Under the pieces are notes generated by a model, which ran no database searches, was not told the DNA's origin, and saw only the letters and a list, made by a program, of their open reading frames with translations. The translations under genes were made by a program, and so were the position numbers. Shown here one piece after another: positions 1 through 64,000 of a stretch of 64,000 nt of DNA (position 1 is its first letter; each line of letters begins with the position of its first letter). The stretch is from Tardiphaga sp. (GTDB lineage: Bacteria; Pseudomonadota; Alphaproteobacteria; Rhizobiales; Xanthobacteraceae): contig JASBVG010000025.1 in assembly GCA_030147505.1 (NCBI GenBank), positions 62,001 through 126,000 on the forward strand, given 5' to 3'.

Positions 1-1
1 G

Positions 2-526
2 TTTCATGTGCTCGCCACGCAAAACCCGCTGGAACAGGAAGGCACCTACCCGCTGCCGGAAGCGCAGCTCGACCGTTTTCTGATGGAAATCGACGTCGAT
101 TATCCCGACCGCGACGCCGAGCGCCGCATCCTGTTCGAAACCACCGGCGCCGAAGAAACCACCGCCAAGGCTACGGTGACCATCGAGACATTGCTGACCG
201 CGCAGCGGCTGGTGCGCCGTCTGCCGGTCGGCGACAGCGTGGTCGAAGCGATCCTGACGCTGGTGCGCTCCGCGCGTCCCGGCCCGGATGCCGGCGAGGC
301 CTCCAAACTGATCGCCTGGGGCCCCGGCCCGCGCGCCTCGCAATCGCTGATGCTTGCGGTGCGCGCCCGTGCATTGCTCGACGGCCGCCTCGCGCCGTCC
401 ATCGACGACGTGCTCGATCTCGCCGAACCGATCCTGAAACACCGCATGGCGCTGACCTTCTCGGCACGCGCCGAAGGCCGCACGGTCGCCGACGTGATCG
501 GCCAGCTCAAGTCACGGATCGGTTGA
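2..526 (+). CDS. MoxR family AAA+ ATPase, C-terminal part (5' end outside window)
   Basis: The reading frame is open from the first bases and lacks its start, so this is the C-terminal ~174 residues of a MoxR-type AAA+ ATPase. The opening residues [20 protein letters not shown] are the highly conserved MoxR stretch around sensor 1, followed by AQLDRFL. The remainder is the small helical lid domain ending in GQLKSRIG. MoxR proteins act as chaperone-like ATPases for partner proteins with VWA or MIDAS domains. The stop codon overlaps the ATG of the DUF58 gene by one base (TGATG), so the genes are translationally coupled. Family assignment is secure; the substrate is unknown. Confidence 0.93.
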
Positions 527-1467
527 TGGCCGCAGCGCCGGATCACGCCACACAGGAAATTCTGGCAGTCCGCCGTGCCGACGGCGAGAGCCGCTCGCTC
601 GCCGCCTCGCTGCCGCGTCTCGTGCTGGAAGCGCGGCGCATTTCCGCGACCGTGATTCACGGCCTGCATGGCCGCCGCCGCGCCGGCCATGGCGAGAGCT
701 TCTGGCAATATCGCCGCTTCGTGTCCGGCGAGCCGTCGCAGAATGTGGACTGGCGCCGCTCCGCGCGTGATGATCATCTCTATGTGCGCGAGCAGGAATG
801 GGAAGCGGCGCATACGATCTGGCTCTGGCCCGACCGTTCACTGTCCATGGCTTTCGCGTCGAAAGGCGCGCGTGACTCCAAGCTGGAACGCGCGCTGATC
901 GTCACCTTCGCACTGGCCGAACTGCTCGTCTCCGGCGGCGAACGCGTCGGCATACCGGGCCTGATGAATCCGACCTCCAGCCGCAACGTCATCGACAAGA
1001 TGGCACAGGCAATGCTGCATGACGCGACCCATCGCGACAGCCTGCCGCCGGCCTTTGTGCCCTCGGCCTTGTCGGAAGTCGTGGTGCTCGGCGATTTCTG
1101 GTCGCCGATGTCGGAGATCAGGACGATGCTGGCGGCGCTGTCCTCGGCCGGTGCCCATGGCACGCTGGTACAGATCGTCGATCCCGCGGAGGAAACGTTC
1201 CCCTATTCCGGCCGTGTCGAATTCGTCGAGCCGGAAAGCGGCAACACGATCACCGCCGGTCGCGCGCAGACCTGGGCGGAGGACTATGTCGCCCGCGTTG
1301 CTGCCCATCGCGATGAAATCCGCAGCGAGACCGCCAAGCTCGGTTGGCTGTTCTCGACGCACACGACGGATCGCTCCGCCGCCGAACTGCTGCTGTTTCT
1401 GCACGCGGGCATGGCAGTCAATCGCGCCGCAGGCGGCAGCATGGTCAAAGTGGGACGCTCGGCATGA
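526..1467 (+). CDS. DUF58 domain-containing protein
   Basis: A 313-residue protein with the DUF58 core. The pattern from YRRFVSGEPSQNVDWR to ARDDHLYVREQEWE (about residues 60-95) is the family hallmark. The C-terminal part resembles a degenerate VWA fold. DUF58 proteins are almost always next to moxR and are thought to be MoxR clients or adaptors at the membrane. An in-frame TTG lies one codon upstream, but the ATG at 526, which overlaps the moxR stop by one base, is the better start. The stop overlaps the next start as ATGA. The molecular function is not known. Confidence 0.9.
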   Translation: MAAAPDHATQEILAVRRADGESRSLAASLPRLVLEARRISATVIHGLHGRRRAGHGESFWQYRRFVSGEPSQNVDWRRSARDDHLYVREQEWEAAHTIWLWPDRSLSMAFASKGARDSKLERALIVTFALAELLVSGGERVGIPGLMNPTSSRNVIDKMAQAMLHDATHRDSLPPAFVPSALSEVVVLGDFWSPMSEIRTMLAALSSAGAHGTLVQIVDPAEETFPYSGRVEFVEPESGNTITAGRAQTWAEDYVARVAAHRDEIRSETAKLGWLFSTHTTDRSAAELLLFLHAGMAVNRAAGGSMVKVGRSA

Positions 1468-4280
1468 TCGGTGGCTTCCCGCTCGCATTCGCACAGCCGC
1501 TGATGCTGCTCGGCCTGGTCTCGCTGCCGGTGTTGTGGTGGCTGCTGCGCGTGATGCCGCCGCGCCCGCAGCGCATCGCCTTCCCGCCGACACGGCTGCT
1601 GTTCGAGATCGCGCCGAAAGAAGAAACGCCGTCGCGCTCGCCGTGGTGGCTGACGCTGCTGCGCCTGCTGGCCGCTGCGCTGGTGATCTTCGCCGCGGCA
1701 GGGCCGATCTGGAATCCGCAGACTGGCCCCAGCGCCTCGACGGCGCCGCTGACGATCCTGCTCGACGACGGCTGGTCTTCCGCAGCGAGTTGGGACGCGC
1801 GCATCCGCGCCGCTGACGAGCTGATTGCCAATGCCGACAATAATCGCCGCGGCGTCGCGCTGGTGCCGCTGTCGGAACCGACGCGCGACATCACGCTGCT
1901 GCCCGGCGGCACCGCGCGCGTGGCGCTGCGCCAGTTATCGCCCAAGCCCTATTCGATCGACCGCGTAGAAACGCTGCCCTCGCTGGAGCGCTTCCTGAAG
2001 GCCACCGGCGACAGCGAGATCGTCTGGCTGTCCGACGGCGTCGATACCGGCCGCGGCAGCGATTTCACCCAGGGCCTCGCCAGGACCATCGGCGATCGCA
2101 CATTGACCATCTATGACAGCGGCGCTGCGCCCGCGCATGCGCTGGTTGCTGCGGAGAATGCGGCAGCGAAGATGACCGTGAAGGTGCTGCGCGCCGGAGC
2201 AGGTAGTCCTGAAGCGGGTATCGTGCGCGGGCTCGACGCCAAGGGCTCGCCGGTGGGCGAAGCGAAATTTCTGTTCGCACCTAGTGAGCACGAAACCGAA
2301 GCTGCGTTCGATCTGCCGGTCGAACTGCGCAACGACATCGCGCGCCTCGAAATCTCCGGCGAGCGCTCGGCCGGTGCGGTGCAATTGCTCGACAAGCGCT
2401 GGCGCCGCCGCGCCATCGGCATCGTATCCGGCACGACGAGCGACACCGCCCAGCCTCTGCTCGCCTCGACCTTCTATCTCACTCGCGCACTTGCGCCCTT
2501 CGCCGATGTGCGGCAGGGCGACCGCGGCGCGCCGCAGCAGGCGATCGCGCAGTTCCTCGATCAGAAACTGCCGATGATCGTGCTCGCCGATGTCGGCACG
2601 CTGTCGCCGGAGATCCGTGAGCGCCTCAATGCCTGGATCGACAATGGCGGCGTGCTGGTGCGCTTCGCCGGTCCGCGCCTCGCGCAGGCCGAGGACGACC
2701 TCGTGCCGGTGAAACTGCGCCGCGGCGACCGCAATCTGGGCGGCTCGCTGACCTGGGAGAAACCGCAGCATCTCGCCGCCTTCGCCGCCGACGGCCCATT
2801 CGCCGGCCTCGCCGTCCCGAAGGATATCACCGTGAACCGTCAGGTGCTGGCCGAGCCGAATGCGGCGCTGGCCTCCAAAAGCTGGGCGACGCTGGAAGAC
2901 GGCACCCCGCTGGTCACCGGCGAGCGCCGCGGCAAGGGCCTTGTCACGCTGTTTCATGTCAGCGCCGACATGCGCTGGTCGGACCTGCCTCTGTCCGGCA
3001 CGTTCGTGGAAATGCTGCGCAGGGTCGTCGATATCTCCGGTTACACTTCCACGCCCGGCGCCGGTGTTGCCGGCGAGACCGGCACGGAAACCGTCGCGCC
3101 GCTGCGCACGCTCGATGGCTTCGGCGCCTTCGGTCCGCCGCCCTCGACGGCGAAGCCGCTCTCGGCGGACTATCGCGACCGCGCGACGTCGGAACATCCG
3201 CCCGGCCTCTACGGTCCCGCCGACGGCCCGCTCGCCGTCAATGCTCTCGCCTCTGCAGATCGGATCGCACCGCTGGACTTCTCCGCGCTGAAGGCCAATC
3301 GCGCCAGCTACACCAATGCCGAGCCGCGCGATCTCCGCGGCATCCTGCTCTCGACGGCGCTCGCGCTGTTCCTGGTCGATGCGATCATCGTCGCGCTGCT
3401 CGGCGGCGCCATCGCCTCGCTGTTCCGCCGCCGCACGGTGTCAGCCGTGCTCGCCGTTGCGCTGGCGCTCGGCGCGGTAACCGGTATGCCGACGCAGCTG
3501 CGCGCCGATCAGGCCAGCGATGATTTTGCCATCAAGGCGGTGTCGCAGACGCGGCTCGCTTACGTCGTCACCGGCAATGCAGACGTGGATTCCATCGTGA
3601 AGTCCGGCCTCACCGGCCTGACCTTGTTTCTGGCCCAGCGCACCGCACTGGAAGCCGGCGAACCGGTCGGCATCGATCCGGCGAAAGATGAACTCTCGTT
3701 CTTCCCGCTGATCTATTGGCCCATTATCCCCGGCGCGCCGAAACCGCCGCAGGAAGCGATCAACCGTATCGACGCCTATATGAAGCAGGGCGGCACGGTG
3801 TTGTTCGATACGCGCGATGCCGTGGAAGCACCGGCCGGACCGAACGGCGAGTCGCAGACGCCCGGCATGCAGACCCTGCGCACTATCCTGTCCTCGCTGG
3901 ATGTCCCCGAACTCGAGCCGGTGCCGCCGGCCCATGTGCTGACCAAGACCTTCTTCCTGCTGAGCGACTTTCCCGGCCGCTTCAATTCCGGCCCGACCTG
4001 GGTGGAAGCCCTGCCGCGCGATGACACCGATGAAGCGGCGTCGCGTCCCGCCCGCGGCGGCGACGGCGTGTCGCCGATCATCATTACCTCGAACGATTTT
4101 GCGGGCGCATGGGCGATGCGCCCGGACGGCCAGCCGATGCTGCCGATGGTGCCCGGCGAACCGCGCCAGCGCGAATTCGCCTTCCGCGCCGGCGTCAACA
4201 TCGTGATGTACACGCTGACCGGCAACTACAAGGCCGACCAGGTGCACGCGCCCGCCCTCATCGAACGTCTCGGTCAATAG
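1464..4280 (+). CDS. Large membrane protein: BatA-like N-terminus plus DUF4159
   Basis: A 938-residue protein whose ATG at 1464 overlaps the DUF58 stop by four bases. The first ~85 residues carry two membrane segments (PLMLLGLVSLPVLWWLLRV, then LLRLLAAALVIFAAAGPIW) as in BatA proteins. A VWA-like region follows, but where aerotolerance proteins have the metal-site motif DxSxS this one reads LLDDGWSSA, so a canonical MIDAS looks absent. Another membrane pair is near residues 625-680, and the C-terminal ~250 residues match DUF4159 (FFPLIYWPIIPGAP and the glutamine-amidotransferase-like fold). It is predicted to work with MoxR and DUF58 at the cell envelope. The precise function is unknown. Confidence 0.88.
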   Translation: MIGGFPLAFAQPLMLLGLVSLPVLWWLLRVMPPRPQRIAFPPTRLLFEIAPKEETPSRSPWWLTLLRLLAAALVIFAAAGPIWNPQTGPSASTAPLTILLDDGWSSAASWDARIRAADELIANADNNRRGVALVPLSEPTRDITLLPGGTARVALRQLSPKPYSIDRVETLPSLERFLKATGDSEIVWLSDGVDTGRGSDFTQGLARTIGDRTLTIYDSGAAPAHALVAAENAAAKMTVKVLRAGAGSPEAGIVRGLDAKGSPVGEAKFLFAPSEHETEAAFDLPVELRNDIARLEISGERSAGAVQLLDKRWRRRAIGIVSGTTSDTAQPLLASTFYLTRALAPFADVRQGDRGAPQQAIAQFLDQKLPMIVLADVGTLSPEIRERLNAWIDNGGVLVRFAGPRLAQAEDDLVPVKLRRGDRNLGGSLTWEKPQHLAAFAADGPFAGLAVPKDITVNRQVLAEPNAALASKSWATLEDGTPLVTGERRGKGLVTLFHVSADMRWSDLPLSGTFVEMLRRVVDISGYTSTPGAGVAGETGTETVAPLRTLDGFGAFGPPPSTAKPLSADYRDRATSEHPPGLYGPADGPLAVNALASADRIAPLDFSALKANRASYTNAEPRDLRGILLSTALALFLVDAIIVALLGGAIASLFRRRTVSAVLAVALALGAVTGMPTQLRADQASDDFAIKAVSQTRLAYVVTGNADVDSIVKSGLTGLTLFLAQRTALEAGEPVGIDPAKDELSFFPLIYWPIIPGAPKPPQEAINRIDAYMKQGGTVLFDTRDAVEAPAGPNGESQTPGMQTLRTILSSLDVPELEPVPPAHVLTKTFFLLSDFPGRFNSGPTWVEALPRDDTDEAASRPARGGDGVSPIIITSNDFAGAWAMRPDGQPMLPMVPGEPRQREFAFRAGVNIVMYTLTGNYKADQVHAPALIERLGQ

Positions 4281-4289
4281 GAGCGCGGC

Positions 4290-6353
4290 ATGCAATATGG
4301 CATCGCATTCACGCCCCTCGTCCCGACGCTGGTCCTCTGGATCGGCCTGGCGGCCATCGTCGTCATCGCCGCGCTGCTGCTGCTCGGCCGCGCACGCGGT
4401 GCCGCCATTCGCGTGGCTGCGCTGGTGCTGATCCTGCTCGCGCTCGCCAATCCGTCCTTCACGCGCGAAGAGCGCGAGCCGTTGACCTCGGTCGCCGCTG
4501 TCATCATCGACAAGAGCCCGAGCCAGTCCTTCGGCGATCGCACGAAGCAAACCGAAGACGCCACGAAGCAACTCGTCGATCGGCTCAAGCAGGTCAAAGG
4601 CCTCGAAGTCCGCACCGTCGAAGCCGGTCAGGCCGATGGCGAGACCGATGGCACGAAACTGTTCGGCGCATTGTCATCCGCCCTCTCCGACGTCCCCAGC
4701 GATCGCGTCGCCGGCGCCTTCCTGATCACCGATGGCCGCGTGCACGACATTCCCGCCAATCTCGCCGGCCTCGGCTTCAAGGCGCCGCTGCATGCGCTGA
4801 TCACCGGCGCCAGAGACGAACGCGACCGCCGCATCGCCATCACCGCCGCGCCACGCTTCGGCATCGTCGGGCAATCTCAGAAAGTCACCTTCCGCCTCGA
4901 CGATCAGGGCGTCAGCAACGAACGCGCCCGCGTTACCATCCGCCGCGACGGTGACACCATCGGCGAACGCCAGATGGTGTCGGGCCAGACCATCAGCGTG
5001 GATGTCGATATCAAACATGCCGGCCCGAACATCGTCGAGATCGAGGCCTCGCCCATCGACAACGAGCTCACCCTCGTGAACAACCGCGCCGTGGTCGCCA
5101 TCGACGGTGTGCGCGACAAGCTGCGCGTCCTGCTGGTCTCTGGCGAACCGCATTCCGGCGAGCGCACCTGGCGTAATCTCTTGAAGTCCGATGCCTCCAT
5201 CGACCTCGTACACTTCACGATTCTCCGCCCGCCGGAGAAGCAGGACGGCACGCCAATCAACGAACTGTCGCTGATCGCCTTCCCGACCCGCGAGCTGTTC
5301 CAGCAGAAGATCCACGAATTCCAGCTGATCATCTTCGATCGCTATGCCCGCCAGGGCGTGCTGCCGATCGCCTATTTCGACAATATCGCGCGCTATGTGC
5401 GCAATGGCGGCGCGGTGCTGGTCTCCGCCGGCCCGGACTATGCATCGAATACCAGCATCTGGCGCACGCCGCTCGACTCGGTGCTGCCCGCCGAGCCCGT
5501 CGGCGTCAGCGAAAAGCCGTTCTATGCGCATCTCTCCGATGTCGGCAAACGCCATCCGGTGACCCGCGGCCTCGAAGGCGCGAGCAGCGAACCGCCGAAA
5601 TGGAGCCGCTTCTTCCGCACGGTCGAGACGCGCAACACCACCACGCCGCCCGTCATGACCGGCGCCGATGGCAAGCCACTGCTGCTGCTGTCGCGCTCCG
5701 GCGAAGGCCGCGTCGCGCTGCTGCTGTCCGATCACATCTGGCTGTGGGCCCGCGGCTATGAAGGTGGCGGCCCGCATCTCGATCTGCTGCGCCGTATGTC
5801 GCATTGGCTGATGAAGCAGCCGGATCTCGAAGAGGAATCACTGAAGCTGCAGACCCAGGCCAAGGATCTGGTCGTGCTGCGCCAGACCATGGGCGACAAT
5901 GTCAGCCCGGTCACCGTCACCTCGCCCTCGGGCAAGACTCGCGAACTGACGCTGACCGCCGGCGAGCCCGGCCAGTGGCGCGCGACCACGCCGGCGGACG
6001 AACTCGGCCTCTGGCAGGCCACCGACGGCACGCTGAAGGCGCTGATCAATGTCGGCCCGGTCAATCCGAAGGAGTTTTCGGAGGTGACCTCGACCACCGA
6101 CATGCTGAAGCCGCTCGCGCAGGCGAGCGGCGGCGATGCGCGGCGACTCAATGAGGGCGCGGGCATCGAGGTGCCGCGCGTGGTGCCGGTGCGATCGTCC
6201 ACCACCTTCCGCGGCGACGGCTGGATGGGCGTCCACATGCGCGACGCCAGCGTGGTCCGCGGCGTCGGCGTGCTGCCGATGTTTGCCGGTGTGATCGGGC
6301 TGTTGCTGCTGCTCGGCGCATTCGCGGCGACGTGGCTGCGAGAGAGTCGCTAA
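4290..6353 (+). CDS. Conserved membrane protein of the MoxR operon (VWA / GATase1-like)
   Basis: A 687-residue protein, nine bases after the previous gene with AGGAG before its ATG, hence the last gene of the moxR operon. Two N-terminal hydrophobic helices (about residues 10-55) precede an extracytoplasmic region beginning VAAVIIDKSPSQSF, which resembles a VWA first strand. The mid-region (QLIIFDRYARQGVLPIAYFDN and NGGAVLVSAGPDY) resembles the class I glutamine amidotransferase fold without a visible catalytic Cys. A single membrane helix (residues ~660-680) ends in WLRESR. It probably forms a membrane complex with the preceding DUF4159 protein. No enzymatic role can be assigned. Confidence 0.85.
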   Translation: MQYGIAFTPLVPTLVLWIGLAAIVVIAALLLLGRARGAAIRVAALVLILLALANPSFTREEREPLTSVAAVIIDKSPSQSFGDRTKQTEDATKQLVDRLKQVKGLEVRTVEAGQADGETDGTKLFGALSSALSDVPSDRVAGAFLITDGRVHDIPANLAGLGFKAPLHALITGARDERDRRIAITAAPRFGIVGQSQKVTFRLDDQGVSNERARVTIRRDGDTIGERQMVSGQTISVDVDIKHAGPNIVEIEASPIDNELTLVNNRAVVAIDGVRDKLRVLLVSGEPHSGERTWRNLLKSDASIDLVHFTILRPPEKQDGTPINELSLIAFPTRELFQQKIHEFQLIIFDRYARQGVLPIAYFDNIARYVRNGGAVLVSAGPDYASNTSIWRTPLDSVLPAEPVGVSEKPFYAHLSDVGKRHPVTRGLEGASSEPPKWSRFFRTVETRNTTTPPVMTGADGKPLLLLSRSGEGRVALLLSDHIWLWARGYEGGGPHLDLLRRMSHWLMKQPDLEEESLKLQTQAKDLVVLRQTMGDNVSPVTVTSPSGKTRELTLTAGEPGQWRATTPADELGLWQATDGTLKALINVGPVNPKEFSEVTSTTDMLKPLAQASGGDARRLNEGAGIEVPRVVPVRSSTTFRGDGWMGVHMRDASVVRGVGVLPMFAGVIGLLLLLGAFAATWLRESR

Positions 6354-6356
6354 CCT

Positions 6357-6446
6357 GTAGCCTGCATGGAGCGTAGCGTAATGCAGGGACCGGAGAACCA
6401 ATTGAAACGCTGGTCCCCGGATTACGCTGCGCTCCATCCGGGCTAC
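6357..6446. repeat. Palindromic intergenic repeat, copy 1 (GTAGCC...GGCTAC family)
   Basis: An imperfect inverted repeat whose right arm, 6415-6446, contains GGATTACGCTGCGCTCCATC and ends in GGCTAC. The left arm begins GTAGCC and contains GGAGCGTAGCGTAAT. The right arm recurs at 51868-51899 with one visible mismatch. It lies just after a stop codon and carries no ORF. It is a family-typical dispersed palindrome, likely transcribed as a hairpin. Confidence 0.8.
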
Positions 6447-6511
6447 GGGGCCGGAGCGTTACCCAAATCCCACAGCCCACGACCCTCTCGCCTTCGACAC
6501 ACCCCCACCCG

Positions 6512-6555
6512 TTGACACCACGCCCCTCACCGCGCGATGTTATATTATAACATCG
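6512..6555 (+). promoter_or_regulatory. Promoter -35 box and Zur-box-like operator
   Basis: A perfect TTGACA at 6512-6517 is followed by a 21-bp perfect palindrome at 6535-6555: two 10-bp arms (CGATGTTATA / TATAACATCG) around a central T. The core TGTTATA-N-TATAACA matches what I know of alphaproteobacterial Zur operators. It covers the position expected for the -10 box, so a bound repressor would block RNA polymerase. It lies 46 bases before the ATG of the DUF2946 gene and upstream of a ZnuD-like receptor. Assignment to Zur is inference from sequence and context. Confidence 0.75.
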
Positions 6556-6601
6556 GTATTGGCTGACCTCTCCGCCATCCGATGTCGGGGCGCCTTTGGG
6601 C

Positions 6602-6967
6602 ATGAAGTGGTTTCGAGCAAATATCAGGCAGGGAGCAAAGCTGGCGCTGTTCGCGTTGGTTGTGCAGTTCGTCCTGTCGCTCGGCCATATGCATATCGAC
6701 CGAGCCCATGCCATTGCGGCCGGCCCGCCCGTCGCCGCCATGCAAATGCAGGCAGATCACGACAGCGATCACCATGAGCATCGCGCCACCGATCCTTGCT
6801 GTATATGCGCCGTCATGGCGATGGCCGCGACGGCTTTGTTCTCAAAGCCACCCGCGCTGCAATTGCTGCAAGCGGTGGAGTTCGTCTATCGGCTGACACG
6901 TGCCGAATTCGACCATCTCACGGCCATCAGCGGCGCGCAGCAACCACGCGGCCCTCCCGCCTCCTGA
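6602..6967 (+). CDS. DUF2946 family small His/Cys-rich protein
   Basis: A 121-residue protein with an N-terminal hydrophobic helix (LALFALVVQFVLSL, residues ~14-28) that may be a signal or anchor. A metal-binding-looking stretch follows: DHDSDHHEH at residues 52-60 and CCIC at 66-69. A second hydrophobic patch follows. DUF2946 proteins often occur beside metal-related TonB receptors. I chose the ATG at 6602 rather than the TTG two codons earlier. The ribosome binding site is weak. The gene sits between a Zur-box-like operator and a ZnuD-like receptor, suggesting a role in zinc handling in the periplasm or inner membrane. No function has been shown that I know of. Confidence 0.8.
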   Translation: MKWFRANIRQGAKLALFALVVQFVLSLGHMHIDRAHAIAAGPPVAAMQMQADHDSDHHEHRATDPCCICAVMAMAATALFSKPPALQLLQAVEFVYRLTRAEFDHLTAISGAQQPRGPPAS

Positions 6968-7083
6968 CTTCACCAGCGACCACCGTCGCCACGACTCCGT
7001 CGTGGCGGTGCATCCGAAGTGAAATTTGCATCACCGCAAGTGCCGGCGACGTCGCGATATCCGCGCGGCCGGTGAAGTCAGGA
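6962..7083 (+). other. Inverted repeat joining a stop codon to the next ribosome binding site
   Basis: A 13-bp perfect inverted repeat: TCCTGACTTCACC at 6962-6974 and its complement at 7071-7083. The left arm contains the stop codon of the DUF2946 gene (6965-6967). The right arm contains the AGGA ribosome binding site of the TonB receptor gene. A smaller perfect hairpin (CGCCACGAC / GTCGTGGCG, loop TCC) is nested at 6987-7007. In mRNA this could hide the receptor's ribosome binding site until ribosomes reach the upstream stop. The regulatory role is inference. Confidence 0.6.
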
Positions 7084-7090
7084 CCACTCC

Positions 7091-9442
7091 ATGCCCATCT
7101 CATTCAAGCGCGCGCTCCTGCTCGGCTCATCCGCCATTATCGGATGGAGCAGCCTCCCGTCATTCGCATCCGCGCAGACCCAGCTTCCCGCCGTGGAAGT
7201 GACTGCGCCAAGCCCGATCGTGCGCCGCAAGCCGGCCGCCCATCCGCAAGGCCACACCCACGTGACCCGCACCGCGCCAAACCGGACACAGGTGCCGGTG
7301 GAAGCCGAACCCATCGCCTCCAGCGCGCCGCCGCAAGGCGTGCTGCCCGTCGTCACCGATCAGTTTGCCACGGTCACCGTGGTGCCGAATGAGGAAATCC
7401 GTCGCTCCGGTGCCAATACGCTTGGCGATCTCCTCGCCAACAAACCGGGCATCACCGCCTCCGGCTATGCGCCGGGCGCTTCCAGCCGCCCGATCATTCG
7501 CGGCCTCGACGTCAACCGCGTCGGCATTGTCGAGAACGGCATTTCGAGCGGCGGCGCGTCCGATCTTGGCGAGGATCATTTCGTCCCGGTCGATCCGTTC
7601 GCGGCCAACCAGGTCGAGGTGATCCGCGGTCCGGCAACGCTGCGCTACGGCTCGCAGTCGATCGGCGGCGTGGTCTCGGCCTCCAACAACCGCATTCCCG
7701 ACGCGCTGCCGAACTGCGCCGTGGCGGCGCCGTTCGTGAGCTATGGCCTGCCCGCCAAGGCGCCGGCTGCCGGCCTCGCCGCGCCGGGCTGCATGAATGC
7801 AGAAGTGCGTACCTCGATCAATTCGGCCACGCGCGGCGTCGATGGCGGCATCCTGCTCGATGCCGGCGGCGGCAATGTCGCCGTGCATGCCGATGTCTAT
7901 GGCAACAAGGCCGGCGACTACAATGTCCCGTCCTATCCCTATGCCGAGCCCGGCATCGCCTTCAACGGCCGGCAGGGCAACACCGCAATGCAAAGCGGCG
8001 GCGCGTCGCTCGGCGGCTCCTACTTCTTCGACGGTGGCTATATCGGCGCGGCGATCACGCACAACCGCGCGAATTACGGCATTCCCGGTGTCGAAGGTGC
8101 GGAGCAGCAGACGCGCATCGTTGGCGAGCAAACCAAGGTCACCATGAAGGGCGAGTATCGGCCGGACGCCGCGGCCATCGAGGCGATCCGCTTCTGGGCC
8201 GGCGCGACCGACTACAAGCATGACGAGATCGGGCTGGAGGAAGGCGGCACCGGTGCACCGCATGTGCACCAGACCTTCACCAACAAGGAACAGGAAGGCC
8301 GCGTCGAAGTGCAGATGATGCCCTTCAATGCCGGCTTCGCTGCTGTCACCACCGCCTTCGGCATCCAGGCCAGCCATCAGGAATTGACGGCGCCGAGCCC
8401 CGAAGGCATCGGCACCCCGCTCAACGGCCTGTTCGATCCCAACAAGAACACCAAGGTCGCCGGCTATGTGTTCAACGAGCTGAAATTCACCGACTGGACG
8501 CGCGCACAGATCGCCGGCCGTGTCGAGCATGTGGAATTGTCGGGCTCGGCGCCGTCGTTCATACCCACCGAGTTCGACACCGATGCTGACCCGACCTCGG
8601 TCGGCCCGGCGATCGGCATCAACAAGTCCTTCACGCCGAAGAGCGGCAGCATCGGCCTGATCCAGGACCTGCCCTGGGGCGGCCTCTCGGCCAGCGTCAC
8701 CGCGCAATACACAGAGCGCGCGCCGAAGCCCGCCGAGCTGTTTTCACGCGGTGGCCATGACGCCACCGGCACTTTCGACATCGGCAATCCCAATCTCGGA
8801 ATCGAGACGGCGAAGTCGGTGGAAGTCGGCCTGCGCCGGGCGGCCGGCCCGGTGCGGTTCGAACTCACCGGCTACTACACGCAATTCAACGGCTTCATCT
8901 ATCGCGCCCTCACCGGTAATACCTGCTCCGGCAGTGCCTGCATCGTCGGCGCGGGAGAGGAGCTGAACCAGGCGATCTATTCGCAGCGTGACGCCACCTT
9001 CCGCGGCGGTGAATTCCAGACCCAGATCGACGTTACGAAGCTCGGCAGCGGCATGTTCGGTGTCGAGGCCCAGGCTGATGTGGTCCGCGCCACCTTCTCC
9101 GACGGCAGCAATGTGCCGCGCATCCCGCCGGTGCGCGCCGGCGGCGGCCTGTTCTGGCGCGATGCGAACTGGTTCGCCCGCATCAACGTGCTGCATGCCT
9201 TCGCGCAGAACGACATCGCAGCGATCGCCGAGACGCCGACCGACGGCTACAACCTGCTGAAGGCTGAAATCAGCTACAAGACGCTGCTCGATCCGCGCAT
9301 CTATGGGGCGAAGGAAATGACGGTGGGCCTCGTCGGCAACAACCTGCTCAACGAGAACATCCGTTACTCGGTGTCCTACAACAAGGACAACGTGCTTCAG
9401 CCCGGCATGAATGTGCGGGCTTTTGCAACTGTGAAGTTCTGA
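7091..9442 (+). CDS. TonB-dependent outer-membrane receptor, ZnuD-like
   Basis: A 783-residue outer-membrane receptor. A signal peptide ends near SFASAQ, followed by a TonB-box-like PAVEVTAPSP. A linker containing HPQGHTH precedes the plug domain (VPNEEIRRSGANTLGDLLANKPGI, RPIIRGLDVNRVGI, then QVEVIRGPATLRYGS), and a beta-barrel runs to the C-terminal RAFATVKF ending in F. Receptors with this plug type (ZnuD / HMA-like) import zinc or haem. An external loop with EGGTGAPHVHQTF is His-containing. The gene has AGGA six bases before the ATG and is 123 bases downstream of the DUF2946 gene under the same Zur-box-like site, which favours zinc. The substrate is inferred. Confidence 0.88.
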   Translation: MPISFKRALLLGSSAIIGWSSLPSFASAQTQLPAVEVTAPSPIVRRKPAAHPQGHTHVTRTAPNRTQVPVEAEPIASSAPPQGVLPVVTDQFATVTVVPNEEIRRSGANTLGDLLANKPGITASGYAPGASSRPIIRGLDVNRVGIVENGISSGGASDLGEDHFVPVDPFAANQVEVIRGPATLRYGSQSIGGVVSASNNRIPDALPNCAVAAPFVSYGLPAKAPAAGLAAPGCMNAEVRTSINSATRGVDGGILLDAGGGNVAVHADVYGNKAGDYNVPSYPYAEPGIAFNGRQGNTAMQSGGASLGGSYFFDGGYIGAAITHNRANYGIPGVEGAEQQTRIVGEQTKVTMKGEYRPDAAAIEAIRFWAGATDYKHDEIGLEEGGTGAPHVHQTFTNKEQEGRVEVQMMPFNAGFAAVTTAFGIQASHQELTAPSPEGIGTPLNGLFDPNKNTKVAGYVFNELKFTDWTRAQIAGRVEHVELSGSAPSFIPTEFDTDADPTSVGPAIGINKSFTPKSGSIGLIQDLPWGGLSASVTAQYTERAPKPAELFSRGGHDATGTFDIGNPNLGIETAKSVEVGLRRAAGPVRFELTGYYTQFNGFIYRALTGNTCSGSACIVGAGEELNQAIYSQRDATFRGGEFQTQIDVTKLGSGMFGVEAQADVVRATFSDGSNVPRIPPVRAGGGLFWRDANWFARINVLHAFAQNDIAAIAETPTDGYNLLKAEISYKTLLDPRIYGAKEMTVGLVGNNLLNENIRYSVSYNKDNVLQPGMNVRAFATVKF

Positions 9443-9462
9443 CGTTACGCGCTCTAACTGTC

Positions 9463-9556
9463 GTTACCCGCGAAAGCGGGTAACCCAGCAGACACAGGTA
9501 CTGGCGATACGTTTCGTCGATGTCGAGTGCTGGATCGCCCGGTCGAGCCGGGCGAT
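9463..9556. repeat. Double-hairpin intergenic repeat
   Basis: Two perfect stem-loops lie between convergent genes. The first is GTTACCCGC / GCGGGTAAC at 9463-9484 with a GAAA loop. The second is ATCGCCCGG / CCGGGCGAT at 9534-9556. No poly-T tract follows on either strand, so they resemble a dispersed palindromic element more than a standard terminator, although they may still act as one for both flanking genes. Confidence 0.65.
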
Positions 9557-9575
9557 GAGAGTGGGAGTGAGGAAG

Positions 9576-10088
9576 TTACTTCGCTGCGTTCCAGTCCGGC
9601 CGCACGGCGCCGGCGATTCCGTCCGCGGCGCCATCCACCAGTTCGAGCACCAGCAAACGTTTCTGGTCAACCGGTCCGGGCATGGTCACATTGCCCTTCG
9701 GAATCGCCTTGAAACCGACCCGGCTGTAATAGGGCTCATCGCCCACCAGCACGATCAGTCGGTGCCCCTTGGCACGCGCATCATGGATCGCGCGATCCAG
9801 AAGCTTGCGGCCGACGCCGCGGCTGCGGAACGGCGGCTCCACCGTGAGAGGGCCGAGCAGCAAGGCCGGCGTGTCGCCGACACAGATCGGCAATTGCCTG
9901 ATCGATCCTACCAGCAACGTGCCAATGCGCGCCGTGAAGGACAGATCGAGCAGATGGCTCACATGCTCGCGCAGGCGATAGGCCGACAGCACGAAACGGC
10001 CGGGGCCGAAGGTGCGGGCCACCAGCCGTTCTATGGGCTGGGCGTCATTGGCGGTTTCCGCCGCGATGATCAGGTCGAGGTCACTCAT
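9576..10088 (-). CDS. GNAT family N-acetyltransferase (YhbS-like)
   Basis: A 170-residue GNAT protein. The acetyl-CoA binding motif is GPLTVEPPFRSRGVGRKLLD (about residues 78-97, with R/Q-x-x-G-x-G/A as RSRGVG). It is followed by VLVGDEPYYSRVGFKAIPKG, a hallmark of YhbS-type acetyltransferases. It likely transfers acetyl groups to a small molecule or protein; the substrate is unknown. It ends opposite the receptor gene with the double-hairpin repeat between them. The Nudix gene lies 51 bases upstream on the same strand, so the two may be co-transcribed. Confidence 0.85.
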   Translation of the reverse strand: MSDLDLIIAAETANDAQPIERLVARTFGPGRFVLSAYRLREHVSHLLDLSFTARIGTLLVGSIRQLPICVGDTPALLLGPLTVEPPFRSRGVGRKLLDRAIHDARAKGHRLIVLVGDEPYYSRVGFKAIPKGNVTMPGPVDQKRLLVLELVDGAADGIAGAVRPDWNAAK

Positions 10089-10139
10089 GTCGGCCCGCGG
10101 GATAGCATCTGGCGGCGGCGCGGTCCATCGCCGGACATG

Positions 10140-10634
10140 TCAGGGCCTGGGCCGCCAGGTCGGGATCACCGGCCGGCCGTCGAAAATCTCCGCCAACCGC
10201 TGCCGCGTTCCCGCGGTGGTGTCCGGCGGAAGCGCGTCCAACGCGAAAAAGCCGGTCTCGGCGATTTCCTTGTTGGGCTCCGGCAGGCGGTCCTGCTGGA
10301 AATCCCGGACCACATAGACCACCACATGATCGCGGATCGAGACATGGCTGTTGAGGAAGATGCCATGCAGCACCGGCTCGCCGGTGAGCAAGATACGCCC
10401 CTCCTCGCGCAACTCCGTCTCCAACGCCTCGCGAAACGTCTGGCCGACCTCAACGCCGCCGCCGGGCAGGTACCAGCCGGTGACATAAGTATGCCGGACC
10501 AGGAACACGCGATTGTCGGCATCGACAACCACCGCGCGCACGCCCAGCGTCATGCCGCGAGCAAAGCGGAAATACAGATGCACGAATCTGCGGAGGGTCG
10601 GCTCCAGCCGCTGGCGCAAGGTCGGCGTGGTCAT
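10140..10634 (-). CDS. NUDIX hydrolase with a degenerate Nudix box
   Basis: A 164-residue Nudix-fold protein. The box region GGGVEVGQTFREALETELRE followed by EGRI corresponds to Gx5Ex7REUxEExGU, but Q replaces the first E and T the conserved R. The ELREE core that holds the metal ligands is intact, so hydrolase activity is still plausible. The N-terminus (LRRFVHLYFRFARGMTLGVRAVVVD) is typical of the bacterial 'NUDIX domain, DUF-type' group in Bradyrhizobium relatives. The substrate is unknown. The gene is divergent from the phosphoesterase gene at 10745, with 110 bases for the two promoters. Confidence 0.83.
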   Translation of the reverse strand: MTTPTLRQRLEPTLRRFVHLYFRFARGMTLGVRAVVVDADNRVFLVRHTYVTGWYLPGGGVEVGQTFREALETELREEGRILLTGEPVLHGIFLNSHVSIRDHVVVYVVRDFQQDRLPEPNKEIAETGFFALDALPPDTTAGTRQRLAEIFDGRPVIPTWRPRP

Positions 10635-10744
10635 TGCAGTCGTCCTCGTCGGGGCACGCGGCTTCGTCCTTGCGTCATCGCCGCCACCTTGCCAAAAACG
10701 GACAGGGTTTCACAACCATATGACCGGCGACTGCTTAGCAAACG

Positions 10745-11629
10745 ATGACCGCATTCACCCTCGCGCATCTGTCCGACCCGCATGTGCCGCCGATGCCCGA
10801 GCCGGAATGGCGCGAGCTGCTCAGCCAGCGCGTGCTCGGCTATATCAACTGGAAGCGCAACCGGCATCAGTATCACCGCCGCGACATGCTCGACGTACTC
10901 GTCGCCGACCTGCAGGCGCAGGTGCCCGACCACATTGCCGTGACCGGCGATCTCGTCAATCTGGCGCTGGCTGCCGAATTCCCGCGTGCCAAGCGCTGGA
11001 TCGAGGTCGTCGGCAAGCCCGACGATGTCTCGCTGGTGCCCGGTAATCACGACGCCTATGTGCGCGGCGCGCCGGAACAGTTTATCGAGACGTTTGGCGA
11101 CTATATGCGCAGCGACGGCGCCGCGACGTCGACTTTTCCATATCTGCGCATTCGCGAACCCGTCGCGCTGATCGGCGTCTCATCGAGCGTGCCGACAGCG
11201 CCGTTCATGGCCACCGGGTGGCTCGGCGATGCGCAGCTCGACGCACTCGATCGCCTGCTCGCAGGCCTCGCCGATACGCATCTCTTTCGCGTGCTCCTAA
11301 TCCATCATCCATTGCGTTCGGAAAAGTGGATGAAGCGGCTGACAGATTCCGATGCGTTGCAGGTGCTGCTCAAGCGTCACGGCGTCGAGCTGATCCTGCA
11401 AGGTCATGATCACATTCATTCAACCATGTGGTTCGAAGGCCCACAGCGTCGCATCCCGGCGATCGGCGTGCCGTCGGCCTCCTCGCTCGCGCACGGCCAC
11501 AAGCCGGCGGCGGCTTACAATCTGTTCGCGATCGAGCGCGACGGCGAGCGCTGGCGCTGCGAACAAATCATCCGCGGCTTCGGCGACGGCAACATGGTGC
11601 ATGAGCTGAAGCGTACGCCGTTGGTGTAG
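10745..11629 (+). CDS. Calcineurin-like metallophosphoesterase
   Basis: A 294-residue phosphoesterase with the full dinuclear metal signature in order: LSDPHV (D-x-H, residue ~9), TGDLVN (GD motif), PGNHDAY (GNHD), LIHHP (His) and GHDHIHS (GHxH). It most resembles the class III cyclic-nucleotide phosphodiesterase / CpdA-like group, so it may hydrolyse phosphodiesters such as cAMP. The real substrate is not shown by sequence. It has no signal peptide and is predicted cytoplasmic. It is convergent with the next gene, with only seven bases between. Confidence 0.87.
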   Translation: MTAFTLAHLSDPHVPPMPEPEWRELLSQRVLGYINWKRNRHQYHRRDMLDVLVADLQAQVPDHIAVTGDLVNLALAAEFPRAKRWIEVVGKPDDVSLVPGNHDAYVRGAPEQFIETFGDYMRSDGAATSTFPYLRIREPVALIGVSSSVPTAPFMATGWLGDAQLDALDRLLAGLADTHLFRVLLIHHPLRSEKWMKRLTDSDALQVLLKRHGVELILQGHDHIHSTMWFEGPQRRIPAIGVPSASSLAHGHKPAAAYNLFAIERDGERWRCEQIIRGFGDGNMVHELKRTPLV

Positions 11630-11636
11630 CGAAGCG

Positions 11637-12197
11637 TCAGTGTCCGCGCGTCGATACGAATAGCGCCAGCGCAAACAGACCGACGACACCGACAACAATC
11701 CCCAGCACGAACGGCCAGAACCGACTACGCTGCTTCACAACGGGCGCCGGTTTCGCCTCCGCCGGCGGCACGGCGGTCAGCAGCGCGTGTTCACGCTCGA
11801 TCATCCGGCGTGCAACGTAGTCGGTGATCGCCTTCACCGTCGTCTGCACATCATGGGATTCGGCCAGCACCTTACGGCCGAAGCGGCTGTCCTGCACGAG
11901 GCGATAGCTGCGCTTGTCACGGCCCATGACCACATGCGCGATCATGTCGATCCATAGCCGCGGCGTATCGCCCTGGCTGATGCCGCGATCGAACAGTTCA
12001 ATGTCGTGAGGAATTTCGGCGAACAATGGATCGAGCGCCTCGTTGAGGATTTCGAGCCGGGCCATCTCGGCATCGCGCAGATCGACCACGACGCCGGTGC
12101 GGTCCGCCGCTTCGATCCGGGCCTGCCGGAGGGCGTCGCGCAGCCGCTTCGGCTGGGCGTCATTGGCTGCATTGTTCACGCCGCTTGCCACCACCAT
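11637..12197 (-). CDS. Conserved hypothetical protein with C-terminal membrane anchor
   Basis: A 186-residue protein I do not recognise by name. It has a charged N-terminal two-thirds (LRDALRQARIEAADRTGVVVDLRDAEMARLEIL in pieces), a Pro-rich linker (AVPPAEAKPAPVV) and a single C-terminal hydrophobic helix, FVLGIVVGVVGLFALALFV, about residues 160-178. This layout indicates a tail-anchored inner-membrane protein facing the cytoplasm. It is not in an obvious operon. Codon use looks like its neighbours, so it is probably a genuine lineage-specific gene. Confidence 0.7.
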   Translation of the reverse strand: MVVASGVNNAANDAQPKRLRDALRQARIEAADRTGVVVDLRDAEMARLEILNEALDPLFAEIPHDIELFDRGISQGDTPRLWIDMIAHVVMGRDKRSYRLVQDSRFGRKVLAESHDVQTTVKAITDYVARRMIEREHALLTAVPPAEAKPAPVVKQRSRFWPFVLGIVVGVVGLFALALFVSTRGH

Positions 12198-12300
12198 CGC
12201 AACTCCGCCTCACGCCTGCTGCACCACGCGATTAACCTAACAGCAACCATAAGCGCCCGAAAGGGCGTTAGTTTCCAGAGGCTTGGCGCAGACGTGAAAC

Positions 12301-12329
12301 GGCCCCATCCGGTTGGGCCGGATGGGGCC
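12301..12329. other. Strong GC-rich stem-loop
   Basis: A 12-bp perfect stem, GGCCCCATCCGG / CCGGATGGGGCC, closes a five-base loop (TTGGG). It lies downstream of the minus-strand DUF4170 gene and upstream of the minus-strand 11637 gene. No clear poly-T run follows on either strand. It could be a weak terminator for DUF4170 or a structural repeat. Confidence 0.5.
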
Positions 12330-12405
12330 ACTTGCGACCTGGGCGTTTCCCGTGAGGCTGGGCTGCGGCGCTCTTGGGGGCAAGCCGCAAGCTGATTCTT
12401 TATTG

Positions 12406-12454
12406 GAGCATGATCTGGCCCGAAAACCGGAATCCACTTTTCGGGATCATGCTC
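12406..12454. repeat. GAGCATGATC dispersed palindrome
   Basis: Outer arms GAGCATGATC (12406-12415) and GATCATGCTC (12445-12454) are exact complements and enclose a second complementary set around CCGAAAACCGGAATCCACTT. This element is widespread between genes in Rhizobiales genomes, from general knowledge. Here it sits seven bases after the DUF4170 stop. Confidence 0.8.
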
Positions 12455-12460
12455 TGAAAA

Positions 12461-12670
12461 TCAGGCGACCTGGCGGCTCGGCTCTTCCACGATGGAGAAG
12501 CGGACGCCGGCACGGTGACGGTTTTCCTCCGACACTGTCTTCCAGGCTTCCTCGGCCTGCTTGCGGGTCTTGAACGGGCCTTGGACCTGGGCGGAGCCCT
12601 CGACCAGCTTGTGGAAGTTCATCGAACCGAACTCGCCGCCGATGACCCAGAAATTGCTACCCTGTGACAT
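12461..12670 (-). CDS. DUF4170 domain-containing small protein
   Basis: A 69-residue protein of the DUF4170 type. The pattern FWVIGGEFGSMNF near the start, GPFKTRKQAEEAWKTVSEEN in the middle and the RFSIVEE ending are characteristic of this alphaproteobacterial family. It is soluble with no signal peptide. The ATG is preceded by AGGAGAACGAC. It is divergent from the ScfR-family regulator, with 166 bases shared as promoter region. The function is unknown. Confidence 0.83.
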   Translation of the reverse strand: MSQGSNFWVIGGEFGSMNFHKLVEGSAQVQGPFKTRKQAEEAWKTVSEENRHRAGVRFSIVEEPSRQVA

Positions 12671-12785
12671 GTCGTTCTCCTGAGATTTCTCTTACATTCG
12701 TGACATGCGCGTCGCATTCACCGTGTGAACAGATAACGACAAACTCGGCAAAATCGCCAGATGACTTGTATTTTAATGGTGATGC

Positions 12786-12831
12786 GATGTAACATCACTA
12801 CTTGTCACAAATGTCATAATGTAACAATTGT
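12786..12831 (+). promoter_or_regulatory. Operator-like cluster of short palindromes before the ScfR-family gene
   Basis: Three short palindromes occur in 46 bases ending just before the start codon: GATGT-A-ACATC (12786-12796), TTGT-C-ACAA (12802-12810) and ACAATTGT (12824-12831). The heptamer TGTAACA occurs at 12788-12794 and again at 12820-12826, exactly 32 bases apart (about three helical turns). The region is AT-rich against a GC-rich background. This suggests autoregulation by the downstream HTH protein. No binding data exist here. Confidence 0.45.
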
Positions 12832-12836
12832 AAATC

Positions 12837-14282
12837 ATGGCAACCGAAACCAACAAGAAGCTATTCGTGGGGCCCCGTTTTCGCCGGATTCGGCAGCAAC
12901 TCGGGTTGTCGCAGACCCAGATGGCCGAGGGGCTCGGCATCTCGCCTAGCTACATTAATCTCATCGAACGCAACCAGCGGCCTGTGACGGCGCAGCTTTT
13001 GCTGCGGCTAGCCGAGACCTACGATCTCGACCTGCGCGATCTCGCGACGGCGGATGAGGACCGCTTCTTCGCCGAGCTGAACGAGATTTTCTCCGATCCG
13101 CTGTTCCGCCAGATCGATCTGCCGAAACAGGAGCTGCGTGATCTCGCGGAGCTGTGTCCGGGCGTGACGCATTCGCTGCAGCGACTTTACGCGGCTTACA
13201 CCGAAGCGCGGCGCGGTGAGACCATGGTGGCGGCGCAGATGGCCGATCGTCACGACGGCGCGTCCTATGAGGGCAACCCGATCGAGCGGGTGCGCGATCT
13301 GATCGAAGCCAACCGGAATTACTTTCCGGAGCTGGAAACTGCAGCGGAGACGGTGCGTGATGAGATCAATGTGGCGTCACAGGATCTCTTCGCTGCGCTG
13401 AGCACGCGGCTCCGTGAGAAGTATTCAATCGTCACGCGCATCATGCCGGTGGATGTGATGCGCGAAACGCTGCGGCGGTTCGACCGGCATCGGCGACAAT
13501 TGCTGATCTCCGAAATGGTGGACGCGCCCGGTCGCGCGTTCCAGGCTGCCTTTCAGATCGGGCTGGTCGAGTGCTCGTCGAATTTCGAAAGCATCATCGG
13601 CCGCGCCGGCCCGCTTGCCGATACGCAGCGACGACTCTACCGCATCACGCTCGCGAATTACTTCGCCGCTGCCGTGTTGATGCCCTACGCAGCCTTTCAT
13701 GCGGCCGCGGAAGCACTGAGCTACGACCTGCAGGTGCTGGGCCAGCGCTTCAATGTCGGCTTCGAGCAGATCTGCCATCGACTCACCACGCTGCAGCGCC
13801 CCAATGCGCGCGGCGTGCCGTTCTTCATGCTGCGCGTGGACAATGCCGGCAATGTCTCGAAGCGCTTTTCGTCAGGCACATTCCCGTTCTCGAAGTTCGG
13901 CGGCACCTGTCCGCTGTGGAATGTGCATTCCACCTTCGATACGCCGGACCGCCTGCTGCAGCAGGTCATCGAACTCCCCGATGGCAATCGCTATTTTTCC
14001 ATCGCGCAAACGCTGCGCCGCCCGCCTGCACCGCACCCGCATCCCCAGCCGCGCTTCGCCATCGGCCTCGGCTGCGAGATCCGTCATGCGAGCAAGCTGG
14101 TCTATTCGGCGGGCCTCGACCTGGAAAAGATCGAGGGTACGCCGATCGGCGTGAACTGCCGGCTGTGTGAGCGCGAAAACTGCAGCCAGCGCGCCGAGCC
14201 GCCGATCACGCGGACACTCATTCTCGACGAGAACACGCGGCGCGTCTCTTCCTTTGCCTTCAGCAATGCGCGGGAGATCTAG
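12837..14282 (+). CDS. XRE-family short-chain fatty acyl transcriptional regulator (ScfR/PrpR-like)
   Basis: A 481-residue regulator. An N-terminal XRE helix-turn-helix (FRRIRQQLGLSQTQMAEGLG, then ISPSYINLIERNQRPVT, residues ~15-55) precedes a long DUF955-like/DUF2083 region. The C-terminus has conserved cysteines at about 413, 441, 444 and 449, the last three as CRLCERENC. Relatives regulate the glyoxylate, propionate and methylcitrate pathways in response to short acyl-CoAs. The mycobacterial relative PrpR is reported to carry an iron-sulfur cluster, so these cysteines may bind one. No target genes of that pathway adjoin it in this window. Confidence 0.87.
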   Translation: MATETNKKLFVGPRFRRIRQQLGLSQTQMAEGLGISPSYINLIERNQRPVTAQLLLRLAETYDLDLRDLATADEDRFFAELNEIFSDPLFRQIDLPKQELRDLAELCPGVTHSLQRLYAAYTEARRGETMVAAQMADRHDGASYEGNPIERVRDLIEANRNYFPELETAAETVRDEINVASQDLFAALSTRLREKYSIVTRIMPVDVMRETLRRFDRHRRQLLISEMVDAPGRAFQAAFQIGLVECSSNFESIIGRAGPLADTQRRLYRITLANYFAAAVLMPYAAFHAAAEALSYDLQVLGQRFNVGFEQICHRLTTLQRPNARGVPFFMLRVDNAGNVSKRFSSGTFPFSKFGGTCPLWNVHSTFDTPDRLLQQVIELPDGNRYFSIAQTLRRPPAPHPHPQPRFAIGLGCEIRHASKLVYSAGLDLEKIEGTPIGVNCRLCERENCSQRAEPPITRTLILDENTRRVSSFAFSNAREI

Positions 14283-14306
14283 CGAGAAGCAGCCCTTCAT
14301 TATTTT

Positions 14307-14347
14307 TATCCGGGCAATATTGACACCCAAATTATACCCGGGCATTA
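14307..14347 (+). promoter_or_regulatory. Promoter with phased CCGGGCA repeats
   Basis: TTGACA at 14320-14325 is a good -35 box, with a weak -10 (CATTAA, 14343-14348) 17 bases on. Two related sequences, TATCCGGGCAATA (14307) and TACCCGGGCATTA (14335), are 28 bases apart and flank the -35. They look like paired binding sites for an unknown repressor of the DUF1330 gene. Confidence 0.4.
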
Positions 14348-14377
14348 ATCACGCCTTCTCGATTGAAAGGACGCGCT

Positions 14378-14815
14378 GTGATCACCCCTTCGCCTTGTTA
14401 TCTTGAGCCCACGCAGACCAATGGCCGCCGCTTCGTGCGACGGGAATTCGCGGGCAATCTCGTCATGCTGAACCTGCTCAGGTTCCGGGCGATTGCCGAT
14501 TACACCGCGGATCCCGAGCTTGCGCCGCCTTCACCCATCAGCGGATCAAGTGCTTTCGACTGCTATATTCGTCACACATTGCCGATCTTGCGCGCGACCG
14601 GCGGCGATCTGATTTTCCTCGGTGCCGGCGGCTCGTTCCTGATCGGCCCCGAGGACGAGCAGTGGGACAGCGTGATGCTGGTCCGCCAACAGAGCGTCAG
14701 CGCCTTTCTCGATTTCGCGGAGAACCAGGCTTACCTCGCCGGCCTCGGCCATCGCACCGCCGCCTTGCAGGACTCGCGCCTGCTGCCTCTTGATGAGCGG
14801 CCGTTGTCGGCTTGA
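14378..14815 (+). CDS. DUF1330 domain-containing protein
   Basis: A 145-residue protein of the DUF1330 ferredoxin-like alpha/beta-barrel fold (VMLNLLRFRAIADY near the start, LRATGGDLIFLGAGG in the middle, then WDSVMLVRQQSVSAFLDFAE). These are small dimeric proteins of unknown catalytic role. The GTG at 14378 is preferred over an in-frame TTG at 14363, because AAGGA at 14367-14371 is six bases ahead of the GTG. The tail RTAALQDSRLLPLD is typical of the family. Confidence 0.78.
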   Translation: MITPSPCYLEPTQTNGRRFVRREFAGNLVMLNLLRFRAIADYTADPELAPPSPISGSSAFDCYIRHTLPILRATGGDLIFLGAGGSFLIGPEDEQWDSVMLVRQQSVSAFLDFAENQAYLAGLGHRTAALQDSRLLPLDERPLSA

Positions 14816-14850
14816 CCGGACACCGTGATCGTCCACGGCAAGGTATTGTC

Positions 14851-14930
14851 ATGGCCGGGACTTGACCCGGCCGTTCCGTCTTGATGGTTAGTGGGTGGCG
14901 AAGTTGGATGCCCGGCTTGAGGCCGGGCAT
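14851..14930. repeat. Paired CCGGG-stem intergenic repeat
   Basis: Two stem-loops: GGCCGGG / CCCGGCC (14853-14872, loop ACTTGA) and ATGCCCGGC / GCCGGGCAT (14908-14930, loop TTGAG). This resembles the 'ATGGCCGGGACTTGACCCGG' dispersed repeat common in Bradyrhizobium-like genomes. It fills most of the 132-base gap before the transglycosylase gene. Confidence 0.7.
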
Positions 14931-14947
14931 GACGTGCGGGGAATGGA

Positions 14948-16180
14948 ATGCCTGGACCTCTGACGATCGGACGATGCGCTGCGCTTTTCGTTGCAGGTCT
15001 TGTTGCTCTCGTCTCCCCCGCCTTCGCCCAGCGCGGCGCTTCCTGCCATGGCGGGCAGAACTTCGATCAATTCCTCGCCGGACTGAAGCAGCAGGCTGTC
15101 GCTGCCGGAGTTTCGCAGCAGGCAATGGCGGGAGCGGCGCCTTACCTCGTTTACGACCAGGGCATCGTCAATCGCGACCGCGGGCAAAAAGTGTTCGGGC
15201 AGTTGTTCACGCAGTTCGCCGGCCGCATGGCGGCGGACTACCGGATGCAGAACGGGCAGCTCAAGATCAGGCAGCATGCTGCGGCCTTTGCCCGCGCCGA
15301 GAAGGAATATGGCGTCCCGCCCGCCGTGATCGCGGCATTCTGGGCGCTGGAGAGCGATTTCGGCGTGCAGATGGGCAATCTGCAGACGCTGCGCTCGCTT
15401 GTCTCGCTGGCTTACGACTGCCGGCGCTCGAAAATGTTTCAGGACGAGACCATCGCGGCGCTGAAGATCATCGATCGCGGCGATCTCTCGCCCGCCGAGA
15501 TGATCGGCTCATGGGCCGGCGAACTCGGCCAGACACAATTCTTGCCGACGCATTATTTCAACTACGCCGTGGACTACGACGGCGATGGCCACCGCAACCT
15601 GCTGCGCAGCCCCGCCGACGTCATTGGCTCCACCGCGCATTACATCGCCACCGGATTGAAATGGCGGCGTGGCGAGCCATGGCTGCAGGAAGTGCGCGTC
15701 TCGGAGAACATCCCCTGGGATCAGGCCGACCTCACCATCAAGCTGCCGCGCGCGAAATGGGCATCGCTCGGCGTCAGCTATCCCGATGGACGACCGCTGC
15801 CGAACGACGACATGCCGGCGTCGCTGCTGCTGCCGATGGGACGGCATGGCCCGGCCTTCCTCGCTTATGCGAACTTCGCTGCCTATACCGAATGGAACAA
15901 CTCGCTGATCTATTCCACCACTGCAGCCTATCTCGCCACGCGCATCAATGGGGCATCGAAGATGCGCGGCCCTTCGGCGCCGGTTGCTCAGCTCTCGCAT
16001 AACGAGCTGCGCGAGCTGCAGCAGCTGCTGGTCAAGCGCGGCTTCAATGTCGGCAAGGTGGACGGCATTCTCGGCCAGCATAGCCGTACGGCTGTGAAGG
16101 CGATGCAGCTGAAATTCGGTCTGCCCGCAGATTCTTGGCCCACGGCAGAGTTGTTAGCAGCGTTGAAATCGGGGCAGTGA
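14948..16180 (+). CDS. Lytic murein transglycosylase (MltB family) with peptidoglycan-binding domain
   Basis: A 410-residue periplasmic protein. A signal peptide (LFVAGLVALVSPAFAQ, cleavage near residue 28) precedes an SLT-2/MltB catalytic domain with the catalytic glutamate at E135 in WALESDFG, followed by GELGQTQFLPTHYFNYAVDY, the family signature. A C-terminal PG_binding_1 domain follows (LRELQQLLVKRGFNVGKVDG, residues ~350-408). It cleaves the glycan strand to 1,6-anhydro-MurNAc ends during wall remodelling. The gene stands alone. Confidence 0.9.
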   Translation: MPGPLTIGRCAALFVAGLVALVSPAFAQRGASCHGGQNFDQFLAGLKQQAVAAGVSQQAMAGAAPYLVYDQGIVNRDRGQKVFGQLFTQFAGRMAADYRMQNGQLKIRQHAAAFARAEKEYGVPPAVIAAFWALESDFGVQMGNLQTLRSLVSLAYDCRRSKMFQDETIAALKIIDRGDLSPAEMIGSWAGELGQTQFLPTHYFNYAVDYDGDGHRNLLRSPADVIGSTAHYIATGLKWRRGEPWLQEVRVSENIPWDQADLTIKLPRAKWASLGVSYPDGRPLPNDDMPASLLLPMGRHGPAFLAYANFAAYTEWNNSLIYSTTAAYLATRINGASKMRGPSAPVAQLSHNELRELQQLLVKRGFNVGKVDGILGQHSRTAVKAMQLKFGLPADSWPTAELLAALKSGQ

Positions 16181-16366
16181 GCCGCGGATGGGTTTGCTCC
16201 GGCGCTTCGCGCCTGCGCTCTACCCATTCTATAGAAGCGCGAAAATTTCTTCTCTTTTGTCGTGCCGGGGCGGTTGAATTCAGCCGGCTGCGCCCCAACT
16301 CCATGCAGCAGCATCTTTCTCGAACCAGTTGCTGCACCCTTAAACGCATCACAAAAGAGCATGCCC

Positions 16367-16870
16367 ATGCCGTTCTATGATTCCGTCGTACCCGCTTATC
16401 TGCAGATGCTGGGCACCATGTCCGCCGGCCTTAAAAAGGCCGAAGCCTATGCGGCGGCGAGGAAAATCGAGCCGGTGGTGTTGCTCGGCACGCGCCTGTT
16501 CCCGGATATGCTTCCGCTGAGCCGGCAGGTGCAATTGGCCTGCGACTTTGCCACCAAGGGCAGCGCGCGCCTCTCGGGAAGCGAGGTCCCGTCAGTACCG
16601 GATACCGAGACGACTTTCGAAGAACTGCAACAACGCATCGCCAAAACCGTGGACTACCTGAAGACCTTCAAGCCCGCGCAATTCGACGGCGCCGAGACCC
16701 GCGAGATCACCTTTCCCACCGGCCCCGGCAAGACGACGACGCTCACCGGCCAGCAATTCCTCACCAGCTTCTCGCTACCGAGCTTCTACTTCCACGTCAC
16801 CACCGCGCACGGCATTCTCCGCATGTGCGGTATCGATGTCGGCAAGCGCGACTTCCTCGGTGCGAACTGA
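16367..16870 (+). CDS. DUF1993 domain-containing protein
   Basis: A 167-residue DUF1993 protein: MPFYDSVVPAYLQMLGTM at the start, FPDMLPLSRQVQLACDFATK in the middle, and PSFYFHVTTAHGILRMCGIDVG near the end, matching the DinB-like four-helix family. A His in FHVTTAHGILR may be a metal ligand as in DinB proteins. A second ATG at 16361 gives two extra residues (MP); AGAG at 16356-16359 is better spaced for 16367. The function is unknown. Confidence 0.8.
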   Translation: MPFYDSVVPAYLQMLGTMSAGLKKAEAYAAARKIEPVVLLGTRLFPDMLPLSRQVQLACDFATKGSARLSGSEVPSVPDTETTFEELQQRIAKTVDYLKTFKPAQFDGAETREITFPTGPGKTTTLTGQQFLTSFSLPSFYFHVTTAHGILRMCGIDVGKRDFLGAN

Positions 16871-17048
16871 GCGACGATGCGGAGAGGACAAGTCGATGTC
16901 TCCCACTGTGACGGCGATGTCGTCTTTGTTCAATCCGCGCCTGCGATAGCTGAATATTCTTTCGTCTTCGACATGTCCGCGCCCGCCTTGCCAATTGCGG
17001 CTGTAATGCGCAATTCCATCTCCACCAGTCCCTTCCGGAGCTTTCCTG

Positions 17049-18140
17049 ATGAGCACGTCCAAACTCTTTGAGCCCTATAAAGTCGGCAACATCACGCTGT
17101 CGAACCGCACGGCGATGGCACCGCTGACGCGCAATCGCGCGGTGGGCGGTTTCGTACCGAACCCGCTGGCGGTTGATTACTACAGCCAGCGCGCCAGCGC
17201 CGGTTTGCTGATCACCGAAGCGAGCCAGATCTCGCAACAGGGACAGGGCTATCAGGACACTCCCGGCATCTACACGCAGGAGCAGGTCGCGGGCTGGAAG
17301 AAGGTCGCCGACGCCGTGCACGCCAAGGGCGGCCACATCTTCATTCAGCTCTGGCATGTCGGCCGCATCTCGCATAGCAGCCTGCAACCGAATGGCGGCA
17401 AGCCCGTCTCGGCTTCGGCGATCACTGCCAAGACCAAGACCTTCGTCAATAACAGCTTCACCGACGTCTCCGAACCCCGCGCGCTCGAACTCGCCGAGAT
17501 TCCCGGTCTGATCGATGACTACAAGCGCGCGGCGCGGAATGCCGCCGAGGCTGGCTTCGACGGCGTCGAAATCCACGCCGCCAACGGCTATCTGCTCGAG
17601 CAGTTCGCCCGCGCGAGCACAAACAAGCGCACCGATGCCTATGGCGGGTCGATCGAAAACCGCTCGAAACTGATCCTCGAAGTGGCACAGGCCGTCTCGA
17701 AGGAAATCGGCAGCGACAAGACCGGCATTCGCATCTCGCCGGTGACCCCGGCGAATGACGCCGCCATCGACGATGACGCACAGAAACTGTTCGACTACAT
17801 CACCGACGGGCTGAGCGCCGAGAAGCTCGTCTATCTGCATGTGGTGGAAGGCGCCACCGGCGGTCCGCGCGACAATGCACCATTCGACTATACGAGCCTG
17901 CGCAAGCGTTTTTCCGGCACCTACATCGCCAACAACGGCTTCGATCTCGCACTGGCGGAGAAGGTGCTGGCAGCGGATGCGGCAGACCTGATCGCCTTCG
18001 GCAAGCCGTTCATCTCTAACCCGGATCTGGTGGAACGGTTGAAGGTCGGCGCCGCGCTGAACGAGCCGGACAAGGCGACCTTCTATGGCGGCGGTGCAAA
18101 GGGTTATACGGATTACCCGACACTGGCTGTGGCAAAGTAA
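17049..18140 (+). CDS. nemA: Old yellow enzyme family alkene reductase (NemA-like)
   Basis: A 363-residue FMN-dependent ene-reductase of the NADH:flavin oxidoreductase / old yellow enzyme family. The H176/N179 pair in EIHAANGYLLEQF binds the substrate carbonyl or nitro group, and Y181 supplies the proton. The N-terminal LFEPYKVGNITLSNRTAMAP and the C-terminal ANNGFDLALAEKVL FMN-phosphate region are typical of NemA and GlycTN reductase. It reduces activated alkenes such as N-ethylmaleimide, using NADPH, in the cytoplasm. The gene has CCGGAG before the ATG. It stands alone with no TetR (NemR) next to it. Confidence 0.9.
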   Translation: MSTSKLFEPYKVGNITLSNRTAMAPLTRNRAVGGFVPNPLAVDYYSQRASAGLLITEASQISQQGQGYQDTPGIYTQEQVAGWKKVADAVHAKGGHIFIQLWHVGRISHSSLQPNGGKPVSASAITAKTKTFVNNSFTDVSEPRALELAEIPGLIDDYKRAARNAAEAGFDGVEIHAANGYLLEQFARASTNKRTDAYGGSIENRSKLILEVAQAVSKEIGSDKTGIRISPVTPANDAAIDDDAQKLFDYITDGLSAEKLVYLHVVEGATGGPRDNAPFDYTSLRKRFSGTYIANNGFDLALAEKVLAADAADLIAFGKPFISNPDLVERLKVGAALNEPDKATFYGGGAKGYTDYPTLAVAK

Positions 18141-18258
18141 AGCTGTGGAGCGAGACGTCGTTATCCCAACCGACGACGCTCAATCGGCTCGCATGACGCG
18201 CTGCTCTTCCACAGAGGAAAGAATGTGAGCGTTAAGTAGACCCGTCGCTTGAATATCT

Positions 18259-18298
18259 GCTGGCTCAGCGTTCCCGGATCGGGGATCGCTGAGCCAGC
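18259..18298. terminator. Hairpin between convergent genes
   Basis: A 12-bp perfect stem, GCTGGCTCAGCG / CGCTGAGCCAGC, encloses a second small stem (TTCCC / GGGGA). It lies between the convergent nemA and Bug-protein genes and probably ends transcription from both sides, though neither strand shows a strong T-run. Confidence 0.55.
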
Positions 18299-18367
18299 TC
18301 ATCTATGAGTTCAACCAGGCATTTTCGACAATCATGGTGCCGCCGGCAGAACCGACCGGGCATCGTC

Positions 18368-19351
18368 TTACTCAGCCTTGGCTCCGGTCTCTTGGACGAT
18401 CCTGGCCCATCGGGTCGCTTCGGCCTGCATGTAGTCGGCATAGTCCTTGTCAGTACCGCCAAGTACGATCGAGCCGAGCTCGACGAGGCGTTTCTTCACC
18501 TCGGGTGACTGCAATGTTCTTCCCAATGCGCTCGACAGTTTCCTGGTCACATCCTTCGGTGTGTCGGCCGGAACGAGAAGGCCTTGCCAGGCGCCGATAT
18601 CCATCGTCTGCAATCCGAACGCTTCGCGCATGGTAGGGACATTAGGAAGTTGTGGAATGCGCTGCGCATGGGTAACGGCAACCGCTTTCAGCGACTCGCT
18701 TTCCAGATGCGAGGAGATTTCGTTGATGGGCAGAAACATGAACTGCACGGAGCCACCGAGCATATCCGTAATGGCCGGCGCGCTACCACGATACGCCACA
18801 TGAGCAGCCTTCGTTCCAGTCTCCTTGAGGAACAGCGCGCCGGCCAGGTGAAGCAGCGCGCCGCGTCCCGAGGAAGCGTAGTTTACCTTGCCGTCCTGTT
18901 CCTTGAGCCACGCGACCAGTTCGGCAGGATTGGTTGTGGGGACTGATTTGCCGACGACCAACACGAGTGGAATGGTTGCCGTCAGCGAGATCGGTTCGAA
19001 GTCCTTCGCTTGAAATCCCGGATTCGCATAGACCGAAGGCGCCAGTGCGACAGCAGAGGTCGCGTAGAAAATGGAATACCCGTCCGGAGCCGATTTCTTT
19101 GCCTCGACCGCGCCGAGATTTCCTCCGGCCCCGCCCTTGTTCTCGATGACGATTGAACCACCGAGTTCGGCTCCAAGCTTCTGACTGACGATGCGCGCAT
19201 TTATATCTGCCGAGCCACCGGGCGCAAAGGCAACAATCATCCGTACCGGACGAGTCGGGTAGTCGTCCGCCGCATGCAAGGGAGATTGAGTGACGATCAC
19301 AACCGCTGTGACGCCGATCAGACGCCGGGCAAGATCAGTGATTTTTACCAT
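18368..19351 (-). CDS. Bug-type tripartite tricarboxylate transporter substrate-binding protein
   Basis: A 327-residue periplasmic binding protein. A signal peptide (ITDLARRLIGVTAVVIVTQS, cut after LHA) precedes YPTRPVRMIVAFAPGGSADI, the family start, with VNYASSGRGALLHLAG and AHVAYRGSAPAITDMLGG in the two lobes. It captures a carboxylate for a TctAB-like permease, which is not encoded nearby. It has a strong GGAGG before the ATG. It is last in the cluster after rraA and the DUF1932 dehydrogenase, so the substrate probably feeds those enzymes. Confidence 0.88.
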   Translation of the reverse strand: MVKITDLARRLIGVTAVVIVTQSPLHAADDYPTRPVRMIVAFAPGGSADINARIVSQKLGAELGGSIVIENKGGAGGNLGAVEAKKSAPDGYSIFYATSAVALAPSVYANPGFQAKDFEPISLTATIPLVLVVGKSVPTTNPAELVAWLKEQDGKVNYASSGRGALLHLAGALFLKETGTKAAHVAYRGSAPAITDMLGGSVQFMFLPINEISSHLESESLKAVAVTHAQRIPQLPNVPTMREAFGLQTMDIGAWQGLLVPADTPKDVTRKLSSALGRTLQSPEVKKRLVELGSIVLGGTDKDYADYMQAEATRWARIVQETGAKAE

Positions 19352-19501
19352 TTCGATTTTCCTCCGATTTATGTTCTGACAGGCGAAGCGCGGGTGCCAT
19401 GGATCGCCGCATGGCGAAGATCCGGAGCTTCGACATCATGGTGTTCTTCCCGGGAACAGGATTGACCGTCTCGTTCTAGCGACGACTTGCCGGTCTGATG
19501 G

Positions 19502-20404
19502 TCAAACCGCTTTCATCTTGGCCGCGATAGCGTCGATCGCCGCCTTGTGGTCAGGCGGTTCGATGCCCTTGAAATCGTCCTTCAGCCCGAGATCGGCCTT
19601 CCACCGCAATCGCGCGGCGACGGCGCGCGCCATGACCGGCTCGATACCAGCGTCTGCCACGGCTTCCGCCGACATTTCGAGTTCTTCCGCTCGTCGTTTG
19701 GCGTGGATGATCCCGGACGGAATCAAGCTCTCCACCGTATCCATCCACGGCCGCGCCAGGGTTTTCGATGCAGAGGCGAGAACGATCTCGTCGATGCCAT
19801 AGTGACGAGCTGCAAGAAGCATTTCGTCGGTCAGCGCTTCGATACCCTTGATCAGCACCGAGCGAAGAATTTTGATCCCCGAAGCCCGGCCAAGCTCATC
19901 GCCGACGAACTCAATCTGCATTCCCCAAGGATTGAGCAGATCACGCACACGTTCGCCGGTCGGGCCGCTCGACAGGATCGGCATTGCATATCCGTTTTTT
20001 GGCGTACCCTCGATCGAGGCGTCACCGATCAATGCGCCGGTGGCCATCAGGCGCTGTGCCACGCCAATCTTGATCTTCGGGGTCGCGGAAGCGAAGTCGA
20101 TGAAGGCATGACGCGATGTCAGACAGGGAGCGAAAGCGGCAGCGCTTTCGAGCGACACCGATCCCGGCGTCACGCTGACGATCAGATCGGCTGCATCGGC
20201 AAGTTCCTGGTTCGAGCGAACCAGGGTGACGCCGGATGCTTTGGCCCGTTGCTGGATCAGGCTGCTGTAAGGGCCATCGAATGCGTATTTATCGTAGCAA
20301 TGGATCGAGTCGAACCCCGCCTTGCGAAGCCCTGCGCCGAGCGTACTTCCAATCTCGCCATAACCGACGAGACCAAGCCTGAACTGAACACGGGCTTCCG
20401 CCAT
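19502..20404 (-). CDS. NAD(P)-dependent oxidoreductase with DUF1932 C-terminal domain
   Basis: A 300-residue beta-hydroxyacid-dehydrogenase-like protein. The N-terminal Rossmann motif is LGLVGYGEIGSTLGAGLRKAG (GxGxxG as GYGEIG, about residues 13-18). The C-terminal helical half carries the DUF1932 region (RRAEELEMSAEAVADAGIEP and HKAAIDAIAAKM). It is expected to oxidise a hydroxyacid or related small molecule in the same pathway as the adjacent rraA. GGGAGGAAACG precedes the ATG. It is 39 bases from rraA and lies in the same orientation, making an operon. The exact substrate is unknown. Confidence 0.85.
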   Translation of the reverse strand: MAEARVQFRLGLVGYGEIGSTLGAGLRKAGFDSIHCYDKYAFDGPYSSLIQQRAKASGVTLVRSNQELADAADLIVSVTPGSVSLESAAAFAPCLTSRHAFIDFASATPKIKIGVAQRLMATGALIGDASIEGTPKNGYAMPILSSGPTGERVRDLLNPWGMQIEFVGDELGRASGIKILRSVLIKGIEALTDEMLLAARHYGIDEIVLASASKTLARPWMDTVESLIPSGIIHAKRRAEELEMSAEAVADAGIEPVMARAVAARLRWKADLGLKDDFKGIEPPDHKAAIDAIAAKMKAV

Positions 20405-20443
20405 CGTTTCCTCCCTGAAGTCGCACCTTTCGCCGGTGGCTCG

Positions 20444-21058
20444 TTACTTGGTGTATGCACCTTTGTAGGTGCCATCCCGCACGCTCTGCAGGATCATCTC
20501 TTCCTTATCCGTCTGAGCCTGCACCGCCTTCCAAAGATCCACGGCAGCAGATGGCGGAAACGCGACGACGCCGTCTTCGTCGCCGACGACGATGTCGCCG
20601 GGATTGACGACCATGCCGCCAATCGAGACGGGGACATTCATTGCGCCGGGACCGTTTTTGTAAGGACCGCGATGAATGGCCGCGCGCGCGAAGACAGGAA
20701 AATCCGAGTTGGAAAGGATAGCTGCGTCGCGCACGGCGCCGTCGACCACCAATCCGGCCGCCCCCCGCGTCTGCGCAATCAAGGCCATGATTTCGCCGAC
20801 CAGTGCCCGGCTCGTGTCGCCACCGCCATCGACGACCAAAACGTCACCCGGCTGAAACAGATCGAGCGCCTGATGGATCGTGCGGTTGTCACCGGATGCC
20901 GTTCTGATCGTGAAGGCCACACCGGACATCACGCCACCGCGATGGAAATGGCGGAGGCCTACCGCACCAGGCAGACGATCGAGATTGTCGCTGATCAAGG
21001 CCGTCGGCGTCGCGCTGAACAGCGCAGCAATCTCCCTTGCGGAGGTTGATCCCAGCAT
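20444..21058 (-). CDS. RraA-like aldolase / demethylmenaquinone methyltransferase-like protein
   Basis: A 204-residue RraA-fold protein with GDVLVVDGGGDTSRALVGEI (about residues 79-98), GAAGLVVDGAVRDAA and GGMVVNPGDIVVGDEDGVV. In the family these belong to class II pyruvate aldolases, the 4-hydroxy-4-methyl-2-oxoglutarate / 4-carboxy-4-hydroxy-2-oxoadipate aldolase type. The D and R of the VDGAVRD motif are the family metal and substrate ligands. I chose the ATG at 21058, because AAGGGAG is seven bases upstream; an in-frame upstream ATG would need a start inside the promoter. An aldolase role is likely from neighbours. Confidence 0.83.
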   Translation of the reverse strand: MLGSTSAREIAALFSATPTALISDNLDRLPGAVGLRHFHRGGVMSGVAFTIRTASGDNRTIHQALDLFQPGDVLVVDGGGDTSRALVGEIMALIAQTRGAAGLVVDGAVRDAAILSNSDFPVFARAAIHRGPYKNGPGAMNVPVSIGGMVVNPGDIVVGDEDGVVAFPPSAAVDLWKAVQAQTDKEEMILQSVRDGTYKGAYTK

Positions 21059-21079
21059 GTGTTTTCTCCCTTGAGAAGA

Positions 21080-21107
21080 AAAGTACAAAAATAATACAAT
21101 ATGTCAA
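21080..21107 (-). promoter_or_regulatory. Promoter of the rraA operon
   Basis: On the minus strand a perfect TTGACA (21107-21102) is separated by 16 bases from TACTTT (21085-21080), about 20 bases ahead of the rraA start. The spacer is very AT-rich (TATTGTATTATTTTTG), unlike the surroundings. The divergent GntR gene probably controls it. Assignment is by sequence only. Confidence 0.45.
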
Positions 21108-21227
21108 CATGATCGACTTTTCAGGCCAAAAGCCAGGAAATTACGTACACAAAACAAACAATTAGGTTTCAGCCTGCTTTGCTCTAAACCGTCTGATCGA
21201 ACAGTTTTCGGAGTGTGGGACGCCTGG

Positions 21228-21905
21228 ATGAGACGAGGGCAGGACAAAGCGTACGATATCTTGCGGCAACGTCTGGTCGGCGGACACTACCTGCCCGGGT
21301 TTCATTTGCGTGAGGAAGCATTGGCCCTGGAGTTCGATGTCAGCCGGACCCCCATACGTGCTGCACTCAAGCGGCTGGTCGAGGATGGCCTCGCCACCGC
21401 AGATGCGGGCCAAGGCGTTCATGTCGCGACCTGGAGCGAAGCGGATATCGAAGAGACTTTCCAGATCCGTATTCTGCTCGAACCGCATGCTGCTGAACTC
21501 GCAGTCCAGCGCGGCGGCGACGCGCTGGTCGCACGCCTCGAAGCCTGCAACGCTAAAATGGAGCAGGCGATCAAACAACGCGGAGCTGTCGCGATCATTC
21601 AGGAAACCAATCGAGACTTCCACCAGACATTGCTGGAATTCTCCGGAGCCCCGCGGCTGCGGGCAATCCTTCAACCGATGATAGATATGCCCATCGTCAT
21701 ACGGTCTTTCTTTCTCTACTCTTCCGAGGAGTTGACGCAGAGCCTCAATCATCATCGCGACATTACCTTTGCGGCACGCGCAAGAGACGGCCTGCTCGGT
21801 ATGAATGCGATGCAATTGCACCTGCGGATGTCACACGCGCGTGTGCAGCGACACCGTCGAGAAATGTCCGCTGATGCCCAGCGGCGCTCTCGCGAGAGCA
21901 GCTGA
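21228..21905 (+). CDS. GntR family transcriptional regulator (FCD domain)
   Basis: A 225-residue GntR/FadR-type regulator. The winged helix-turn-helix is YDILRQRLVGGHYLPGFHLR, then EEALALEFDVSRTPIRAALKRL (residues ~7-47). The FCD effector domain carries the metal-type residues D/H in NRDFHQTLLEFSG and LNHHRDITFAAR. It likely senses a metabolite of the rraA pathway and represses that divergent operon. The ATG at 21228, with GGGA upstream, is preferred; a GTG at 21213 would add MWDAW. It ends ahead of the bidirectional terminator at 21962. Confidence 0.86.
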   Translation: MRRGQDKAYDILRQRLVGGHYLPGFHLREEALALEFDVSRTPIRAALKRLVEDGLATADAGQGVHVATWSEADIEETFQIRILLEPHAAELAVQRGGDALVARLEACNAKMEQAIKQRGAVAIIQETNRDFHQTLLEFSGAPRLRAILQPMIDMPIVIRSFFLYSSEELTQSLNHHRDITFAARARDGLLGMNAMQLHLRMSHARVQRHRREMSADAQRRSRESS

Positions 21906-21961
21906 TACGTCCCGCCCGGCCCACCGCTGAACAAAACGGCGAAGCAAGGATCACCTGAAAG

Positions 21962-21989
21962 AAAAGGCCGGGATTGCTCCCGGCCTTTT
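21962..21989. terminator. Bidirectional rho-independent terminator
   Basis: A 12-bp stem, AAAAGGCCGGGA / TCCCGGCCTTTT, around a TTGC loop with T-runs on both strands. It lies between the plus-strand GntR gene and the minus-strand end of the glp operon (glpV), serving both. Confidence 0.88.
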
Positions 21990-22008
21990 TGTTTGATCTA
22001 GCCCAATC

Positions 22009-23802
22009 TCAATTCGCAGAAGCGCGCTTCTGCGGTGGGGTCGCCGGCCACGACTTGATCAGCGTGTCATAGTCCACCGTCTCGCCCTTCGGCTTCTCAT
22101 TCGCCAGCTTGCGCTGGGGCGCGAAATTGCCGTCCTTGGCGGACTTGTTGTACCAGAACTCCGCGGTCTCCTTCTTGTTCAGCTTCGGACCGCAGTCGCC
22201 CTGCACTTTCGAACGCTCCAGACGCTCAAGCACCGAGTCCTGCGCAGCTGCCAGCGAGTCCATCGCCTGCTGCGGAGTCTTCGAGCCCGAGGCGGCATCG
22301 CCGATATTCTGCCACCACAGCTGTGCCAGCTTCGGATAGTCCGGGATGTTGTTGCCGGTGGGCGACCACTGCACGCGGGCCGGCGAGCGATAGAACTCGA
22401 CCAGACCGCCGAGCTTCGGCGCGCGCTCCGTGAACGACTTGTCCCAGATATCGCTCTCGCGGATGAAGGTGAGACCGACATGGCTCTTCTTCAGCGACAC
22501 CGACTTCGAGGTGATGAACTGCAGATAGAGCCAGGCGGCCTTGCGGCGATCCGGCGGCGTCGACTTGAGCAGCGTGCCAGAGCCCACGTCCTGATAGCCG
22601 AGCTTCATGCCTTCCTTCCAGTAGGAGCCATGCGGCGACGGCGCCATGCGCCACTTCGGCGTGCCATCGGCATTCATCACCGGCAGGCCGGGCTTCACCA
22701 TGTCGGCGGTGAAGGCGGTGTACCAGAAGATCTGCTGGGCGATGTTGCCCTGTGCCGGCACCGGGCCCGACTCCGAGAAGGTCATGCCCTGCGCCTGCGG
22801 CGGAGCATACTTCTTCATCCAGTCGAGATATTTCACGATCGAATAGACCGCGGCCGGACCATTGGTATCGCCACCACGCTCGATGGAGGAACCGACGGGA
22901 CGGCAGCCTTCCATGCGGATGCCCCATTCATCGACGGGCAGACCATTCGGCAGGCCCTTGTCGCCATTGCCGGCCATGGAGAGCCAGGCATCGGTGAAGC
23001 GCCAGCCGAGCGACGGGTCCTTCTTGCCATAGTCCATGTGGCCATAGACCTTGGTGCCGTTGATTTCCTTGATGTCGTTGGTGAAGAACTCGGCGATGTC
23101 CTCATAGGCCGACCAGTTCACGGGCACGCCGAGATCGTAGCCATATTTGGCCTTGAACTTGGCCTTGTAGTCGGGGTTGGTGAACCAGTCGTACCGGAAC
23201 CAGTAGACATTGGCGAATTGCTGGTCAGGCAGCTGATACATCTTCTTGTCCGGCCCGGTCGTGAACGACGTGCCGATGAAGTCCTTGATGTCGAGGGTCG
23301 GGCTGGTCACGTCCTTGCCTTCGCCGCTCATGTAGTCGGTCAGCGGGATGGTCTGGCCGTAGCGGAAATGCGTGCCGATCAGATCGCTATCGTTGATCCA
23401 GCCGTCATAGACATTCTTGCCGGACTGCATCTGCGTCTGCAGCTTCTCGACCACGTCGCCTTCCTGGATCAGGTCGTGCTTGAGCTTGATGCCGGTGATT
23501 TCCGAGAACGCCTTGGCGAGGGTGCGCGATTCGTATTCATGCGTGGTGATGGTCTCGGAGACGACATTGATCTCCATGCCCTTGAAGGGCGCGGCCGCCT
23601 TCTCGAACCACTGCAGCTCCTTGAGCTGCTCAGCCTTGGACAGCGTCGAAGGCTGGAATTCACTGTCGATCCATTTCTGGATCGTGGCGTCATCCGCCCT
23701 TGCCGGCGCTGCGAGCAGCGTCGTGGCAGCGATCAGCGCACAGGCGCTGGTCATCATGATACGGCGCGTCGGGTGACGGGCCTGAGTGGTCAGATGCCTC
23801 AT
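22009..23802 (-). CDS. glpV: Glycerol ABC transporter substrate-binding protein GlpV
   Basis: A 597-residue family 1 extracellular solute-binding protein, longer than maltose-type proteins. A signal peptide (ACALIAATTLLAAPARA) precedes the mature start DDATIQKWIDSEFQPSTLSK. Motifs such as TGIKLKHDLIQEGDVVEKLQ and FITSKSVSLKKSHVGLTFIR match the glycerol-binding GlpV described in Rhizobium leguminosarum. GGGAGGAA precedes the ATG. It is the last gene of the operon, 55 bases after glpU, and ends at the terminator at 21962-21989. It captures glycerol in the periplasm for GlpPQ/ST. Confidence 0.88.
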   Translation of the reverse strand: MRHLTTQARHPTRRIMMTSACALIAATTLLAAPARADDATIQKWIDSEFQPSTLSKAEQLKELQWFEKAAAPFKGMEINVVSETITTHEYESRTLAKAFSEITGIKLKHDLIQEGDVVEKLQTQMQSGKNVYDGWINDSDLIGTHFRYGQTIPLTDYMSGEGKDVTSPTLDIKDFIGTSFTTGPDKKMYQLPDQQFANVYWFRYDWFTNPDYKAKFKAKYGYDLGVPVNWSAYEDIAEFFTNDIKEINGTKVYGHMDYGKKDPSLGWRFTDAWLSMAGNGDKGLPNGLPVDEWGIRMEGCRPVGSSIERGGDTNGPAAVYSIVKYLDWMKKYAPPQAQGMTFSESGPVPAQGNIAQQIFWYTAFTADMVKPGLPVMNADGTPKWRMAPSPHGSYWKEGMKLGYQDVGSGTLLKSTPPDRRKAAWLYLQFITSKSVSLKKSHVGLTFIRESDIWDKSFTERAPKLGGLVEFYRSPARVQWSPTGNNIPDYPKLAQLWWQNIGDAASGSKTPQQAMDSLAAAQDSVLERLERSKVQGDCGPKLNKKETAEFWYNKSAKDGNFAPQRKLANEKPKGETVDYDTLIKSWPATPPQKRASAN

Positions 23803-23857
23803 TACTTCCTCCCATTTGTTCAGGCCGGGATTATCCCGTTCCTGCAGTCCAGACCGG

Positions 23858-24187
23858 TCAGACAGTGCGGAAAATTCCCACCGCCGCGACCAGCGAAATC
23901 AGTGTCGCAAACCAGAGATTCGAAATTTCAAAACCTTCTTCGCCGATCGGCAGCGTTGCGATCGGATCCGAGCCGATGAAACCAATCCACAGCAGATGGA
24001 TGACCGCGGCCGTGATCAGCGACAGAAACAGGCGATCGCCGCGCGTGGTCGGAATGCGGAGGATGCCGATACGCTCGGCTTCAGGGTAACGCACGGCGAG
24101 GACAGTCATCGTGCCAAGCATCAGAGCTATCGCCGCAAAGAAGATCGCGGTCGGCGGCGTCCAGGCCATCCATGCGATGTGATCCAT
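23858..24187 (-). CDS. glpU: DUF2160 membrane protein GlpU
   Basis: A 109-residue protein with three predicted membrane helices (TAIFFAAIALMLGTMTVLAV, LFLSLITAAVIHLLWIGFIG and ISNLWFATLISLVAAVGIFR). This is the DUF2160 family, which is found between permease and binding-protein genes of glycerol ABC operons. The precise role is unknown; it was named glpU in Rhizobium leguminosarum. AGGAG precedes the ATG, and it is nine bases after glpQ. It is likely an accessory subunit of the transporter. Confidence 0.85.
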   Translation of the reverse strand: MDHIAWMAWTPPTAIFFAAIALMLGTMTVLAVRYPEAERIGILRIPTTRGDRLFLSLITAAVIHLLWIGFIGSDPIATLPIGEEGFEISNLWFATLISLVAAVGIFRTV

Positions 24188-24196
24188 GATCGTCTC

Positions 24197-25006
24197 CTAG
24201 ACGCGGCCAAGCGCGAAGCCGCGCGCGATGTAGTTGCGGACAAACCAGATCACGAGCGCACCGGGGATAATGGTGAGAACGCCGGCGGCGGCGAGCAGGC
24301 CCCAATCCATCCCGGAGGCCGACACCGTTCGCGTCATGATCGCCGAAATCGGCTTGGCATTGACCGAGGTGAGCGTGCGCGCGAGCAACAGCTCGACCCA
24401 GGAAAACATGAAGCAGAAAAAGGCGGCGACGCCAATGCCCGAGGCGATCAGCGGCATCAGGATCTTCACGAAGAATTTTGGAAACGAATAGCCGTCGAGA
24501 AATGCTGTTTCGTCGATCTCGCGCGGCACGCCCGACACAAAGCCTTCGAGTATCCACACCGCGAGCGGCACATTGAACAGGCAATGCGCCAGCGCCACAG
24601 CCCATGGCGTATCGAACAGGCCGACGGCGGAATACAGATTGAAGAAAGGCAGCGCGAACACAGCGGGTGGCGCCATGCGGTTCGACAGCAGCCAGAAGAA
24701 CAGGTGCTTGTCGCCAAGGAACCGGTAGCGCGAGAACGCATAGGCCGCGGGCAGCGCGAAGGAGATCGACAGGATGGTATTGATGATGACGTATTTGAGC
24801 GAATTGATGTAGCCGGAATACCAGCTTTCGTCGGTGAAGATGCGGATGTAGTTATCGAGCGTCGGCTTGTGTGGCCACAGAGTCATGGTCGAGACGATCT
24901 CGCCATTCTCCTTGAAACTCATATTGACGAGCCAGTAGATCGGCAGCAGCAGGAAGATCAAGAACAGCGTCAGGATGATGCGACGGCCGGGTATGGAATT
25001 GTTCAT
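24197..25006 (-). CDS. glpQ: Glycerol ABC transporter permease GlpQ
   Basis: A 269-residue inner-membrane permease of the MalG type with six likely membrane helices. The EAA loop is GFVSGVPREIDETAFLDGYS followed by FPKFFVKILMPLIASGIG, the site that docks on the ATPase. It overlaps the glpP stop by four bases (ATGA). It forms the transport channel with GlpP. The cytoplasmic start MNNSIPGRRIILTLFLIFLL is typical of MalG-type proteins. Confidence 0.88.
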   Translation of the reverse strand: MNNSIPGRRIILTLFLIFLLLPIYWLVNMSFKENGEIVSTMTLWPHKPTLDNYIRIFTDESWYSGYINSLKYVIINTILSISFALPAAYAFSRYRFLGDKHLFFWLLSNRMAPPAVFALPFFNLYSAVGLFDTPWAVALAHCLFNVPLAVWILEGFVSGVPREIDETAFLDGYSFPKFFVKILMPLIASGIGVAAFFCFMFSWVELLLARTLTSVNAKPISAIMTRTVSASGMDWGLLAAAGVLTIIPGALVIWFVRNYIARGFALGRV

Positions 25007-25902
25007 GCCGCGCCCTCCTCCTTGCGATCGGCGCCAGCGTTCGTCATCACGGTATAGAACACCCAGCAGACGATCAGCACGATCAGGTTATAGACCAGCG
25101 ACAGCGCTGCGGCCTTGCCGAGATCGAACTGACCAAGCGCAATCTTGACGAGTTCAATTGAAACGAACGTCGTGGAATTTCCGGGGCCGCCGCCGGTGAC
25201 GACGAAGGGCTCGGTATAGATCATGAAACTGTCCATGAAGCGTAACAGCACGCCGATCAGCAGCACGCGGTTGAGCTTCGGCAACTGGATGGCGCGGAAC
25301 ACGGCCCAACGCGACGCGCCGTCGATCTGCGCTGCCTGGTAATAGGCATCGGGAATCGACTTCAGGCCGGCGTAACAGAGCAACGCGACGAGGCTGGTCC
25401 AGTGCCAGACATCCATCACGATGACAGTGGCCCAGGCGTCGAATTCATTCGACACGTAATTATAATCGAAGCCGAGCGAATTTAGCGTATAGCCGAGCAG
25501 GCCGATATCGGGACGGCCGAATATCTGCCAGATGGTGCCGACCACATTCCATGGAATCAGCAGCGGCAACGCGAGAATCACGAGGCAGGCAGCGACACGC
25601 CAGCCCTCGCGCGGCATCGACAGCGCGACGACGATGCCGAGCGGAACTTCGATGGCAAGGATGATCGCGGAGAAAGCGAGATTGCGCGCCAGTGACGCGA
25701 GGAAACGGCCGCCGAGATCGCTGGATGGATCGAGCAGTTCCTTGAACCAGCCCACCCCGTTCCAGAAGAACTGGTTGTTGCCGAACGTGTCCTGGACCGA
25801 ATAGTTCACCACCGTCATCAGCGGCAGCACCGCCGAGAAGGCGACGATGAGGAACACCGGCAGGACTAGGAACCAGGCCTTGTTGTTGAGGGTCTTGTCC
25901 AT
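25003..25902 (-). CDS. glpP: Glycerol ABC transporter permease GlpP
   Basis: A 299-residue MalF-type permease. It has an N-terminal hydrophobic helix (WFLVLPVFLIVAFSAVLPLM), then the periplasmic region NNQFFWNGVGWFKELLD, and the EAA loop (AGLKSIPDAYYQAAQIDGAS). The start is the ATG at 25902, which overlaps the glpT TGA by one base (TGATG); the GTG one codon upstream overlaps glpT by more. It pairs with GlpQ to form the pore. Confidence 0.88.
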   Translation of the reverse strand: MDKTLNNKAWFLVLPVFLIVAFSAVLPLMTVVNYSVQDTFGNNQFFWNGVGWFKELLDPSSDLGGRFLASLARNLAFSAIILAIEVPLGIVVALSMPREGWRVAACLVILALPLLIPWNVVGTIWQIFGRPDIGLLGYTLNSLGFDYNYVSNEFDAWATVIVMDVWHWTSLVALLCYAGLKSIPDAYYQAAQIDGASRWAVFRAIQLPKLNRVLLIGVLLRFMDSFMIYTEPFVVTGGGPGNSTTFVSIELVKIALGQFDLGKAAALSLVYNLIVLIVCWVFYTVMTNAGADRKEEGAA

Positions 25903-26987
25903 CACTGCGCCCCCTCGATGAGACGGCTGTCCGCATAAACGTGTACCCGCGCGGGATCGAATACCAGCCCGACATCGTCGCCGGAGATCGAAAATCGATC
26001 CGGCACACGGGCGGCGAATCTCACGCCCCCGATGCGCACCCGGGCGAACCGGATGCGGCCGAGATCATCGATGCGTTCGACCTGTGCGGTGAGCAGATCG
26101 GGCGCTGGCGTTGCCACTTGAACGAATTCGGGGCGAACGCCAATCTCGATCTTCGCACCAGACGGCAGTGCGTCGTAACTGCGGTCGAGACCGATGACAT
26201 GACCGCCGATCCGTACCTGTCTGCCACTCACCTCGGCGGGCACGATATTCATGCCAGGCGAGCCGATGAAATAGCCCACGAATGTATGCGCGGGCTTGTC
26301 GAACAGTTCCTGCGGCGTACCGGACTGCACGACACGGCCATCATGCATCACAACCACCGTATCGGCGAAGGTCAACGCCTCGGTCTGGTCATGGGTCACA
26401 TAAATCATGGTGAGATCCAGCGCGCGGTGCAGCGCCTTCAGCTTTGAGCGCAGCTCCCATTTGAGCGCAGGATCGATCACCGTCAGCGGTTCGTCGAACA
26501 GCACGGCGGCAACGTCCGAGCGGACGAGGCCCCGGCCAAGCGAAATCTTCTGCTTGGCATCCGGCGTCAGCCGTGTCGCCTTGCGATGGAGATAGGGCGT
26601 GAGATCGAGCAGCTCACCGATCTCGGCGACGCGCGCGTCGATCTGCGGCTTCGGTACGCCGCGATTTTTGAGCGGGAATGCGAGATTCTCGCCCACCGTC
26701 ATGGTGTCGTAGATCACCGGAAACTGGAACACCTGGGCAATGTTGCGTTTCTGGGTGGGCAGCGGGGTGACGTCATTGCCGTCGAACAGGATCTGGCCAC
26801 GCGTCGGCGTGACGATTCCGGAAATCATGTTTAGCAACGTCGTCTTGCCGCAGCCGGAAGGGCCAAGCAACGCATAGGCGCCGCCCTGTCGCCAGGTCAT
26901 GGAGATCGGCTTCAACGCGAACGATTCGGGATCGGCGTCGTTGCCGCTGTAGGACTGTGCGAGATTGACGAGATCGATGCGGGCCAT
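25902..26987 (-). CDS. glpT: Glycerol ABC transporter ATPase GlpT, degenerate signature motif
   Basis: A 361-residue ABC ATPase with a C-terminal TOBE-like regulatory region. Walker A is GPSGCGKTT (residues 42-50), the Q-loop is VFQFP with Q88, Walker B ends in DEP with E166, and the switch histidine is H199 in YVTHDQ. The signature motif normally reading LSGGQ is LTPDA (residues 140-144, KATRLTPDAKQKISLGRGL). Its partner GlpS shows the opposite pattern, so the pair should hold one normal and one degenerate ATP site. It is 10 bases from glpS and overlaps glpP. Confidence 0.88.
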   Translation of the reverse strand: MARIDLVNLAQSYSGNDADPESFALKPISMTWRQGGAYALLGPSGCGKTTLLNMISGIVTPTRGQILFDGNDVTPLPTQKRNIAQVFQFPVIYDTMTVGENLAFPLKNRGVPKPQIDARVAEIGELLDLTPYLHRKATRLTPDAKQKISLGRGLVRSDVAAVLFDEPLTVIDPALKWELRSKLKALHRALDLTMIYVTHDQTEALTFADTVVVMHDGRVVQSGTPQELFDKPAHTFVGYFIGSPGMNIVPAEVSGRQVRIGGHVIGLDRSYDALPSGAKIEIGVRPEFVQVATPAPDLLTAQVERIDDLGRIRFARVRIGGVRFAARVPDRFSISGDDVGLVFDPARVHVYADSRLIEGAQ

Positions 26988-26996
26988 GATACGCTC

Positions 26997-28073
26997 CTAC
27001 ATCGCGGGCGCGGCGACCAGGCGGTCGCTGCTGTCGAAGATGAAGACATTGGCGGGATCGAGCACAGCATCGAGCTTGTCGCCGGGCACGAATTCGTGGA
27101 TGCCAGGCAGCACCGAGACCCAATCAGACTGACTGTGCTTCACATGGATGAAGCTCTCTGAGCCGGTAATTTCGGTCACGGTTACTTCCGCAGGGAAGAC
27201 GTGCGCGCCCGTGGCGCTCCGGTCGACACCAAGTTGATGGGCACGGAAGCCGATGCGGTAGCTGCCATCGGGAAGCGACGCGTACAGCCCGTTCGCTGGC
27301 GCGCTGACGCCGCCGGCGTAGTTCACGCTGCCGCCCTTCTTCTCGATGTCGACTGAATTCAGCGGCGGATCGGAGAAGACTTCGGCGACCTTCAGCGTAT
27401 CCGGCTTGCGGTAGACTTTTGGTGTCTCGTCGAACTGTAGGATTTCGCCTTCCCACAGGCAGACGGTGCGGCCGCCGAGCAGCAACGCTTCCGACGGTTC
27501 GGTGGTCGCGTAGACGAAGATCGCGCCCGACGCCTCAAAGATTTTCGGCAGCTCGGTGCGCAGCTCCTCGCGCAGCTTGTAGTCGAGATTGGCAAGCGGC
27601 TCGTCGAGCAGCACGAGATCGGCGCCCTTCACCAATGCGCGCGCAATCGCCGTGCGTTGCTGCTGGCCACCGGAGAGCTGCAACGGCGTGCGCTTGAGAT
27701 ACGGTTCGAGCTTGAGCAGTGCCGCCGCCTCGCGCACGCGCATCTCGATCTCGGCCTTGGGCTTGCCCTGCACGCGCAGCGGCGAGGCGATGTTCTCATA
27801 GACCGTCAGCGAGGGATAGTTGATGAACTGCTGATAGACCATCGCCACCGAGCGCTTGCGAATGTCGATGCCGGTGACGTCCTTGCCGTCCACCAGCACG
27901 CGGCCTTGCGCCGGTTTGTCGAGCCCTGCGAGCAGCCGCATGATCGAGGTCTTGCCGGCCAGCGTCGGGCCGAGCAGCACGCTGAGGCTGCCGCGCTCCA
28001 GGGTCAGCGAGACGTCACGAATGGTCGTGACGCCATCCACCATCTGCGAGACATGATCGAGCGTCACGCTCAT
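26997..28073 (-). CDS. glpS: Glycerol ABC transporter ATPase GlpS, switch histidine missing
   Basis: A 358-residue ABC ATPase with Walker A GPTLAGKTS (residues 35-43), Q-loop VYQQ (Q81), a canonical signature LSGGQ (133-137) and Walker B LVLLDEP with E158. The H-loop position is threonine: FVYATTEPSEA aligns with MIYVTHDQTEA of GlpT, so T191 replaces the catalytic-assist histidine. The C-terminal half carries the TOBE domain. It overlaps glpD by four bases. It contributes the good signature motif to the site whose Walker motifs come from GlpT. Confidence 0.88.
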   Translation of the reverse strand: MSVTLDHVSQMVDGVTTIRDVSLTLERGSLSVLLGPTLAGKTSIMRLLAGLDKPAQGRVLVDGKDVTGIDIRKRSVAMVYQQFINYPSLTVYENIASPLRVQGKPKAEIEMRVREAAALLKLEPYLKRTPLQLSGGQQQRTAIARALVKGADLVLLDEPLANLDYKLREELRTELPKIFEASGAIFVYATTEPSEALLLGGRTVCLWEGEILQFDETPKVYRKPDTLKVAEVFSDPPLNSVDIEKKGGSVNYAGGVSAPANGLYASLPDGSYRIGFRAHQLGVDRSATGAHVFPAEVTVTEITGSESFIHVKHSQSDWVSVLPGIHEFVPGDKLDAVLDPANVFIFDSSDRLVAAPAM

Positions 28074-29623
28074 GCGCGCGCTCCCTTATCCGCCGTTGCA
28101 CCGCGATGGGCGACAAGCCATTCGTCGAGCGCCACGATTTCCTCCCCTGACAATCGCAGGCCGAGTTTGGAGCGCCGCCAGACGATATCCTCGGCACTCA
28201 CGGCCCATTCATTCGCTATCAGATAGCGCACCTCACGCTCGGTCAATGTGGCACCGAAGTCGCGGCCGAGATCCGCGGCGGATTTCGCATGCGCGAGAAG
28301 TCTTGCAGCGCGCGTGCCATAGGCATGGACAAGACGGTTCGTATGCGCGGCGGTGAGAAACGGATAGTCGCGGCGAATTTCGGCGACCAGTGCATCGACG
28401 GACGACACGTCGAAATCGCCGCCAGGCAGCGGCGCATCCGCGGTCCAGCCCTCCTTGGCCTTGTTACCCTTGAGGTAGGGCGACAGCTTCTGCAGGGCTT
28501 CTTCGGCGAGCCGGCGATAGGTGGTGATCTTGCCGCCATAGATCGACAGCAGCGGCGCGCCGCCGGGTAGATCGAGCTCGAATACATAATCGCGCGTCGC
28601 CGCCTTGGCGTCGCTGGCACCATCGTCATAGAGTGGGCGGACACCGGAATAGGTCCAGACAACGTCATCCGCCAGCACGGGTTTCGTGAAATACTCACTG
28701 ACCGAGCGGCAGAGATAGGCGATCTCGTCCGCAGTGATTTTCACGTCGGCAGGGTCGCCGTGATAATCGACATCCGTGGTGCCGATCAGGGTGAAATCGT
28801 TCTGATAGGGAATCGCGAAGACAATACGGCCGTCGGCATTCTGGAAGATGTAGGCGCGATCATGCGCATACAGCTTCGGCACGATGATGTGCGAGCCTTG
28901 AACCAGCCGCACCTTCGCCTTGGCATTTACGCCGGCGCCCGAGGCCAGCACATTCTCCACCCACGGCCCGCCGGCATTGACCAGCGTGCGCGCACTGATT
29001 GTCTCGCGCTCGCGCGTGAGCACATTCTCTACCGTCACCTGCCAGATACCGTCAGCCTGTCGTATCTCGACGGCGCGGCTGCGTGTACGAATCTCGGCGC
29101 CACGGTCCGCGGCATCGCGCGCGGTCAGCACGACAAGGCGCGCATCATCGACGAAGCAATCGGAATATTCGAAGCCGCGATGGAAGCGGCCGGGCGCCAG
29201 CGGCTTGCCCGTCTCGTCCTTGGACAGATCGAGCGTTCGCGTCGCCGGCAGCAACTTGCGGCCACCGATATGGTCGTAGAGGAACAGGCCCAGGCGCAGC
29301 AGCCAAGCTGGCCGCAACCCGGCATGATGCGGCAGCACGAAGCGCAGCGGACGAATGATATGCGGCGCGATCCCCCACAGCACCTCGCGTTCGAGCAGCG
29401 CATGTCGAACCAGCCTGAAGTCGTAATATTCGAGATAGCGCAGGCCGCCATGGATCAGCTTGGTCGACCAGGACGAGGTGCCTGACGCCAGATCCTTCAT
29501 CTCGCAGAGGAACACGGAATTGCCGCGGCCGACGGCATCGCGGGCGATCCCGCAGCCATTCACGCCGCCACCAATGATTGCGAGGTCGTAGATCTGACCC
29601 ACCCGGCTTCCCCTCTGCGCCAT
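28070..29623 (-). CDS. glpD: Aerobic glycerol-3-phosphate dehydrogenase GlpD
   Basis: A 517-residue FAD enzyme. The N-terminal FAD-binding motif is YDLAIIGGGVNGCGIARDA (GxGxxG), followed by the family signature SGTSSWSTKLIHGGLRYLEY. It oxidises glycerol-3-phosphate to dihydroxyacetone phosphate and passes electrons to quinone at the inner membrane. The ATG at 29623 is chosen over an upstream in-frame ATG at 29692, because the N-terminal extension is highly basic (RKRKPNRKKRR) and lies in the putative operator region. A glpK gene was not found in this window. Confidence 0.9.
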   Translation of the reverse strand: MAQRGSRVGQIYDLAIIGGGVNGCGIARDAVGRGNSVFLCEMKDLASGTSSWSTKLIHGGLRYLEYYDFRLVRHALLEREVLWGIAPHIIRPLRFVLPHHAGLRPAWLLRLGLFLYDHIGGRKLLPATRTLDLSKDETGKPLAPGRFHRGFEYSDCFVDDARLVVLTARDAADRGAEIRTRSRAVEIRQADGIWQVTVENVLTRERETISARTLVNAGGPWVENVLASGAGVNAKAKVRLVQGSHIIVPKLYAHDRAYIFQNADGRIVFAIPYQNDFTLIGTTDVDYHGDPADVKITADEIAYLCRSVSEYFTKPVLADDVVWTYSGVRPLYDDGASDAKAATRDYVFELDLPGGAPLLSIYGGKITTYRRLAEEALQKLSPYLKGNKAKEGWTADAPLPGGDFDVSSVDALVAEIRRDYPFLTAAHTNRLVHAYGTRAARLLAHAKSAADLGRDFGATLTEREVRYLIANEWAVSAEDIVWRRSKLGLRLSGEEIVALDEWLVAHRGATADKGARA

Positions 29624-29648
29624 TATCTGGCGCCTCTGGACGCGCCAT

Positions 29649-29709
29649 CTTCGCTTTTTGCGATTTGGCTTTCGTTTTCGATTAAAGCACAAGCAAAAGC
29701 GAAAGCAAC
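29649..29709. promoter_or_regulatory. Candidate GlpR operator array between glpR and glpD
   Basis: This stretch is rich in CTTTCG and GCTTTTGC-like repeats on both strands: CTTCGCTTTTTGCG, GGCTTTCGTTTTCGA, and on the other strand GCTTTCGCTTTTGC. DeoR-type GlpR regulators bind TTTCG-type repeats in alphaproteobacteria. It lies in the 156-base gap just upstream of glpD, whose product makes the expected inducer pathway. Binding is inferred. Confidence 0.5.
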
Positions 29710-29779
29710 TGGGGATATAACAGTTTTAAGCCACCTTGCGCGGCCTCATTTTACCTCCGCATCCTGGAAAAGGGTGGGA

Positions 29780-30577
29780 TCAGGACTCCTCTCCTTCGTC
29801 GGCGAAACCCGGCAGCGCTTCGATGACCTGCACGCCCCGGCTGCGGCAGATTTCCTGCAGGGCCGGCGGAAGGGCAGTATCCGTGACGAAGGTATGGATC
29901 TGGCTGAGATGGGCGATGCGCACCGCTGCGCTCCGGCGCAGCTTGGTGCTGTCGCAGACCAACATGACGCTGCGGGCATTGGCGATGATCGCTTGCGCCG
30001 CCTGCACCTCGCGATAGTCGAAATCAAGCAAGGCGCCTTCTTCATCGATCGCGGAGGCGCCGATAATGGCGTAATCGACCTTGAACTGGCCAATCAGCTT
30101 GATCGCCGTGGAGCCGGTCACAGCGCCATCGGCACGGCGCACCGTGCCGCCGGCCACGATCACCTCGATATGCGGATGCCGATACAGCATCATCGCGACA
30201 TTGAGGTTGTTGGTGATGACGAGCAGGTTCTCGTGATCCGTCAGCGCATTCGCCACTTCCTCGGTGGTGGTGCCGATATTGATGAAAAGCGATGAGCCGT
30301 TGGGAATCTGCGCAGCAGCAGCGGCACCAATCGCCTTTTTCTCCTCGGCGGCAACGAAACGACGGGCTTCGTAAGCCAGATTCTCCACGCCGGACGCGAC
30401 AATGGCGCCACCGTGGATGCGCGTGAGCAGGCGCTGGTCGCAGAGATCGTTGAGATCCTTGCGGATGGTCTGAGCCGACACCTCGAAGCGACGGACCAGA
30501 TCGTCCACCATCACGCGGCCGAAGGCGCGCGCGTGATTGAGAATTTCGGATTGGCGGTGAGAAAGGCCGGACGTCAC
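29780..30577 (-). CDS. glpR: DeoR family regulator GlpR (glycerol operon)
   Basis: A 265-residue DeoR-type repressor with an N-terminal helix-turn-helix (LSHRQSEILNHARAFGRVMV, then DDLVRRFEVSAQTIRKDLNDL). The C-terminal sugar-phosphate-sensing domain includes LFINIGTTTEEVANAL and VITNNLNVAMMLY. It starts with GTG. GAGG precedes it with good spacing, but that site sits in a hairpin (30578-30612). It represses glpD and the transporter genes until glycerol-3-phosphate binds. It is the first gene of the glp operon. Confidence 0.9.
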   Translation of the reverse strand: MTSGLSHRQSEILNHARAFGRVMVDDLVRRFEVSAQTIRKDLNDLCDQRLLTRIHGGAIVASGVENLAYEARRFVAAEEKKAIGAAAAAQIPNGSSLFINIGTTTEEVANALTDHENLLVITNNLNVAMMLYRHPHIEVIVAGGTVRRADGAVTGSTAIKLIGQFKVDYAIIGASAIDEEGALLDFDYREVQAAQAIIANARSVMLVCDSTKLRRSAAVRIAHLSQIHTFVTDTALPPALQEICRSRGVQVIEALPGFADEGEES

Positions 30578-30612
30578 ATCAGCACCTCATGGATAATCTC
30601 CATGGTGCTGAT
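30578..30612 (-). promoter_or_regulatory. Hairpin covering the glpR ribosome binding site
   Basis: On the minus strand, ATCAGCACC at 30612-30604 pairs perfectly with GGTGCTGAT at 30586-30578, and ATGG / CCAT extends the stem inside. The GAGG ribosome binding site of glpR lies in the right arm, immediately ahead of the GTG. It may restrict translation of glpR, or double as a protein operator. The effect is inferred. Confidence 0.55.
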
Positions 30613-30676
30613 ATCAGGCAGACCCGTCAACGCGCCCGCTCGCCGGTGCGCCGCGGCGTCATCGACATCTCAGGCT

Positions 30677-30874
30677 TTACGCGGCCGTGACAGCCTGTTG
30701 CGCGCCCTGGGCGAACTGAAAGGCAGCCCGCTCGGCCTCTCGCGCATTGCGGAAGATCTGACCATCCATCGCATTGAAACGGTGTGACGCGGCAAAAAAG
30801 CGAAAACCTTCCGGATCGCGAACCACGATACCGGCTGCCTGTGACGAGACTTCGATGATGTATGTGTCTGACAT
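30677..30874 (-). CDS. Small conserved protein of unknown function
   Basis: A 65-residue soluble protein starting at 30874 with AAAGGGG before the ATG. It shows no known domain; the sequence MSDTYIIEVSSQAAGIVVRD, then FRFFAASHRFNAMDGQIFRN, ends in a helix rich in Ala and Gln. The overlapping longer frame (up to 31093) is likely non-coding upstream. It sits 86 bases downstream of the thioesterase gene on the same strand. Likely real because of the ribosome binding site and coding-like composition, but the role is unknown. Confidence 0.6.
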   Translation of the reverse strand: MSDTYIIEVSSQAAGIVVRDPEGFRFFAASHRFNAMDGQIFRNAREAERAAFQFAQGAQQAVTAA

Positions 30875-30959
30875 GGCGGCCCCTTTCGCGGTAGGCAATG
30901 CATATTCCGGGCCACTAACTGAAATGGCGGTAAATCGTTCCCGCCGCGTTTTAGAATTC

Positions 30960-31391
30960 CTATGCCGTGATTGTCGCATCCGGCCTGTCGATCGGCCGCG
31001 GGCGTCCGTTGTCGTCGATGGAAACGAAAGTGAAATTGCCGTCGGTGACCAGAATCGGCGCGCTTTCATTGCGGCGAAGCACCCAGGCTTCAATATGCAG
31101 CGTCAGCGATGTGCGGCCCATACGCACCAGATTCGCATGCACGGAAACCACATCACCCACATGCACGGCCTTACGAAAGGTCATGGCCTCGATGGCGACG
31201 GTGACGGTGCGGGTCTTGGCGATCTTAGCAGCGGCCATGCCGCCACCGAGATCCATCTGGCTGAGCAGCCAGCCGCCAAAGATGTCGCCATTGGCGTTGG
31301 TGTCCGCCGGCATTGCCACGGTGCGAATGGTGAGATCGCCTGTGGGTTCCGTGCCGAGGCCGGTGGCGGGCTGATTCGGAGATTCAGTCAT
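30960..31391 (-). CDS. Acyl-CoA thioesterase (YciA-like hot-dog protein)
   Basis: A 143-residue hot-dog-fold thioesterase: NANGDIFGGWLLSQMDLGGG (residues ~32-51) holds the conserved N and D of the acyl-CoA thioesterase II group, and the rest (FRKAVHVGDVVSVHANLVRMG) completes the hot-dog. It hydrolyses acyl-CoAs, possibly short-chain. It is 27 bases downstream of the FadJ-like gene on the same strand, so it probably belongs to the beta-oxidation operon and controls CoA balance. Confidence 0.85.
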   Translation of the reverse strand: MTESPNQPATGLGTEPTGDLTIRTVAMPADTNANGDIFGGWLLSQMDLGGGMAAAKIAKTRTVTVAIEAMTFRKAVHVGDVVSVHANLVRMGRTSLTLHIEAWVLRRNESAPILVTDGNFTFVSIDDNGRPRPIDRPDATITA

Positions 31392-31418
31392 GAGCAGATG
31401 GTGCCCGAATTTGAGTCA

Positions 31419-33515
31419 TCAGGAAAATGTCTCCCAGCCTGCGTCGGGCGCGAAGCGATCGCCGAACTTGTCGGCCAGCGCACGCAGCGTCGCCGCCACA
31501 TTGTCCGGGCCGCGGCTGCGGGCATAGTTCAGGGGACCGCCGCGGAATGGCGCGTAGCCGGTGCCGAAGATCATCGCGCCGTCCACCACATCGGGGTCAT
31601 CCACGATGCCCTCGCGCAGGCAGGCAACACAGACATTGGAAATCGGCAGGACCAGCCGGTCGATCATCTCCTGTGACGGCCGCGCGGTGGCGGCGGCCGC
31701 AGAACTCTTCTCGGCCTTGCCGTCCTTCCAGACATAAAAACCCTTGCCAGTCTTTTTGCCTAACTCGCCGCGATTGACCTTTTCGCGCAGCCAGGCCGGC
31801 GTGGGCGGCAGCAGGTCACCGAATTTCGAGCGCAGCATATCGCCAACCGCCATGCAGACATCGAGACCGACTTGATCGGCGAGTTCGATCGGCCCCATTG
31901 GCATGCCGAATTGCTCGGCAGCGGCGTCGATGGTCTCCTTCTCGACCTTCTCGTCGAGCAGCATCATAGCCTCCAGCATGTAGGGCGTGAGCGCGCGATT
32001 GACGAGAAAGCCCGGCGACGACTTCACCGGCAGTGGCAGGCGATCAATGGCGCCGACGAAGGCGGTGGCGCGCTTCAGCATGTCCTGATCGACGCCGTCA
32101 TGGCTGACGACTTCGACCAGTTGCAGACGCGAGACCGGATTGAAGAAATGCAGACCAAGCAGCCGCTCCGGCCGCGCCAGCGATGTGCGCAGGTCCTGCA
32201 ACGGGATGCTCGACGTGTTGGTGGCGAGAATCGCATCGGGTTTCATTCGCTGTTCGAGACCGGCATAGACCTTCTGCTTGAGATCGAGCTTTTCCGGTAC
32301 CGCCTCGATGATGAGATCGGCACCGCGCACGCCTTCGCCGTCGAGATCGGGGATCAACCGATCCAGCGTGTCGCGCTGATCGGTGCGCTTGCGAATGATC
32401 TTTGCGTAGAGATCGGCGGCGCGCTTGATGGCACCGGCGAGTGGCTCCGCTTTCATATCAGCGAGCGTAACACGCATGCCCTGATGCGCGCACCAGGCGG
32501 CGATGTCGCCACCCATGGCGCCGGCGCCGATGACATGGACATGCTTGATGCCGCCATCGCCTTCACCGGCGAGCTTCTTCATTGCCTCACGCAGGAAGAA
32601 GACGCGGATCAGATTCTGTGCCGTCGTCGTCACCATTAGTCGAGCAAAAGAGCCTTGCTCGGCCTTGAGCATCGCGGCGCGATCGCTGCCGTGCTTCTCC
32701 CACAGGTCGATCAGCGCATAGGGTGCGGGATAATGTTCGCGCGGGGCTTGCTTTGCTGCCTCAGCCACCATGCGCGAAGCGAGAATGCCGCGTACCGGCG
32801 AGAAGTTGAGCAACGGGATCAGTGGCGAGGGCTTTGCACGCTTGAGGCGGCCGAACACGGCCTCCTTTACCGCGTTGCGAACGTGGCGTTCCTCGGTGAC
32901 GGCATCGACGAGGCCGATGGCTTTTGCCTTGCGCGCATCGATGGTCTTGCCCGTCAGCATCATCGGCATCGCCTGCAGTGGCGAGACCAGATGCGTGAAA
33001 CGTGCAGTGCCGCCGAGGCCGGGATGCAGGCCGAGCATCACTTCCGGGAAGCCGAAACGCGCACCGTCGATGGCGATGCGCATCTGGCAGGCCAACGCGA
33101 TCTCGAGACCACCGCCAAGGCAAAAGCCGTGAATAACGGCGACCGTCGGGATCTTCAGTGCCTCGAAACGATCGACCACCACATGGGCGCGGGCGATCTG
33201 TGCCTCGATGGCGACCGGATCGCTGCCGCGGAATTCGTTGATGTCGGCGCCAGCGATGAAGCCGGAAGCTTTCGCAGAACGAATGACGATGCCTGTCGGA
33301 CGCTGCGTCTCCAGCGCCGTCAGCACCATGTCGAATTCCAGCAGCACCTCTTCAGATAGCGTATTGGCGCTGGCATCGGCACGGTCGAACAAGAGCCATG
33401 CGACGCCATCGGCATCACGGGTCAACTTGAAATTGCGGTAGGTGCCCGATATATCCGGCGTCGGCCCGAGTTCGAGCGCACGGTCCTTGAGCGCGTCCAA
33501 GATTCTGCTTTCCAT
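31419..33515 (-). CDS. fadJ: FadJ-like bifunctional enoyl-CoA hydratase / 3-hydroxyacyl-CoA dehydrogenase
   Basis: A 698-residue multifunctional beta-oxidation enzyme. The N-terminal crotonase domain has SGFIAGADINEF, the Glu-bearing GLEIALACQMR region and PEVMLGLHPGLGGTARF. The 3-hydroxyacyl-CoA dehydrogenase domain follows with HVIGAGAMGGDIAAWCAHQ (NAD site) and later ILATNTSSIPLQDL. The ATG at 33515 lies nine bases after the thiolase stop; a further in-frame ATG at 33779 is rejected because it would overlap the thiolase gene. It is third in the fadE-fadA-fadJ operon, which converts acyl-CoA to acetyl-CoA. Confidence 0.88.
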   Translation of the reverse strand: MESRILDALKDRALELGPTPDISGTYRNFKLTRDADGVAWLLFDRADASANTLSEEVLLEFDMVLTALETQRPTGIVIRSAKASGFIAGADINEFRGSDPVAIEAQIARAHVVVDRFEALKIPTVAVIHGFCLGGGLEIALACQMRIAIDGARFGFPEVMLGLHPGLGGTARFTHLVSPLQAMPMMLTGKTIDARKAKAIGLVDAVTEERHVRNAVKEAVFGRLKRAKPSPLIPLLNFSPVRGILASRMVAEAAKQAPREHYPAPYALIDLWEKHGSDRAAMLKAEQGSFARLMVTTTAQNLIRVFFLREAMKKLAGEGDGGIKHVHVIGAGAMGGDIAAWCAHQGMRVTLADMKAEPLAGAIKRAADLYAKIIRKRTDQRDTLDRLIPDLDGEGVRGADLIIEAVPEKLDLKQKVYAGLEQRMKPDAILATNTSSIPLQDLRTSLARPERLLGLHFFNPVSRLQLVEVVSHDGVDQDMLKRATAFVGAIDRLPLPVKSSPGFLVNRALTPYMLEAMMLLDEKVEKETIDAAAEQFGMPMGPIELADQVGLDVCMAVGDMLRSKFGDLLPPTPAWLREKVNRGELGKKTGKGFYVWKDGKAEKSSAAAATARPSQEMIDRLVLPISNVCVACLREGIVDDPDVVDGAMIFGTGYAPFRGGPLNYARSRGPDNVAATLRALADKFGDRFAPDAGWETFS

Positions 33516-33523
33516 GACGCGCC

Positions 33524-34807
33524 TCACACCGTCTCGATCAACATCGCACCACCGAGCCCGCCGCCGATACATTCGGTAGCGATGCCGCGCCTGGTGCCGA
33601 GCCGCTTCATCGCATTGACCAGATGCAGCACGATGCGGTTGCCGGACGTGCCGACGGGATGGCCGAGGCTGATCGCACCGCCATCGACATTCAGCTTCGC
33701 ATGATCGATCTCGCCGGCCGCGCCGTCGAGGCCGAGGACTTCGCGGCAGAATGTTTCGTCCTTCCACGCGGCGAGACAACCGAGCACCTGCGTGGCGAAG
33801 GCCTCGTTCAACTCCCAGGTCTCGATATCATGGATTGTCATGTTGTTACGCTTGAGCAGATCATGCGACGACAACACCGGGCCGAGGCCCATGATCGACG
33901 GATCGAGCGCTGACCACTGGCTATCCAGGATCACCGCCTTCGGCGTGAGCTTGTGCTTCACGACGGCTTTTTCTGACGCCAGAATTACCCAGGACGCGCC
34001 ATCGGTGATCTGCGAGGAATTGCCCGCGGTGACTTGCCCCCAAGGGCGCTCGAACACCGGCTTCAGCATCGCCAGTTTGTCTACAGAGGAATCCGGGCGA
34101 ACGCCGTCATCGTGATCGTAGAACCGGCTCTTGCGGTCGAAGGCGGTTTCCACCTCGCCTTTCAGCCAGCCCTGCTCCTGCGCACGCGCGAGACGCTTGT
34201 GGCTTTCGCTGGCATAGGCGTCGGCCTGCTGGCGGGTGATGCCGAAGAGATGGCCGACCTTCTCAGCGGTCTGGCCCATGTTGAGATCGGTAATGGGATC
34301 GGTGAGACCGCGCTCGAGACCGATTACCGGTTTGAAGAAAGCCGGCCGCGCCTTTGCAAGTGCTGCGAGTTTTGCGAGCGGCCCCTTGGCCATTGCAAGG
34401 CCGGCGAACCAGCGCACGCCATTCTGCGGCCATACCAACGGTGCGTGGCTGAGCGCTTCGGCGCCGCCCGCCAGGATCAGATCGGCATTGCCTTCGCGGA
34501 TGTAGCGATAACCGGTATCTATCGATTGCATGCCGGAGCCGCAATTGATCTGCACAGTGAACGCCACCATGCGTTCGCCCATGCCGAGCCGGAGCGCGGC
34601 AACGCGGGCGGGATTCATCTCATCGGCGATGACATTGACGCAGCCGAGGATCACTTGATCGAAGCTGTCTGGCGCAAACGGCTGCCGCGCCAGCAGCGGG
34701 CGACCGCATTGCACGGCAAGATCAACAGGCGTGAACGGGCCAGGACCGCTGTGCGCCTTCAGAAACGGCGTGCGGCTGCCGTCGACGATATAGACTGGTC
34801 TTGCCAT
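33524..34807 (-). CDS. fadA: Acetyl-CoA acyltransferase (FadA/FadI-type thiolase)
   Basis: A 427-residue thiolase. The first catalytic cysteine is in QINCGSGMQSID, the general-base His in GGAISLGHPVGTSG, and the C-terminal Cys in ECIGGGLGGA. It overlaps the FadE stop by one base (TGATG). It cleaves 3-ketoacyl-CoA with CoA to acetyl-CoA and shortened acyl-CoA. It is longer than PhbA-type biosynthetic thiolases, consistent with the beta-oxidation role in this operon. Confidence 0.87.
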   Translation of the reverse strand: MARPVYIVDGSRTPFLKAHSGPGPFTPVDLAVQCGRPLLARQPFAPDSFDQVILGCVNVIADEMNPARVAALRLGMGERMVAFTVQINCGSGMQSIDTGYRYIREGNADLILAGGAEALSHAPLVWPQNGVRWFAGLAMAKGPLAKLAALAKARPAFFKPVIGLERGLTDPITDLNMGQTAEKVGHLFGITRQQADAYASESHKRLARAQEQGWLKGEVETAFDRKSRFYDHDDGVRPDSSVDKLAMLKPVFERPWGQVTAGNSSQITDGASWVILASEKAVVKHKLTPKAVILDSQWSALDPSIMGLGPVLSSHDLLKRNNMTIHDIETWELNEAFATQVLGCLAAWKDETFCREVLGLDGAAGEIDHAKLNVDGGAISLGHPVGTSGNRIVLHLVNAMKRLGTRRGIATECIGGGLGGAMLIETV

Positions 34808-37083
34808 CAGGATGCTGCTCGTTGCTCACCAAGGTCCTGGAAGAACTGATGCACGTTATCGGACTTGCGCGCGCGCGGCGATAGATTCTCAGGCGAGAAA
34901 TCATCGACCTCGATCACCAGCTTGACGGCCTCGCGGGCGGCTTCCAGCCGCTCGCCTTCTGCCTGGGTGATCACGCCCCGCGCCACGCCCTGTTTCCAGT
35001 CCTTGATTTTTGCGGTTCGGATACGCTTGGCAATATCGTCGGTGGATGTCACCAGTTTGAACGCCTTTTCCAGCCGCGCCACCGGGCCGTCGTCGTCCAC
35101 AAAGGCGAGGTCCGGCGTCAGGCGATCACGTGTCACCGAAGGCTCGAGAATCATCTGTGCGCAGCGATGGACGACGCGATCCGACGGGCCAAGCACGGAG
35201 GCGCCGAACGGCTGCACGGCAAATTTCAGGATCGCCGCGACAAACCGGTTCGGCAGATTGGCGAGGATTTCAGCGAAGCGGTTTTCGATGGTCCTGAAGC
35301 CGGTCGCCATGCACCATTCGAGTGCCGGCAGATCATCCTGCTGACGCCCTTCATCTTCCCAGCGCTTCAGCGCGGCTGAGAGCAGATAGAGCTCGGAGAG
35401 AATATCGCCGAAGCGGGCCGACAACATCTCCTTGCGCTTCAGCGCGCCGCCAAGCGTGAGCAGCGCCATGTCGGCGCAGAGTGCGAAGGCCGCAGAGTAG
35501 CGGGACAACTGACGATAGAAGTGCGTCGCTTCTCCGGCATCGGGAGCGGGCGCGAAGGCGCCACCGGTCCAGCTGCGGCCCCATGCGCGGAACAGCGTGG
35601 TGATGCTGTGGCCGACATGTTTCCAGAAGGCCGTGTCGAACGCGTCCAGTCCCTTTTTCTTATCGGGATCGCTGAGCGCATTCATCTCGTCGAGCAGGTA
35701 AGGATGCGCGCGGATGGCGCCCTGCCCGAACACGATCAGGTTTCGCGTGAGGATGTTGGCGCCCTCCACGGTGATACCGACCGGCACCGCACGATAGAGA
35801 TTGCCCATATAGTTCTGAGGGCCGTCGATGACGGCCTTGCCGCCATGGATGTCCATGGCGTCGTCGATGACGAGGCGCATGCGCTCGGTGGCATGCAGCT
35901 TCATGATGCCAGAGATAACTGCCGGGTGATGCCCCTGATTGAGCGCCGCCGAAGTCATGCGTCGCGCCGCATCCAGCAGATAGGCCGTGCCGGCGATGCG
36001 CGCGAGCGGCTCCTCGATGCCCTCGAACTTGCTGATCGAGATGTTGAACTGCTCGCGCATGCGCGCATAGGCGCCGGTGGTGCGCGCCACATAGGCGGCG
36101 CCGGCAGCAGAGAGTGATGGCAGTGAGATGCCGCGCCCGGCGGCGAGCGCCGACATCAGCATCTTCCAGCCCTGCCCAAGCCGCTCCTGCCCGCCAATGA
36201 TGTACTCGAGCGGGATAAAGACATCGCGGCCCCAGTTCGGGCCGTTCTGAAACACCTGCATCGACGGCAGATGACGCGTGCCGATCTCGACGCCCGGAAG
36301 GTCGTGCGGGATCAGCGCGACGGTGATGCCGAGTTCGTCCTGATCGCCGACGAGATGATCGGGATCATAGGCCTTGAAGGCGAGACCGATCAGGGTGGCA
36401 ACGGGACCGAGGGTGATGTAGCGCTTGTGCCAGTTGAGGCGCAGGCCGAGCACTTCCCTGCCTTCGAACGTACCCTTGCAGATAATGCCGCTGTCGATCA
36501 TCGACGCGGCGTCGGAGCCGGCTTCCGGGCTGGTGAGGCCGAAGCAAGGAATGTCGCGGCCATCGGCGAGGCGCGGCAGCCAGCGTTGCCGCTGCTCATC
36601 CGTACCGAACTTCATCAGCAGTTCGCCGGGGCCGAGGGAATTCGGCACCATCACGGTGACAGCAGCAACAACCGAACGCGAGGAAATCTTGCGCACCACT
36701 TCGGAATGCGCATAGGGCGAGAAGCCGAGACCGCCATATTCCTTCGGGATGATCATGCCGAAGAATTTTTCGCGCTTGATGAAGTCCCAGACCTCCGGAG
36801 GCAGATCGCGCAGCTCCCAATTGATCTTCCAGTCGTCTATCATCTCACAGAGACGATCGACCGCCCCGGTCATGAAGGCCTGCTCTTCTTCGGTCAGCGT
36901 CGCGGGCGCGACCTTGAGAAGCTTGTCCCAGTCGGGATTGCCGGTGAACAGGTCCGCATCCCACCAGACATCACCGGCTTCCAGCGCCTCGCGCTCGGTA
37001 TCCGACATCTTCGGCAGCACGCCCTTCGCCCAGCCGAAGATCGGTTTGGTGAGATAATCCTTGCGCAGGCTGGGTGAGCTCAT
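34807..37083 (-). CDS. fadE: Acyl-CoA dehydrogenase FadE, long form
   Basis: A 758-residue flavoprotein with the acyl-CoA dehydrogenase core: PCFGLTSPEAGSDAASMIDS and the C-terminal catalytic/substrate-binding helices (MRLVIDDAMDIHGGKAVIDG). A DUF1974-type C-terminal extension (SDRVVHRCAQMILEPS) is typical of FadE. It performs the first step of fatty acid beta-oxidation in the cytoplasm, passing electrons to ETF. AGAGGA precedes the ATG at 37083. It is first in the operon; the 332-base upstream gap holds its promoter. Confidence 0.88.
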   Translation of the reverse strand: MSSPSLRKDYLTKPIFGWAKGVLPKMSDTEREALEAGDVWWDADLFTGNPDWDKLLKVAPATLTEEEQAFMTGAVDRLCEMIDDWKINWELRDLPPEVWDFIKREKFFGMIIPKEYGGLGFSPYAHSEVVRKISSRSVVAAVTVMVPNSLGPGELLMKFGTDEQRQRWLPRLADGRDIPCFGLTSPEAGSDAASMIDSGIICKGTFEGREVLGLRLNWHKRYITLGPVATLIGLAFKAYDPDHLVGDQDELGITVALIPHDLPGVEIGTRHLPSMQVFQNGPNWGRDVFIPLEYIIGGQERLGQGWKMLMSALAAGRGISLPSLSAAGAAYVARTTGAYARMREQFNISISKFEGIEEPLARIAGTAYLLDAARRMTSAALNQGHHPAVISGIMKLHATERMRLVIDDAMDIHGGKAVIDGPQNYMGNLYRAVPVGITVEGANILTRNLIVFGQGAIRAHPYLLDEMNALSDPDKKKGLDAFDTAFWKHVGHSITTLFRAWGRSWTGGAFAPAPDAGEATHFYRQLSRYSAAFALCADMALLTLGGALKRKEMLSARFGDILSELYLLSAALKRWEDEGRQQDDLPALEWCMATGFRTIENRFAEILANLPNRFVAAILKFAVQPFGASVLGPSDRVVHRCAQMILEPSVTRDRLTPDLAFVDDDGPVARLEKAFKLVTSTDDIAKRIRTAKIKDWKQGVARGVITQAEGERLEAAREAVKLVIEVDDFSPENLSPRARKSDNVHQFFQDLGEQRAAS

Positions 37084-37415
37084 GGGAAGTCCTCTCGATC
37101 TGGCAACCGCGGGATCCGGGTGGGGGCGGCCGCTCAAGGCATTCGCTCTTTAACTCGGCGCCGTTGCCGCCATCCTAGCTTTCGCATTGAAATTGAAGCG
37201 AAATTGCACGGCATTGAGCCACCGATAACGGCAAGGATACCGCATCGGTTCCATGATGGCGAATGGGGACCGCGTGACCAGAGGTCGCGCAGGACGATCG
37301 TTCAACGACCTCCACATGTTACGGCCAGGCCAGAACCGGCCATCCATGCTGCTCCGGCATTCGCGGTCGCGACGGATCCCCGGATCCAGTGCGGGGGCGA
37401 CAGCAAAAGCCCTCC
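37084..37415. other. Intergenic region, fadE promoter side
   Basis: This 332-base gap lies upstream of fadE and downstream of the flavin reductase gene, both on the minus strand. No ORF I believe in, no terminator with a T-run and no clear operator was seen. A FadR-type site could be present but is not evident. The composition resembles the surrounding sequence. Confidence 0.5.
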
Positions 37416-38042
37416 TCAGTCCGGCCGGACCATTTCGAACATGTCTTCGTGCTTGACAGTGAAGTAGTCACCCTTGCGACCGGCACGCATGATCGGGCTG
37501 GCCAGCGCGGTCCGGTAGACCCCGTCGACGATCAGGCTCTTGTCGATATGAACGGCCACCACCTCGCCCATGGTGAGAAAGGCGTTGGCGGAGCCACCGT
37601 CGGCGCGCTTCAGCTCGATGATCTCGGTGACCTTGCATTCGAAGGCGACGCGAGCTTCGCCGACACGGGGAACGTTCACCAGTGTGCTGGGCACCGGAGT
37701 GAGGCCGGCAACTTCGAACTCATTGACGTCGCGGCCGACATGGGCGGCGGTGGCGTTCATCTGCTTTGCAAGATCGATAGTGGCCAGATTCCAGACGAAT
37801 TCTCCCGTCTCCTGCGCGTTTCGCGTGGAATGCTTGACGCCGATGCTGGAGAAGCCGATCAGAGGCGGCGTGTAGTTGAAGCCGTTGAAAAAGCTGTAAG
37901 GCGCAAGATTGACGCGACCATCGGCGCCTCGGGTCGATACCCAGCCGATCGGCCGCGGCGCGACGATGGCATTGAAGGGATCGTGCCTCAGACCATGTCC
38001 GTTGCGTGGCTCATAGCTGTGGAATTCGAAAGCGCTCACCAT
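37416..38042 (-). CDS. Flavin reductase family protein
   Basis: A 208-residue FMN-binding protein of the flavin reductase-like family. The signature is NAIVAPRPIGWVSTRGADGR (residues ~24-43), followed by NLAPYSFFNGFNYTPPLIGF. It may reduce flavin with NADH for a partner monooxygenase, or bind FMN with another role. None is adjacent here. AAGAGGA precedes the ATG at 38042. It lies downstream of the tetR gene with a 174-base gap, so it may have its own promoter. Confidence 0.82.
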   Translation of the reverse strand: MVSAFEFHSYEPRNGHGLRHDPFNAIVAPRPIGWVSTRGADGRVNLAPYSFFNGFNYTPPLIGFSSIGVKHSTRNAQETGEFVWNLATIDLAKQMNATAAHVGRDVNEFEVAGLTPVPSTLVNVPRVGEARVAFECKVTEIIELKRADGGSANAFLTMGEVVAVHIDKSLIVDGVYRTALASPIMRAGRKGDYFTVKHEDMFEMVRPD

Positions 38043-38216
38043 GACGTCCTCTTGTCCCGGACGCGATGCACGGCCCCTGGGCGCTGCGTCGCAGAGCCGG
38101 GACGGTAGCAAGCGCCGTCGTCTGGAATAGGTTCCGGCCCCGCGAGACAGCACTGGCAGCGAAGCTTCGCTTCGCCTGAGCGCCGCATCGCGTCCAGGAC
38201 CCGATCGCAAGAATCT

Positions 38217-38819
38217 CTACCGGCGCGGTGCCAGCCCGGCAAGGACGAAGTCGATCATCTGGTCGATCGTCGGGCCGGGCTTCTGGGCGCATTGCGCGAT
38301 CATCTGCGGATGGAAAAAACGCATCATGCCGGTACAGACGCAATGCGCAGCAAGGCCGACATCCGGTGCATCGAATTCGCCGGAAGCGACGCCGTCGGCA
38401 ATCACCTTGCCGATCCCGGCCGTGATCTGCTCCATATGAGCCATGCAGACGTCCCAGCTTTCCTCCATCGCGATCGCAACCATTTCGTGCAATTTGGCGT
38501 CGCCGACATAGCGCTCGGCATTCATCGAATGGATGGTGGATAAAAGTACTCGCATCCGCTGCGTCGCGGAGGACCGCTCGGCGACCAGAGTTGCCGCAAC
38601 GTCCTCGACCTCCCCCATCAAGCGTTGCGCTACCGCCGAGATGATCGACTTCTTCGAATCGAAGAAGCGGTAGACATTCGCCGGCGACATGCGAAGAACC
38701 TTCGCAATGTCGGCAACGGTCGTCTTCTGATAACCCAGCTCGCGGAACAGCTTTTCAGCCGTCACCAGGATCCGGGTGCGCATGTCGTCGGTTTCGATGT
38801 TATCTGAAACGAGCGTCAT
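38217..38819 (-). CDS. TetR family repressor of the RND pump
   Basis: A 200-residue TetR protein. The helix-turn-helix is LGYQKTTVADIAKVLRMSPANVYRFF in effect (residues ~28-53), with a C-terminal ligand pocket (LAAHCVCTGMMRFFHPQMIA). The ATG at 38819 is chosen; the TTG three codons earlier is also in frame. It is 18 bases downstream of the RND gene, in the same operon as the pump. It likely binds the palindrome at 43158-43183 ahead of the adaptor gene. Confidence 0.86.
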   Translation of the reverse strand: MTLVSDNIETDDMRTRILVTAEKLFRELGYQKTTVADIAKVLRMSPANVYRFFDSKKSIISAVAQRLMGEVEDVAATLVAERSSATQRMRVLLSTIHSMNAERYVGDAKLHEMVAIAMEESWDVCMAHMEQITAGIGKVIADGVASGEFDAPDVGLAAHCVCTGMMRFFHPQMIAQCAQKPGPTIDQMIDFVLAGLAPRR

Positions 38820-38837
38820 CTTGAGCAAGCTATCTTC

Positions 38838-41800
38838 TTATTCGGCAGCGGCGGCAAGCGGAAAGGCGAGTTGCTTGTCGTGATGTTGCGGTGCGTGATG
38901 CTCAGTGTCCTCGCCAGACCCGCGTTCGTCGAGACTCTTCCTGAACCACAGCGCATACAGGCCGGGCAAATAGAGCAACGTCAGGAAGGTGGCGACGAAC
39001 AGGCCACCCATGATGGTCACTGCCATCGGGCCCCAGAAGGCCGAACGTGACAGCGGGATCATCGCCAGGATCGCTGCCAGCGCCGTGAGCACCACGGGGC
39101 GGGCACGGCGGACCGTGGCCTCGACAATCGCCTCCGCGCGGGTCAGGCCGTGCTGCACATCGGTTTCGATCTGATCGACCAGGATCACGGCGTTGCGCAT
39201 GATCATGCCGGCGAGCGCGATCAGGCCGAGCAGCGCCACGAAACCGAACGGCATGCCGGCCACATTGAGTGCCAGCGACGCACCGATGATGCCGAGTGGC
39301 GCCGTGAGGAACACCAGGATGAGCCGCGAAAAGCTCTGCAGCTGGATCATCAGCAGCGTCAGCATGACGATGATCATCAGCGGGAAGAGCAGCGCGATCG
39401 AGGCGTTACCCTTGTTGCTCTCCTCTACTGCACCGCCGATCTCGATGCGGTAGGCCGGCTCCAGGCTATCGCGGATCGACTGCAACTGCGGCCAGATCTG
39501 GTTGGTGACATCGGGCGGCTGCACGCCATCGACGACGTCGCTGCGCACGGTGATGGCCATGTCGCGGTTGCGCCGCCACAGGATCGGCTCCTCATGCGAA
39601 TATTCGATATTCGCGACCTGGGTGAGAGGCACTGCAACGCCATTGCGTGAGATGATGGTGAGATCGCCGACCTTGCCGAGATCGAGACGTTCGGAGGGCA
39701 CGGCGCGTGCGACGACGCCAACCTTTTCGATGCCGTCGCGGATGGTTGTCACGGTGGTGCCGGAAATCAACAACGCCAGAGACTGCGAGACGTCCTGTGG
39801 CGTCAGTCCTAGCGCACGGGCACGATCCTGATCGACGACCAGCTTCAGGTAAGGCGACTGTTCGTTCCAGTCGAGCTGCGCTTCGGTGACGTTGGGATTG
39901 GCGCGCATGACGTCGCGCACCTTGTAGGCGATGTCACGCACCTTCGCGGTGTCCGGGCCGATGACCCGGAACTGAACGGGGAAGCCGACCGGTGGGCCAA
40001 AATTGAAGCGATCGACGCGCACGCGGGCTTCGCTGAGCTGACCGTCGACCACCGCCTTCTCGATCTTCGCCTTGATGCGCTCGCGCGCCTCGACGTTCTT
40101 CGAGACAATCACGATCTCCGCGAAAGCTTCGTTCGGCAACTGCGGATTCAGACCGAGCCAGAAGCGCGGCGAACCGCGGCCGACATAGGACGTATAGGTG
40201 GCGATATCCTTGTCGTCCTTGAGCAGCGTCTCGGCGTTCTCCACCGACTTCTTGGTCACCTCGAAGGCCGTGCCTTCCGGCAGACGGAGCTGGAAGAACA
40301 GCTCCGGGCGCTCGGACAACGGGAAGAATTGCTGCTGGACGTGGCCAAACCCGACCACGGAGGCAAAGAAGATGCCGACGGTGGCGATCACCACCTTGAT
40401 GCGATGACTGACGCACCACTGAACAACACTGCGCAACGCCCGATAGATGCGCGTCTCGTAGATCGCATGCGGATCGTGATGCGCAGCGCCATGGGCCGCC
40501 ATGTTCGGCAACAGCTTGACGCCGATATAGGGCGTGAAGATCACGGCCACGAACCACGATGCGACCAGCGCGATCGCCACGACCCAGAAGATGCTGCCGG
40601 CATATTCGCCGACGGCCGAATTCGCGAAGCCGATGGGCAGGAAGCCGGCCGCTGTCACCAGTGTGCCGGTCAGCATCGGGAACGCCGTGGATTCCCAGGC
40701 GAAGGATGCCGCGCGCACGCGGTCCCAGCCCTGTTCCATTTTCACGACCATCATTTCGACCGCGATGATCGCATCATCGACGAGCAGGCCGAGGGAGATG
40801 ATCAGTGCACCGAGCGAGATACGATGCAGATCGAGCGAGATCGCATTCATCACCATGAAGACGATGCCGAGCACCAATGGCACCGACAGCGCCACCACGA
40901 TGCCGGTGCGCCAGCCGAGCGCTAGGAAACTCACGAACAGCACAATGGCCAGCGCCTCGACGAAAGAGCGCGTGAACTCGCCGACCGCTTCCTCGACCAC
41001 ATGCGGTTGATCGGCGATCTGCTCGATCTCGATACCCTGCGGCACCGCAGCCATGAAGCTGTTGGCCGCCTTCTTCACGTTCTCGCCAAGTTCGAGAATA
41101 TTGGCGCCCTTGGCGGTGACGACGCCAATGCCAAGCGCCGGCTTGCCCTTTTGCTGGATCTGAAAATCCGGTGGATCGACAAATCCATGTGTAACATTGG
41201 CGATGTCGCCGAGGCGGAAGGTGCGGCCATTGCTCTCCACCGGCGTCGACGCAACTGCCTTGACGCCATCGAGGGCGCCGGTGACGCGGAGCGGCACGCG
41301 CTGCGACGAGGTTTCGACGGTGCCGGCCGGCGTGATGGAATTCTGCTTGGCGAGGGAGTCGAACAGCGCCTGGGTGGTGATGCCGAGCGTTGCCAGCTTG
41401 GCATGCGAGAACTCGACGAAAATCCGCTCGTCCTGGGTGCCGTAGAGATTGACCTTGGTGACGCCATCGACCTTGAGCAGGCGCTGGCGGAGGCCTTCGG
41501 CGACCTTCTTCATCTGCGCATAATCGGCACCCTCGCCCGTCATCATATAGAGGATGGAATCGACGTCGCTGAATTCGTCATTGACGGTGGGGCCGATCAG
41601 ACCCGTCGGCAGGCTGCCCTGCACATCGGCGAGCTTCTTGCGCAGCAGATAGAAAAGATAGGGTACATCCTTCGGCGGCGCGTTGTCCTTGAAGGATATC
41701 TGCAGCGCGGTGAAGGACGGCTTGGAATAGGTCTGTACCTTGTCGAAGTAAGGCAGCTCCTGCATCTTCTTTTCGATGGGATCGGCGACCTGCTCCTGCA

Positions 41801-41984
41801 TCTCCTTGGCGGTTGCGCCGGGCCAGATCGCCGTGACGTTCACCACCTTCACGGTGAAGAACGGATCCTCGGCGCGGCCGAGACGCTCGTAGGAGAAGAA
41901 CCCGGCAACGCCGAGCGCGATAATCATGAACAGGATCAGCGTTGGATGTGCGACAGCCCAGGCCGAGAGATTGAAGCGATGCAT
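38838..41984 (-). CDS. RND efflux pump inner-membrane permease
   Basis: A 1048-residue HAE1/AcrB-type permease, the usual length. Twelve membrane helices are expected, with TM1 at PTLILFMIIALGVAGFF. The proton-relay aspartates occur in TM4 as LGLLVDDAIIAVEMMV. The large periplasmic loops form the drug-binding porter. It exports hydrophobic compounds in exchange for protons, working with the adaptor at 42008-43114. No outer-membrane channel gene is in the operon; a TolC-like one elsewhere is assumed. Confidence 0.9.
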   Translation of the reverse strand: MHRFNLSAWAVAHPTLILFMIIALGVAGFFSYERLGRAEDPFFTVKVVNVTAIWPGATAKEMQEQVADPIEKKMQELPYFDKVQTYSKPSFTALQISFKDNAPPKDVPYLFYLLRKKLADVQGSLPTGLIGPTVNDEFSDVDSILYMMTGEGADYAQMKKVAEGLRQRLLKVDGVTKVNLYGTQDERIFVEFSHAKLATLGITTQALFDSLAKQNSITPAGTVETSSQRVPLRVTGALDGVKAVASTPVESNGRTFRLGDIANVTHGFVDPPDFQIQQKGKPALGIGVVTAKGANILELGENVKKAANSFMAAVPQGIEIEQIADQPHVVEEAVGEFTRSFVEALAIVLFVSFLALGWRTGIVVALSVPLVLGIVFMVMNAISLDLHRISLGALIISLGLLVDDAIIAVEMMVVKMEQGWDRVRAASFAWESTAFPMLTGTLVTAAGFLPIGFANSAVGEYAGSIFWVVAIALVASWFVAVIFTPYIGVKLLPNMAAHGAAHHDPHAIYETRIYRALRSVVQWCVSHRIKVVIATVGIFFASVVGFGHVQQQFFPLSERPELFFQLRLPEGTAFEVTKKSVENAETLLKDDKDIATYTSYVGRGSPRFWLGLNPQLPNEAFAEIVIVSKNVEARERIKAKIEKAVVDGQLSEARVRVDRFNFGPPVGFPVQFRVIGPDTAKVRDIAYKVRDVMRANPNVTEAQLDWNEQSPYLKLVVDQDRARALGLTPQDVSQSLALLISGTTVTTIRDGIEKVGVVARAVPSERLDLGKVGDLTIISRNGVAVPLTQVANIEYSHEEPILWRRNRDMAITVRSDVVDGVQPPDVTNQIWPQLQSIRDSLEPAYRIEIGGAVEESNKGNASIALLFPLMIIVMLTLLMIQLQSFSRLILVFLTAPLGIIGASLALNVAGMPFGFVALLGLIALAGMIMRNAVILVDQIETDVQHGLTRAEAIVEATVRRARPVVLTALAAILAMIPLSRSAFWGPMAVTIMGGLFVATFLTLLYLPGLYALWFRKSLDERGSGEDTEHHAPQHHDKQLAFPLAAAAE

Positions 41985-42007
41985 CGACTTCGTCCTTGTG
42001 TATCGGC

Positions 42008-43114
42008 TTAGAACGACAGGGCGGAAACGACGCGCACTTTTTGCGCAGGATCGAGCTTTTGGACACCGAGCGTAACCACCTTGGCGCCGTCATCGACACC
42101 GCCGGTGATGATCACATCAGTGCTTTCATAGGTTTTCACCTTCACCGACCGCAGCGTGATCTCGCCGGCGTCATTGACGGTGTAGAGTGAGGACTGGTTA
42201 CCTTGGCTAAACAGCGCCGAGAGCGGCACGCGGGCGATGCGCTCGGTCTTCGGATCGGAAAGCGTCAACGTCGCAGTCATGCCGAGAGCGACCTTGTCGT
42301 CGGCATCGGGCAGCGAGAATTTGGCAAGATAAGTGCGCGTTGCAGCGTCCGCATTCGGGGCTATCTCACGCAGCTTGGCCTGATACATCTTGCTTGGCTC
42401 CGACCACAGGCTGACGCTGGCGCTGCCATCCTTGGCGCGGCCGATCAGTGTTTCCGGGATCGCGACCACAGCCTCCTTTTCGGCGAAGCGCGCGACGCGG
42501 ATTGCGGCCTGACCGGCAGCAACCACTTGGCCGGGATCGATCAGCGTGGCAGTGACGACACCTGCGGTGTCGGCAACGAGGGTCGCGTAGGACAGGCTGT
42601 TCTTCGTAAGTTCGACCTGGCGCTCGGCCCGGTTGAGGCGCGCGCGTGCTTCGTCGCCGGAGGCCTTCGCCTGATCGAGCTGCGCCTGGGTTGCCCAGCC
42701 CTTGCTCTTCAGTTCATTGGCGCGTCCCTCGGCGGCGCTGGCCTGAGCCAGCACGCCCGTGGCGGCGCTGAGCTCGGCGGCCGCCTGCTCGGCCTGGAGT
42801 TTCAGATCGACCTCATCCAGCGTGCCCAAGGCTTGGCCGACCTGCACGGTTTGGCCAACCTCGACCAGACGCTTGGCGACCTTGCCGGCAACCCGGAAAC
42901 CGATGTCGGTTTCAATACGCGGCCGGATGGTACCGACGAAACTGCGCGAAGGCGATTCCGGCTGATACTGAACAGTGGTGACCAAAACCGGCCGGGACGG
43001 CTTCGACTCCGCCTCAGCCTTCTTCCCGCAACCAGCCAAACCGACGGCCGGGATCAGCAACAAAGCAGCGATGGCGGGCTTGCGGATGGTGGCGAATAGG
43101 AAACCGCGGGACAT
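42008..43114 (-). CDS. RND efflux periplasmic adaptor (lipoprotein)
   Basis: A 368-residue membrane-fusion protein. A signal peptide ends at the lipobox VGLAGC (Cys at about residue 29), followed by the biotinyl-lipoyl-like strand RIETDIGFRVAGKVAKRLVE and the coiled-coil hairpin (KLQAEQAAAELSAATGVLAQ, then AEGRANELKSKGWATQAQLD). GAAGGAAG precedes the ATG at 43114; the longer frame would include the operator. It links the permease to an outer-membrane channel. First gene of the mfp-rnd-tetR operon. Confidence 0.88.
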   Translation of the reverse strand: MSRGFLFATIRKPAIAALLLIPAVGLAGCGKKAEAESKPSRPVLVTTVQYQPESPSRSFVGTIRPRIETDIGFRVAGKVAKRLVEVGQTVQVGQALGTLDEVDLKLQAEQAAAELSAATGVLAQASAAEGRANELKSKGWATQAQLDQAKASGDEARARLNRAERQVELTKNSLSYATLVADTAGVVTATLIDPGQVVAAGQAAIRVARFAEKEAVVAIPETLIGRAKDGSASVSLWSEPSKMYQAKLREIAPNADAATRTYLAKFSLPDADDKVALGMTATLTLSDPKTERIARVPLSALFSQGNQSSLYTVNDAGEITLRSVKVKTYESTDVIITGGVDDGAKVVTLGVQKLDPAQKVRVVSALSF

Positions 43115-43142
43115 GGTCGTACTTCCTTCATGAGGTTGGCGA

Positions 43143-43183
43143 AGATTAATCCTGACCACTGACGATTGTCAATATTCGTCAGT
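43143..43183 (-). promoter_or_regulatory. Promoter and TetR operator of the RND operon
   Basis: The perfect inverted repeat ACTGACGA / TCGTCAGT (43158-43165 and 43176-43183) encloses the smaller palindrome ATTG-T-CAAT, a typical TetR operator. On the minus strand it overlaps TTGACA (43172-43167). TAATCT (43148-43143) lies 18 bases on as the -10. The adaptor start is about 30 bases further. Repressor identity is inferred from the operon's own TetR gene. Confidence 0.72.
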
Positions 43184-43226
43184 AATCACGAATCCGCCAT
43201 CATTTCTGAAGGATCGCGCAATGAAA

Positions 43227-43254
43227 AAGCGCCGGAGCGGATGCTCCGGCGCTT
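43227..43254 (-). terminator. Rho-independent terminator after the MFS gene
   Basis: The 12-bp perfect stem AAGCGCCGGAGC / GCTCCGGCGCTT with a GGAT loop is followed on the minus strand by TTTTT. It ends the MFS gene (stop at 43284) ahead of the RND promoter. Confidence 0.88.
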
Positions 43255-43283
43255 AGCGCTACGTACTGGCGATGTAATGCCGA

Positions 43284-44630
43284 CTATTTGCCCGGCTGCG
43301 GCGCCTTGCTGGCGGAGAATTCAGTGGCTGTGCCGTGATTACCCGCGAGCACAAGAATGCCCGCGATCAATGGCATCACCGCCAGCACCAGAAGGCCGGT
43401 CGAAGCGCTGCCGGTGGCTTCCTTGACCCAGCCGATCAGATACGGCCCGCCGAACCCGGCGAGATTGCCGATCGAGTTGATCATGGCGATGGCGCCGGCG
43501 GCTGCGGTGCCGCTGAGCCAGGCGGTGGGCAGAGTCCAAAAAAGTGCGAAAGTGCAAAACACACCGACGGCAGCCACGGTGAGCGCGACCATGGTCACCG
43601 TGGGATTGCTGACGACGCCGGACACGGCCAGCGACACGGCGATGAGCAGAAGCGGCAGCCCGACATGCCAGACGCGTTCGCGTGTCCGGTCCGAGTGCCG
43701 GGCCCACAGGATCATGGCGATGGAGCCGAACGCATAGGGGATCGCGGTGACGAAGCCGGTCTGCGTATTGGTCAGACCGAACGCCTTGACGATCTGCGGC
43801 AGCCAGAACTGCATGCCATAGAGCGCGGCAACGAAGCCGAAATAGATCACGCTAAGCATCAGAACCTTTGGCGAGGCCAGCGCCTGCCCCAGCGACATGC
43901 CGTGCGCGCTTTCCTTCACGGTGCGCTCGCTTTCGAGCCTGTCGGCGAGCCACATCTTCTGATCCGGCGTCAGCCAGTCGGCTTTCGACGGCTTATCGGT
44001 GAGGTAGAACCAGGTGACGATACCGAGCACGACCGAGGGAATGCCCTCGATGATGAACAGCCACTGCCAGCCCTTCAGACCCATCATGCCGTCGAGCCCG
44101 AGCAGCATGCCGGAAATCGGCGCACCGATAACAGTGGACACCGGCACGGCGATGGCGAAAGCCGCGAGGAAGCGCGCACGATATGCAGCCGGATACCAGT
44201 AGGTCAGATACAGGATGATGCCGGGAAAGAAGCCGGCTTCCGCGACGCCGAGCAGGAAGCGCAGCACATAGAAGCTGGTCGATCCGCTGACGATGGCCAT
44301 CAGCGCCGAGATCACGCCCCAGCTCACCATGATGCGCGCGATCCAGCGGCTGGCGCCGAACTTTTCCAGCGCGATGTTGCTGGGAACTTCGAAGATGAAA
44401 TAGCCGATGAAGAAGATTCCGGCGCCCCAGGCGAACACCGTGGGCGAGAAATTCAGATCGGCGTTCATGGTCAGCGCCGCAAAGCCGAGATTGACGCGGT
44501 CGAGATAGGCGAGGAAGTAAGCCAGGATCAGAAACGGGATCAGCCGCCAGGAAATGGCACGGATCGTCGACGTTTCGAGATCGGTCTTCGCGCTCTGCTC
44601 CGCGCGCGTACCGACGGTGGCCTGGCTCAT
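43284..44630 (-). CDS. MFS transporter, ACS / phthalate permease family
   Basis: A 448-residue transporter with 12 predicted membrane helices. It has the ACS-family start YFLAYLDRVNLGFAALTMNA, the helix-2/3 loop NIALEKFGASRWIARIM (Arg/Asp-type motif A variant) and RFLLGVAEAGFFPGIILYLT. Members import carboxylates such as phthalates, tartrate or glucarate using a proton. The substrate here is unknown. GGGAGC precedes the ATG at 44630. It ends at its own terminator. Confidence 0.85.
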   Translation of the reverse strand: MSQATVGTRAEQSAKTDLETSTIRAISWRLIPFLILAYFLAYLDRVNLGFAALTMNADLNFSPTVFAWGAGIFFIGYFIFEVPSNIALEKFGASRWIARIMVSWGVISALMAIVSGSTSFYVLRFLLGVAEAGFFPGIILYLTYWYPAAYRARFLAAFAIAVPVSTVIGAPISGMLLGLDGMMGLKGWQWLFIIEGIPSVVLGIVTWFYLTDKPSKADWLTPDQKMWLADRLESERTVKESAHGMSLGQALASPKVLMLSVIYFGFVAALYGMQFWLPQIVKAFGLTNTQTGFVTAIPYAFGSIAMILWARHSDRTRERVWHVGLPLLLIAVSLAVSGVVSNPTVTMVALTVAAVGVFCTFALFWTLPTAWLSGTAAAGAIAMINSIGNLAGFGGPYLIGWVKEATGSASTGLLVLAVMPLIAGILVLAGNHGTATEFSASKAPQPGK

Positions 44631-44762
44631 TTTGTTCGCTCCCGTAAGCTTCTTTTGCGCAACCGAACGGCTGCGACTTGGCCGGGGTTTAGCGAAACTG
44701 CGGGGGTGCGGCAATATGTCAACCGGAGGCGTCCGGTAGAACGCAACGAAAGGCGCTCAGGC

Positions 44763-46010
44763 TCAGCCGTAGCGCCGATTGGCTTCGATGGTGAGGCCCT
44801 TGCCGACCGCACCAAACGTGTCGCCATCGATGGCGCGCGCCGCCGGCAGCGCACCGAGGATCGCTTTCCGGACATGGGCGAGCTGCACCGAGCCGCCGGT
44901 GAGGAAAACCGCGTCGATAGCCTCAGGCTTCAACCCCGCCTGCGAAAGACAAATGGCGATACGAGCGTGGATGCGGTCGGCCAGCGCCTGGGTGTGACTC
45001 ACAAGTTCCTTGCGCGCCATCCCGGCCGTCAGGCCCGACTCCAGCCAGTCCAGCGCAATGCTCGACTTCGGCTTGTCGGACAGACCGATCTTGGCCCCCT
45101 CCACCTCCATCGCCAGCGTATGGCCGCGCTGCTCCTCGAGTACGCGCACCAGACGACCAAGCAATTCGGGCTGCTGCGCCTCATAGCGTACCTGCCTGAT
45201 CTCGTTGATGACCCTGGAGTCGTACATCCGGTTGATGCTCGACCAGGTCGCAAGATCGTGGAAATAGCCTGACGGCACATCGAGCCCGGCGCGCTTCATC
45301 GCCGAGCGATAGCCCAGCAACGGCATCACCACACCGAGGCTCAGATGGCGATCGAAATCGGTGCCTCCGATCCGGACGCCGTCATTGGCCAGGATATCGT
45401 CCTTGCGCTCCGTGTGCCGATGCCGCTCCGGCGACAGACGCACGATGGAGAAATCGGACGTGCCGCCGCCGATATCGGCGATCAGCGCGATCTCTTCCGA
45501 ATTGATATGGCGTTCGTAGTCGAGCGCAGCGGCGATCGGCTCGAACTGGAACGAGACATCGGTGAAGCCGATATCCTTCGCGATGCCGAGCAGCACATCC
45601 TCCGCCTTGCGGTCGCCGGCGGGATTGTCATCGACGAAGAAGACGGGACGTCCGTGCACGACCTTGCGCAACTCCTGCCCTGTCGCAGCCTCCGCACGGC
45701 GCTTCACCGCGCCGACATAGTTGCCAATGACATTGCGAAACCCGATCCGCTCGCGGCCGACACGCGTCGTCTCGTCGATCAGGGAGGTGCCGAGCACCGA
45801 TTTCAGGCTGCGCATCAGGCGTCCCGGGACACCTTCCACATAGGCTTCCATCGCCTTGCGTCCAATGAAGGCGCCGGTATCGACCTTGTAGAAGATGGCA
45901 CTCGGAATCGTGACATGCGCATCTTCCAGCGCGGCGAGCACCGGGACGTCATTCTTGATGGTGCCGAGCGTCGTGTTCGACGTTCCAAAATCCAGACCGC
46001 AAATCGACAT
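44763..46010 (-). CDS. Hsp70-family protein, YegD-like
   Basis: A 415-residue protein with an Hsp70/actin-type ATPase domain only. Phosphate-1 motif GLDFGTSNTTLG is at residues 5-16, phosphate-2 ALIADIGGGTSDFSIV is mid-protein, and the adenosine motif VFLTGGSVQL is near the end. It lacks the peptide-binding domain of DnaK, matching YegD of E. coli, whose role is unclear. It is divergent from tex with 247 bases for two promoters. Confidence 0.86.
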   Translation of the reverse strand: MSICGLDFGTSNTTLGTIKNDVPVLAALEDAHVTIPSAIFYKVDTGAFIGRKAMEAYVEGVPGRLMRSLKSVLGTSLIDETTRVGRERIGFRNVIGNYVGAVKRRAEAATGQELRKVVHGRPVFFVDDNPAGDRKAEDVLLGIAKDIGFTDVSFQFEPIAAALDYERHINSEEIALIADIGGGTSDFSIVRLSPERHRHTERKDDILANDGVRIGGTDFDRHLSLGVVMPLLGYRSAMKRAGLDVPSGYFHDLATWSSINRMYDSRVINEIRQVRYEAQQPELLGRLVRVLEEQRGHTLAMEVEGAKIGLSDKPKSSIALDWLESGLTAGMARKELVSHTQALADRIHARIAICLSQAGLKPEAIDAVFLTGGSVQLAHVRKAILGALPAARAIDGDTFGAVGKGLTIEANRRYG

Positions 46011-46257
46011 GACCGCTCCAAAAGGACGGTCCGTCTACACAGATCGCGCGGTTCGATCCAGCACTATATTTTTGCACAGCCGCATAGCTGCAGCGCGCGC
46101 AATCATCCGGAAATCCGGAAGCGTTTTCAAAGCGGAACGGGCGATCCACAGAACAATCTGTCGCCGCGATCAGGGTTGATGAATCGCTGAAGGCCGGTCC
46201 ATAAGCGGATTAAGACGGCGGGATGACCGCCATGGAATTTCGAAGGAATACGCAGGC

Positions 46258-48597
46258 GTGACGAACATCAATCTGAAGATCGCTGAAGAACTTGGCGTGC
46301 GCGAACAGCAGGTCGCGGCGACGGTGGAACTGCTCAATGGCGGCGCCACCGTGCCGTTCGTTGCGCGCTATCGCAAGGAAATCACTGGCGGTCTCGACGA
46401 CGCGCAGCTGCGCACGCTGGAAGAACGCCTGACCTATCTGCGCGAGCTGGAAGATCGCCGCGCCGTGATCCTCGAGTCGGTGCGCGAACAGGGCAAGCTC
46501 GACGCTGCGCTCGAACTGGCGATCAAGACCGCCGACACCAAGGGGCGTCTCGAAGACATCTATCTGCCGTTCAAGCCGAAGCGCCGCACCAAGGCGGAGA
46601 TCGCCAAGGAAGCCGGCTTGACGCCGCTGGCGGACATCCTGCTCGCCGAGCCGCAGAACGATCCGAAGGTCATGGCCGAGTCCTATGTCAGCGCCGACAA
46701 ACAGGTCGCCGACGTCACCGCGGCGCTGGACGGCGCGCGCGCAATCCTCGTCGAACGTTTCGCGGAAGACGCAGACCTGATCGGCGCGCTGCGCGAGCAG
46801 ATGTGGTCAAACGGCCTGATGGCTTCGAAGGTCCGCGAAGGCAAGAAAGCCGAGGGCGAGAAGTTCAAGGACTACTTTGAATTCTCGGAACCGCTGCACA
46901 AGCTGCCGTCGCATCGCGTGTTGGCCCTGTTCCGCGGCGAGAAGGAAGAAGTGCTCGATCTCGCCATGCAGCCCGAGCCGGTGCCGGCGACGCCCGTGCC
47001 CTCCACCACGCCAAGCTCGTATGAACTCAAGATCATGCAGCGCGTCGGTGTGTCCGACAAAGGCCGCCCCGGCGACAAGTGGCTGACCGACACCGTGCGC
47101 TGGGCCTGGCGCACAAAGATCCAGGTGCATCTCAATATCGATCTGCGCATGCGGCTGTGGACCGCAGCGGAAGAAGAAGGCGTCCGCGTGTTCGCCTCCA
47201 ATCTGCGGGACCTGTTACTCGCGGCTCCTGCCGGTGCACGTGTCACCATGGGCCTGGACCCCGGTTTCCGCTCGGGCGTCAAGACCGCGATCATCGATGC
47301 CACCGGCAAGGTGGTGGCGACGACAACGATCTATCCGCACGAGCCGCAGCGTCAGTGGGACGCCGCGCTCGCAACTCTCGGCAAGCTCGCCGTGCAGCAC
47401 AAGGTCGAGCTGATCGCCATCGGCAACGGCACCGCCTCGCGCGAGACCGACAAGCTGGCGAGCGATCTGCTCAAGCTGCTGCCGGATCTGAAGATGACCA
47501 AGATCGTGGTGTCGGAAGCCGGCGCATCGGTTTACTCGGCTTCGGCCTTCGCTTCAGAAGAACTCCCGGAACTCGACGTCACGCTGCGCGGCGCCGTCTC
47601 CATCGCACGCCGCCTGCAGGACCCGCTGGCCGAGCTGGTGAAGATCGATCCGAAGGCGATCGGCGTCGGCCAGTATCAGCATGACCTTGGTGAATCCAAA
47701 CTTGCGCGTTCGCTCGATGCCGTGGTGGAAGACTGCGTGAACGGTGTCGGCGTCGATCTTAACACCGCTTCGGCCCCCCTGCTGGCCCGCGTGTCAGGCA
47801 TCGGCACCGGCCTCGCCCAGAGCATCGTGCAGCATCGCGACGCCAACGGTCCGTTCAAGTCGCGCAAGGCGCTGAAGGACGTGCCGCGGCTCGGTCCGAA
47901 GGCATTCGAGCAGTGCGCCGGCTTCCTGCGCATCAATGACGGCGAAGACCCGCTCGACAAATCCGGCGTGCATCCGGAAGCCTATCCGCTGGTACGCAAG
48001 ATCATCGAAGCCACCAAGAGCGACATCCATGCGCTGATCGGTAATGCTGACGTGCTGCGCAAGGTGCAGCCGAAGAGCTTTGTCGACGACACCTTCGGCC
48101 TGCCGACCGTGACCGACATTCTGAAGGAACTCGAGAAGCCGGGCCGCGATCCGCGTCCCGCCTTCAAGGCGGCGGTGTTCATGGAAGGCGTCGAGAAGGT
48201 CTCGGACCTCAAGCCCGGCATGATCCTGGAAGGCACCGTCACCAATGTCGCCGCCTTCGGCGCCTTCGTCGATGTCGGCGTGCATCAGGACGGGTTGATC
48301 CACATCTCGGCCATGTCCAAGACCTTCATCAAGGACCCGCGCGAGGTGGTGAAGCCCGGCGACATCGTCAAGGTGAAGGTGCTGGAGGTCGAGGTCGACC
48401 GCAAGCGCATCGCGCTGTCGCTGCGCATGGACGATCCGGTCGGCGCCAAGGCCGATCGTCCGAAAGCCGATCGCGGCCCGCGCTTCAGCGAACGCAACAT
48501 GACCTCGCGGGCGCCGGGCAAGCCCGAGGCAGGCGGCGGTGCATTTGCGGAAGCGATGCGACGGGCCGCGGAAAAGGGCAACGGCAAGGGGCGGTAA
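46258..48597 (+). CDS. tex: Tex family RNA-binding transcription accessory protein
   Basis: A 779-residue protein with Tex domain order: N-terminal helical region, YqgF-type nuclease-like domain ([20 protein letters not shown]), helix-hairpin-helix ([20 protein letters not shown]) and a C-terminal S1 domain ([20 protein letters not shown], then [10 protein letters not shown]). It starts with GTG at 46258; AAGGAA is about ten bases before. Tex binds nucleic acid and aids gene expression and stress responses. The tail is rich in Lys, Pro and Gly. Confidence 0.92.
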
Positions 48598-48603
48598 TTT
48601 TCT

Positions 48604-48685
48604 CCGTCATTGCGAGGAGCGCAGCGACGAAGCAGTCCGGTCTTCGGCGAAGAACTGGATTGCTTCGCTCCGCTCGCAATGACGG
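48604..48685. repeat. CCGTCATTGCGA...TCGCAATGACGG palindromic repeat
   Basis: The outer arms CCGTCATTGCGA (48604-48615) and TCGCAATGACGG (48674-48685) are exact complements, with further complementarity inside (GCGACGAAGC and GCTTCGCTCC). This is a widely dispersed intergenic element of the family. It lies between the convergent tex and amidase genes and may form a terminator-like hairpin. Confidence 0.8.
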
Positions 48686-48688
48686 CAG

Positions 48689-49867
48689 TTAGATTTTCCC
48701 AAGCTCCACAGCCAGCGCCAGCAAATCCTCGTCGCAATTGCGCGCCGCCATGATCGACAGGCCGATCGGGCAATCGTCGAGCTTCGCCACCGGCATCGAT
48801 AGCTGCGGCGTGCCTGCATGGCCGGCAACGCAGAGCAGTTCGATAGCGCGGGCACGGAAGACGTCGAGCGTCGCATCGGGCGTGGCGCGCAGCGGTGCGA
48901 TCCCGGGGACCGTCGGCAGAACCAGAATGGCGTCGTCCGCGAGCATGGCGTTCATCCTGTCGATGACGGACTTCCGGATCGGCCTGGCTGCAGCGATCTC
49001 GGCCGGATCCACGACAGCCGCCGCGGCAAAGCGCTCCTTCACGCCCGGACCGAACGTCGGCTTTACCGCAGAAATCCATTCGCCCTGTACTGCCCACGCC
49101 TCTTCAGACTGCAGGACACGAAACGTATTGCGCCATGCATCGCGCTCACCGCCGATCACGTCGACCTCTTCGCTTGCGCCGACGAGCGCGATCAGGCGGT
49201 CCACCGACGGCTGCAGCGCGTCGCGCACTTTCCCATCCACCATCGCGAACAGATCGCGTGCAATCAACAGCTTCTTCGGCGCGCGCGGCGCGCGGACGCC
49301 ATCGAGCAGCACATTGCCGACCTTCACCATCAGCTCTGGCGACCACGCGAACCAGCCGAGCACGTCATAGCTCGGCGCCAGCGGCACCGCGTTATCGAGT
49401 GGAATACGGCCGTGGGTGGTGCGGATGCCATAGATGCCGCAATAGCTTGCGGGCAAACGCACGGAACCGCCGGTGTCCGAGCCGATCGCAAAATCAACGA
49501 GCCCGCCGGCAGTCGCCGCCGCCGAACCGCTCGACGAACCACCGGGAATCCGGCCGGGCGCGGCAGGATTCACCGGCGTGCCATAATGCGCGTTCTCGCC
49601 GTTCAGGCTCCACGCAAGCTCGTCCGTATGCGTCTTGCCGACGAGTTTGGCACCCGCTGCGAGCAAACGATCGGCAGCAGGCGTGGACTTCGTCGGCACA
49701 GGATGCGTCGCCAGCCATTGCGGATTGCCGGCAGCCGTCGGCACGCCGGCGAGATCGAACACATCCTTCAGCGCAAAAGTCAGACCTGACAACGGACCTT
49801 CCGCAGTCGGCTGCACCTCGATGCGACCATGGTCCACAAAGGCTCCAAGCGTATCGTCGATCGGCAT
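48689..49867 (-). CDS. Amidase signature family enzyme
   Basis: A 392-residue amidase with the Ser-cisSer-Lys triad: K34 in FALKDVFD, the cis-Ser at 111/112 in PGGSSSGSAA and nucleophile S135 in GSDTGGSVRLPAS. It hydrolyses an amide to acid and ammonia in the cytoplasm; the substrate is unknown. It is 25 bases after the amidohydrolase gene on the same strand and near a Bug binding protein. It is probably part of a nitrogen-compound catabolic set. Confidence 0.87.
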   Translation of the reverse strand: MPIDDTLGAFVDHGRIEVQPTAEGPLSGLTFALKDVFDLAGVPTAAGNPQWLATHPVPTKSTPAADRLLAAGAKLVGKTHTDELAWSLNGENAHYGTPVNPAAPGRIPGGSSSGSAAATAGGLVDFAIGSDTGGSVRLPASYCGIYGIRTTHGRIPLDNAVPLAPSYDVLGWFAWSPELMVKVGNVLLDGVRAPRAPKKLLIARDLFAMVDGKVRDALQPSVDRLIALVGASEEVDVIGGERDAWRNTFRVLQSEEAWAVQGEWISAVKPTFGPGVKERFAAAAVVDPAEIAAARPIRKSVIDRMNAMLADDAILVLPTVPGIAPLRATPDATLDVFRARAIELLCVAGHAGTPQLSMPVAKLDDCPIGLSIMAARNCDEDLLALAVELGKI

Positions 49868-49892
49868 TGTATTCTCCTTGCAGCAGCTTGCA

Positions 49893-51128
49893 TCACACCG
49901 GCTTCAGCAGACTCGCCGCCGGCCTGATGAATGTGCGCATCCCGTTCTTGAAGCCGAATATCGGCTGAGCAATCTCGCATACTGCCTGCGCCTTGGTCTC
50001 GCAATCCAGCACCACGAAATCGGCGGGAAGGCCAACGGCGATGCCGTACCCCTTCGCATTGAGCAGTTTTGCGGAAGCGGAGGTCACCATGTCCAGGCAA
50101 TCGGCGAGATCGTCGCTGCGGCCGATCTGCGCGACGTTGGCATAGAGATTGACCATGCGGATCAGCGACGCGTCGCCCAAGGGCGTGAAGGGATTCAACA
50201 CATTGTTGGTTGAGACGTTCGCGTTGACACCAAGCGCACGGAGCTTGTGCGCTTGGGTGACGCCGCGCGGAATGTTGTGGTCGTGATCCCGGCCGGTGAG
50301 AAACAGATCGGTTGCAGGCAGGACGGTGACCGCAACGCCGGCAACAGCAAGACGCTGCGCCGCAGCTTCGAAATCCGCGCGCGGCATGGCCGAGAGTTTG
50401 GTCGCGTGGCCAATAGCGACACGCCCGCCCCAGCCCGCCGCCTCGGCCAGCCGGCAGACTTCAGCAAAATCGGCACGCGAAGGATCAAGATCGAAGTCGA
50501 GATGGAAATCGATATCGACATCGAACTCGCGCGCCATCGCAAAGATCCTCGCGATCTGGCCATGCGTATCCCTGTCCATATAGGGCACGCCGCCGATTAC
50601 ATCCGCGCCGTCGCGCATGGCAGCGAGCATCACGTCTTCGCAACCGGGATCGTCAAGCAGGCCTTCCTGCGGAAACACGCAGAGCTCCAGATCGATCGCC
50701 CAGGCATAATCCTTCTTCAGCTGCTTCAGCGCGCGGAAACTGGTGAGGCCGATGCGCGGATCAACCTCCACATGGGTGCGCATCCGGTTGGTGCCATGAG
50801 TGATGGCCTTCTCCAGCGTCCGCGCGGCGCGCTGATAGACATCCTCCTCGGTGAAGTCGCGCTTTGCCCTGGCGACTTCTGCCACCACCTCATCCAGCGT
50901 GCCGCGCTCGCAATTGCAGCGCCCGAGCAGGCAGGATTTGTCGAGATGCAGATGGGTCTCGACAAATCCCGGAAGCACCAGCCGACCATGCAGGTTCTGA
51001 TCCGGCGCATCACCGCGGGGCAACCCGACCTCGATGGCGGCGAAGCGGCCATCCTTGATGCCGATATCGAGCGGGCCATCCGGGCGGTCCGCGATACGGG
51101 CGTTGCGTAGAATGAGGTCGAACGTCAT
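49893..51128 (-). CDS. Amidohydrolase family, cytosine-deaminase-like
   Basis: A 411-residue metal-dependent amidohydrolase. Metal ligands show in ETHLHLDKSCLLGRCN (HxH), DVDIDFHLDFD and GHATKLSAMPR, with the Asp in LPATDLFLTGRDHDHNIPRG. The arrangement resembles cytosine deaminase and AtzC-type N-alkylammelide hydrolases. It likely deaminates or hydrolyses a ring substrate with release of ammonia. The first ~55 residues and the C-terminal ~60 form the small beta-domain. It precedes the amidase in a two-gene operon. Confidence 0.86.
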   Translation of the reverse strand: MTFDLILRNARIADRPDGPLDIGIKDGRFAAIEVGLPRGDAPDQNLHGRLVLPGFVETHLHLDKSCLLGRCNCERGTLDEVVAEVARAKRDFTEEDVYQRAARTLEKAITHGTNRMRTHVEVDPRIGLTSFRALKQLKKDYAWAIDLELCVFPQEGLLDDPGCEDVMLAAMRDGADVIGGVPYMDRDTHGQIARIFAMAREFDVDIDFHLDFDLDPSRADFAEVCRLAEAAGWGGRVAIGHATKLSAMPRADFEAAAQRLAVAGVAVTVLPATDLFLTGRDHDHNIPRGVTQAHKLRALGVNANVSTNNVLNPFTPLGDASLIRMVNLYANVAQIGRSDDLADCLDMVTSASAKLLNAKGYGIAVGLPADFVVLDCETKAQAVCEIAQPIFGFKNGMRTFIRPAASLLKPV

Positions 51129-51396
51129 GGGGTCTCCTGAAGGCGTCGCGCAGCCGGCCGCTTTCGCGGCCAGAGCGGTTTAACCGAAAGCAAGAGATAC
51201 GCCAATGCGCATGCGATCACGCGATTCACTCAATCCATTGAAAAATAACACGATATCCATCAATCGGAGGCACCCGGTCGCCCATTTTTCAGGCTTCAAA
51301 CCGAAAAAGTGCATACAATTTAGGATGTCGGATGAATGCAATTCGATCCTCCCTTTGCTATGATCCAGCCAACACCCCGCTTTCAGGAGACAACCG

Positions 51397-51825
51397 ATGT
51401 CGCAATCACCTGTCCTTGCGCCCGTCACTGACGACACCGCCGGCGCCGCCGATCTGATCGAGCGCTTTCTGGTCGCATCGATGATCCCCGACCCCGAGAC
51501 CGCCGGGACATTCATGTCGGCCGATGTCGATATCACCTTCACCGGGGGCCGCAAGTTCAAGCATCCGCGCGACGCCACCGCGTTCAACGCCATGCGCTAC
51601 AAATGGGTGAAGAAGAAGATGGAGCGCACCGACGTCGCGCCCGGGAACAGCGAGACCGTCGTCTACAACACCGGCACCCTGTATGGCGAATGGCATGACG
51701 GCACCAAATTCGAAGGCAATCGCTATGTCGATCGCTTCGTGGTGCGCGGCGGCAAGATCGTGAAGATGGATGTCTGGAACGACAGCGCCGAGCGCATTCT
51801 CGTCCGCATGGATATCGAAGCCTGA
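51397..51825 (+). CDS. NTF2-like (SnoaL) family protein
   Basis: A 142-residue NTF2-fold protein: AADLIERFLVASMIPDPETA (residues ~17-36) at the start and FVVRGGKIVKMDVWNDSAER near the end are typical of SnoaL-like nuclear transport factor 2 family proteins. Catalytic residues cannot be assigned. CAGGAGACAACCG precedes the ATG. It is divergent from the amidohydrolase gene with 268 bases between. It could act on the same substrate as its neighbours (inference). Confidence 0.8.
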   Translation: MSQSPVLAPVTDDTAGAADLIERFLVASMIPDPETAGTFMSADVDITFTGGRKFKHPRDATAFNAMRYKWVKKKMERTDVAPGNSETVVYNTGTLYGEWHDGTKFEGNRYVDRFVVRGGKIVKMDVWNDSAERILVRMDIEA

Positions 51826-51831
51826 GAGGCC

Positions 51832-51899
51832 GTAGCCCGGGGACATCGGTTTCAACTATCTCGACGCCCCCGGATTACGCTCCGCTCCATCCGGGCTAC
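51832..51899. repeat. Palindromic intergenic repeat, copy 2 (GTAGCC...GGCTAC family)
   Basis: The right arm at 51868-51899 matches that of the copy at 6415-6446 except for one base (CCGCTCC versus GCGCTCC), both ending in CCATCCGGGCTAC. The left arm begins GTAGCCCGG. Here it separates the NTF2-like gene from the convergent Bug protein gene. Confidence 0.78.
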
Positions 51900-51901
51900 A
51901 A

Positions 51902-52858
51902 TTACTTCTCGCTCTTGAGCAGCGCCATATTCGCGGCGACTTCCTTCACGACGAGTTCGTCGATCGCTTTCGGCTCCATGGGCATCGGCACCACGCCCAT
52001 TTTCTTCAGCGCCGCCTGCATTTCCGGCTTGGCCAGCAATCGGGTGCTGACATCGTAAAGCTTGTCGACGATCTCGCGCGGCGTTTTCGAGGGCACGAAC
52101 ACACCGACCCATGTGTTGCTCACACCATCCTTGAGACCAACATCGATCATCGAGGGCACATCCGGCAGGTCTGCACTGCGCTCTGCCGTCGAAACCACGA
52201 GCGCACGCACCTGCCCCTCGCGGATCAGCGGCAAGGCCGTGGCCGCCGGGCAGAAGTAGAAATCGATGCGGCCGCCGAGAATGTCCGTGATGACTTCAGG
52301 CCCGCCGCGATAAGGAACATGCGTCGCCTCGAAGCCGCCGGCGCGACGGAATTTCTCCGAGCTGATATGCACGGCGCTGCCGACACCCACCGAGCCGAAA
52401 TTGATCGCCGAGCCCTTGGTACGCGCATCCTTCAGGAAATCATCCACGGTTTTCCAGGGCCGATCCTTCGGAATGATCATGATGTTCGGGACCGAACCGA
52501 TCATGACCACCCCGGACAGATCCTTCGACGTGTCATAAGGCAGGTTTGCATTGATTGCCGGGGTGATCGTCAGCGCCGAGGAATGTGCCAAGACGGTGTA
52601 GCCATCGGGCGGCGACGTTACGAGCGCAGCCGTGCCCACGGCCCCGCCACCGCCAACACGGTTTTCAACCACGATGGCCTGGCCAAGCTCAGGCCCAAGC
52701 CGTTCGAAGAACGTGCGCGGCATGACATCCGTGGCACTGCCCGGACCGAAGGGAATGATGGCCTTGATCAGCCGCGTCGGCCAGTTGGTCTCTGCCTGTG
52801 CCGCCGTGCACAACAGCGCGCCTGCAACAACACACGACCATCGCAGAAACTTGTTCAT
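51902..52858 (-). CDS. Bug-type tripartite tricarboxylate transporter substrate-binding protein
   Basis: A 318-residue periplasmic binding protein. A signal peptide (WSCVVAGALLCTAAQA) precedes NWPTRLIKAIIPFGPGSATD, the family start, and AINFGSVGVGSAVHISSEKF and ATHVPYRGGPEVITDILGG are in the lobes. It is the second Bug protein in the window. The start at 52858 has CAGGAGA before it. The permease genes are not adjacent. It sits upstream of the amidohydrolase and amidase genes on the same strand, suggesting it takes up their substrate. Confidence 0.86.
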   Translation of the reverse strand: MNKFLRWSCVVAGALLCTAAQAETNWPTRLIKAIIPFGPGSATDVMPRTFFERLGPELGQAIVVENRVGGGGAVGTAALVTSPPDGYTVLAHSSALTITPAINANLPYDTSKDLSGVVMIGSVPNIMIIPKDRPWKTVDDFLKDARTKGSAINFGSVGVGSAVHISSEKFRRAGGFEATHVPYRGGPEVITDILGGRIDFYFCPAATALPLIREGQVRALVVSTAERSADLPDVPSMIDVGLKDGVSNTWVGVFVPSKTPREIVDKLYDVSTRLLAKPEMQAALKKMGVVPMPMEPKAIDELVVKEVAANMALLKSEK

Positions 52859-52951
52859 TACGATCTCCTGCCGCGCCATTCGACGGAATGGTCGCCTCCG
52901 CAGGAAATTAAAGCAAGAACCGGACCGGACGATTTTGAGCAGGACTGCCTT

Positions 52952-54304
52952 CTAGAACGACGCCCCCGCGCGCCGCTTCTTTTCCGGCACCTGCTCCGAC
53001 TCTGCTGGCACCGGGCCGATGCGCAGCGCCGTGATCCGGTTGCGCTCCCGGCGTAATACGCGAAATCGGAAATTGTAGAACGTGAAACTCTGGCCGCGCT
53101 CGGGGATCGAGCGCGCCTCGTGAATCACGAGGCCGGCGACAGTGACCGCTTCATCATCGGGCAGATGCCAGTCCATCACGCGGTTGAGGTCGCGGATCGG
53201 CACCGAGCCATCCACCACGACAGAACCATCGGCCTGCGCGCGCACGCCGGCAACGACATCGTCATGCTCGTCGGAGATGTCGCCGACGATTTCCTCGAGG
53301 ATATCTTCCAGTGTCACCATGCCTTCCACTTCGCCATATTCATCGACGACGAGGGCGAAATGCGTCTTGCGGCGACGGAACGCCTTGAGCTGATCGGACA
53401 GTGGTCGCATCTCCGGCACGAACCATGGCGGCAAGGCGATGCTGGCGACGTCGATCTTCGATGTATCGCCATCGGCGGCACGAATTGCACGAAGCAGATC
53501 CTTCGCATGCAGCACGCCGACGATATTTTCCGGTTTCTCACGCCACAGCGGAATGCGGGTATATTCGGTGGACAGCACCTCACGCACCAGCTCTTCCGAG
53601 GGAAGATCGGCATTCAGCGTGGTCATCGCCGTGCGATGAACCATGACATCGGAGACAGCGAGATCGCCGAAGCGAAAAACGTTCTGGATATATTCGGCCT
53701 CGCCGCTCTCGATCCCGCCATGCTCGGCGGACTGGCCGACAAGGCCCTCGATCTCGACGCCGGTCAGTATCTCATGCGGGGACGCCTCCTTCACGCCGAT
53801 CAGTGCCAGCACGCCGCGCGAAGCAGCGTTGAGCAGCCAGTTCAGCGGATAGAACAGCACATAGGACGCGAACAGCGGATAGGCGATCCATTGCGACACC
53901 GGCTCAGGCTGCCGAATAGCCAAAGTCTTCGGCACCTGTTCGCCGATCACGATATGCAGCGACGAGAAGACGAGGAAACCGGTCAGGAAGGAAGTGAAAT
54001 GCAGCGCCGATTCCGACATGCCGAGCGGATCGAGCAGCGGCTTGAGCAGTGCTGCTACCGTCGGTTCACCCACCCAGCCGAGACCGAGCGAGGCCATGGT
54101 GATGCCAAGCTGGCAGCAGGCGAGATAAGGCTCGATATCGCCCATCATCCGCTGCAGCAGGTGAGCACCGAAACTGTTGCGTTCGGCCATCGCCTTGACG
54201 CGGAAGCCGCGACTTTTCACCAGCGCGAATTCCGCCGCCACATAGAAGGCATTGGCCGCGAGCAGGAACACGGCGAGCAGGATGTTGACGGTGATCGAAC
54301 TCAT
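52952..54304 (-). CDS. CNNM/CBS-domain (hemolysin C / CorC-like) membrane protein
   Basis: A 450-residue protein with an N-terminal CNNM (DUF21) domain of four membrane helices, a CBS pair (VLHAKDLLRAI, then LVVDEYGEVEGMVTLEDILE) and a CorC/HlyC C-terminal domain (FRFRVLRRERNRITALRI). These proteins transport or sense Mg2+/Co2+, or are annotated as hemolysins; function varies. The ATG at 54304 follows CGGGAATTCC. It is 31 bases after aroB on the same strand. Confidence 0.86.
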   Translation of the reverse strand: MSSITVNILLAVFLLAANAFYVAAEFALVKSRGFRVKAMAERNSFGAHLLQRMMGDIEPYLACCQLGITMASLGLGWVGEPTVAALLKPLLDPLGMSESALHFTSFLTGFLVFSSLHIVIGEQVPKTLAIRQPEPVSQWIAYPLFASYVLFYPLNWLLNAASRGVLALIGVKEASPHEILTGVEIEGLVGQSAEHGGIESGEAEYIQNVFRFGDLAVSDVMVHRTAMTTLNADLPSEELVREVLSTEYTRIPLWREKPENIVGVLHAKDLLRAIRAADGDTSKIDVASIALPPWFVPEMRPLSDQLKAFRRRKTHFALVVDEYGEVEGMVTLEDILEEIVGDISDEHDDVVAGVRAQADGSVVVDGSVPIRDLNRVMDWHLPDDEAVTVAGLVIHEARSIPERGQSFTFYNFRFRVLRRERNRITALRIGPVPAESEQVPEKKRRAGASF

Positions 54305-54335
54305 GGAATTCCCGTGATCGACGCGGGCGCCGACG

Positions 54336-55478
54336 CTAGTTCGAAAGCTTGCGATGCAGGAAATCGCGCACCGTGGCGGGATCGACGTCATTGGCGATGA
54401 CGGCCTGGCCGATAGCCTGCAGCAGGATGAAAGTGAGCTTGCCGCGCTTGACCTTCTTGTCCTGCGCCATCAGCGCCATCAGCCTGTCCGCATCGGCGAG
54501 ACCTTCCTGCCGGAAGCCCGCGATATCCTGCAAACGCGTCGGTAATCCCGCGTCAGCGAGATGACGCGCGACACGCACGGCATCGTCCGGCGCGATCATG
54601 CCGAGTTGCGCCGAGAATTCGGCGGCCAGCACCATGCCGATGGACACGCCTTCGCCGTGATAGAGCCGGTCGGAGAATCCCGTGACGGCTTCAAGCGCGT
54701 GACCGAAGGTGTGACCGAGATTGAGCAGTGCGCGCTCGCCATTCTCGCGCTCGTCGCGCGACACCACGCCCGCCTTGGCGCGGCATGAGGTGGCAATCGC
54801 ATGCTCGCGCGCCGAGCCGCCGCGCATGATGTCTGCGTGATTGGTCTCAAGCCAGGTAAAGAAGGCGGCATCGCCGAGCACGCCATATTTGGCGACTTCC
54901 GCATAGCCAGCGCGGAACTGGCGCGGCGACAGCGTGTCGAGCACGGCCGTGTCGGCCACGACCAGCACAGGCTGATGAAACGCACCGATCAGGTTCTTGC
55001 CTTGCGGCGAATTGATGCCAGTCTTGCCGCCGACCGACGAGTCGACTTGCGCCAGCAACGATGTCGGCACCTGCACGAAATCGACGCCGCGGCGCAGGAT
55101 CGACGCCGTGAAACCTGCGAGATCGCCGACCACGCCACCGCCCAACGCAATGACCAGATCGCTGCGCTCGATCTTCGCGGCGATCAGCGCTTCGGAGACG
55201 GTTTCGAGGCCAGCATAGCTCTTCGAGCCCTCGCCTTCCTCGACAGCGATATGTGAGGTCGGGATATCTGCCGCGGCCAGAGACTCTTCCGTTGCCTTGA
55301 GCCAATGCCTGGCGACCGTCTTGTCGGTCACGATCGCCGTGCGCACACCGGGTCGCAGAGCCTTGATGCGCGCCCCCAGCGAGGGCAGCACATTGCGCCC
55401 GATCACGATGTCATAGGCGCGGTCGCCCAATCCCACATTGACAGTGATCGGATCAGAAGAGTTTAGCGGTGCGGTCAT
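54336..55478 (-). CDS. aroB: 3-Dehydroquinate synthase AroB
   Basis: A 380-residue NAD-dependent enzyme of the shikimate pathway, converting DAHP to 3-dehydroquinate with a divalent metal. It shows LVIALGGGVVGDLAGFTAS (NAD motif), VQVPTSLLAQVDSSVGGKTG and the metal-binding His-rich region RALLNLGHTFGHALEAVTGF. The start overlaps aroK by four bases (ATGA), making an aroK-aroB unit, which is the usual arrangement. Confidence 0.94.
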   Translation of the reverse strand: MTAPLNSSDPITVNVGLGDRAYDIVIGRNVLPSLGARIKALRPGVRTAIVTDKTVARHWLKATEESLAAADIPTSHIAVEEGEGSKSYAGLETVSEALIAAKIERSDLVIALGGGVVGDLAGFTASILRRGVDFVQVPTSLLAQVDSSVGGKTGINSPQGKNLIGAFHQPVLVVADTAVLDTLSPRQFRAGYAEVAKYGVLGDAAFFTWLETNHADIMRGGSAREHAIATSCRAKAGVVSRDERENGERALLNLGHTFGHALEAVTGFSDRLYHGEGVSIGMVLAAEFSAQLGMIAPDDAVRVARHLADAGLPTRLQDIAGFRQEGLADADRLMALMAQDKKVKRGKLTFILLQAIGQAVIANDVDPATVRDFLHRKLSN

Positions 55479-56116
55479 AAAATCGAGCTCAGGGGATCGC
55501 CAGAGGATGCCGGCATGGCGGACGCCGGATGCGGGCGGAACAGGTGCTCATGCAGCGCCACGATCGCCTCATCGACGATTTTCTCATGCGGCACATCGCG
55601 GGAATCGATCGTGATGTCGGTCTGCTCGTAGAACGGATGGCGCGCCTCGATCAGCCGCGCGATGGTGCCCGCCGGATCGGGCGTCTTCAGCAACGGACGA
55701 TTCTCGCGCTTTTTGACCCGGCGCAGGATCACGTCCGCATCGGCCTTGAGCCATAGCGAGATCGCCTTGTCGCGGATGCGCTCGCGGGTCTCGTCACGCA
55801 TGAAGGCACCGCCCCCCGTCGCAAGCAAGATCGGTCCGCTCTCGAGCAACCGGGCGATCACCCGCGCCTCGCCGTCGCGAAAATGCGGTTCGCCGTGAAC
55901 CTCGAAAATGTCGGGGATCGACATACCGGCCGCCGCCTCGATCTCGTTATCGGCATCGACAAAGGGCAATCGCAGCCGCATCGCCATGCGCCGGCCGATG
56001 GTGGATTTCCCCGCCCCCATCATGCCCACCAGCACGACGGCGCGCCGCCCCAGCGCCGCGACGATCGCGGCCTCCTGGGAGGTGTCGGCCAGAACTGGCA
56101 AAGCGGTCTCGGACAT
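55475..56116 (-). CDS. aroK: Shikimate kinase AroK
   Basis: A 213-residue kinase with P-loop GMMGAGKST (residues 31-39), the shikimate-binding PFVDADNEIEAAAGMSIPDI and LLATGGGAFM. It phosphorylates shikimate at O3 with ATP. The N-terminal ~25 residues before the P-loop are longer than in E. coli AroK but usual for rhizobia. The ATG at 56116 is preferred over upstream in-frame starts that lack a ribosome binding site and would cover the promoter. First gene of the aroK-aroB operon. Confidence 0.93.
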   Translation of the reverse strand: MSETALPVLADTSQEAAIVAALGRRAVVLVGMMGAGKSTIGRRMAMRLRLPFVDADNEIEAAAGMSIPDIFEVHGEPHFRDGEARVIARLLESGPILLATGGGAFMRDETRERIRDKAISLWLKADADVILRRVKKRENRPLLKTPDPAGTIARLIEARHPFYEQTDITIDSRDVPHEKIVDEAIVALHEHLFRPHPASAMPASSGDPLSSIL

Positions 56117-56290
56117 CAGAAAAACGCTCGTAAAATCAGTGGGCGACAATGCATCGCAGCGGTTTGCCCCATTCCTGTCACGTATACTACCCCGGAAGGC
56201 AGCGTTGCCAGCACCTCGTGCAATCTGTATCCGAACGTGGTGATCGCCACGGGCGGTCCGAATCGTCCCCATCCGCCGAGTTCCCGATCC

Positions 56291-56437
56291 ATGCCCAGCC
56301 TGTTCCGGTTCCTGACGGTCGTCGGTGTCATCGGCGGGGTAATCTATGGCGCGATCTTCGCGCTCGCGAATTTCGTCAACCCGAAACCGCGGGAAATGAC
56401 CGTCACCGTCCAGCCGGACAAATTTCTCAAGAAATAG
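56291..56437 (+). CDS. Small single-span membrane protein
   Basis: A 48-residue protein beginning MPSLFRFLTVVGVIGGVIYG with one membrane helix through about residue 27, and a short cytoplasmic or periplasmic tail PKPREMTVTVQPDKFLKK. It lies between the aroK promoter region and xerD and is conserved in position in Bradyrhizobium relatives, from memory. The function is unknown. Probably co-transcribed with xerD (16 bases between). Confidence 0.7.
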   Translation: MPSLFRFLTVVGVIGGVIYGAIFALANFVNPKPREMTVTVQPDKFLKK

Positions 56438-56453
56438 CGGCTAGGGTGCGCCC

Positions 56454-57407
56454 ATGAGCATCCCGTCCGACGCCCGCCTGTCCGCCCTGTTCCTCGACAT
56501 GCTCGCCGCCGAGCAGGGCGCTGGCCAGAACACGCTCGACGCCTATCGTCGCGACCTCGAGGATTTTTCCGAATTCGCTGCCCGCGCCAGGGCGAGCTTC
56601 GCTTCGGCTGACACCCAGCTCCTGCGCGACTATCTCGAAGACCTCGACGACCGCGGCTTCAAATCGACCACCGTCGCGCGCCGGCTCTCGGCGCTCCGCC
56701 ACCTGTTCCGGTTTCTGCTGAGCGAAAACATCCGTGCGGACGATCCCGCGGCGATCCTGTCCGGACCCAAGCGCGGCCGCAGCCTGCCAAAGGTCCTGTC
56801 GATCGCCGATGTCGACCGCATGCTGGTGCAGGGCCGCGCCCTAGCCCAGAACACCGGAGCCACGCTGCCGCAACGGCTGCGCCATGCGCGACTTTATTGC
56901 CTGCTGGAAGTGCTCTACGCCACCGGCCTGCGCGTCTCCGAACTGGTCTCGCTGCCGGTCACCGCCGCCCGCCGCGATGCCCGCATGATCGTTGTGCGCG
57001 GCAAGGGCAACAAGGAACGCCTGGTGCCGCTCAACGAAACGGCCAAGGCGGCGATGGCCGACTATCTCGCCATGACGGCCGAGGCACAGAAAGCTCAGCC
57101 GAAGAAGGCCGCGGCATCCAAGTGGCTGTTTCCCTCTTCGGGCGAAAGCGGTCACCTCACCCGCCAGCATTTCGCGCGCGACCTGAAGGACCTCGCCAGC
57201 GCCTCCGGCATCGCGCCGCGGCTGGTGTCACCGCATGTGCTGCGCCACGCCTTTGCCAGCCACTTGCTGCACAATGGCGCCGACTTGCGCATTGTGCAGA
57301 CGCTGCTCGGCCACACCGATATATCGACAACGCAGATCTACACCCATGTGGTGGAAGAGCGCCTCAAGAGTCTCGTGCGCGACCTGCATCCACTGGCCGA
57401 AACATAA
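56454..57407 (+). CDS. xerD: Site-specific tyrosine recombinase XerD
   Basis: A 317-residue tyrosine recombinase with catalytic residues R160 (TGLRVSEL), K184 (GKGNKER), H261 and R264 (HVLRHAF), H287 (LGHTDI) and Y296 (IYTHV). The N-terminal core-binding SAM-like domain starts near residue 7. It acts with XerC at dif to resolve chromosome dimers. The position next to aroK-aroB is the normal chromosomal location in this group, so it is not a sign of a mobile element. Confidence 0.93.
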   Translation: MSIPSDARLSALFLDMLAAEQGAGQNTLDAYRRDLEDFSEFAARARASFASADTQLLRDYLEDLDDRGFKSTTVARRLSALRHLFRFLLSENIRADDPAAILSGPKRGRSLPKVLSIADVDRMLVQGRALAQNTGATLPQRLRHARLYCLLEVLYATGLRVSELVSLPVTAARRDARMIVVRGKGNKERLVPLNETAKAAMADYLAMTAEAQKAQPKKAAASKWLFPSSGESGHLTRQHFARDLKDLASASGIAPRLVSPHVLRHAFASHLLHNGADLRIVQTLLGHTDISTTQIYTHVVEERLKSLVRDLHPLAET

Positions 57408-57501
57408 CGTCCGTAGGGCGGCGAGTATTGAGCGTCTCTAAAATGCGGCCCTTGGACTAAGGGTCAGCAATAGCCACATCCGCGCTATCTCGAATTCAGC
57501 C

Positions 57502-58254
57502 ATGGATCGCACCTTCTTGAGCAAACACGAAATTAGCCGCGTCCGCCACGAACTGCGCCGGCGCCTCCTCACCGTCTCTGCCACCGAGCGCCTCACCTCG
57601 CAGATGCAACGGATCACGCTCACCTCGCCGGAGCTGCAGGACTTCGTCAGCGCGTCCTTCGACGATCACATCAAACTGATCTTCAAGGGCACCGGCGACG
57701 AACCGGAGATGCGCGAATACACCCCGCGCAGCTTCGATACGGCGCGAAACACCCTCGTCATCGACTTCGCGCTCCACGAAGCCGGTCCGGCGACCGCATG
57801 GGCGACGGACGCAAAGGTCGGCGATACCCTGCAGATCGGCGGCCCGCGCGGCTCCGCGATCATTCCCGACGATTTCGACTGGTATGTGCTGATCGGCGAC
57901 GAGACCGCCCTGCCTGCCATCGGACGCCGCCTTGAGGAGCTCCGACCAGGTGTACCCGTCGCAAGCTTCGTCATTGGCGAAGCGCAGCAGATCGCGACGA
58001 AGGCCGACTGGTCGCCGCATTGGATCGCCCGCGATGGTACCGGCGACGATGCGGCGCTGTTGCAGGCGGCGGTTGAAAACTTCGCCTTCCCGCATGGTGA
58101 AGGCTTCGTCTGGATCGCGGCCGAAGCTCAGGTCGCACGTCAGTTGCGCGGCTATGTCACGAACACGCGTGGCCACAACAAGTCGTGGACCAAAGCCGCC
58201 GGCTACTGGACGCGCGGCAAGGCGGATACCAGCGAAAAATCGATCGAGGATTGA
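57502..58254 (+). CDS. Siderophore-interacting protein (ViuB-like ferric reductase)
   Basis: A 250-residue flavin-dependent reductase of the SIP family. REYTPRSFDTARNTLVID is the FAD-binding motif (RxYTxR), and LIGDETALPAIGRRLEEL plus FVWIAAEAQVARQLRGYV are NAD(P)-binding and family motifs. It reduces iron(III) from siderophores in the cytoplasm. No siderophore receptor is adjacent. The stop lies in a short palindrome shared with the convergent methyltransferase gene (GAGGAT-TG-ATCCTC, 58246-58259). Confidence 0.85.
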   Translation: MDRTFLSKHEISRVRHELRRRLLTVSATERLTSQMQRITLTSPELQDFVSASFDDHIKLIFKGTGDEPEMREYTPRSFDTARNTLVIDFALHEAGPATAWATDAKVGDTLQIGGPRGSAIIPDDFDWYVLIGDETALPAIGRRLEELRPGVPVASFVIGEAQQIATKADWSPHWIARDGTGDDAALLQAAVENFAFPHGEGFVWIAAEAQVARQLRGYVTNTRGHNKSWTKAAGYWTRGKADTSEKSIED

Positions 58255-58257
58255 TCC

Positions 58258-59037
58258 TCAGCGCGACTGTGGGCCGGCCTCGCCAAGGTCGGCAGCACTG
58301 TCGCGCCGCATGCCCGAACTCGGCACCAGTACCGGCTGCAGCGCCGGGATGAGCTTGGCTCTTTCACGTTTCGCCGGAAGCGCGCGATAGACCTGTTTGC
58401 TGGCCTCGACGATGTGCAGGCCCGCAAACGGCATCGACAATGCCGCGCCGACGCGCTCCCAGACCAGCGCCGAGCGCAGGAACCAACCCATGCCCACCGG
58501 TGGCATGAACAGGGCTTCGCTCCAGGCCGTCGGCGTGAACCAGGTATTGCGCAGGAGCTGCGTGATCTGCGAGCGCGAATAGGGCCGGCCATGGCCGAAC
58601 GGGGTCGAATCCGAACGCGTCCACACACCGCGGCGATTCGGGATCACCGCGATCAATTTCCCGGACGGCGCGAGCACGCGCCAGACTTCGCGCAGCAATC
58701 CTTCGGGATCGTCGGACATTTCCAGCGCATGGACGAGGATGATCCTGTCCACTGCCGCATCCGGCAGCGGCAGCGACATCTCGTCCACCAATGTCGCCAG
58801 CGCCGGTTTCGCCGTCGGCCATTTCAGGACGCCCTGCGCCGCCGGCATGAAGGCGATGCAGCGCTCGGCATTCTCGCGAAACAGGCCGAGATAGGGCGTG
58901 GGATAGCCGATACCCAGCACCCGCTGGTTCTCGGCATCGGGCCAGTGCGCCTTGATCCCACGATTGATCAGGCGCCGCGCCACGATGCCGAGGCGGCGGG
59001 AATAGAAATCCCGGAGATCGATGACATCGATGGTCAT
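58258..59037 (-). CDS. SAM-dependent methyltransferase, class I
   Basis: A 259-residue methyltransferase. The SAM motif I region is degenerate (RVLGIGYPTPYLGLF rather than the acidic-x-GxGxG loop), while motif II/IV-like regions (DRIILVHALEMSDDPEGLLR and VWRVLAPSGKLIAVIPNRRG) match the ubiE-like class. The substrate is unknown. It is divergent from gloB; both share about 114 bases. It is convergent with the SIP reductase. Confidence 0.83.
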   Translation of the reverse strand: MTIDVIDLRDFYSRRLGIVARRLINRGIKAHWPDAENQRVLGIGYPTPYLGLFRENAERCIAFMPAAQGVLKWPTAKPALATLVDEMSLPLPDAAVDRIILVHALEMSDDPEGLLREVWRVLAPSGKLIAVIPNRRGVWTRSDSTPFGHGRPYSRSQITQLLRNTWFTPTAWSEALFMPPVGMGWFLRSALVWERVGAALSMPFAGLHIVEASKQVYRALPAKRERAKLIPALQPVLVPSSGMRRDSAADLGEAGPQSR

Positions 59038-59151
59038 GAGGCCAGTCTATCACGCTTGATGCAGCGCACGCGCCCCCCAATCGCGCATTGCCCGGGAAGC
59101 GTTAACGCCATATGTCAGGAGGGCTGCGTCGTTCTGAATCACGGAGAGATC

Positions 59152-59919
59152 ATGGCCGCTGAAATTCGCGTGTTCCCCTGCCTGTCGGACAATTTCGGCT
59201 ATCTGATCCACGATCCGCAGAGCCTGAAGACCGCGGCCATCGACGCCCCGGAAGCCGCGCCGATCATGAAGGTGCTGCAGCGCGAAGGCTGGAAGCTCAC
59301 CGATATTCTGGTCACCCATCACCATGCCGACCATGTCGGCGGTATCGGCGAGCTGAAGAAGACCTATGGCTGCAAGGTGACCGCGCCGCACGATCAGGGC
59401 ACCGCCATTCCGCATGTGGATGTCCGCGTCGCGGAAGGCGACACCGTACAGGTCGGCGCGCTGACGGCGCGCGTGCTGGAGACGCCCGGTCATACGCTCG
59501 ACCATATCTGCTACGTGTTCGACAGCGAACTCGCACTGTTCTCGGCCGATACGCTGTTCTCGGGCGGTTGCGGCCGGGTGTTCGAAGGCACCTATCCGAT
59601 GATGTGGCAATCGCTGAAGAAGCTGCGCACGTTGCCGGACGACTACCGCGTCTATTGCGGCCACGAATACACAACCTCGAACGTGAAGTTCTGCCTCGGC
59701 ATCGATCCGAACAACGAGGCCCTGAAGAAGCGCGCCGACGAGGTAACGCAATTGCGGACCGCCAACAAGCCCACCATCCCGGTGCTACTTGGACTGGAAA
59801 AGAAAACCAACGTCTTTCTGCGCGCCGACGATCCGGCGATCGCCGCCGCCGTGCGCCTGAAGGGTTTTAGCGAAGACGATGTGTTCGGCGAACTCCGCGA
59901 GCGCAAGAACAAGTCGTGA
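59152..59919 (+). CDS. gloB: Hydroxyacylglutathione hydrolase (glyoxalase II)
   Basis: A 255-residue metallo-beta-lactamase fold enzyme. The dinuclear metal ligands are H56, H58, D60 and H61 in THHHADHVGG, with further ligands in SADTLFSGGCGR and GHEY. It hydrolyses S-lactoylglutathione to D-lactate and glutathione. GGAG precedes the ATG. The C-terminal helices (DVFGELRERKNKS) complete the glyoxalase II fold. It overlaps the next gene by four bases. Confidence 0.93.
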   Translation: MAAEIRVFPCLSDNFGYLIHDPQSLKTAAIDAPEAAPIMKVLQREGWKLTDILVTHHHADHVGGIGELKKTYGCKVTAPHDQGTAIPHVDVRVAEGDTVQVGALTARVLETPGHTLDHICYVFDSELALFSADTLFSGGCGRVFEGTYPMMWQSLKKLRTLPDDYRVYCGHEYTTSNVKFCLGIDPNNEALKKRADEVTQLRTANKPTIPVLLGLEKKTNVFLRADDPAIAAAVRLKGFSEDDVFGELRERKNKS

Positions 59920-60344
59920 CGATGCCGACCGCAGCCGAGATCATCGCAACACTCAGCCTGCAGCCGCATCCCGAAGGCGGCCATTATCGCGAAACGTTCC
60001 GCGATACCCGCATGGATGCGGCTGGGCGCGCGGCCTCGACCGCGATCTATTTCCTGCTGGCAAGAGGCGAACGCTCCCATTGGCACCGGATCGACGCCGT
60101 AGAGATCTGGCACTATTACGCGGGCGCGCCGCTGACGCTGGAGATCGCTGACGACAGTGGCCGGAGAGTCATCACGCTCGGCCCGGACCTTCCGGCCGGA
60201 CAACAGCCACAAGGCATCGTGCCACCGCACGTCTGGCAGGCCGCCTCCACGACGGGCGACTGGACGCTGGTAGGCTGTACTGTCGCGCCCGGCTTCGATT
60301 TCGCTGCATTCGAGCTGGCACCGAAGGACTGGCAGCCGGAATAG
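59916..60344 (+). CDS. DUF985-type cupin protein
   Basis: A 142-residue cupin of the DUF985 (YML079-like) type: LQPHPEGGHYRETFR near the start and SHWHRIDAVEIWHYYAGAPL with the metal-type histidines. The cupin barrel closes at VGCTVAPGFDFAAFEL. Substrate and reaction are unknown. The GTG at 59916 overlaps the gloB stop as GTGA; an ATG two codons later (59922) is an alternative. The stop ends exactly where the convergent exporter gene's stop begins. Confidence 0.83.
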   Translation: MTMPTAAEIIATLSLQPHPEGGHYRETFRDTRMDAAGRAASTAIYFLLARGERSHWHRIDAVEIWHYYAGAPLTLEIADDSGRRVITLGPDLPAGQQPQGIVPPHVWQAASTTGDWTLVGCTVAPGFDFAAFELAPKDWQPE

Positions 60345-61214
60345 CTAGCGCTTCAAAAACATATCCTTCGCCGCGATCAGCCCGCCTCCCGCGATCAACG
60401 CTGCTGCGAGTGCAATGTTCGCGCTTGCCTGCGCAAAACCTGCAGCGATCAAAAAACCTGTCGACAGCAGCGGTGTCGCATAGGACGCCGCGCCGAGCAC
60501 GCGGATATCGCCGCGCTTCATACCGATGTCCCAGGTGTAGAAGGCCGCGCCCACCGGGCCGACACCCAGCGCGACCACCGACAGCCATTGCAGCGCCGTC
60601 TCGGGCCAGACCGTGGTCTCGATGGCGAGGTGCACGATGGCAGCCAGACACGCTGTTATCAAACAGAAACCAGCCACCGCGTCAGTCGGCACCGCTTTCA
60701 ACCGGCGCGACATCACCGAATAGGCCGCCCAGACGAAGGCCGCGCAGAACGCGGCGAACAGGCCGCCGAGATGGCCGGATGCCGCCCCCGGAGAGACATT
60801 GCCCCACAGCAGCAACACCGTGCCGAGCAGGCCGAGCAACGCGCCGATGATATGATGCGGATAGAGCCGTTCACCCGGCAGCAGCGACGAGAACAGCACG
60901 ATCAGCAGCGGCCAGAGATAATTCAGCAGCCCCGCTTCCGCCGGCGGCGCCAGCCGCAGCGCGACGAAATATAGCGCGTGATAGCCGAACAAACCGCCGA
61001 CACCGACTGCCCATGTCAGCGGCGATTGCCTGAGGGCGCGAATCGCCTCTGGGCGCCAGATCCAGGTCAGTGCTGCCGCCAGCGCGCCAATGGCGAAGGT
61101 GATGGCAGTCAATTGAAACGGCGGCATGCGCCCGCTTGCCACCGTCATCACCGACAACAGCGACCACATGAGGATAGCAGTGAGGCCAATGAAGGTGGCT
61201 GTGCGGGAGGTCAT
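60345..61214 (-). CDS. DMT-family exporter, YddG-like
   Basis: A 289-residue ten-helix EamA/DMT transporter. LNYLWPLLIVLFSSLLPGER and TWDIGMKRGDIRVLGAASYA resemble the aromatic amino-acid exporter YddG. It probably exports amino acids or related metabolites. The ATG at 61214 (MTSRTATFIGL) is chosen because longer starts at 61235 and 61295 fall in a repeat element. Stop codons of this gene and the cupin gene abut (TAGCTA, 60342-60347). Confidence 0.83.
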   Translation of the reverse strand: MTSRTATFIGLTAILMWSLLSVMTVASGRMPPFQLTAITFAIGALAAALTWIWRPEAIRALRQSPLTWAVGVGGLFGYHALYFVALRLAPPAEAGLLNYLWPLLIVLFSSLLPGERLYPHHIIGALLGLLGTVLLLWGNVSPGAASGHLGGLFAAFCAAFVWAAYSVMSRRLKAVPTDAVAGFCLITACLAAIVHLAIETTVWPETALQWLSVVALGVGPVGAAFYTWDIGMKRGDIRVLGAASYATPLLSTGFLIAAGFAQASANIALAAALIAGGGLIAAKDMFLKR

Positions 61215-61230
61215 GTCGTCGAACCAAGCT

Positions 61231-61353
61231 GTCATTCCAGAGCGCGCGGTTACGCGCGAATCCGAAATCTCGAAGTAGCTTGGCGCTTCTGACATGCTGG
61301 CGTGTCACATGTCGAGATTCCGGGCCTGCGCAAGACGCGCAGCCCGGAATGAC
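61231..61353. repeat. GTCATTCC...GGAATGAC intergenic repeat
   Basis: Outer arms GTCATTCC (61231-61238) and GGAATGAC (61346-61353) enclose two further hairpins, including TTCCGGGC...GCCCGGAA with a TGCGC / GCGCA inner stem. It fills the space between the exporter and phbB genes. It resembles a dispersed rhizobial palindrome and explains false upstream starts for the exporter. Confidence 0.7.
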
Positions 61354-61372
61354 GAGCACGCTGCCTAACACA

Positions 61373-62098
61373 TCACGCGTGATACTGTCCGCCATTCACC
61401 GTCAGCGTCGAGCCGGTGATGAAGCCGGCATCGTCGGCGGCGAGGAACAGCACCGCGCGCGCGATTTCCTCGGGCTCGCCGAGGCGGCCGACAGGAATCA
61501 GCGGAAGAATGCTCCTCTCCAGCACGTCCTTCGGCACCGCCTGCACCATCTCGGTGTTGATGTAGCCGGGGCAGATCACGTTCACGGTGATGCCGAGCTT
61601 GGCATTCTCCAGCGCGAGCGCCTTGGTGAAACCGATGTCGCCCGCCTTGGCGGCGGAGTAGTTGACCTGGCCGAACTGACCCTTCTGCCCGTTGATCGAC
61701 GAAATGTTGATGACACGGCCGAATTTGCGCGACCTCATGCCATCGATGACAGGCTTGGTCATATTGAACAGCGAGCCGAGATTCGTGTTCACGACCGCAT
61801 GCCAGGATTCCGGCGTCATCTTGTGAAAGGCACCGTCCTTGGTGATGCCCGCATTGTTGATCAGCACTTCCACCGGTCCGAGCTCGGCCTCGACCTTCTT
61901 GATGCCCTCGGCGCAAGCTTCGAAGGACGAGACGTCCCATTTGTAGACAGGAATGGCGGTCTCGCTCTTGAATTTCTCGGCCGCGGCGTCGTTGCCGGCA
62001 TAGGTGGCGGCGACCTTGTAGCCGGCATCCTTCAACGCCTTGCTGATGGCTGCGCCAATACCTCGTGTTCCACCGGTCACTACTGCTACGCGCGCCAT
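61373..62098 (-). CDS. phbB: Acetoacetyl-CoA reductase PhbB
   Basis: A 241-residue short-chain dehydrogenase. The NADPH motif is VVTGGTRGIGAAISK, the active site includes S133/S134 in INISSINGQ, Y147 and K151 in NYSAAKAG. It reduces acetoacetyl-CoA to (R)-3-hydroxybutyryl-CoA in polyhydroxybutyrate synthesis. The ATG at 62098 has GGGAGGA five bases before. It follows phbA, but a terminator lies between, so it may be partly independent. Confidence 0.93.
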   Translation of the reverse strand: MARVAVVTGGTRGIGAAISKALKDAGYKVAATYAGNDAAAEKFKSETAIPVYKWDVSSFEACAEGIKKVEAELGPVEVLINNAGITKDGAFHKMTPESWHAVVNTNLGSLFNMTKPVIDGMRSRKFGRVINISSINGQKGQFGQVNYSAAKAGDIGFTKALALENAKLGITVNVICPGYINTEMVQAVPKDVLERSILPLIPVGRLGEPEEIARAVLFLAADDAGFITGSTLTVNGGQYHA

Positions 62099-62169
62099 GT
62101 CGTCCTCCCGAAAATCAATTCTGAAATTATAGTAGCGAGTTAAGCTGGCGCTACGATGAACATCAAGAA

Positions 62170-62200
62170 AAAACGCCCGACGCATTGCGCCGGGCGTTTT
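62170..62200 (-). terminator. Terminator between phbA and phbB
   Basis: The stem AAAACGCCCG / CGGGCGTTTT encloses an 11-base loop. On the minus strand it is followed by TTTCTTG. It lies just after phbA and ahead of the phbB start, so it should reduce read-through. Confidence 0.75.
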
Positions 62201-62279
62201 GATTTGATCGACGATGCAACGTCAATCGCTGTGTGCAGTGCAATCGCGCGCTGAAGTTTTCAGCGCGCATGCTGCTCTT

Positions 62280-63786
<1,507 letters not shown>

Positions 63787-64000
63787 ATGGCGAAAACAGA
63801 TCAACCGACCACTATCAAGAAATATGCAAACCGCCGGCTCTATAATACCGGGACGAGTACGTATGTGACGCTGGAAGACCTCGCCGCCATGGTGAAGGAC
63901 GGCGAGGATTTCCTCGTCTACGACGCCAAGACCGGTGACGACATCACCCGACAGGTGCTCGCGCAGATCATTTTCGAACAGGAAAACAAGGCCGGCCAGA
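63787..64000 (+). CDS. phaR: Polyhydroxyalkanoate synthesis regulator PhaR (3' end outside window)
   Basis: The first 71 residues of PhaR. The PHB/PHA accumulation regulator DNA-binding domain is clear: TIKKYANRRLYNTGTSTYVT, then LEDLAAMVKDGEDFLVYDAK and TGDDITRQVLAQIIFEQE. PhaR represses PHB-related genes (phasins, phaR itself) and is displaced from DNA by PHB granules. The gene continues past the window end. It is divergent from phbA. Confidence 0.94.
   Translation, partial: MAKTDQPTTIKKYANRRLYNTGTSTYVTLEDLAAMVKDGEDFLVYDAKTGDDITRQVLAQIIFEQENKAGQ

Follow-up and report, generated by a model that had tools for sequence, protein, structure and literature searches.

The window analysed here is a 64,000-nt stretch of Tardiphaga sp. 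DNA (assembly GCA_030147505.1, contig JASBVG010000025.1, 62,001–126,000), and all coordinates are positions within it. A promoter with a palindrome, a small DUF2946 open reading frame and a TonB-dependent receptor gene follow one another in it, with the following features:

6512–6517, forward strand: −35 element TTGACA, with TTGAC similarly placed in relatives
6535–6555, unstranded: 21-bp palindromic putative Zur-type operator over the −10, conserved in relatives and with a second perfect core in the assembly
6602–6967, forward strand: DUF2946 leader ORF, 121 aa, CruR/CutF-like, N-terminus signal-peptide-like (by eye)
6683–6694, forward strand: GHMH, the GHxH motif of box-linked leaders, from motif counts in leaders
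6797–6808, forward strand: CCIC, the CxxC motif, from outer Cys conservation and spacing
6947–6958, forward strand: RGPP motif, then exactly two codons and the stop, a conserved tail length
6962–6974, forward strand: anti-SD arm TCCTGACTTCACC, comprising the last codon, the stop codon and the following bases, from sequence and fold
7071–7083, forward strand: SD arm of the receptor gene GGTGAAGTCAGGA, perfectly complementary to the anti-SD arm over 13 bases
7091–9442, forward strand: ZnuD-like TonB-dependent receptor, 783 aa, putative zinc ligands D162, H163, E379 and H556

The first-pass annotation had described a 21-bp perfect palindrome over the −10 of a TTGACA promoter and read it as a Zur-type box, and both points held. 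The palindrome has the sequence CGATGTTATATTATAACATCG, and its core ATGTTATANTATAACAT (6537–6553) carries 0 mismatches; 100 shuffled versions of the window give an expectation of 0.00 core matches at ≤3 mismatches. Because TTGACA ends 19 nt 5′ of the core, the palindrome covers the −10 position. This gap is the commonest among the 82 scorable loci (35/82, window included), a gap of 18–19 nt is found in 56/82, and TTGAC lies ≤45 nt upstream of the box in 79/82. A receptor and a box with ≤3 mismatches are both present at 83 of 96 related leader loci, window locus included, while 0/188 coding windows and 0/96 shuffled upstream regions reached even 5 mismatches. Scanning the assembly for the same palindrome returned only one other perfect core, ahead of aztA/aztB-like zinc transporter genes; the AztA-like gene scored 218.9 bits (cut-off 220) and the AztB-like gene, a fragment truncated where the locus ends, 152.9 bits (cut-off 280). 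A Zur-like gene, L100, is present, its best match being NF008646 Zur at 74.6 bits, below the cut-off of 167, and many leader-less related receptors still carry a Zur-like box. The palindrome matches known Zur boxes, and since its core is common to the aztA/aztB-like genes and box and receptor recur together at those 83 leader loci, it looks like a Zur-type operator, to which Zur would bind.

ZnuD is the best match of the window receptor by sequence and by fold, with 21–24% identity in the structural alignment; the AlphaFold model (mean pLDDT 60.3, poor plug) served the fold search only. The receptor scored 221.1 bits against NCBIfam NF038289 (ZnuD), below the curated cut-off of 950, and it is therefore called ZnuD-like, the name ZnuD being withheld. 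The ZnuD ligands Asp99, His100, Glu340 and His499 align to D162, H163, E379 and H556, respectively, in agreement with the earlier reading of a ZnuD-like receptor. All four positions are invariant in 16/16 aligned receptors, and the full ligand set occurs in 69/81 related receptors. The same leader also precedes a second type of receptor, which lacks the ZnuD ligands, in 11/81 cases with a box and 5/6 without. Leader and receptor go together: by tblastn a receptor adjoins the leader at 90/96 leader loci, an earlier regular expression, which was too strict, having found 59/96.

The ORF ahead of the receptor scored 24.4 bits against PF11162 (DUF2946), narrowly above the gathering cut-off of 23.7, and contains the DHDSDHHEH and CCIC segments already noted in the first-pass annotation; its C-terminal end is RGPPAS. 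Its start is most likely ATG 6602, with TTG 6596 disfavoured, because M-x-W-x-R is conserved. The outer Cys pair of CxxC is invariant in 16/16 aligned leaders. In the 83 leaders with box and receptor, which come from one bacterial family and are thus not independent (codon, spacing and folding statistics here rest on 54 to 83 loci), the CxxC-to-R spacing is 50 in 78, the tail from RxPP to the stop is two residues in 80, and the arrest-like motif is RAPP in 70 and RGPP in 13. Tandem operons carry a separate leader ahead of each receptor (L047/L065, L055/L066, L071/L072). The window leader resembles CruR in sequence and gene order, with CCIC, RGPP, the spacing of 50, the position as first gene and a TonB receptor 123 nt past the stop, and resembles CutF in its 121 aa, its RGPPAS end with prolines inside the last 15 residues, a signal peptide judged by eye and a predicted 13-base duplex between the stop region and the receptor Shine-Dalgarno (SD). 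The first-pass annotation had considered DUF2946 to be without an established role, which does not stand beside the published descriptions of CruR (PMC9426467) and CutF (PMC9973294) as DUF2946 cis regulators. That annotation mentions neither the RGPP end nor the complementarity between stop codon and receptor SD, nor the published DUF2946 roles.

In the window, the last leader codon and the stop (TCC TGA) are complementary to the receptor SD, TCAGGA, across an intergenic region of 123 nt, and the fold of the intergenic stem has a z-score of −2.95, with 0/200 shuffles equally stable; Rfam gave no match at gathering score in 6300–9700. The terminal Ser codon is TCC in 41/41 leaders, whereas TCC makes up only 17% of the Ser codons in receptor ORFs, and the leader stop codon is TGA in 53/54. 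The SD was paired ≤9 nt from the stop in 48/57 folds versus 50/1140 shuffles, pairing being out of register in 9/57; a looser criterion (≤35 nt from the stop) gave 52/56, the own copper-type locus included, and the stricter one is reported. Blocking the footprint of a stalled ribosome in folding raised mean SD openness from 0.23 to 0.49, with an increase of >0.1 in 43/57 and a decrease of >0.1 in 2, but in the window itself the two G of the SD core remain closed (0.03) despite the blocked footprint. A plain search for TCAGGA, used in place of a receptor-start search that labelled many loci of either group 'noSD', found it 3′ of the leader stop in 66/83 loci with box and receptor (17/83 are without it) versus 0/39 leader-less related receptors; in the named set it was missing from the scanned stretch at 11/35 leader loci. 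The offset control gave a secondary peak at about −21 to −17, up to 25/83, in the G+C-rich codons of the RAPP region. In L215 and L222, two of the three longer-tail leaders, CCTGA lies near the usual distance from RxPP, in another reading frame. Swapping arms between loci changed the energy from −20.7 (native) to −19.1 kcal/mol (swapped), a mean cost of 1.6 kcal/mol; since the TCCTGA/TCAGGA core is nearly invariant, covariation is weak and native and swapped energies separate poorly, and the SD helix was judged by codon, offset and shuffle controls instead of by covariation. The inner helix extension beat permutation, with 18/5000 equally good (49 loci).

Collectively, the RGPP-xx-stop end, the CxxC-RxPP spacing, the TCC-TGA bias, the complementarity to the SD and the separate leader that precedes each second receptor in tandem operons suggest that the DUF2946 protein is probably a cis-acting, self-stalling leader peptide, and a zinc carrier is disfavoured. 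From these parts, whose geometry, conservation and predicted pairing are features of the sequence, we infer arrest, the direction of the response, zinc as the sensed metal and Zur binding in a two-layer control of the receptor. In the first layer, zinc-loaded Zur would occupy the palindrome and block the promoter, and zinc shortage would lift the block. In the second, the ribosome translating the leader would stall at RGPP during synthesis and export, with the first Pro in the P site and the second in the A site, and would cover TCC-TGA-C, +9 to +15 of the P site. TCC-TGA-C under the ribosome could then not pair with the receptor SD (GTCAGGA), so that the SD would stay open and the receptor would be made. 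Metal binding by the nascent peptide through GHxH, His/Asp residues and CxxC would release the stall, and once the ribosome has left, the anti-SD arm would shut the SD and receptor synthesis would stop. We consider it likely that the window encodes an arrest peptide of this CruR/CutF-like kind that has been adapted to zinc and acts beneath Zur.

Zinc is proposed as the sensed metal because these leaders have GHxH in place of the additional Cys found in other DUF2946 proteins. Within the 60 aa ahead of CxxC, [GA]HxH occurs in 75/83 leaders with box and receptor versus 2/23 box-less class-wide DUF2946 proteins, and a Cys in 4/83 versus 22/23, these 23 being the usable box-less proteins from the best 30 of 74 places, a set tilted to the canonical type because the search model gives the window type low scores. 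His-bearing leaders from other families of the Rhizobiales stand ahead of ZrgA zinc-uptake genes at 3/14 places and ahead of ZnuD-like receptors at 2/14, which suggests that zrgA-type operons there, too, begin with related zinc-linked leaders; the three ZrgA leaders have no box under the consensus used here (6–7 mismatches). Leaders that precede HlyD-type efflux genes and NicO (L074, L086, L093) contain GHxH too, and the motif is thus not zinc-specific. That the same leader mechanism senses copper (or oxidation), as in CruR, with zinc acting via Zur only and the receptor on at low zinc without copper excess, appears unlikely: the characterised DUF2946 regulators CruR and CutF do respond to copper (PMC9426467, PMC9973294), CxxC is retained in the box-linked leaders and the CxxC-to-R spacing is nearly equal (48–53) in the 23 box-less proteins, but the box-linked group mostly has GHxH without the extra Cys, and the ZnuD-type site of the downstream receptors and the ZrgA-linked leaders of other families argue for zinc.

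A role of the leader arrest in intergenic Rho-dependent termination, instead of or besides SD access, is similarly doubtful; the 123-nt intergenic region leaves it a place and CruR offers a precedent with Rho (PMC9426467), but the stop-codon/SD complementarity and the restriction of TCAGGA to leader loci point to the SD. The first-pass proposal that DUF2946 works in zinc transfer at the outer membrane, as a periplasmic partner binding zinc or handing it to the receptor, drew on a His/Asp/Cys-rich, probably exported protein that adjoins the receptor, but was rejected as the best reading and is very improbable, as mean column identity is 49% in the leader alignment versus 71% in that of the receptor (16 sequences each), constraint sits on RGPP-xx-stop, codons and RNA pairing, each tandem receptor has its own leader, and CutF was detectable only with its signal sequence deleted (PMC9973294).

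Returning to the zinc-responsive arrest leader, there is about an even chance that the DUF2946 leaders of the Bradyrhizobium family as a group, with GHxH, no extra Cys, a fixed RGPP-to-stop distance and the stop as an anti-SD switch, are zinc-sensing arrest peptides under Zur, in which case transcription of the receptor gene would depend on cytoplasmic zinc and its translation on the exported nascent chain. The metal-sensing nascent chains characterised in PMC9426467 and PMC9973294 respond to copper, and among the matches listed in open-licence PMC, by titles and abstract starts, there was no zinc-responsive bacterial arrest peptide. The DUF2946 arrest-leader principle, described for copper, would thereby be extended to zinc. 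If this is true, a zinc version under Zur would show the DUF2946 scaffold to be adaptable to a metal other than copper, and many 'DUF2946 hypothetical proteins' would be re-read as regulators instead of transport parts; the leader-less related receptors would make this a clean system for asking why a second control layer arose, and a direct test of metal-driven ribosome release would become possible.

CruR and CutF are described as DUF2946 nascent-chain leaders with copper-responsive cis control of the next gene (PMC9426467, PMC9973294). CruR of Bordetella pertussis (cruR-bfrG) shares with the window a DUF2946 leader, CxxC, a C-to-R spacing of 49 (C90 to R139; 50 in the window) and a TonB receptor downstream, after 162 bp; it has R-A-P-P near the C-terminus where the window has RGPP, its receptor is BfrG/CrtA instead of a ZnuD-like one, and, unlike the reading proposed here, it is copper-responsive with reported Rho termination (PMC9426467). 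Its stall places the first Pro in the P site and the second in the A site (PMC9426467). CutF of Rhodobacter capsulatus (cutFOG) and CutF-like proteins are, like the window leader, exported DUF2946 leaders with a Pro-rich end, and a stem-loop between the genes masks the SD of the next gene; CutF differs in having CxxxC and a multicopper oxidase gene next, and its sign is opposite to our proposal, copper turning the next gene on (PMC9973294). The main texts of both papers mention neither zinc nor Zur (0 occurrences). The RAPP/RGPP arrest peptides ApdA, ApdP, ApcA and SecM share the C-terminal motif, of which the window has the RGPP form, reported to arrest more stably than the other RAPP-like motifs; the classical members act in protein localisation (Sec/YidC), the metal-linked cases in the excerpted source are copper or unassigned, and zinc has 0 occurrences in its main text (PMC12992588). 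ZnuD of Neisseria meningitidis shares the four zinc ligands and its expression is Zur-controlled, and the excerpted account mentions no leader, in contrast to the window receptor (PMC4557270). In Caulobacter crescentus, Zur boxes of the same form as the window box (GATGTTATATCATAACAAT at znuK) lie at TonB receptor genes and, like it, overlie the −10 in some promoters, but znuK/L/M, as that source presents them, have no leader ORF ahead (PMC4176598). The DUF2946 genes CC1775 and CC2720 of this species go down, not up, in a zur mutant, and as CC2720 starts a Zur-activated efflux operon, another kind of link between Zur and DUF2946 has already been published (PMC4176598).

The features at the start of this locus are as follows.

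6512-6517, TTGACA (-35 element)
6535-6555, palindrome CGATGTTATATTATAACATCG (the box), 17 nt past TTGACA
6602-6967, first ORF (the leader), assigned to DUF2946 by a small margin
7091-9442, TonB-dependent receptor, the next ORF after the leader

Since 17 nt separate the palindrome from TTGACA, it covers the -10 region, as the first-pass annotation had described. Two matches with ≤3 mismatches to the 17-base core of the box were found in the window, one perfect and one with 3 mismatches, vs 0.00 expected from window shuffles; the weaker Zur-like site (12811-12827) lies directly ahead of an ORF at 12837 that, judged by eye, looks like an XRE-type regulator. The first-pass annotation had also suggested looking for the same palindrome ahead of znuABC and zur, and a scan of the assembly (6.2 Mb, 134 contigs, 94.9% complete) located the perfect core at two places, the window site and C1:11098. 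The genes following C1:11098 on the other strand resemble the zinc ABC transporter AztA/AztB, both matches being under cut-off (218.9 bits against 220 for AztA, and 152.9 bits on a fragment against 280 for AztB). Three Fur-family matches were present in the assembly, namely one Fur-like protein, one Irr above its cut-off, and a third, L100, which scores highest against Zur yet stays under the cut-off of that family. Putative control of the promoter at 6512 by Zur is proposed as very probable.

The promoter is followed, as had been noted, by a small His/Cys-rich protein, which from N- to C-terminus carries a signal-like stretch (by eye), GHMH, a D/H cluster, CCIC and an RGPPAS-stop end. The earlier view of the second gene as ZnuD-like was likewise borne out: ZnuD is the receptor's best solved relative by sequence (2.3e-42), and when its predicted model, of modest quality, served as query for a fold search, the first four chains were ZnuD from three entries. 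Receptor residues D162, H163, E379 and H556 align with the high-affinity zinc ligands of ZnuD, Asp99, His100, Glu340 and His499 (PMC4557270); these residues are identical in all 16 aligned receptors, and all four ligands occurred in 69/81 receptors from box-bearing leader loci. In the profile search the receptor fell under the NCBIfam ZnuD cut-off and is therefore named ZnuD-like. A perfect inverted repeat, GTTACCCGC-GAAA-GCGGGTAAC, possibly a terminator or repeat element, lies past the receptor gene at 9463-9484, and an inverted, repeat-like stretch with one mismatch, GGAGCGTAGCGTAAT ... ATTACGCTGCGCTCC, lies at 6360-6450, in the gap that separates the promoter from the upstream gene.

The search found the leader protein in 88 of 198 genomes of the window's family, and 99 fetched stretches plus the window gave 100 loci for comparison. 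An ORF with CxxC followed by RxPP, a putative ribosome arrest motif, was present in 96 of them, the four lacking it being among the weaker matches. Absence of the palindrome from orthologous loci had been named as refuting the Zur-box reading; a box with ≤3 mismatches within 300 nt was kept together with a downstream receptor in 83 of the 96 leader loci, and its start lay 40 to 79 nt ahead of the leader in 75 of these 83. Seven loci had a receptor without such a box, including two second leaders of tandem operons, one site at 4 mismatches, one at 5, and one locus with just 174 nt of upstream sequence to scan; two had a box (one 288 nt off) without a receptor, and four had neither, one being a 1,300-base stretch. 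None of 188 coding windows and 96 shuffled upstream regions came under 6 mismatches. Three tandem pairs (L047/L065, L055/L066 and L071/L072) carry a second leader ahead of a second receptor, without a box in two of the three. Same-family leaders without a receptor stand ahead of DUF1007 and NicO genes (L074) or HlyD-type efflux genes (L086, L093 and L238).

A class-wide DUF2946 search matched 74 places in 54 of 240 genomes. Among the best 30 of these, 24 loci had a CxxC/RxPP ORF (23 used for comparison) and 0/24 had a box with <6 mismatches; the set is biased towards canonical proteins, since those of the window type receive low scores from the Pfam model. The window's own assembly encodes another DUF2946 leader (L001, 1441-1839 and downstream; G000:C1:24610-24936), ~13.5 kb away from the box that precedes the aztAB-like genes. 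It has an early Cys (FELCLTHPD) and a RARAPPQLS end and stands directly ahead of another TonB receptor; no Zur box was found ahead of it, and it looks like the copper type.

The leader's end is tightly constrained in the 83 loci with box and receptor, where the CxxC-to-RxPP spacing was 50 in 78 and the tail after RxPP exactly two residues in 80, vs tails of 1 to 9 residues, and of two in just 3, among the 23 class-wide proteins. In a 54-locus set, the terminal Ser codon was TCC in 41/41, a codon used for 17% of Ser in the receptor genes, and TGA was the stop in 53/54. TCAGGA at the receptor's Shine-Dalgarno (SD) is the complement of TCC-TGA and occurred downstream of the leader in 66/83 loci; an exact complement of the stop hexamer was found downstream in 50/83, with a mean of 7.8 and a maximum of 25 for offsets far from the stop. 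Among 80 named receptor relatives (78 scorable), TCAGGA was present in 24/35 with a leader vs 0/39 without, and the 39 leader-less relatives had a box with ≤3 mismatches in 17 and ≤4 in 26. In minimum-energy folds, 48/57 loci had the SD paired no more than 9 nt from the stop, vs 50/1140 shuffles. When the bases covered by a ribosome halted at the first Pro were blocked in the fold model, mean SD openness rose from 0.23 to 0.49 (n=57), increasing by >0.1 in 43 loci and decreasing by >0.1 in 2. For the window, all eight bases tested were closed in the unblocked RNA and six opened to 0.39-0.87 upon blocking; both G residues in the core of the SD stayed closed in this model, a weakness. Among three longer-tail loci, L215 and L222 retain CCTGA at nearly the same spacing from RxPP, read in a different frame and distinct from the stop codon (L222 has an additional CCTGA at its actual stop), and L216 has lost it. 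Retention in another frame argues that the RNA is conserved as well as the peptide end. From these sequence patterns, the leader is likely to act as a switch for the receptor.

As to the metal, a Cys within the 60-residue stretch preceding CxxC was found in 4/83 box-linked leaders vs 22/23 class-wide box-less proteins, and [GA]HxH in 75/83 vs 2/23. An order-wide search of 249 genomes with the leader alignment yielded 14 fetched places outside the family. His-bearing DUF2946-like leaders precede ZrgA-type zinc-uptake genes at three of them (L258, L260 and L261, other Rhizobiales families), with no box by this consensus, and ZnuD-like receptors (~44% identity, all four ligands) at two, L259, which has a 3-mismatch site, and L270, which has none. 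Counting against zinc, GHxH is likewise found in leaders ahead of HlyD-type and NicO genes, and 11/81 box-linked receptors are of a second type that lacks the ZnuD ligands; this type shares the same box and leader in L056, L064, L081, L090 and others. Weighing both sides, we therefore regard zinc as the somewhat favoured candidate for the metal sensed, a less secure assignment than the leader switch, which in turn ranks slightly below Zur control.

The first-pass annotation had held that DUF2946 has no established role, which is contradicted by reports on CruR and CutF. CruR is described as a copper-responsive DUF2946 leader whose CXXC senses copper and whose RAPP motif is required if the downstream TonB receptor gene is to be expressed, with copper triggering Rho termination (Roy et al., 2022, PMC9426467); it is reported to arrest in vitro with the P and A sites occupied by the two Pro codons, RGPP being the most stable among RAPP-like motifs (2025, PMC12992588). 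CutF is reported to govern cutO via a stem-loop hiding the cutO SD (Ozturk et al., 2023, PMC9973294). Neither zinc nor Zur is mentioned in the main text of PMC9426467 or PMC9973294, and zinc is also absent from that of PMC12992588. A different connection between Zur and DUF2946 has already been published for Caulobacter, where a Zur-activated efflux operon begins with a DUF2946 gene (PMC4176598). In the proposed working, as in CruR, arrest would keep the importer on and metal would turn it off. The proposed system resembles CutF in its RNA arrangement, but differs from both CruR and CutF in its Zur box, its ZnuD-like receptor, its ligand set and the predicted role of its stop codon as anti-SD.
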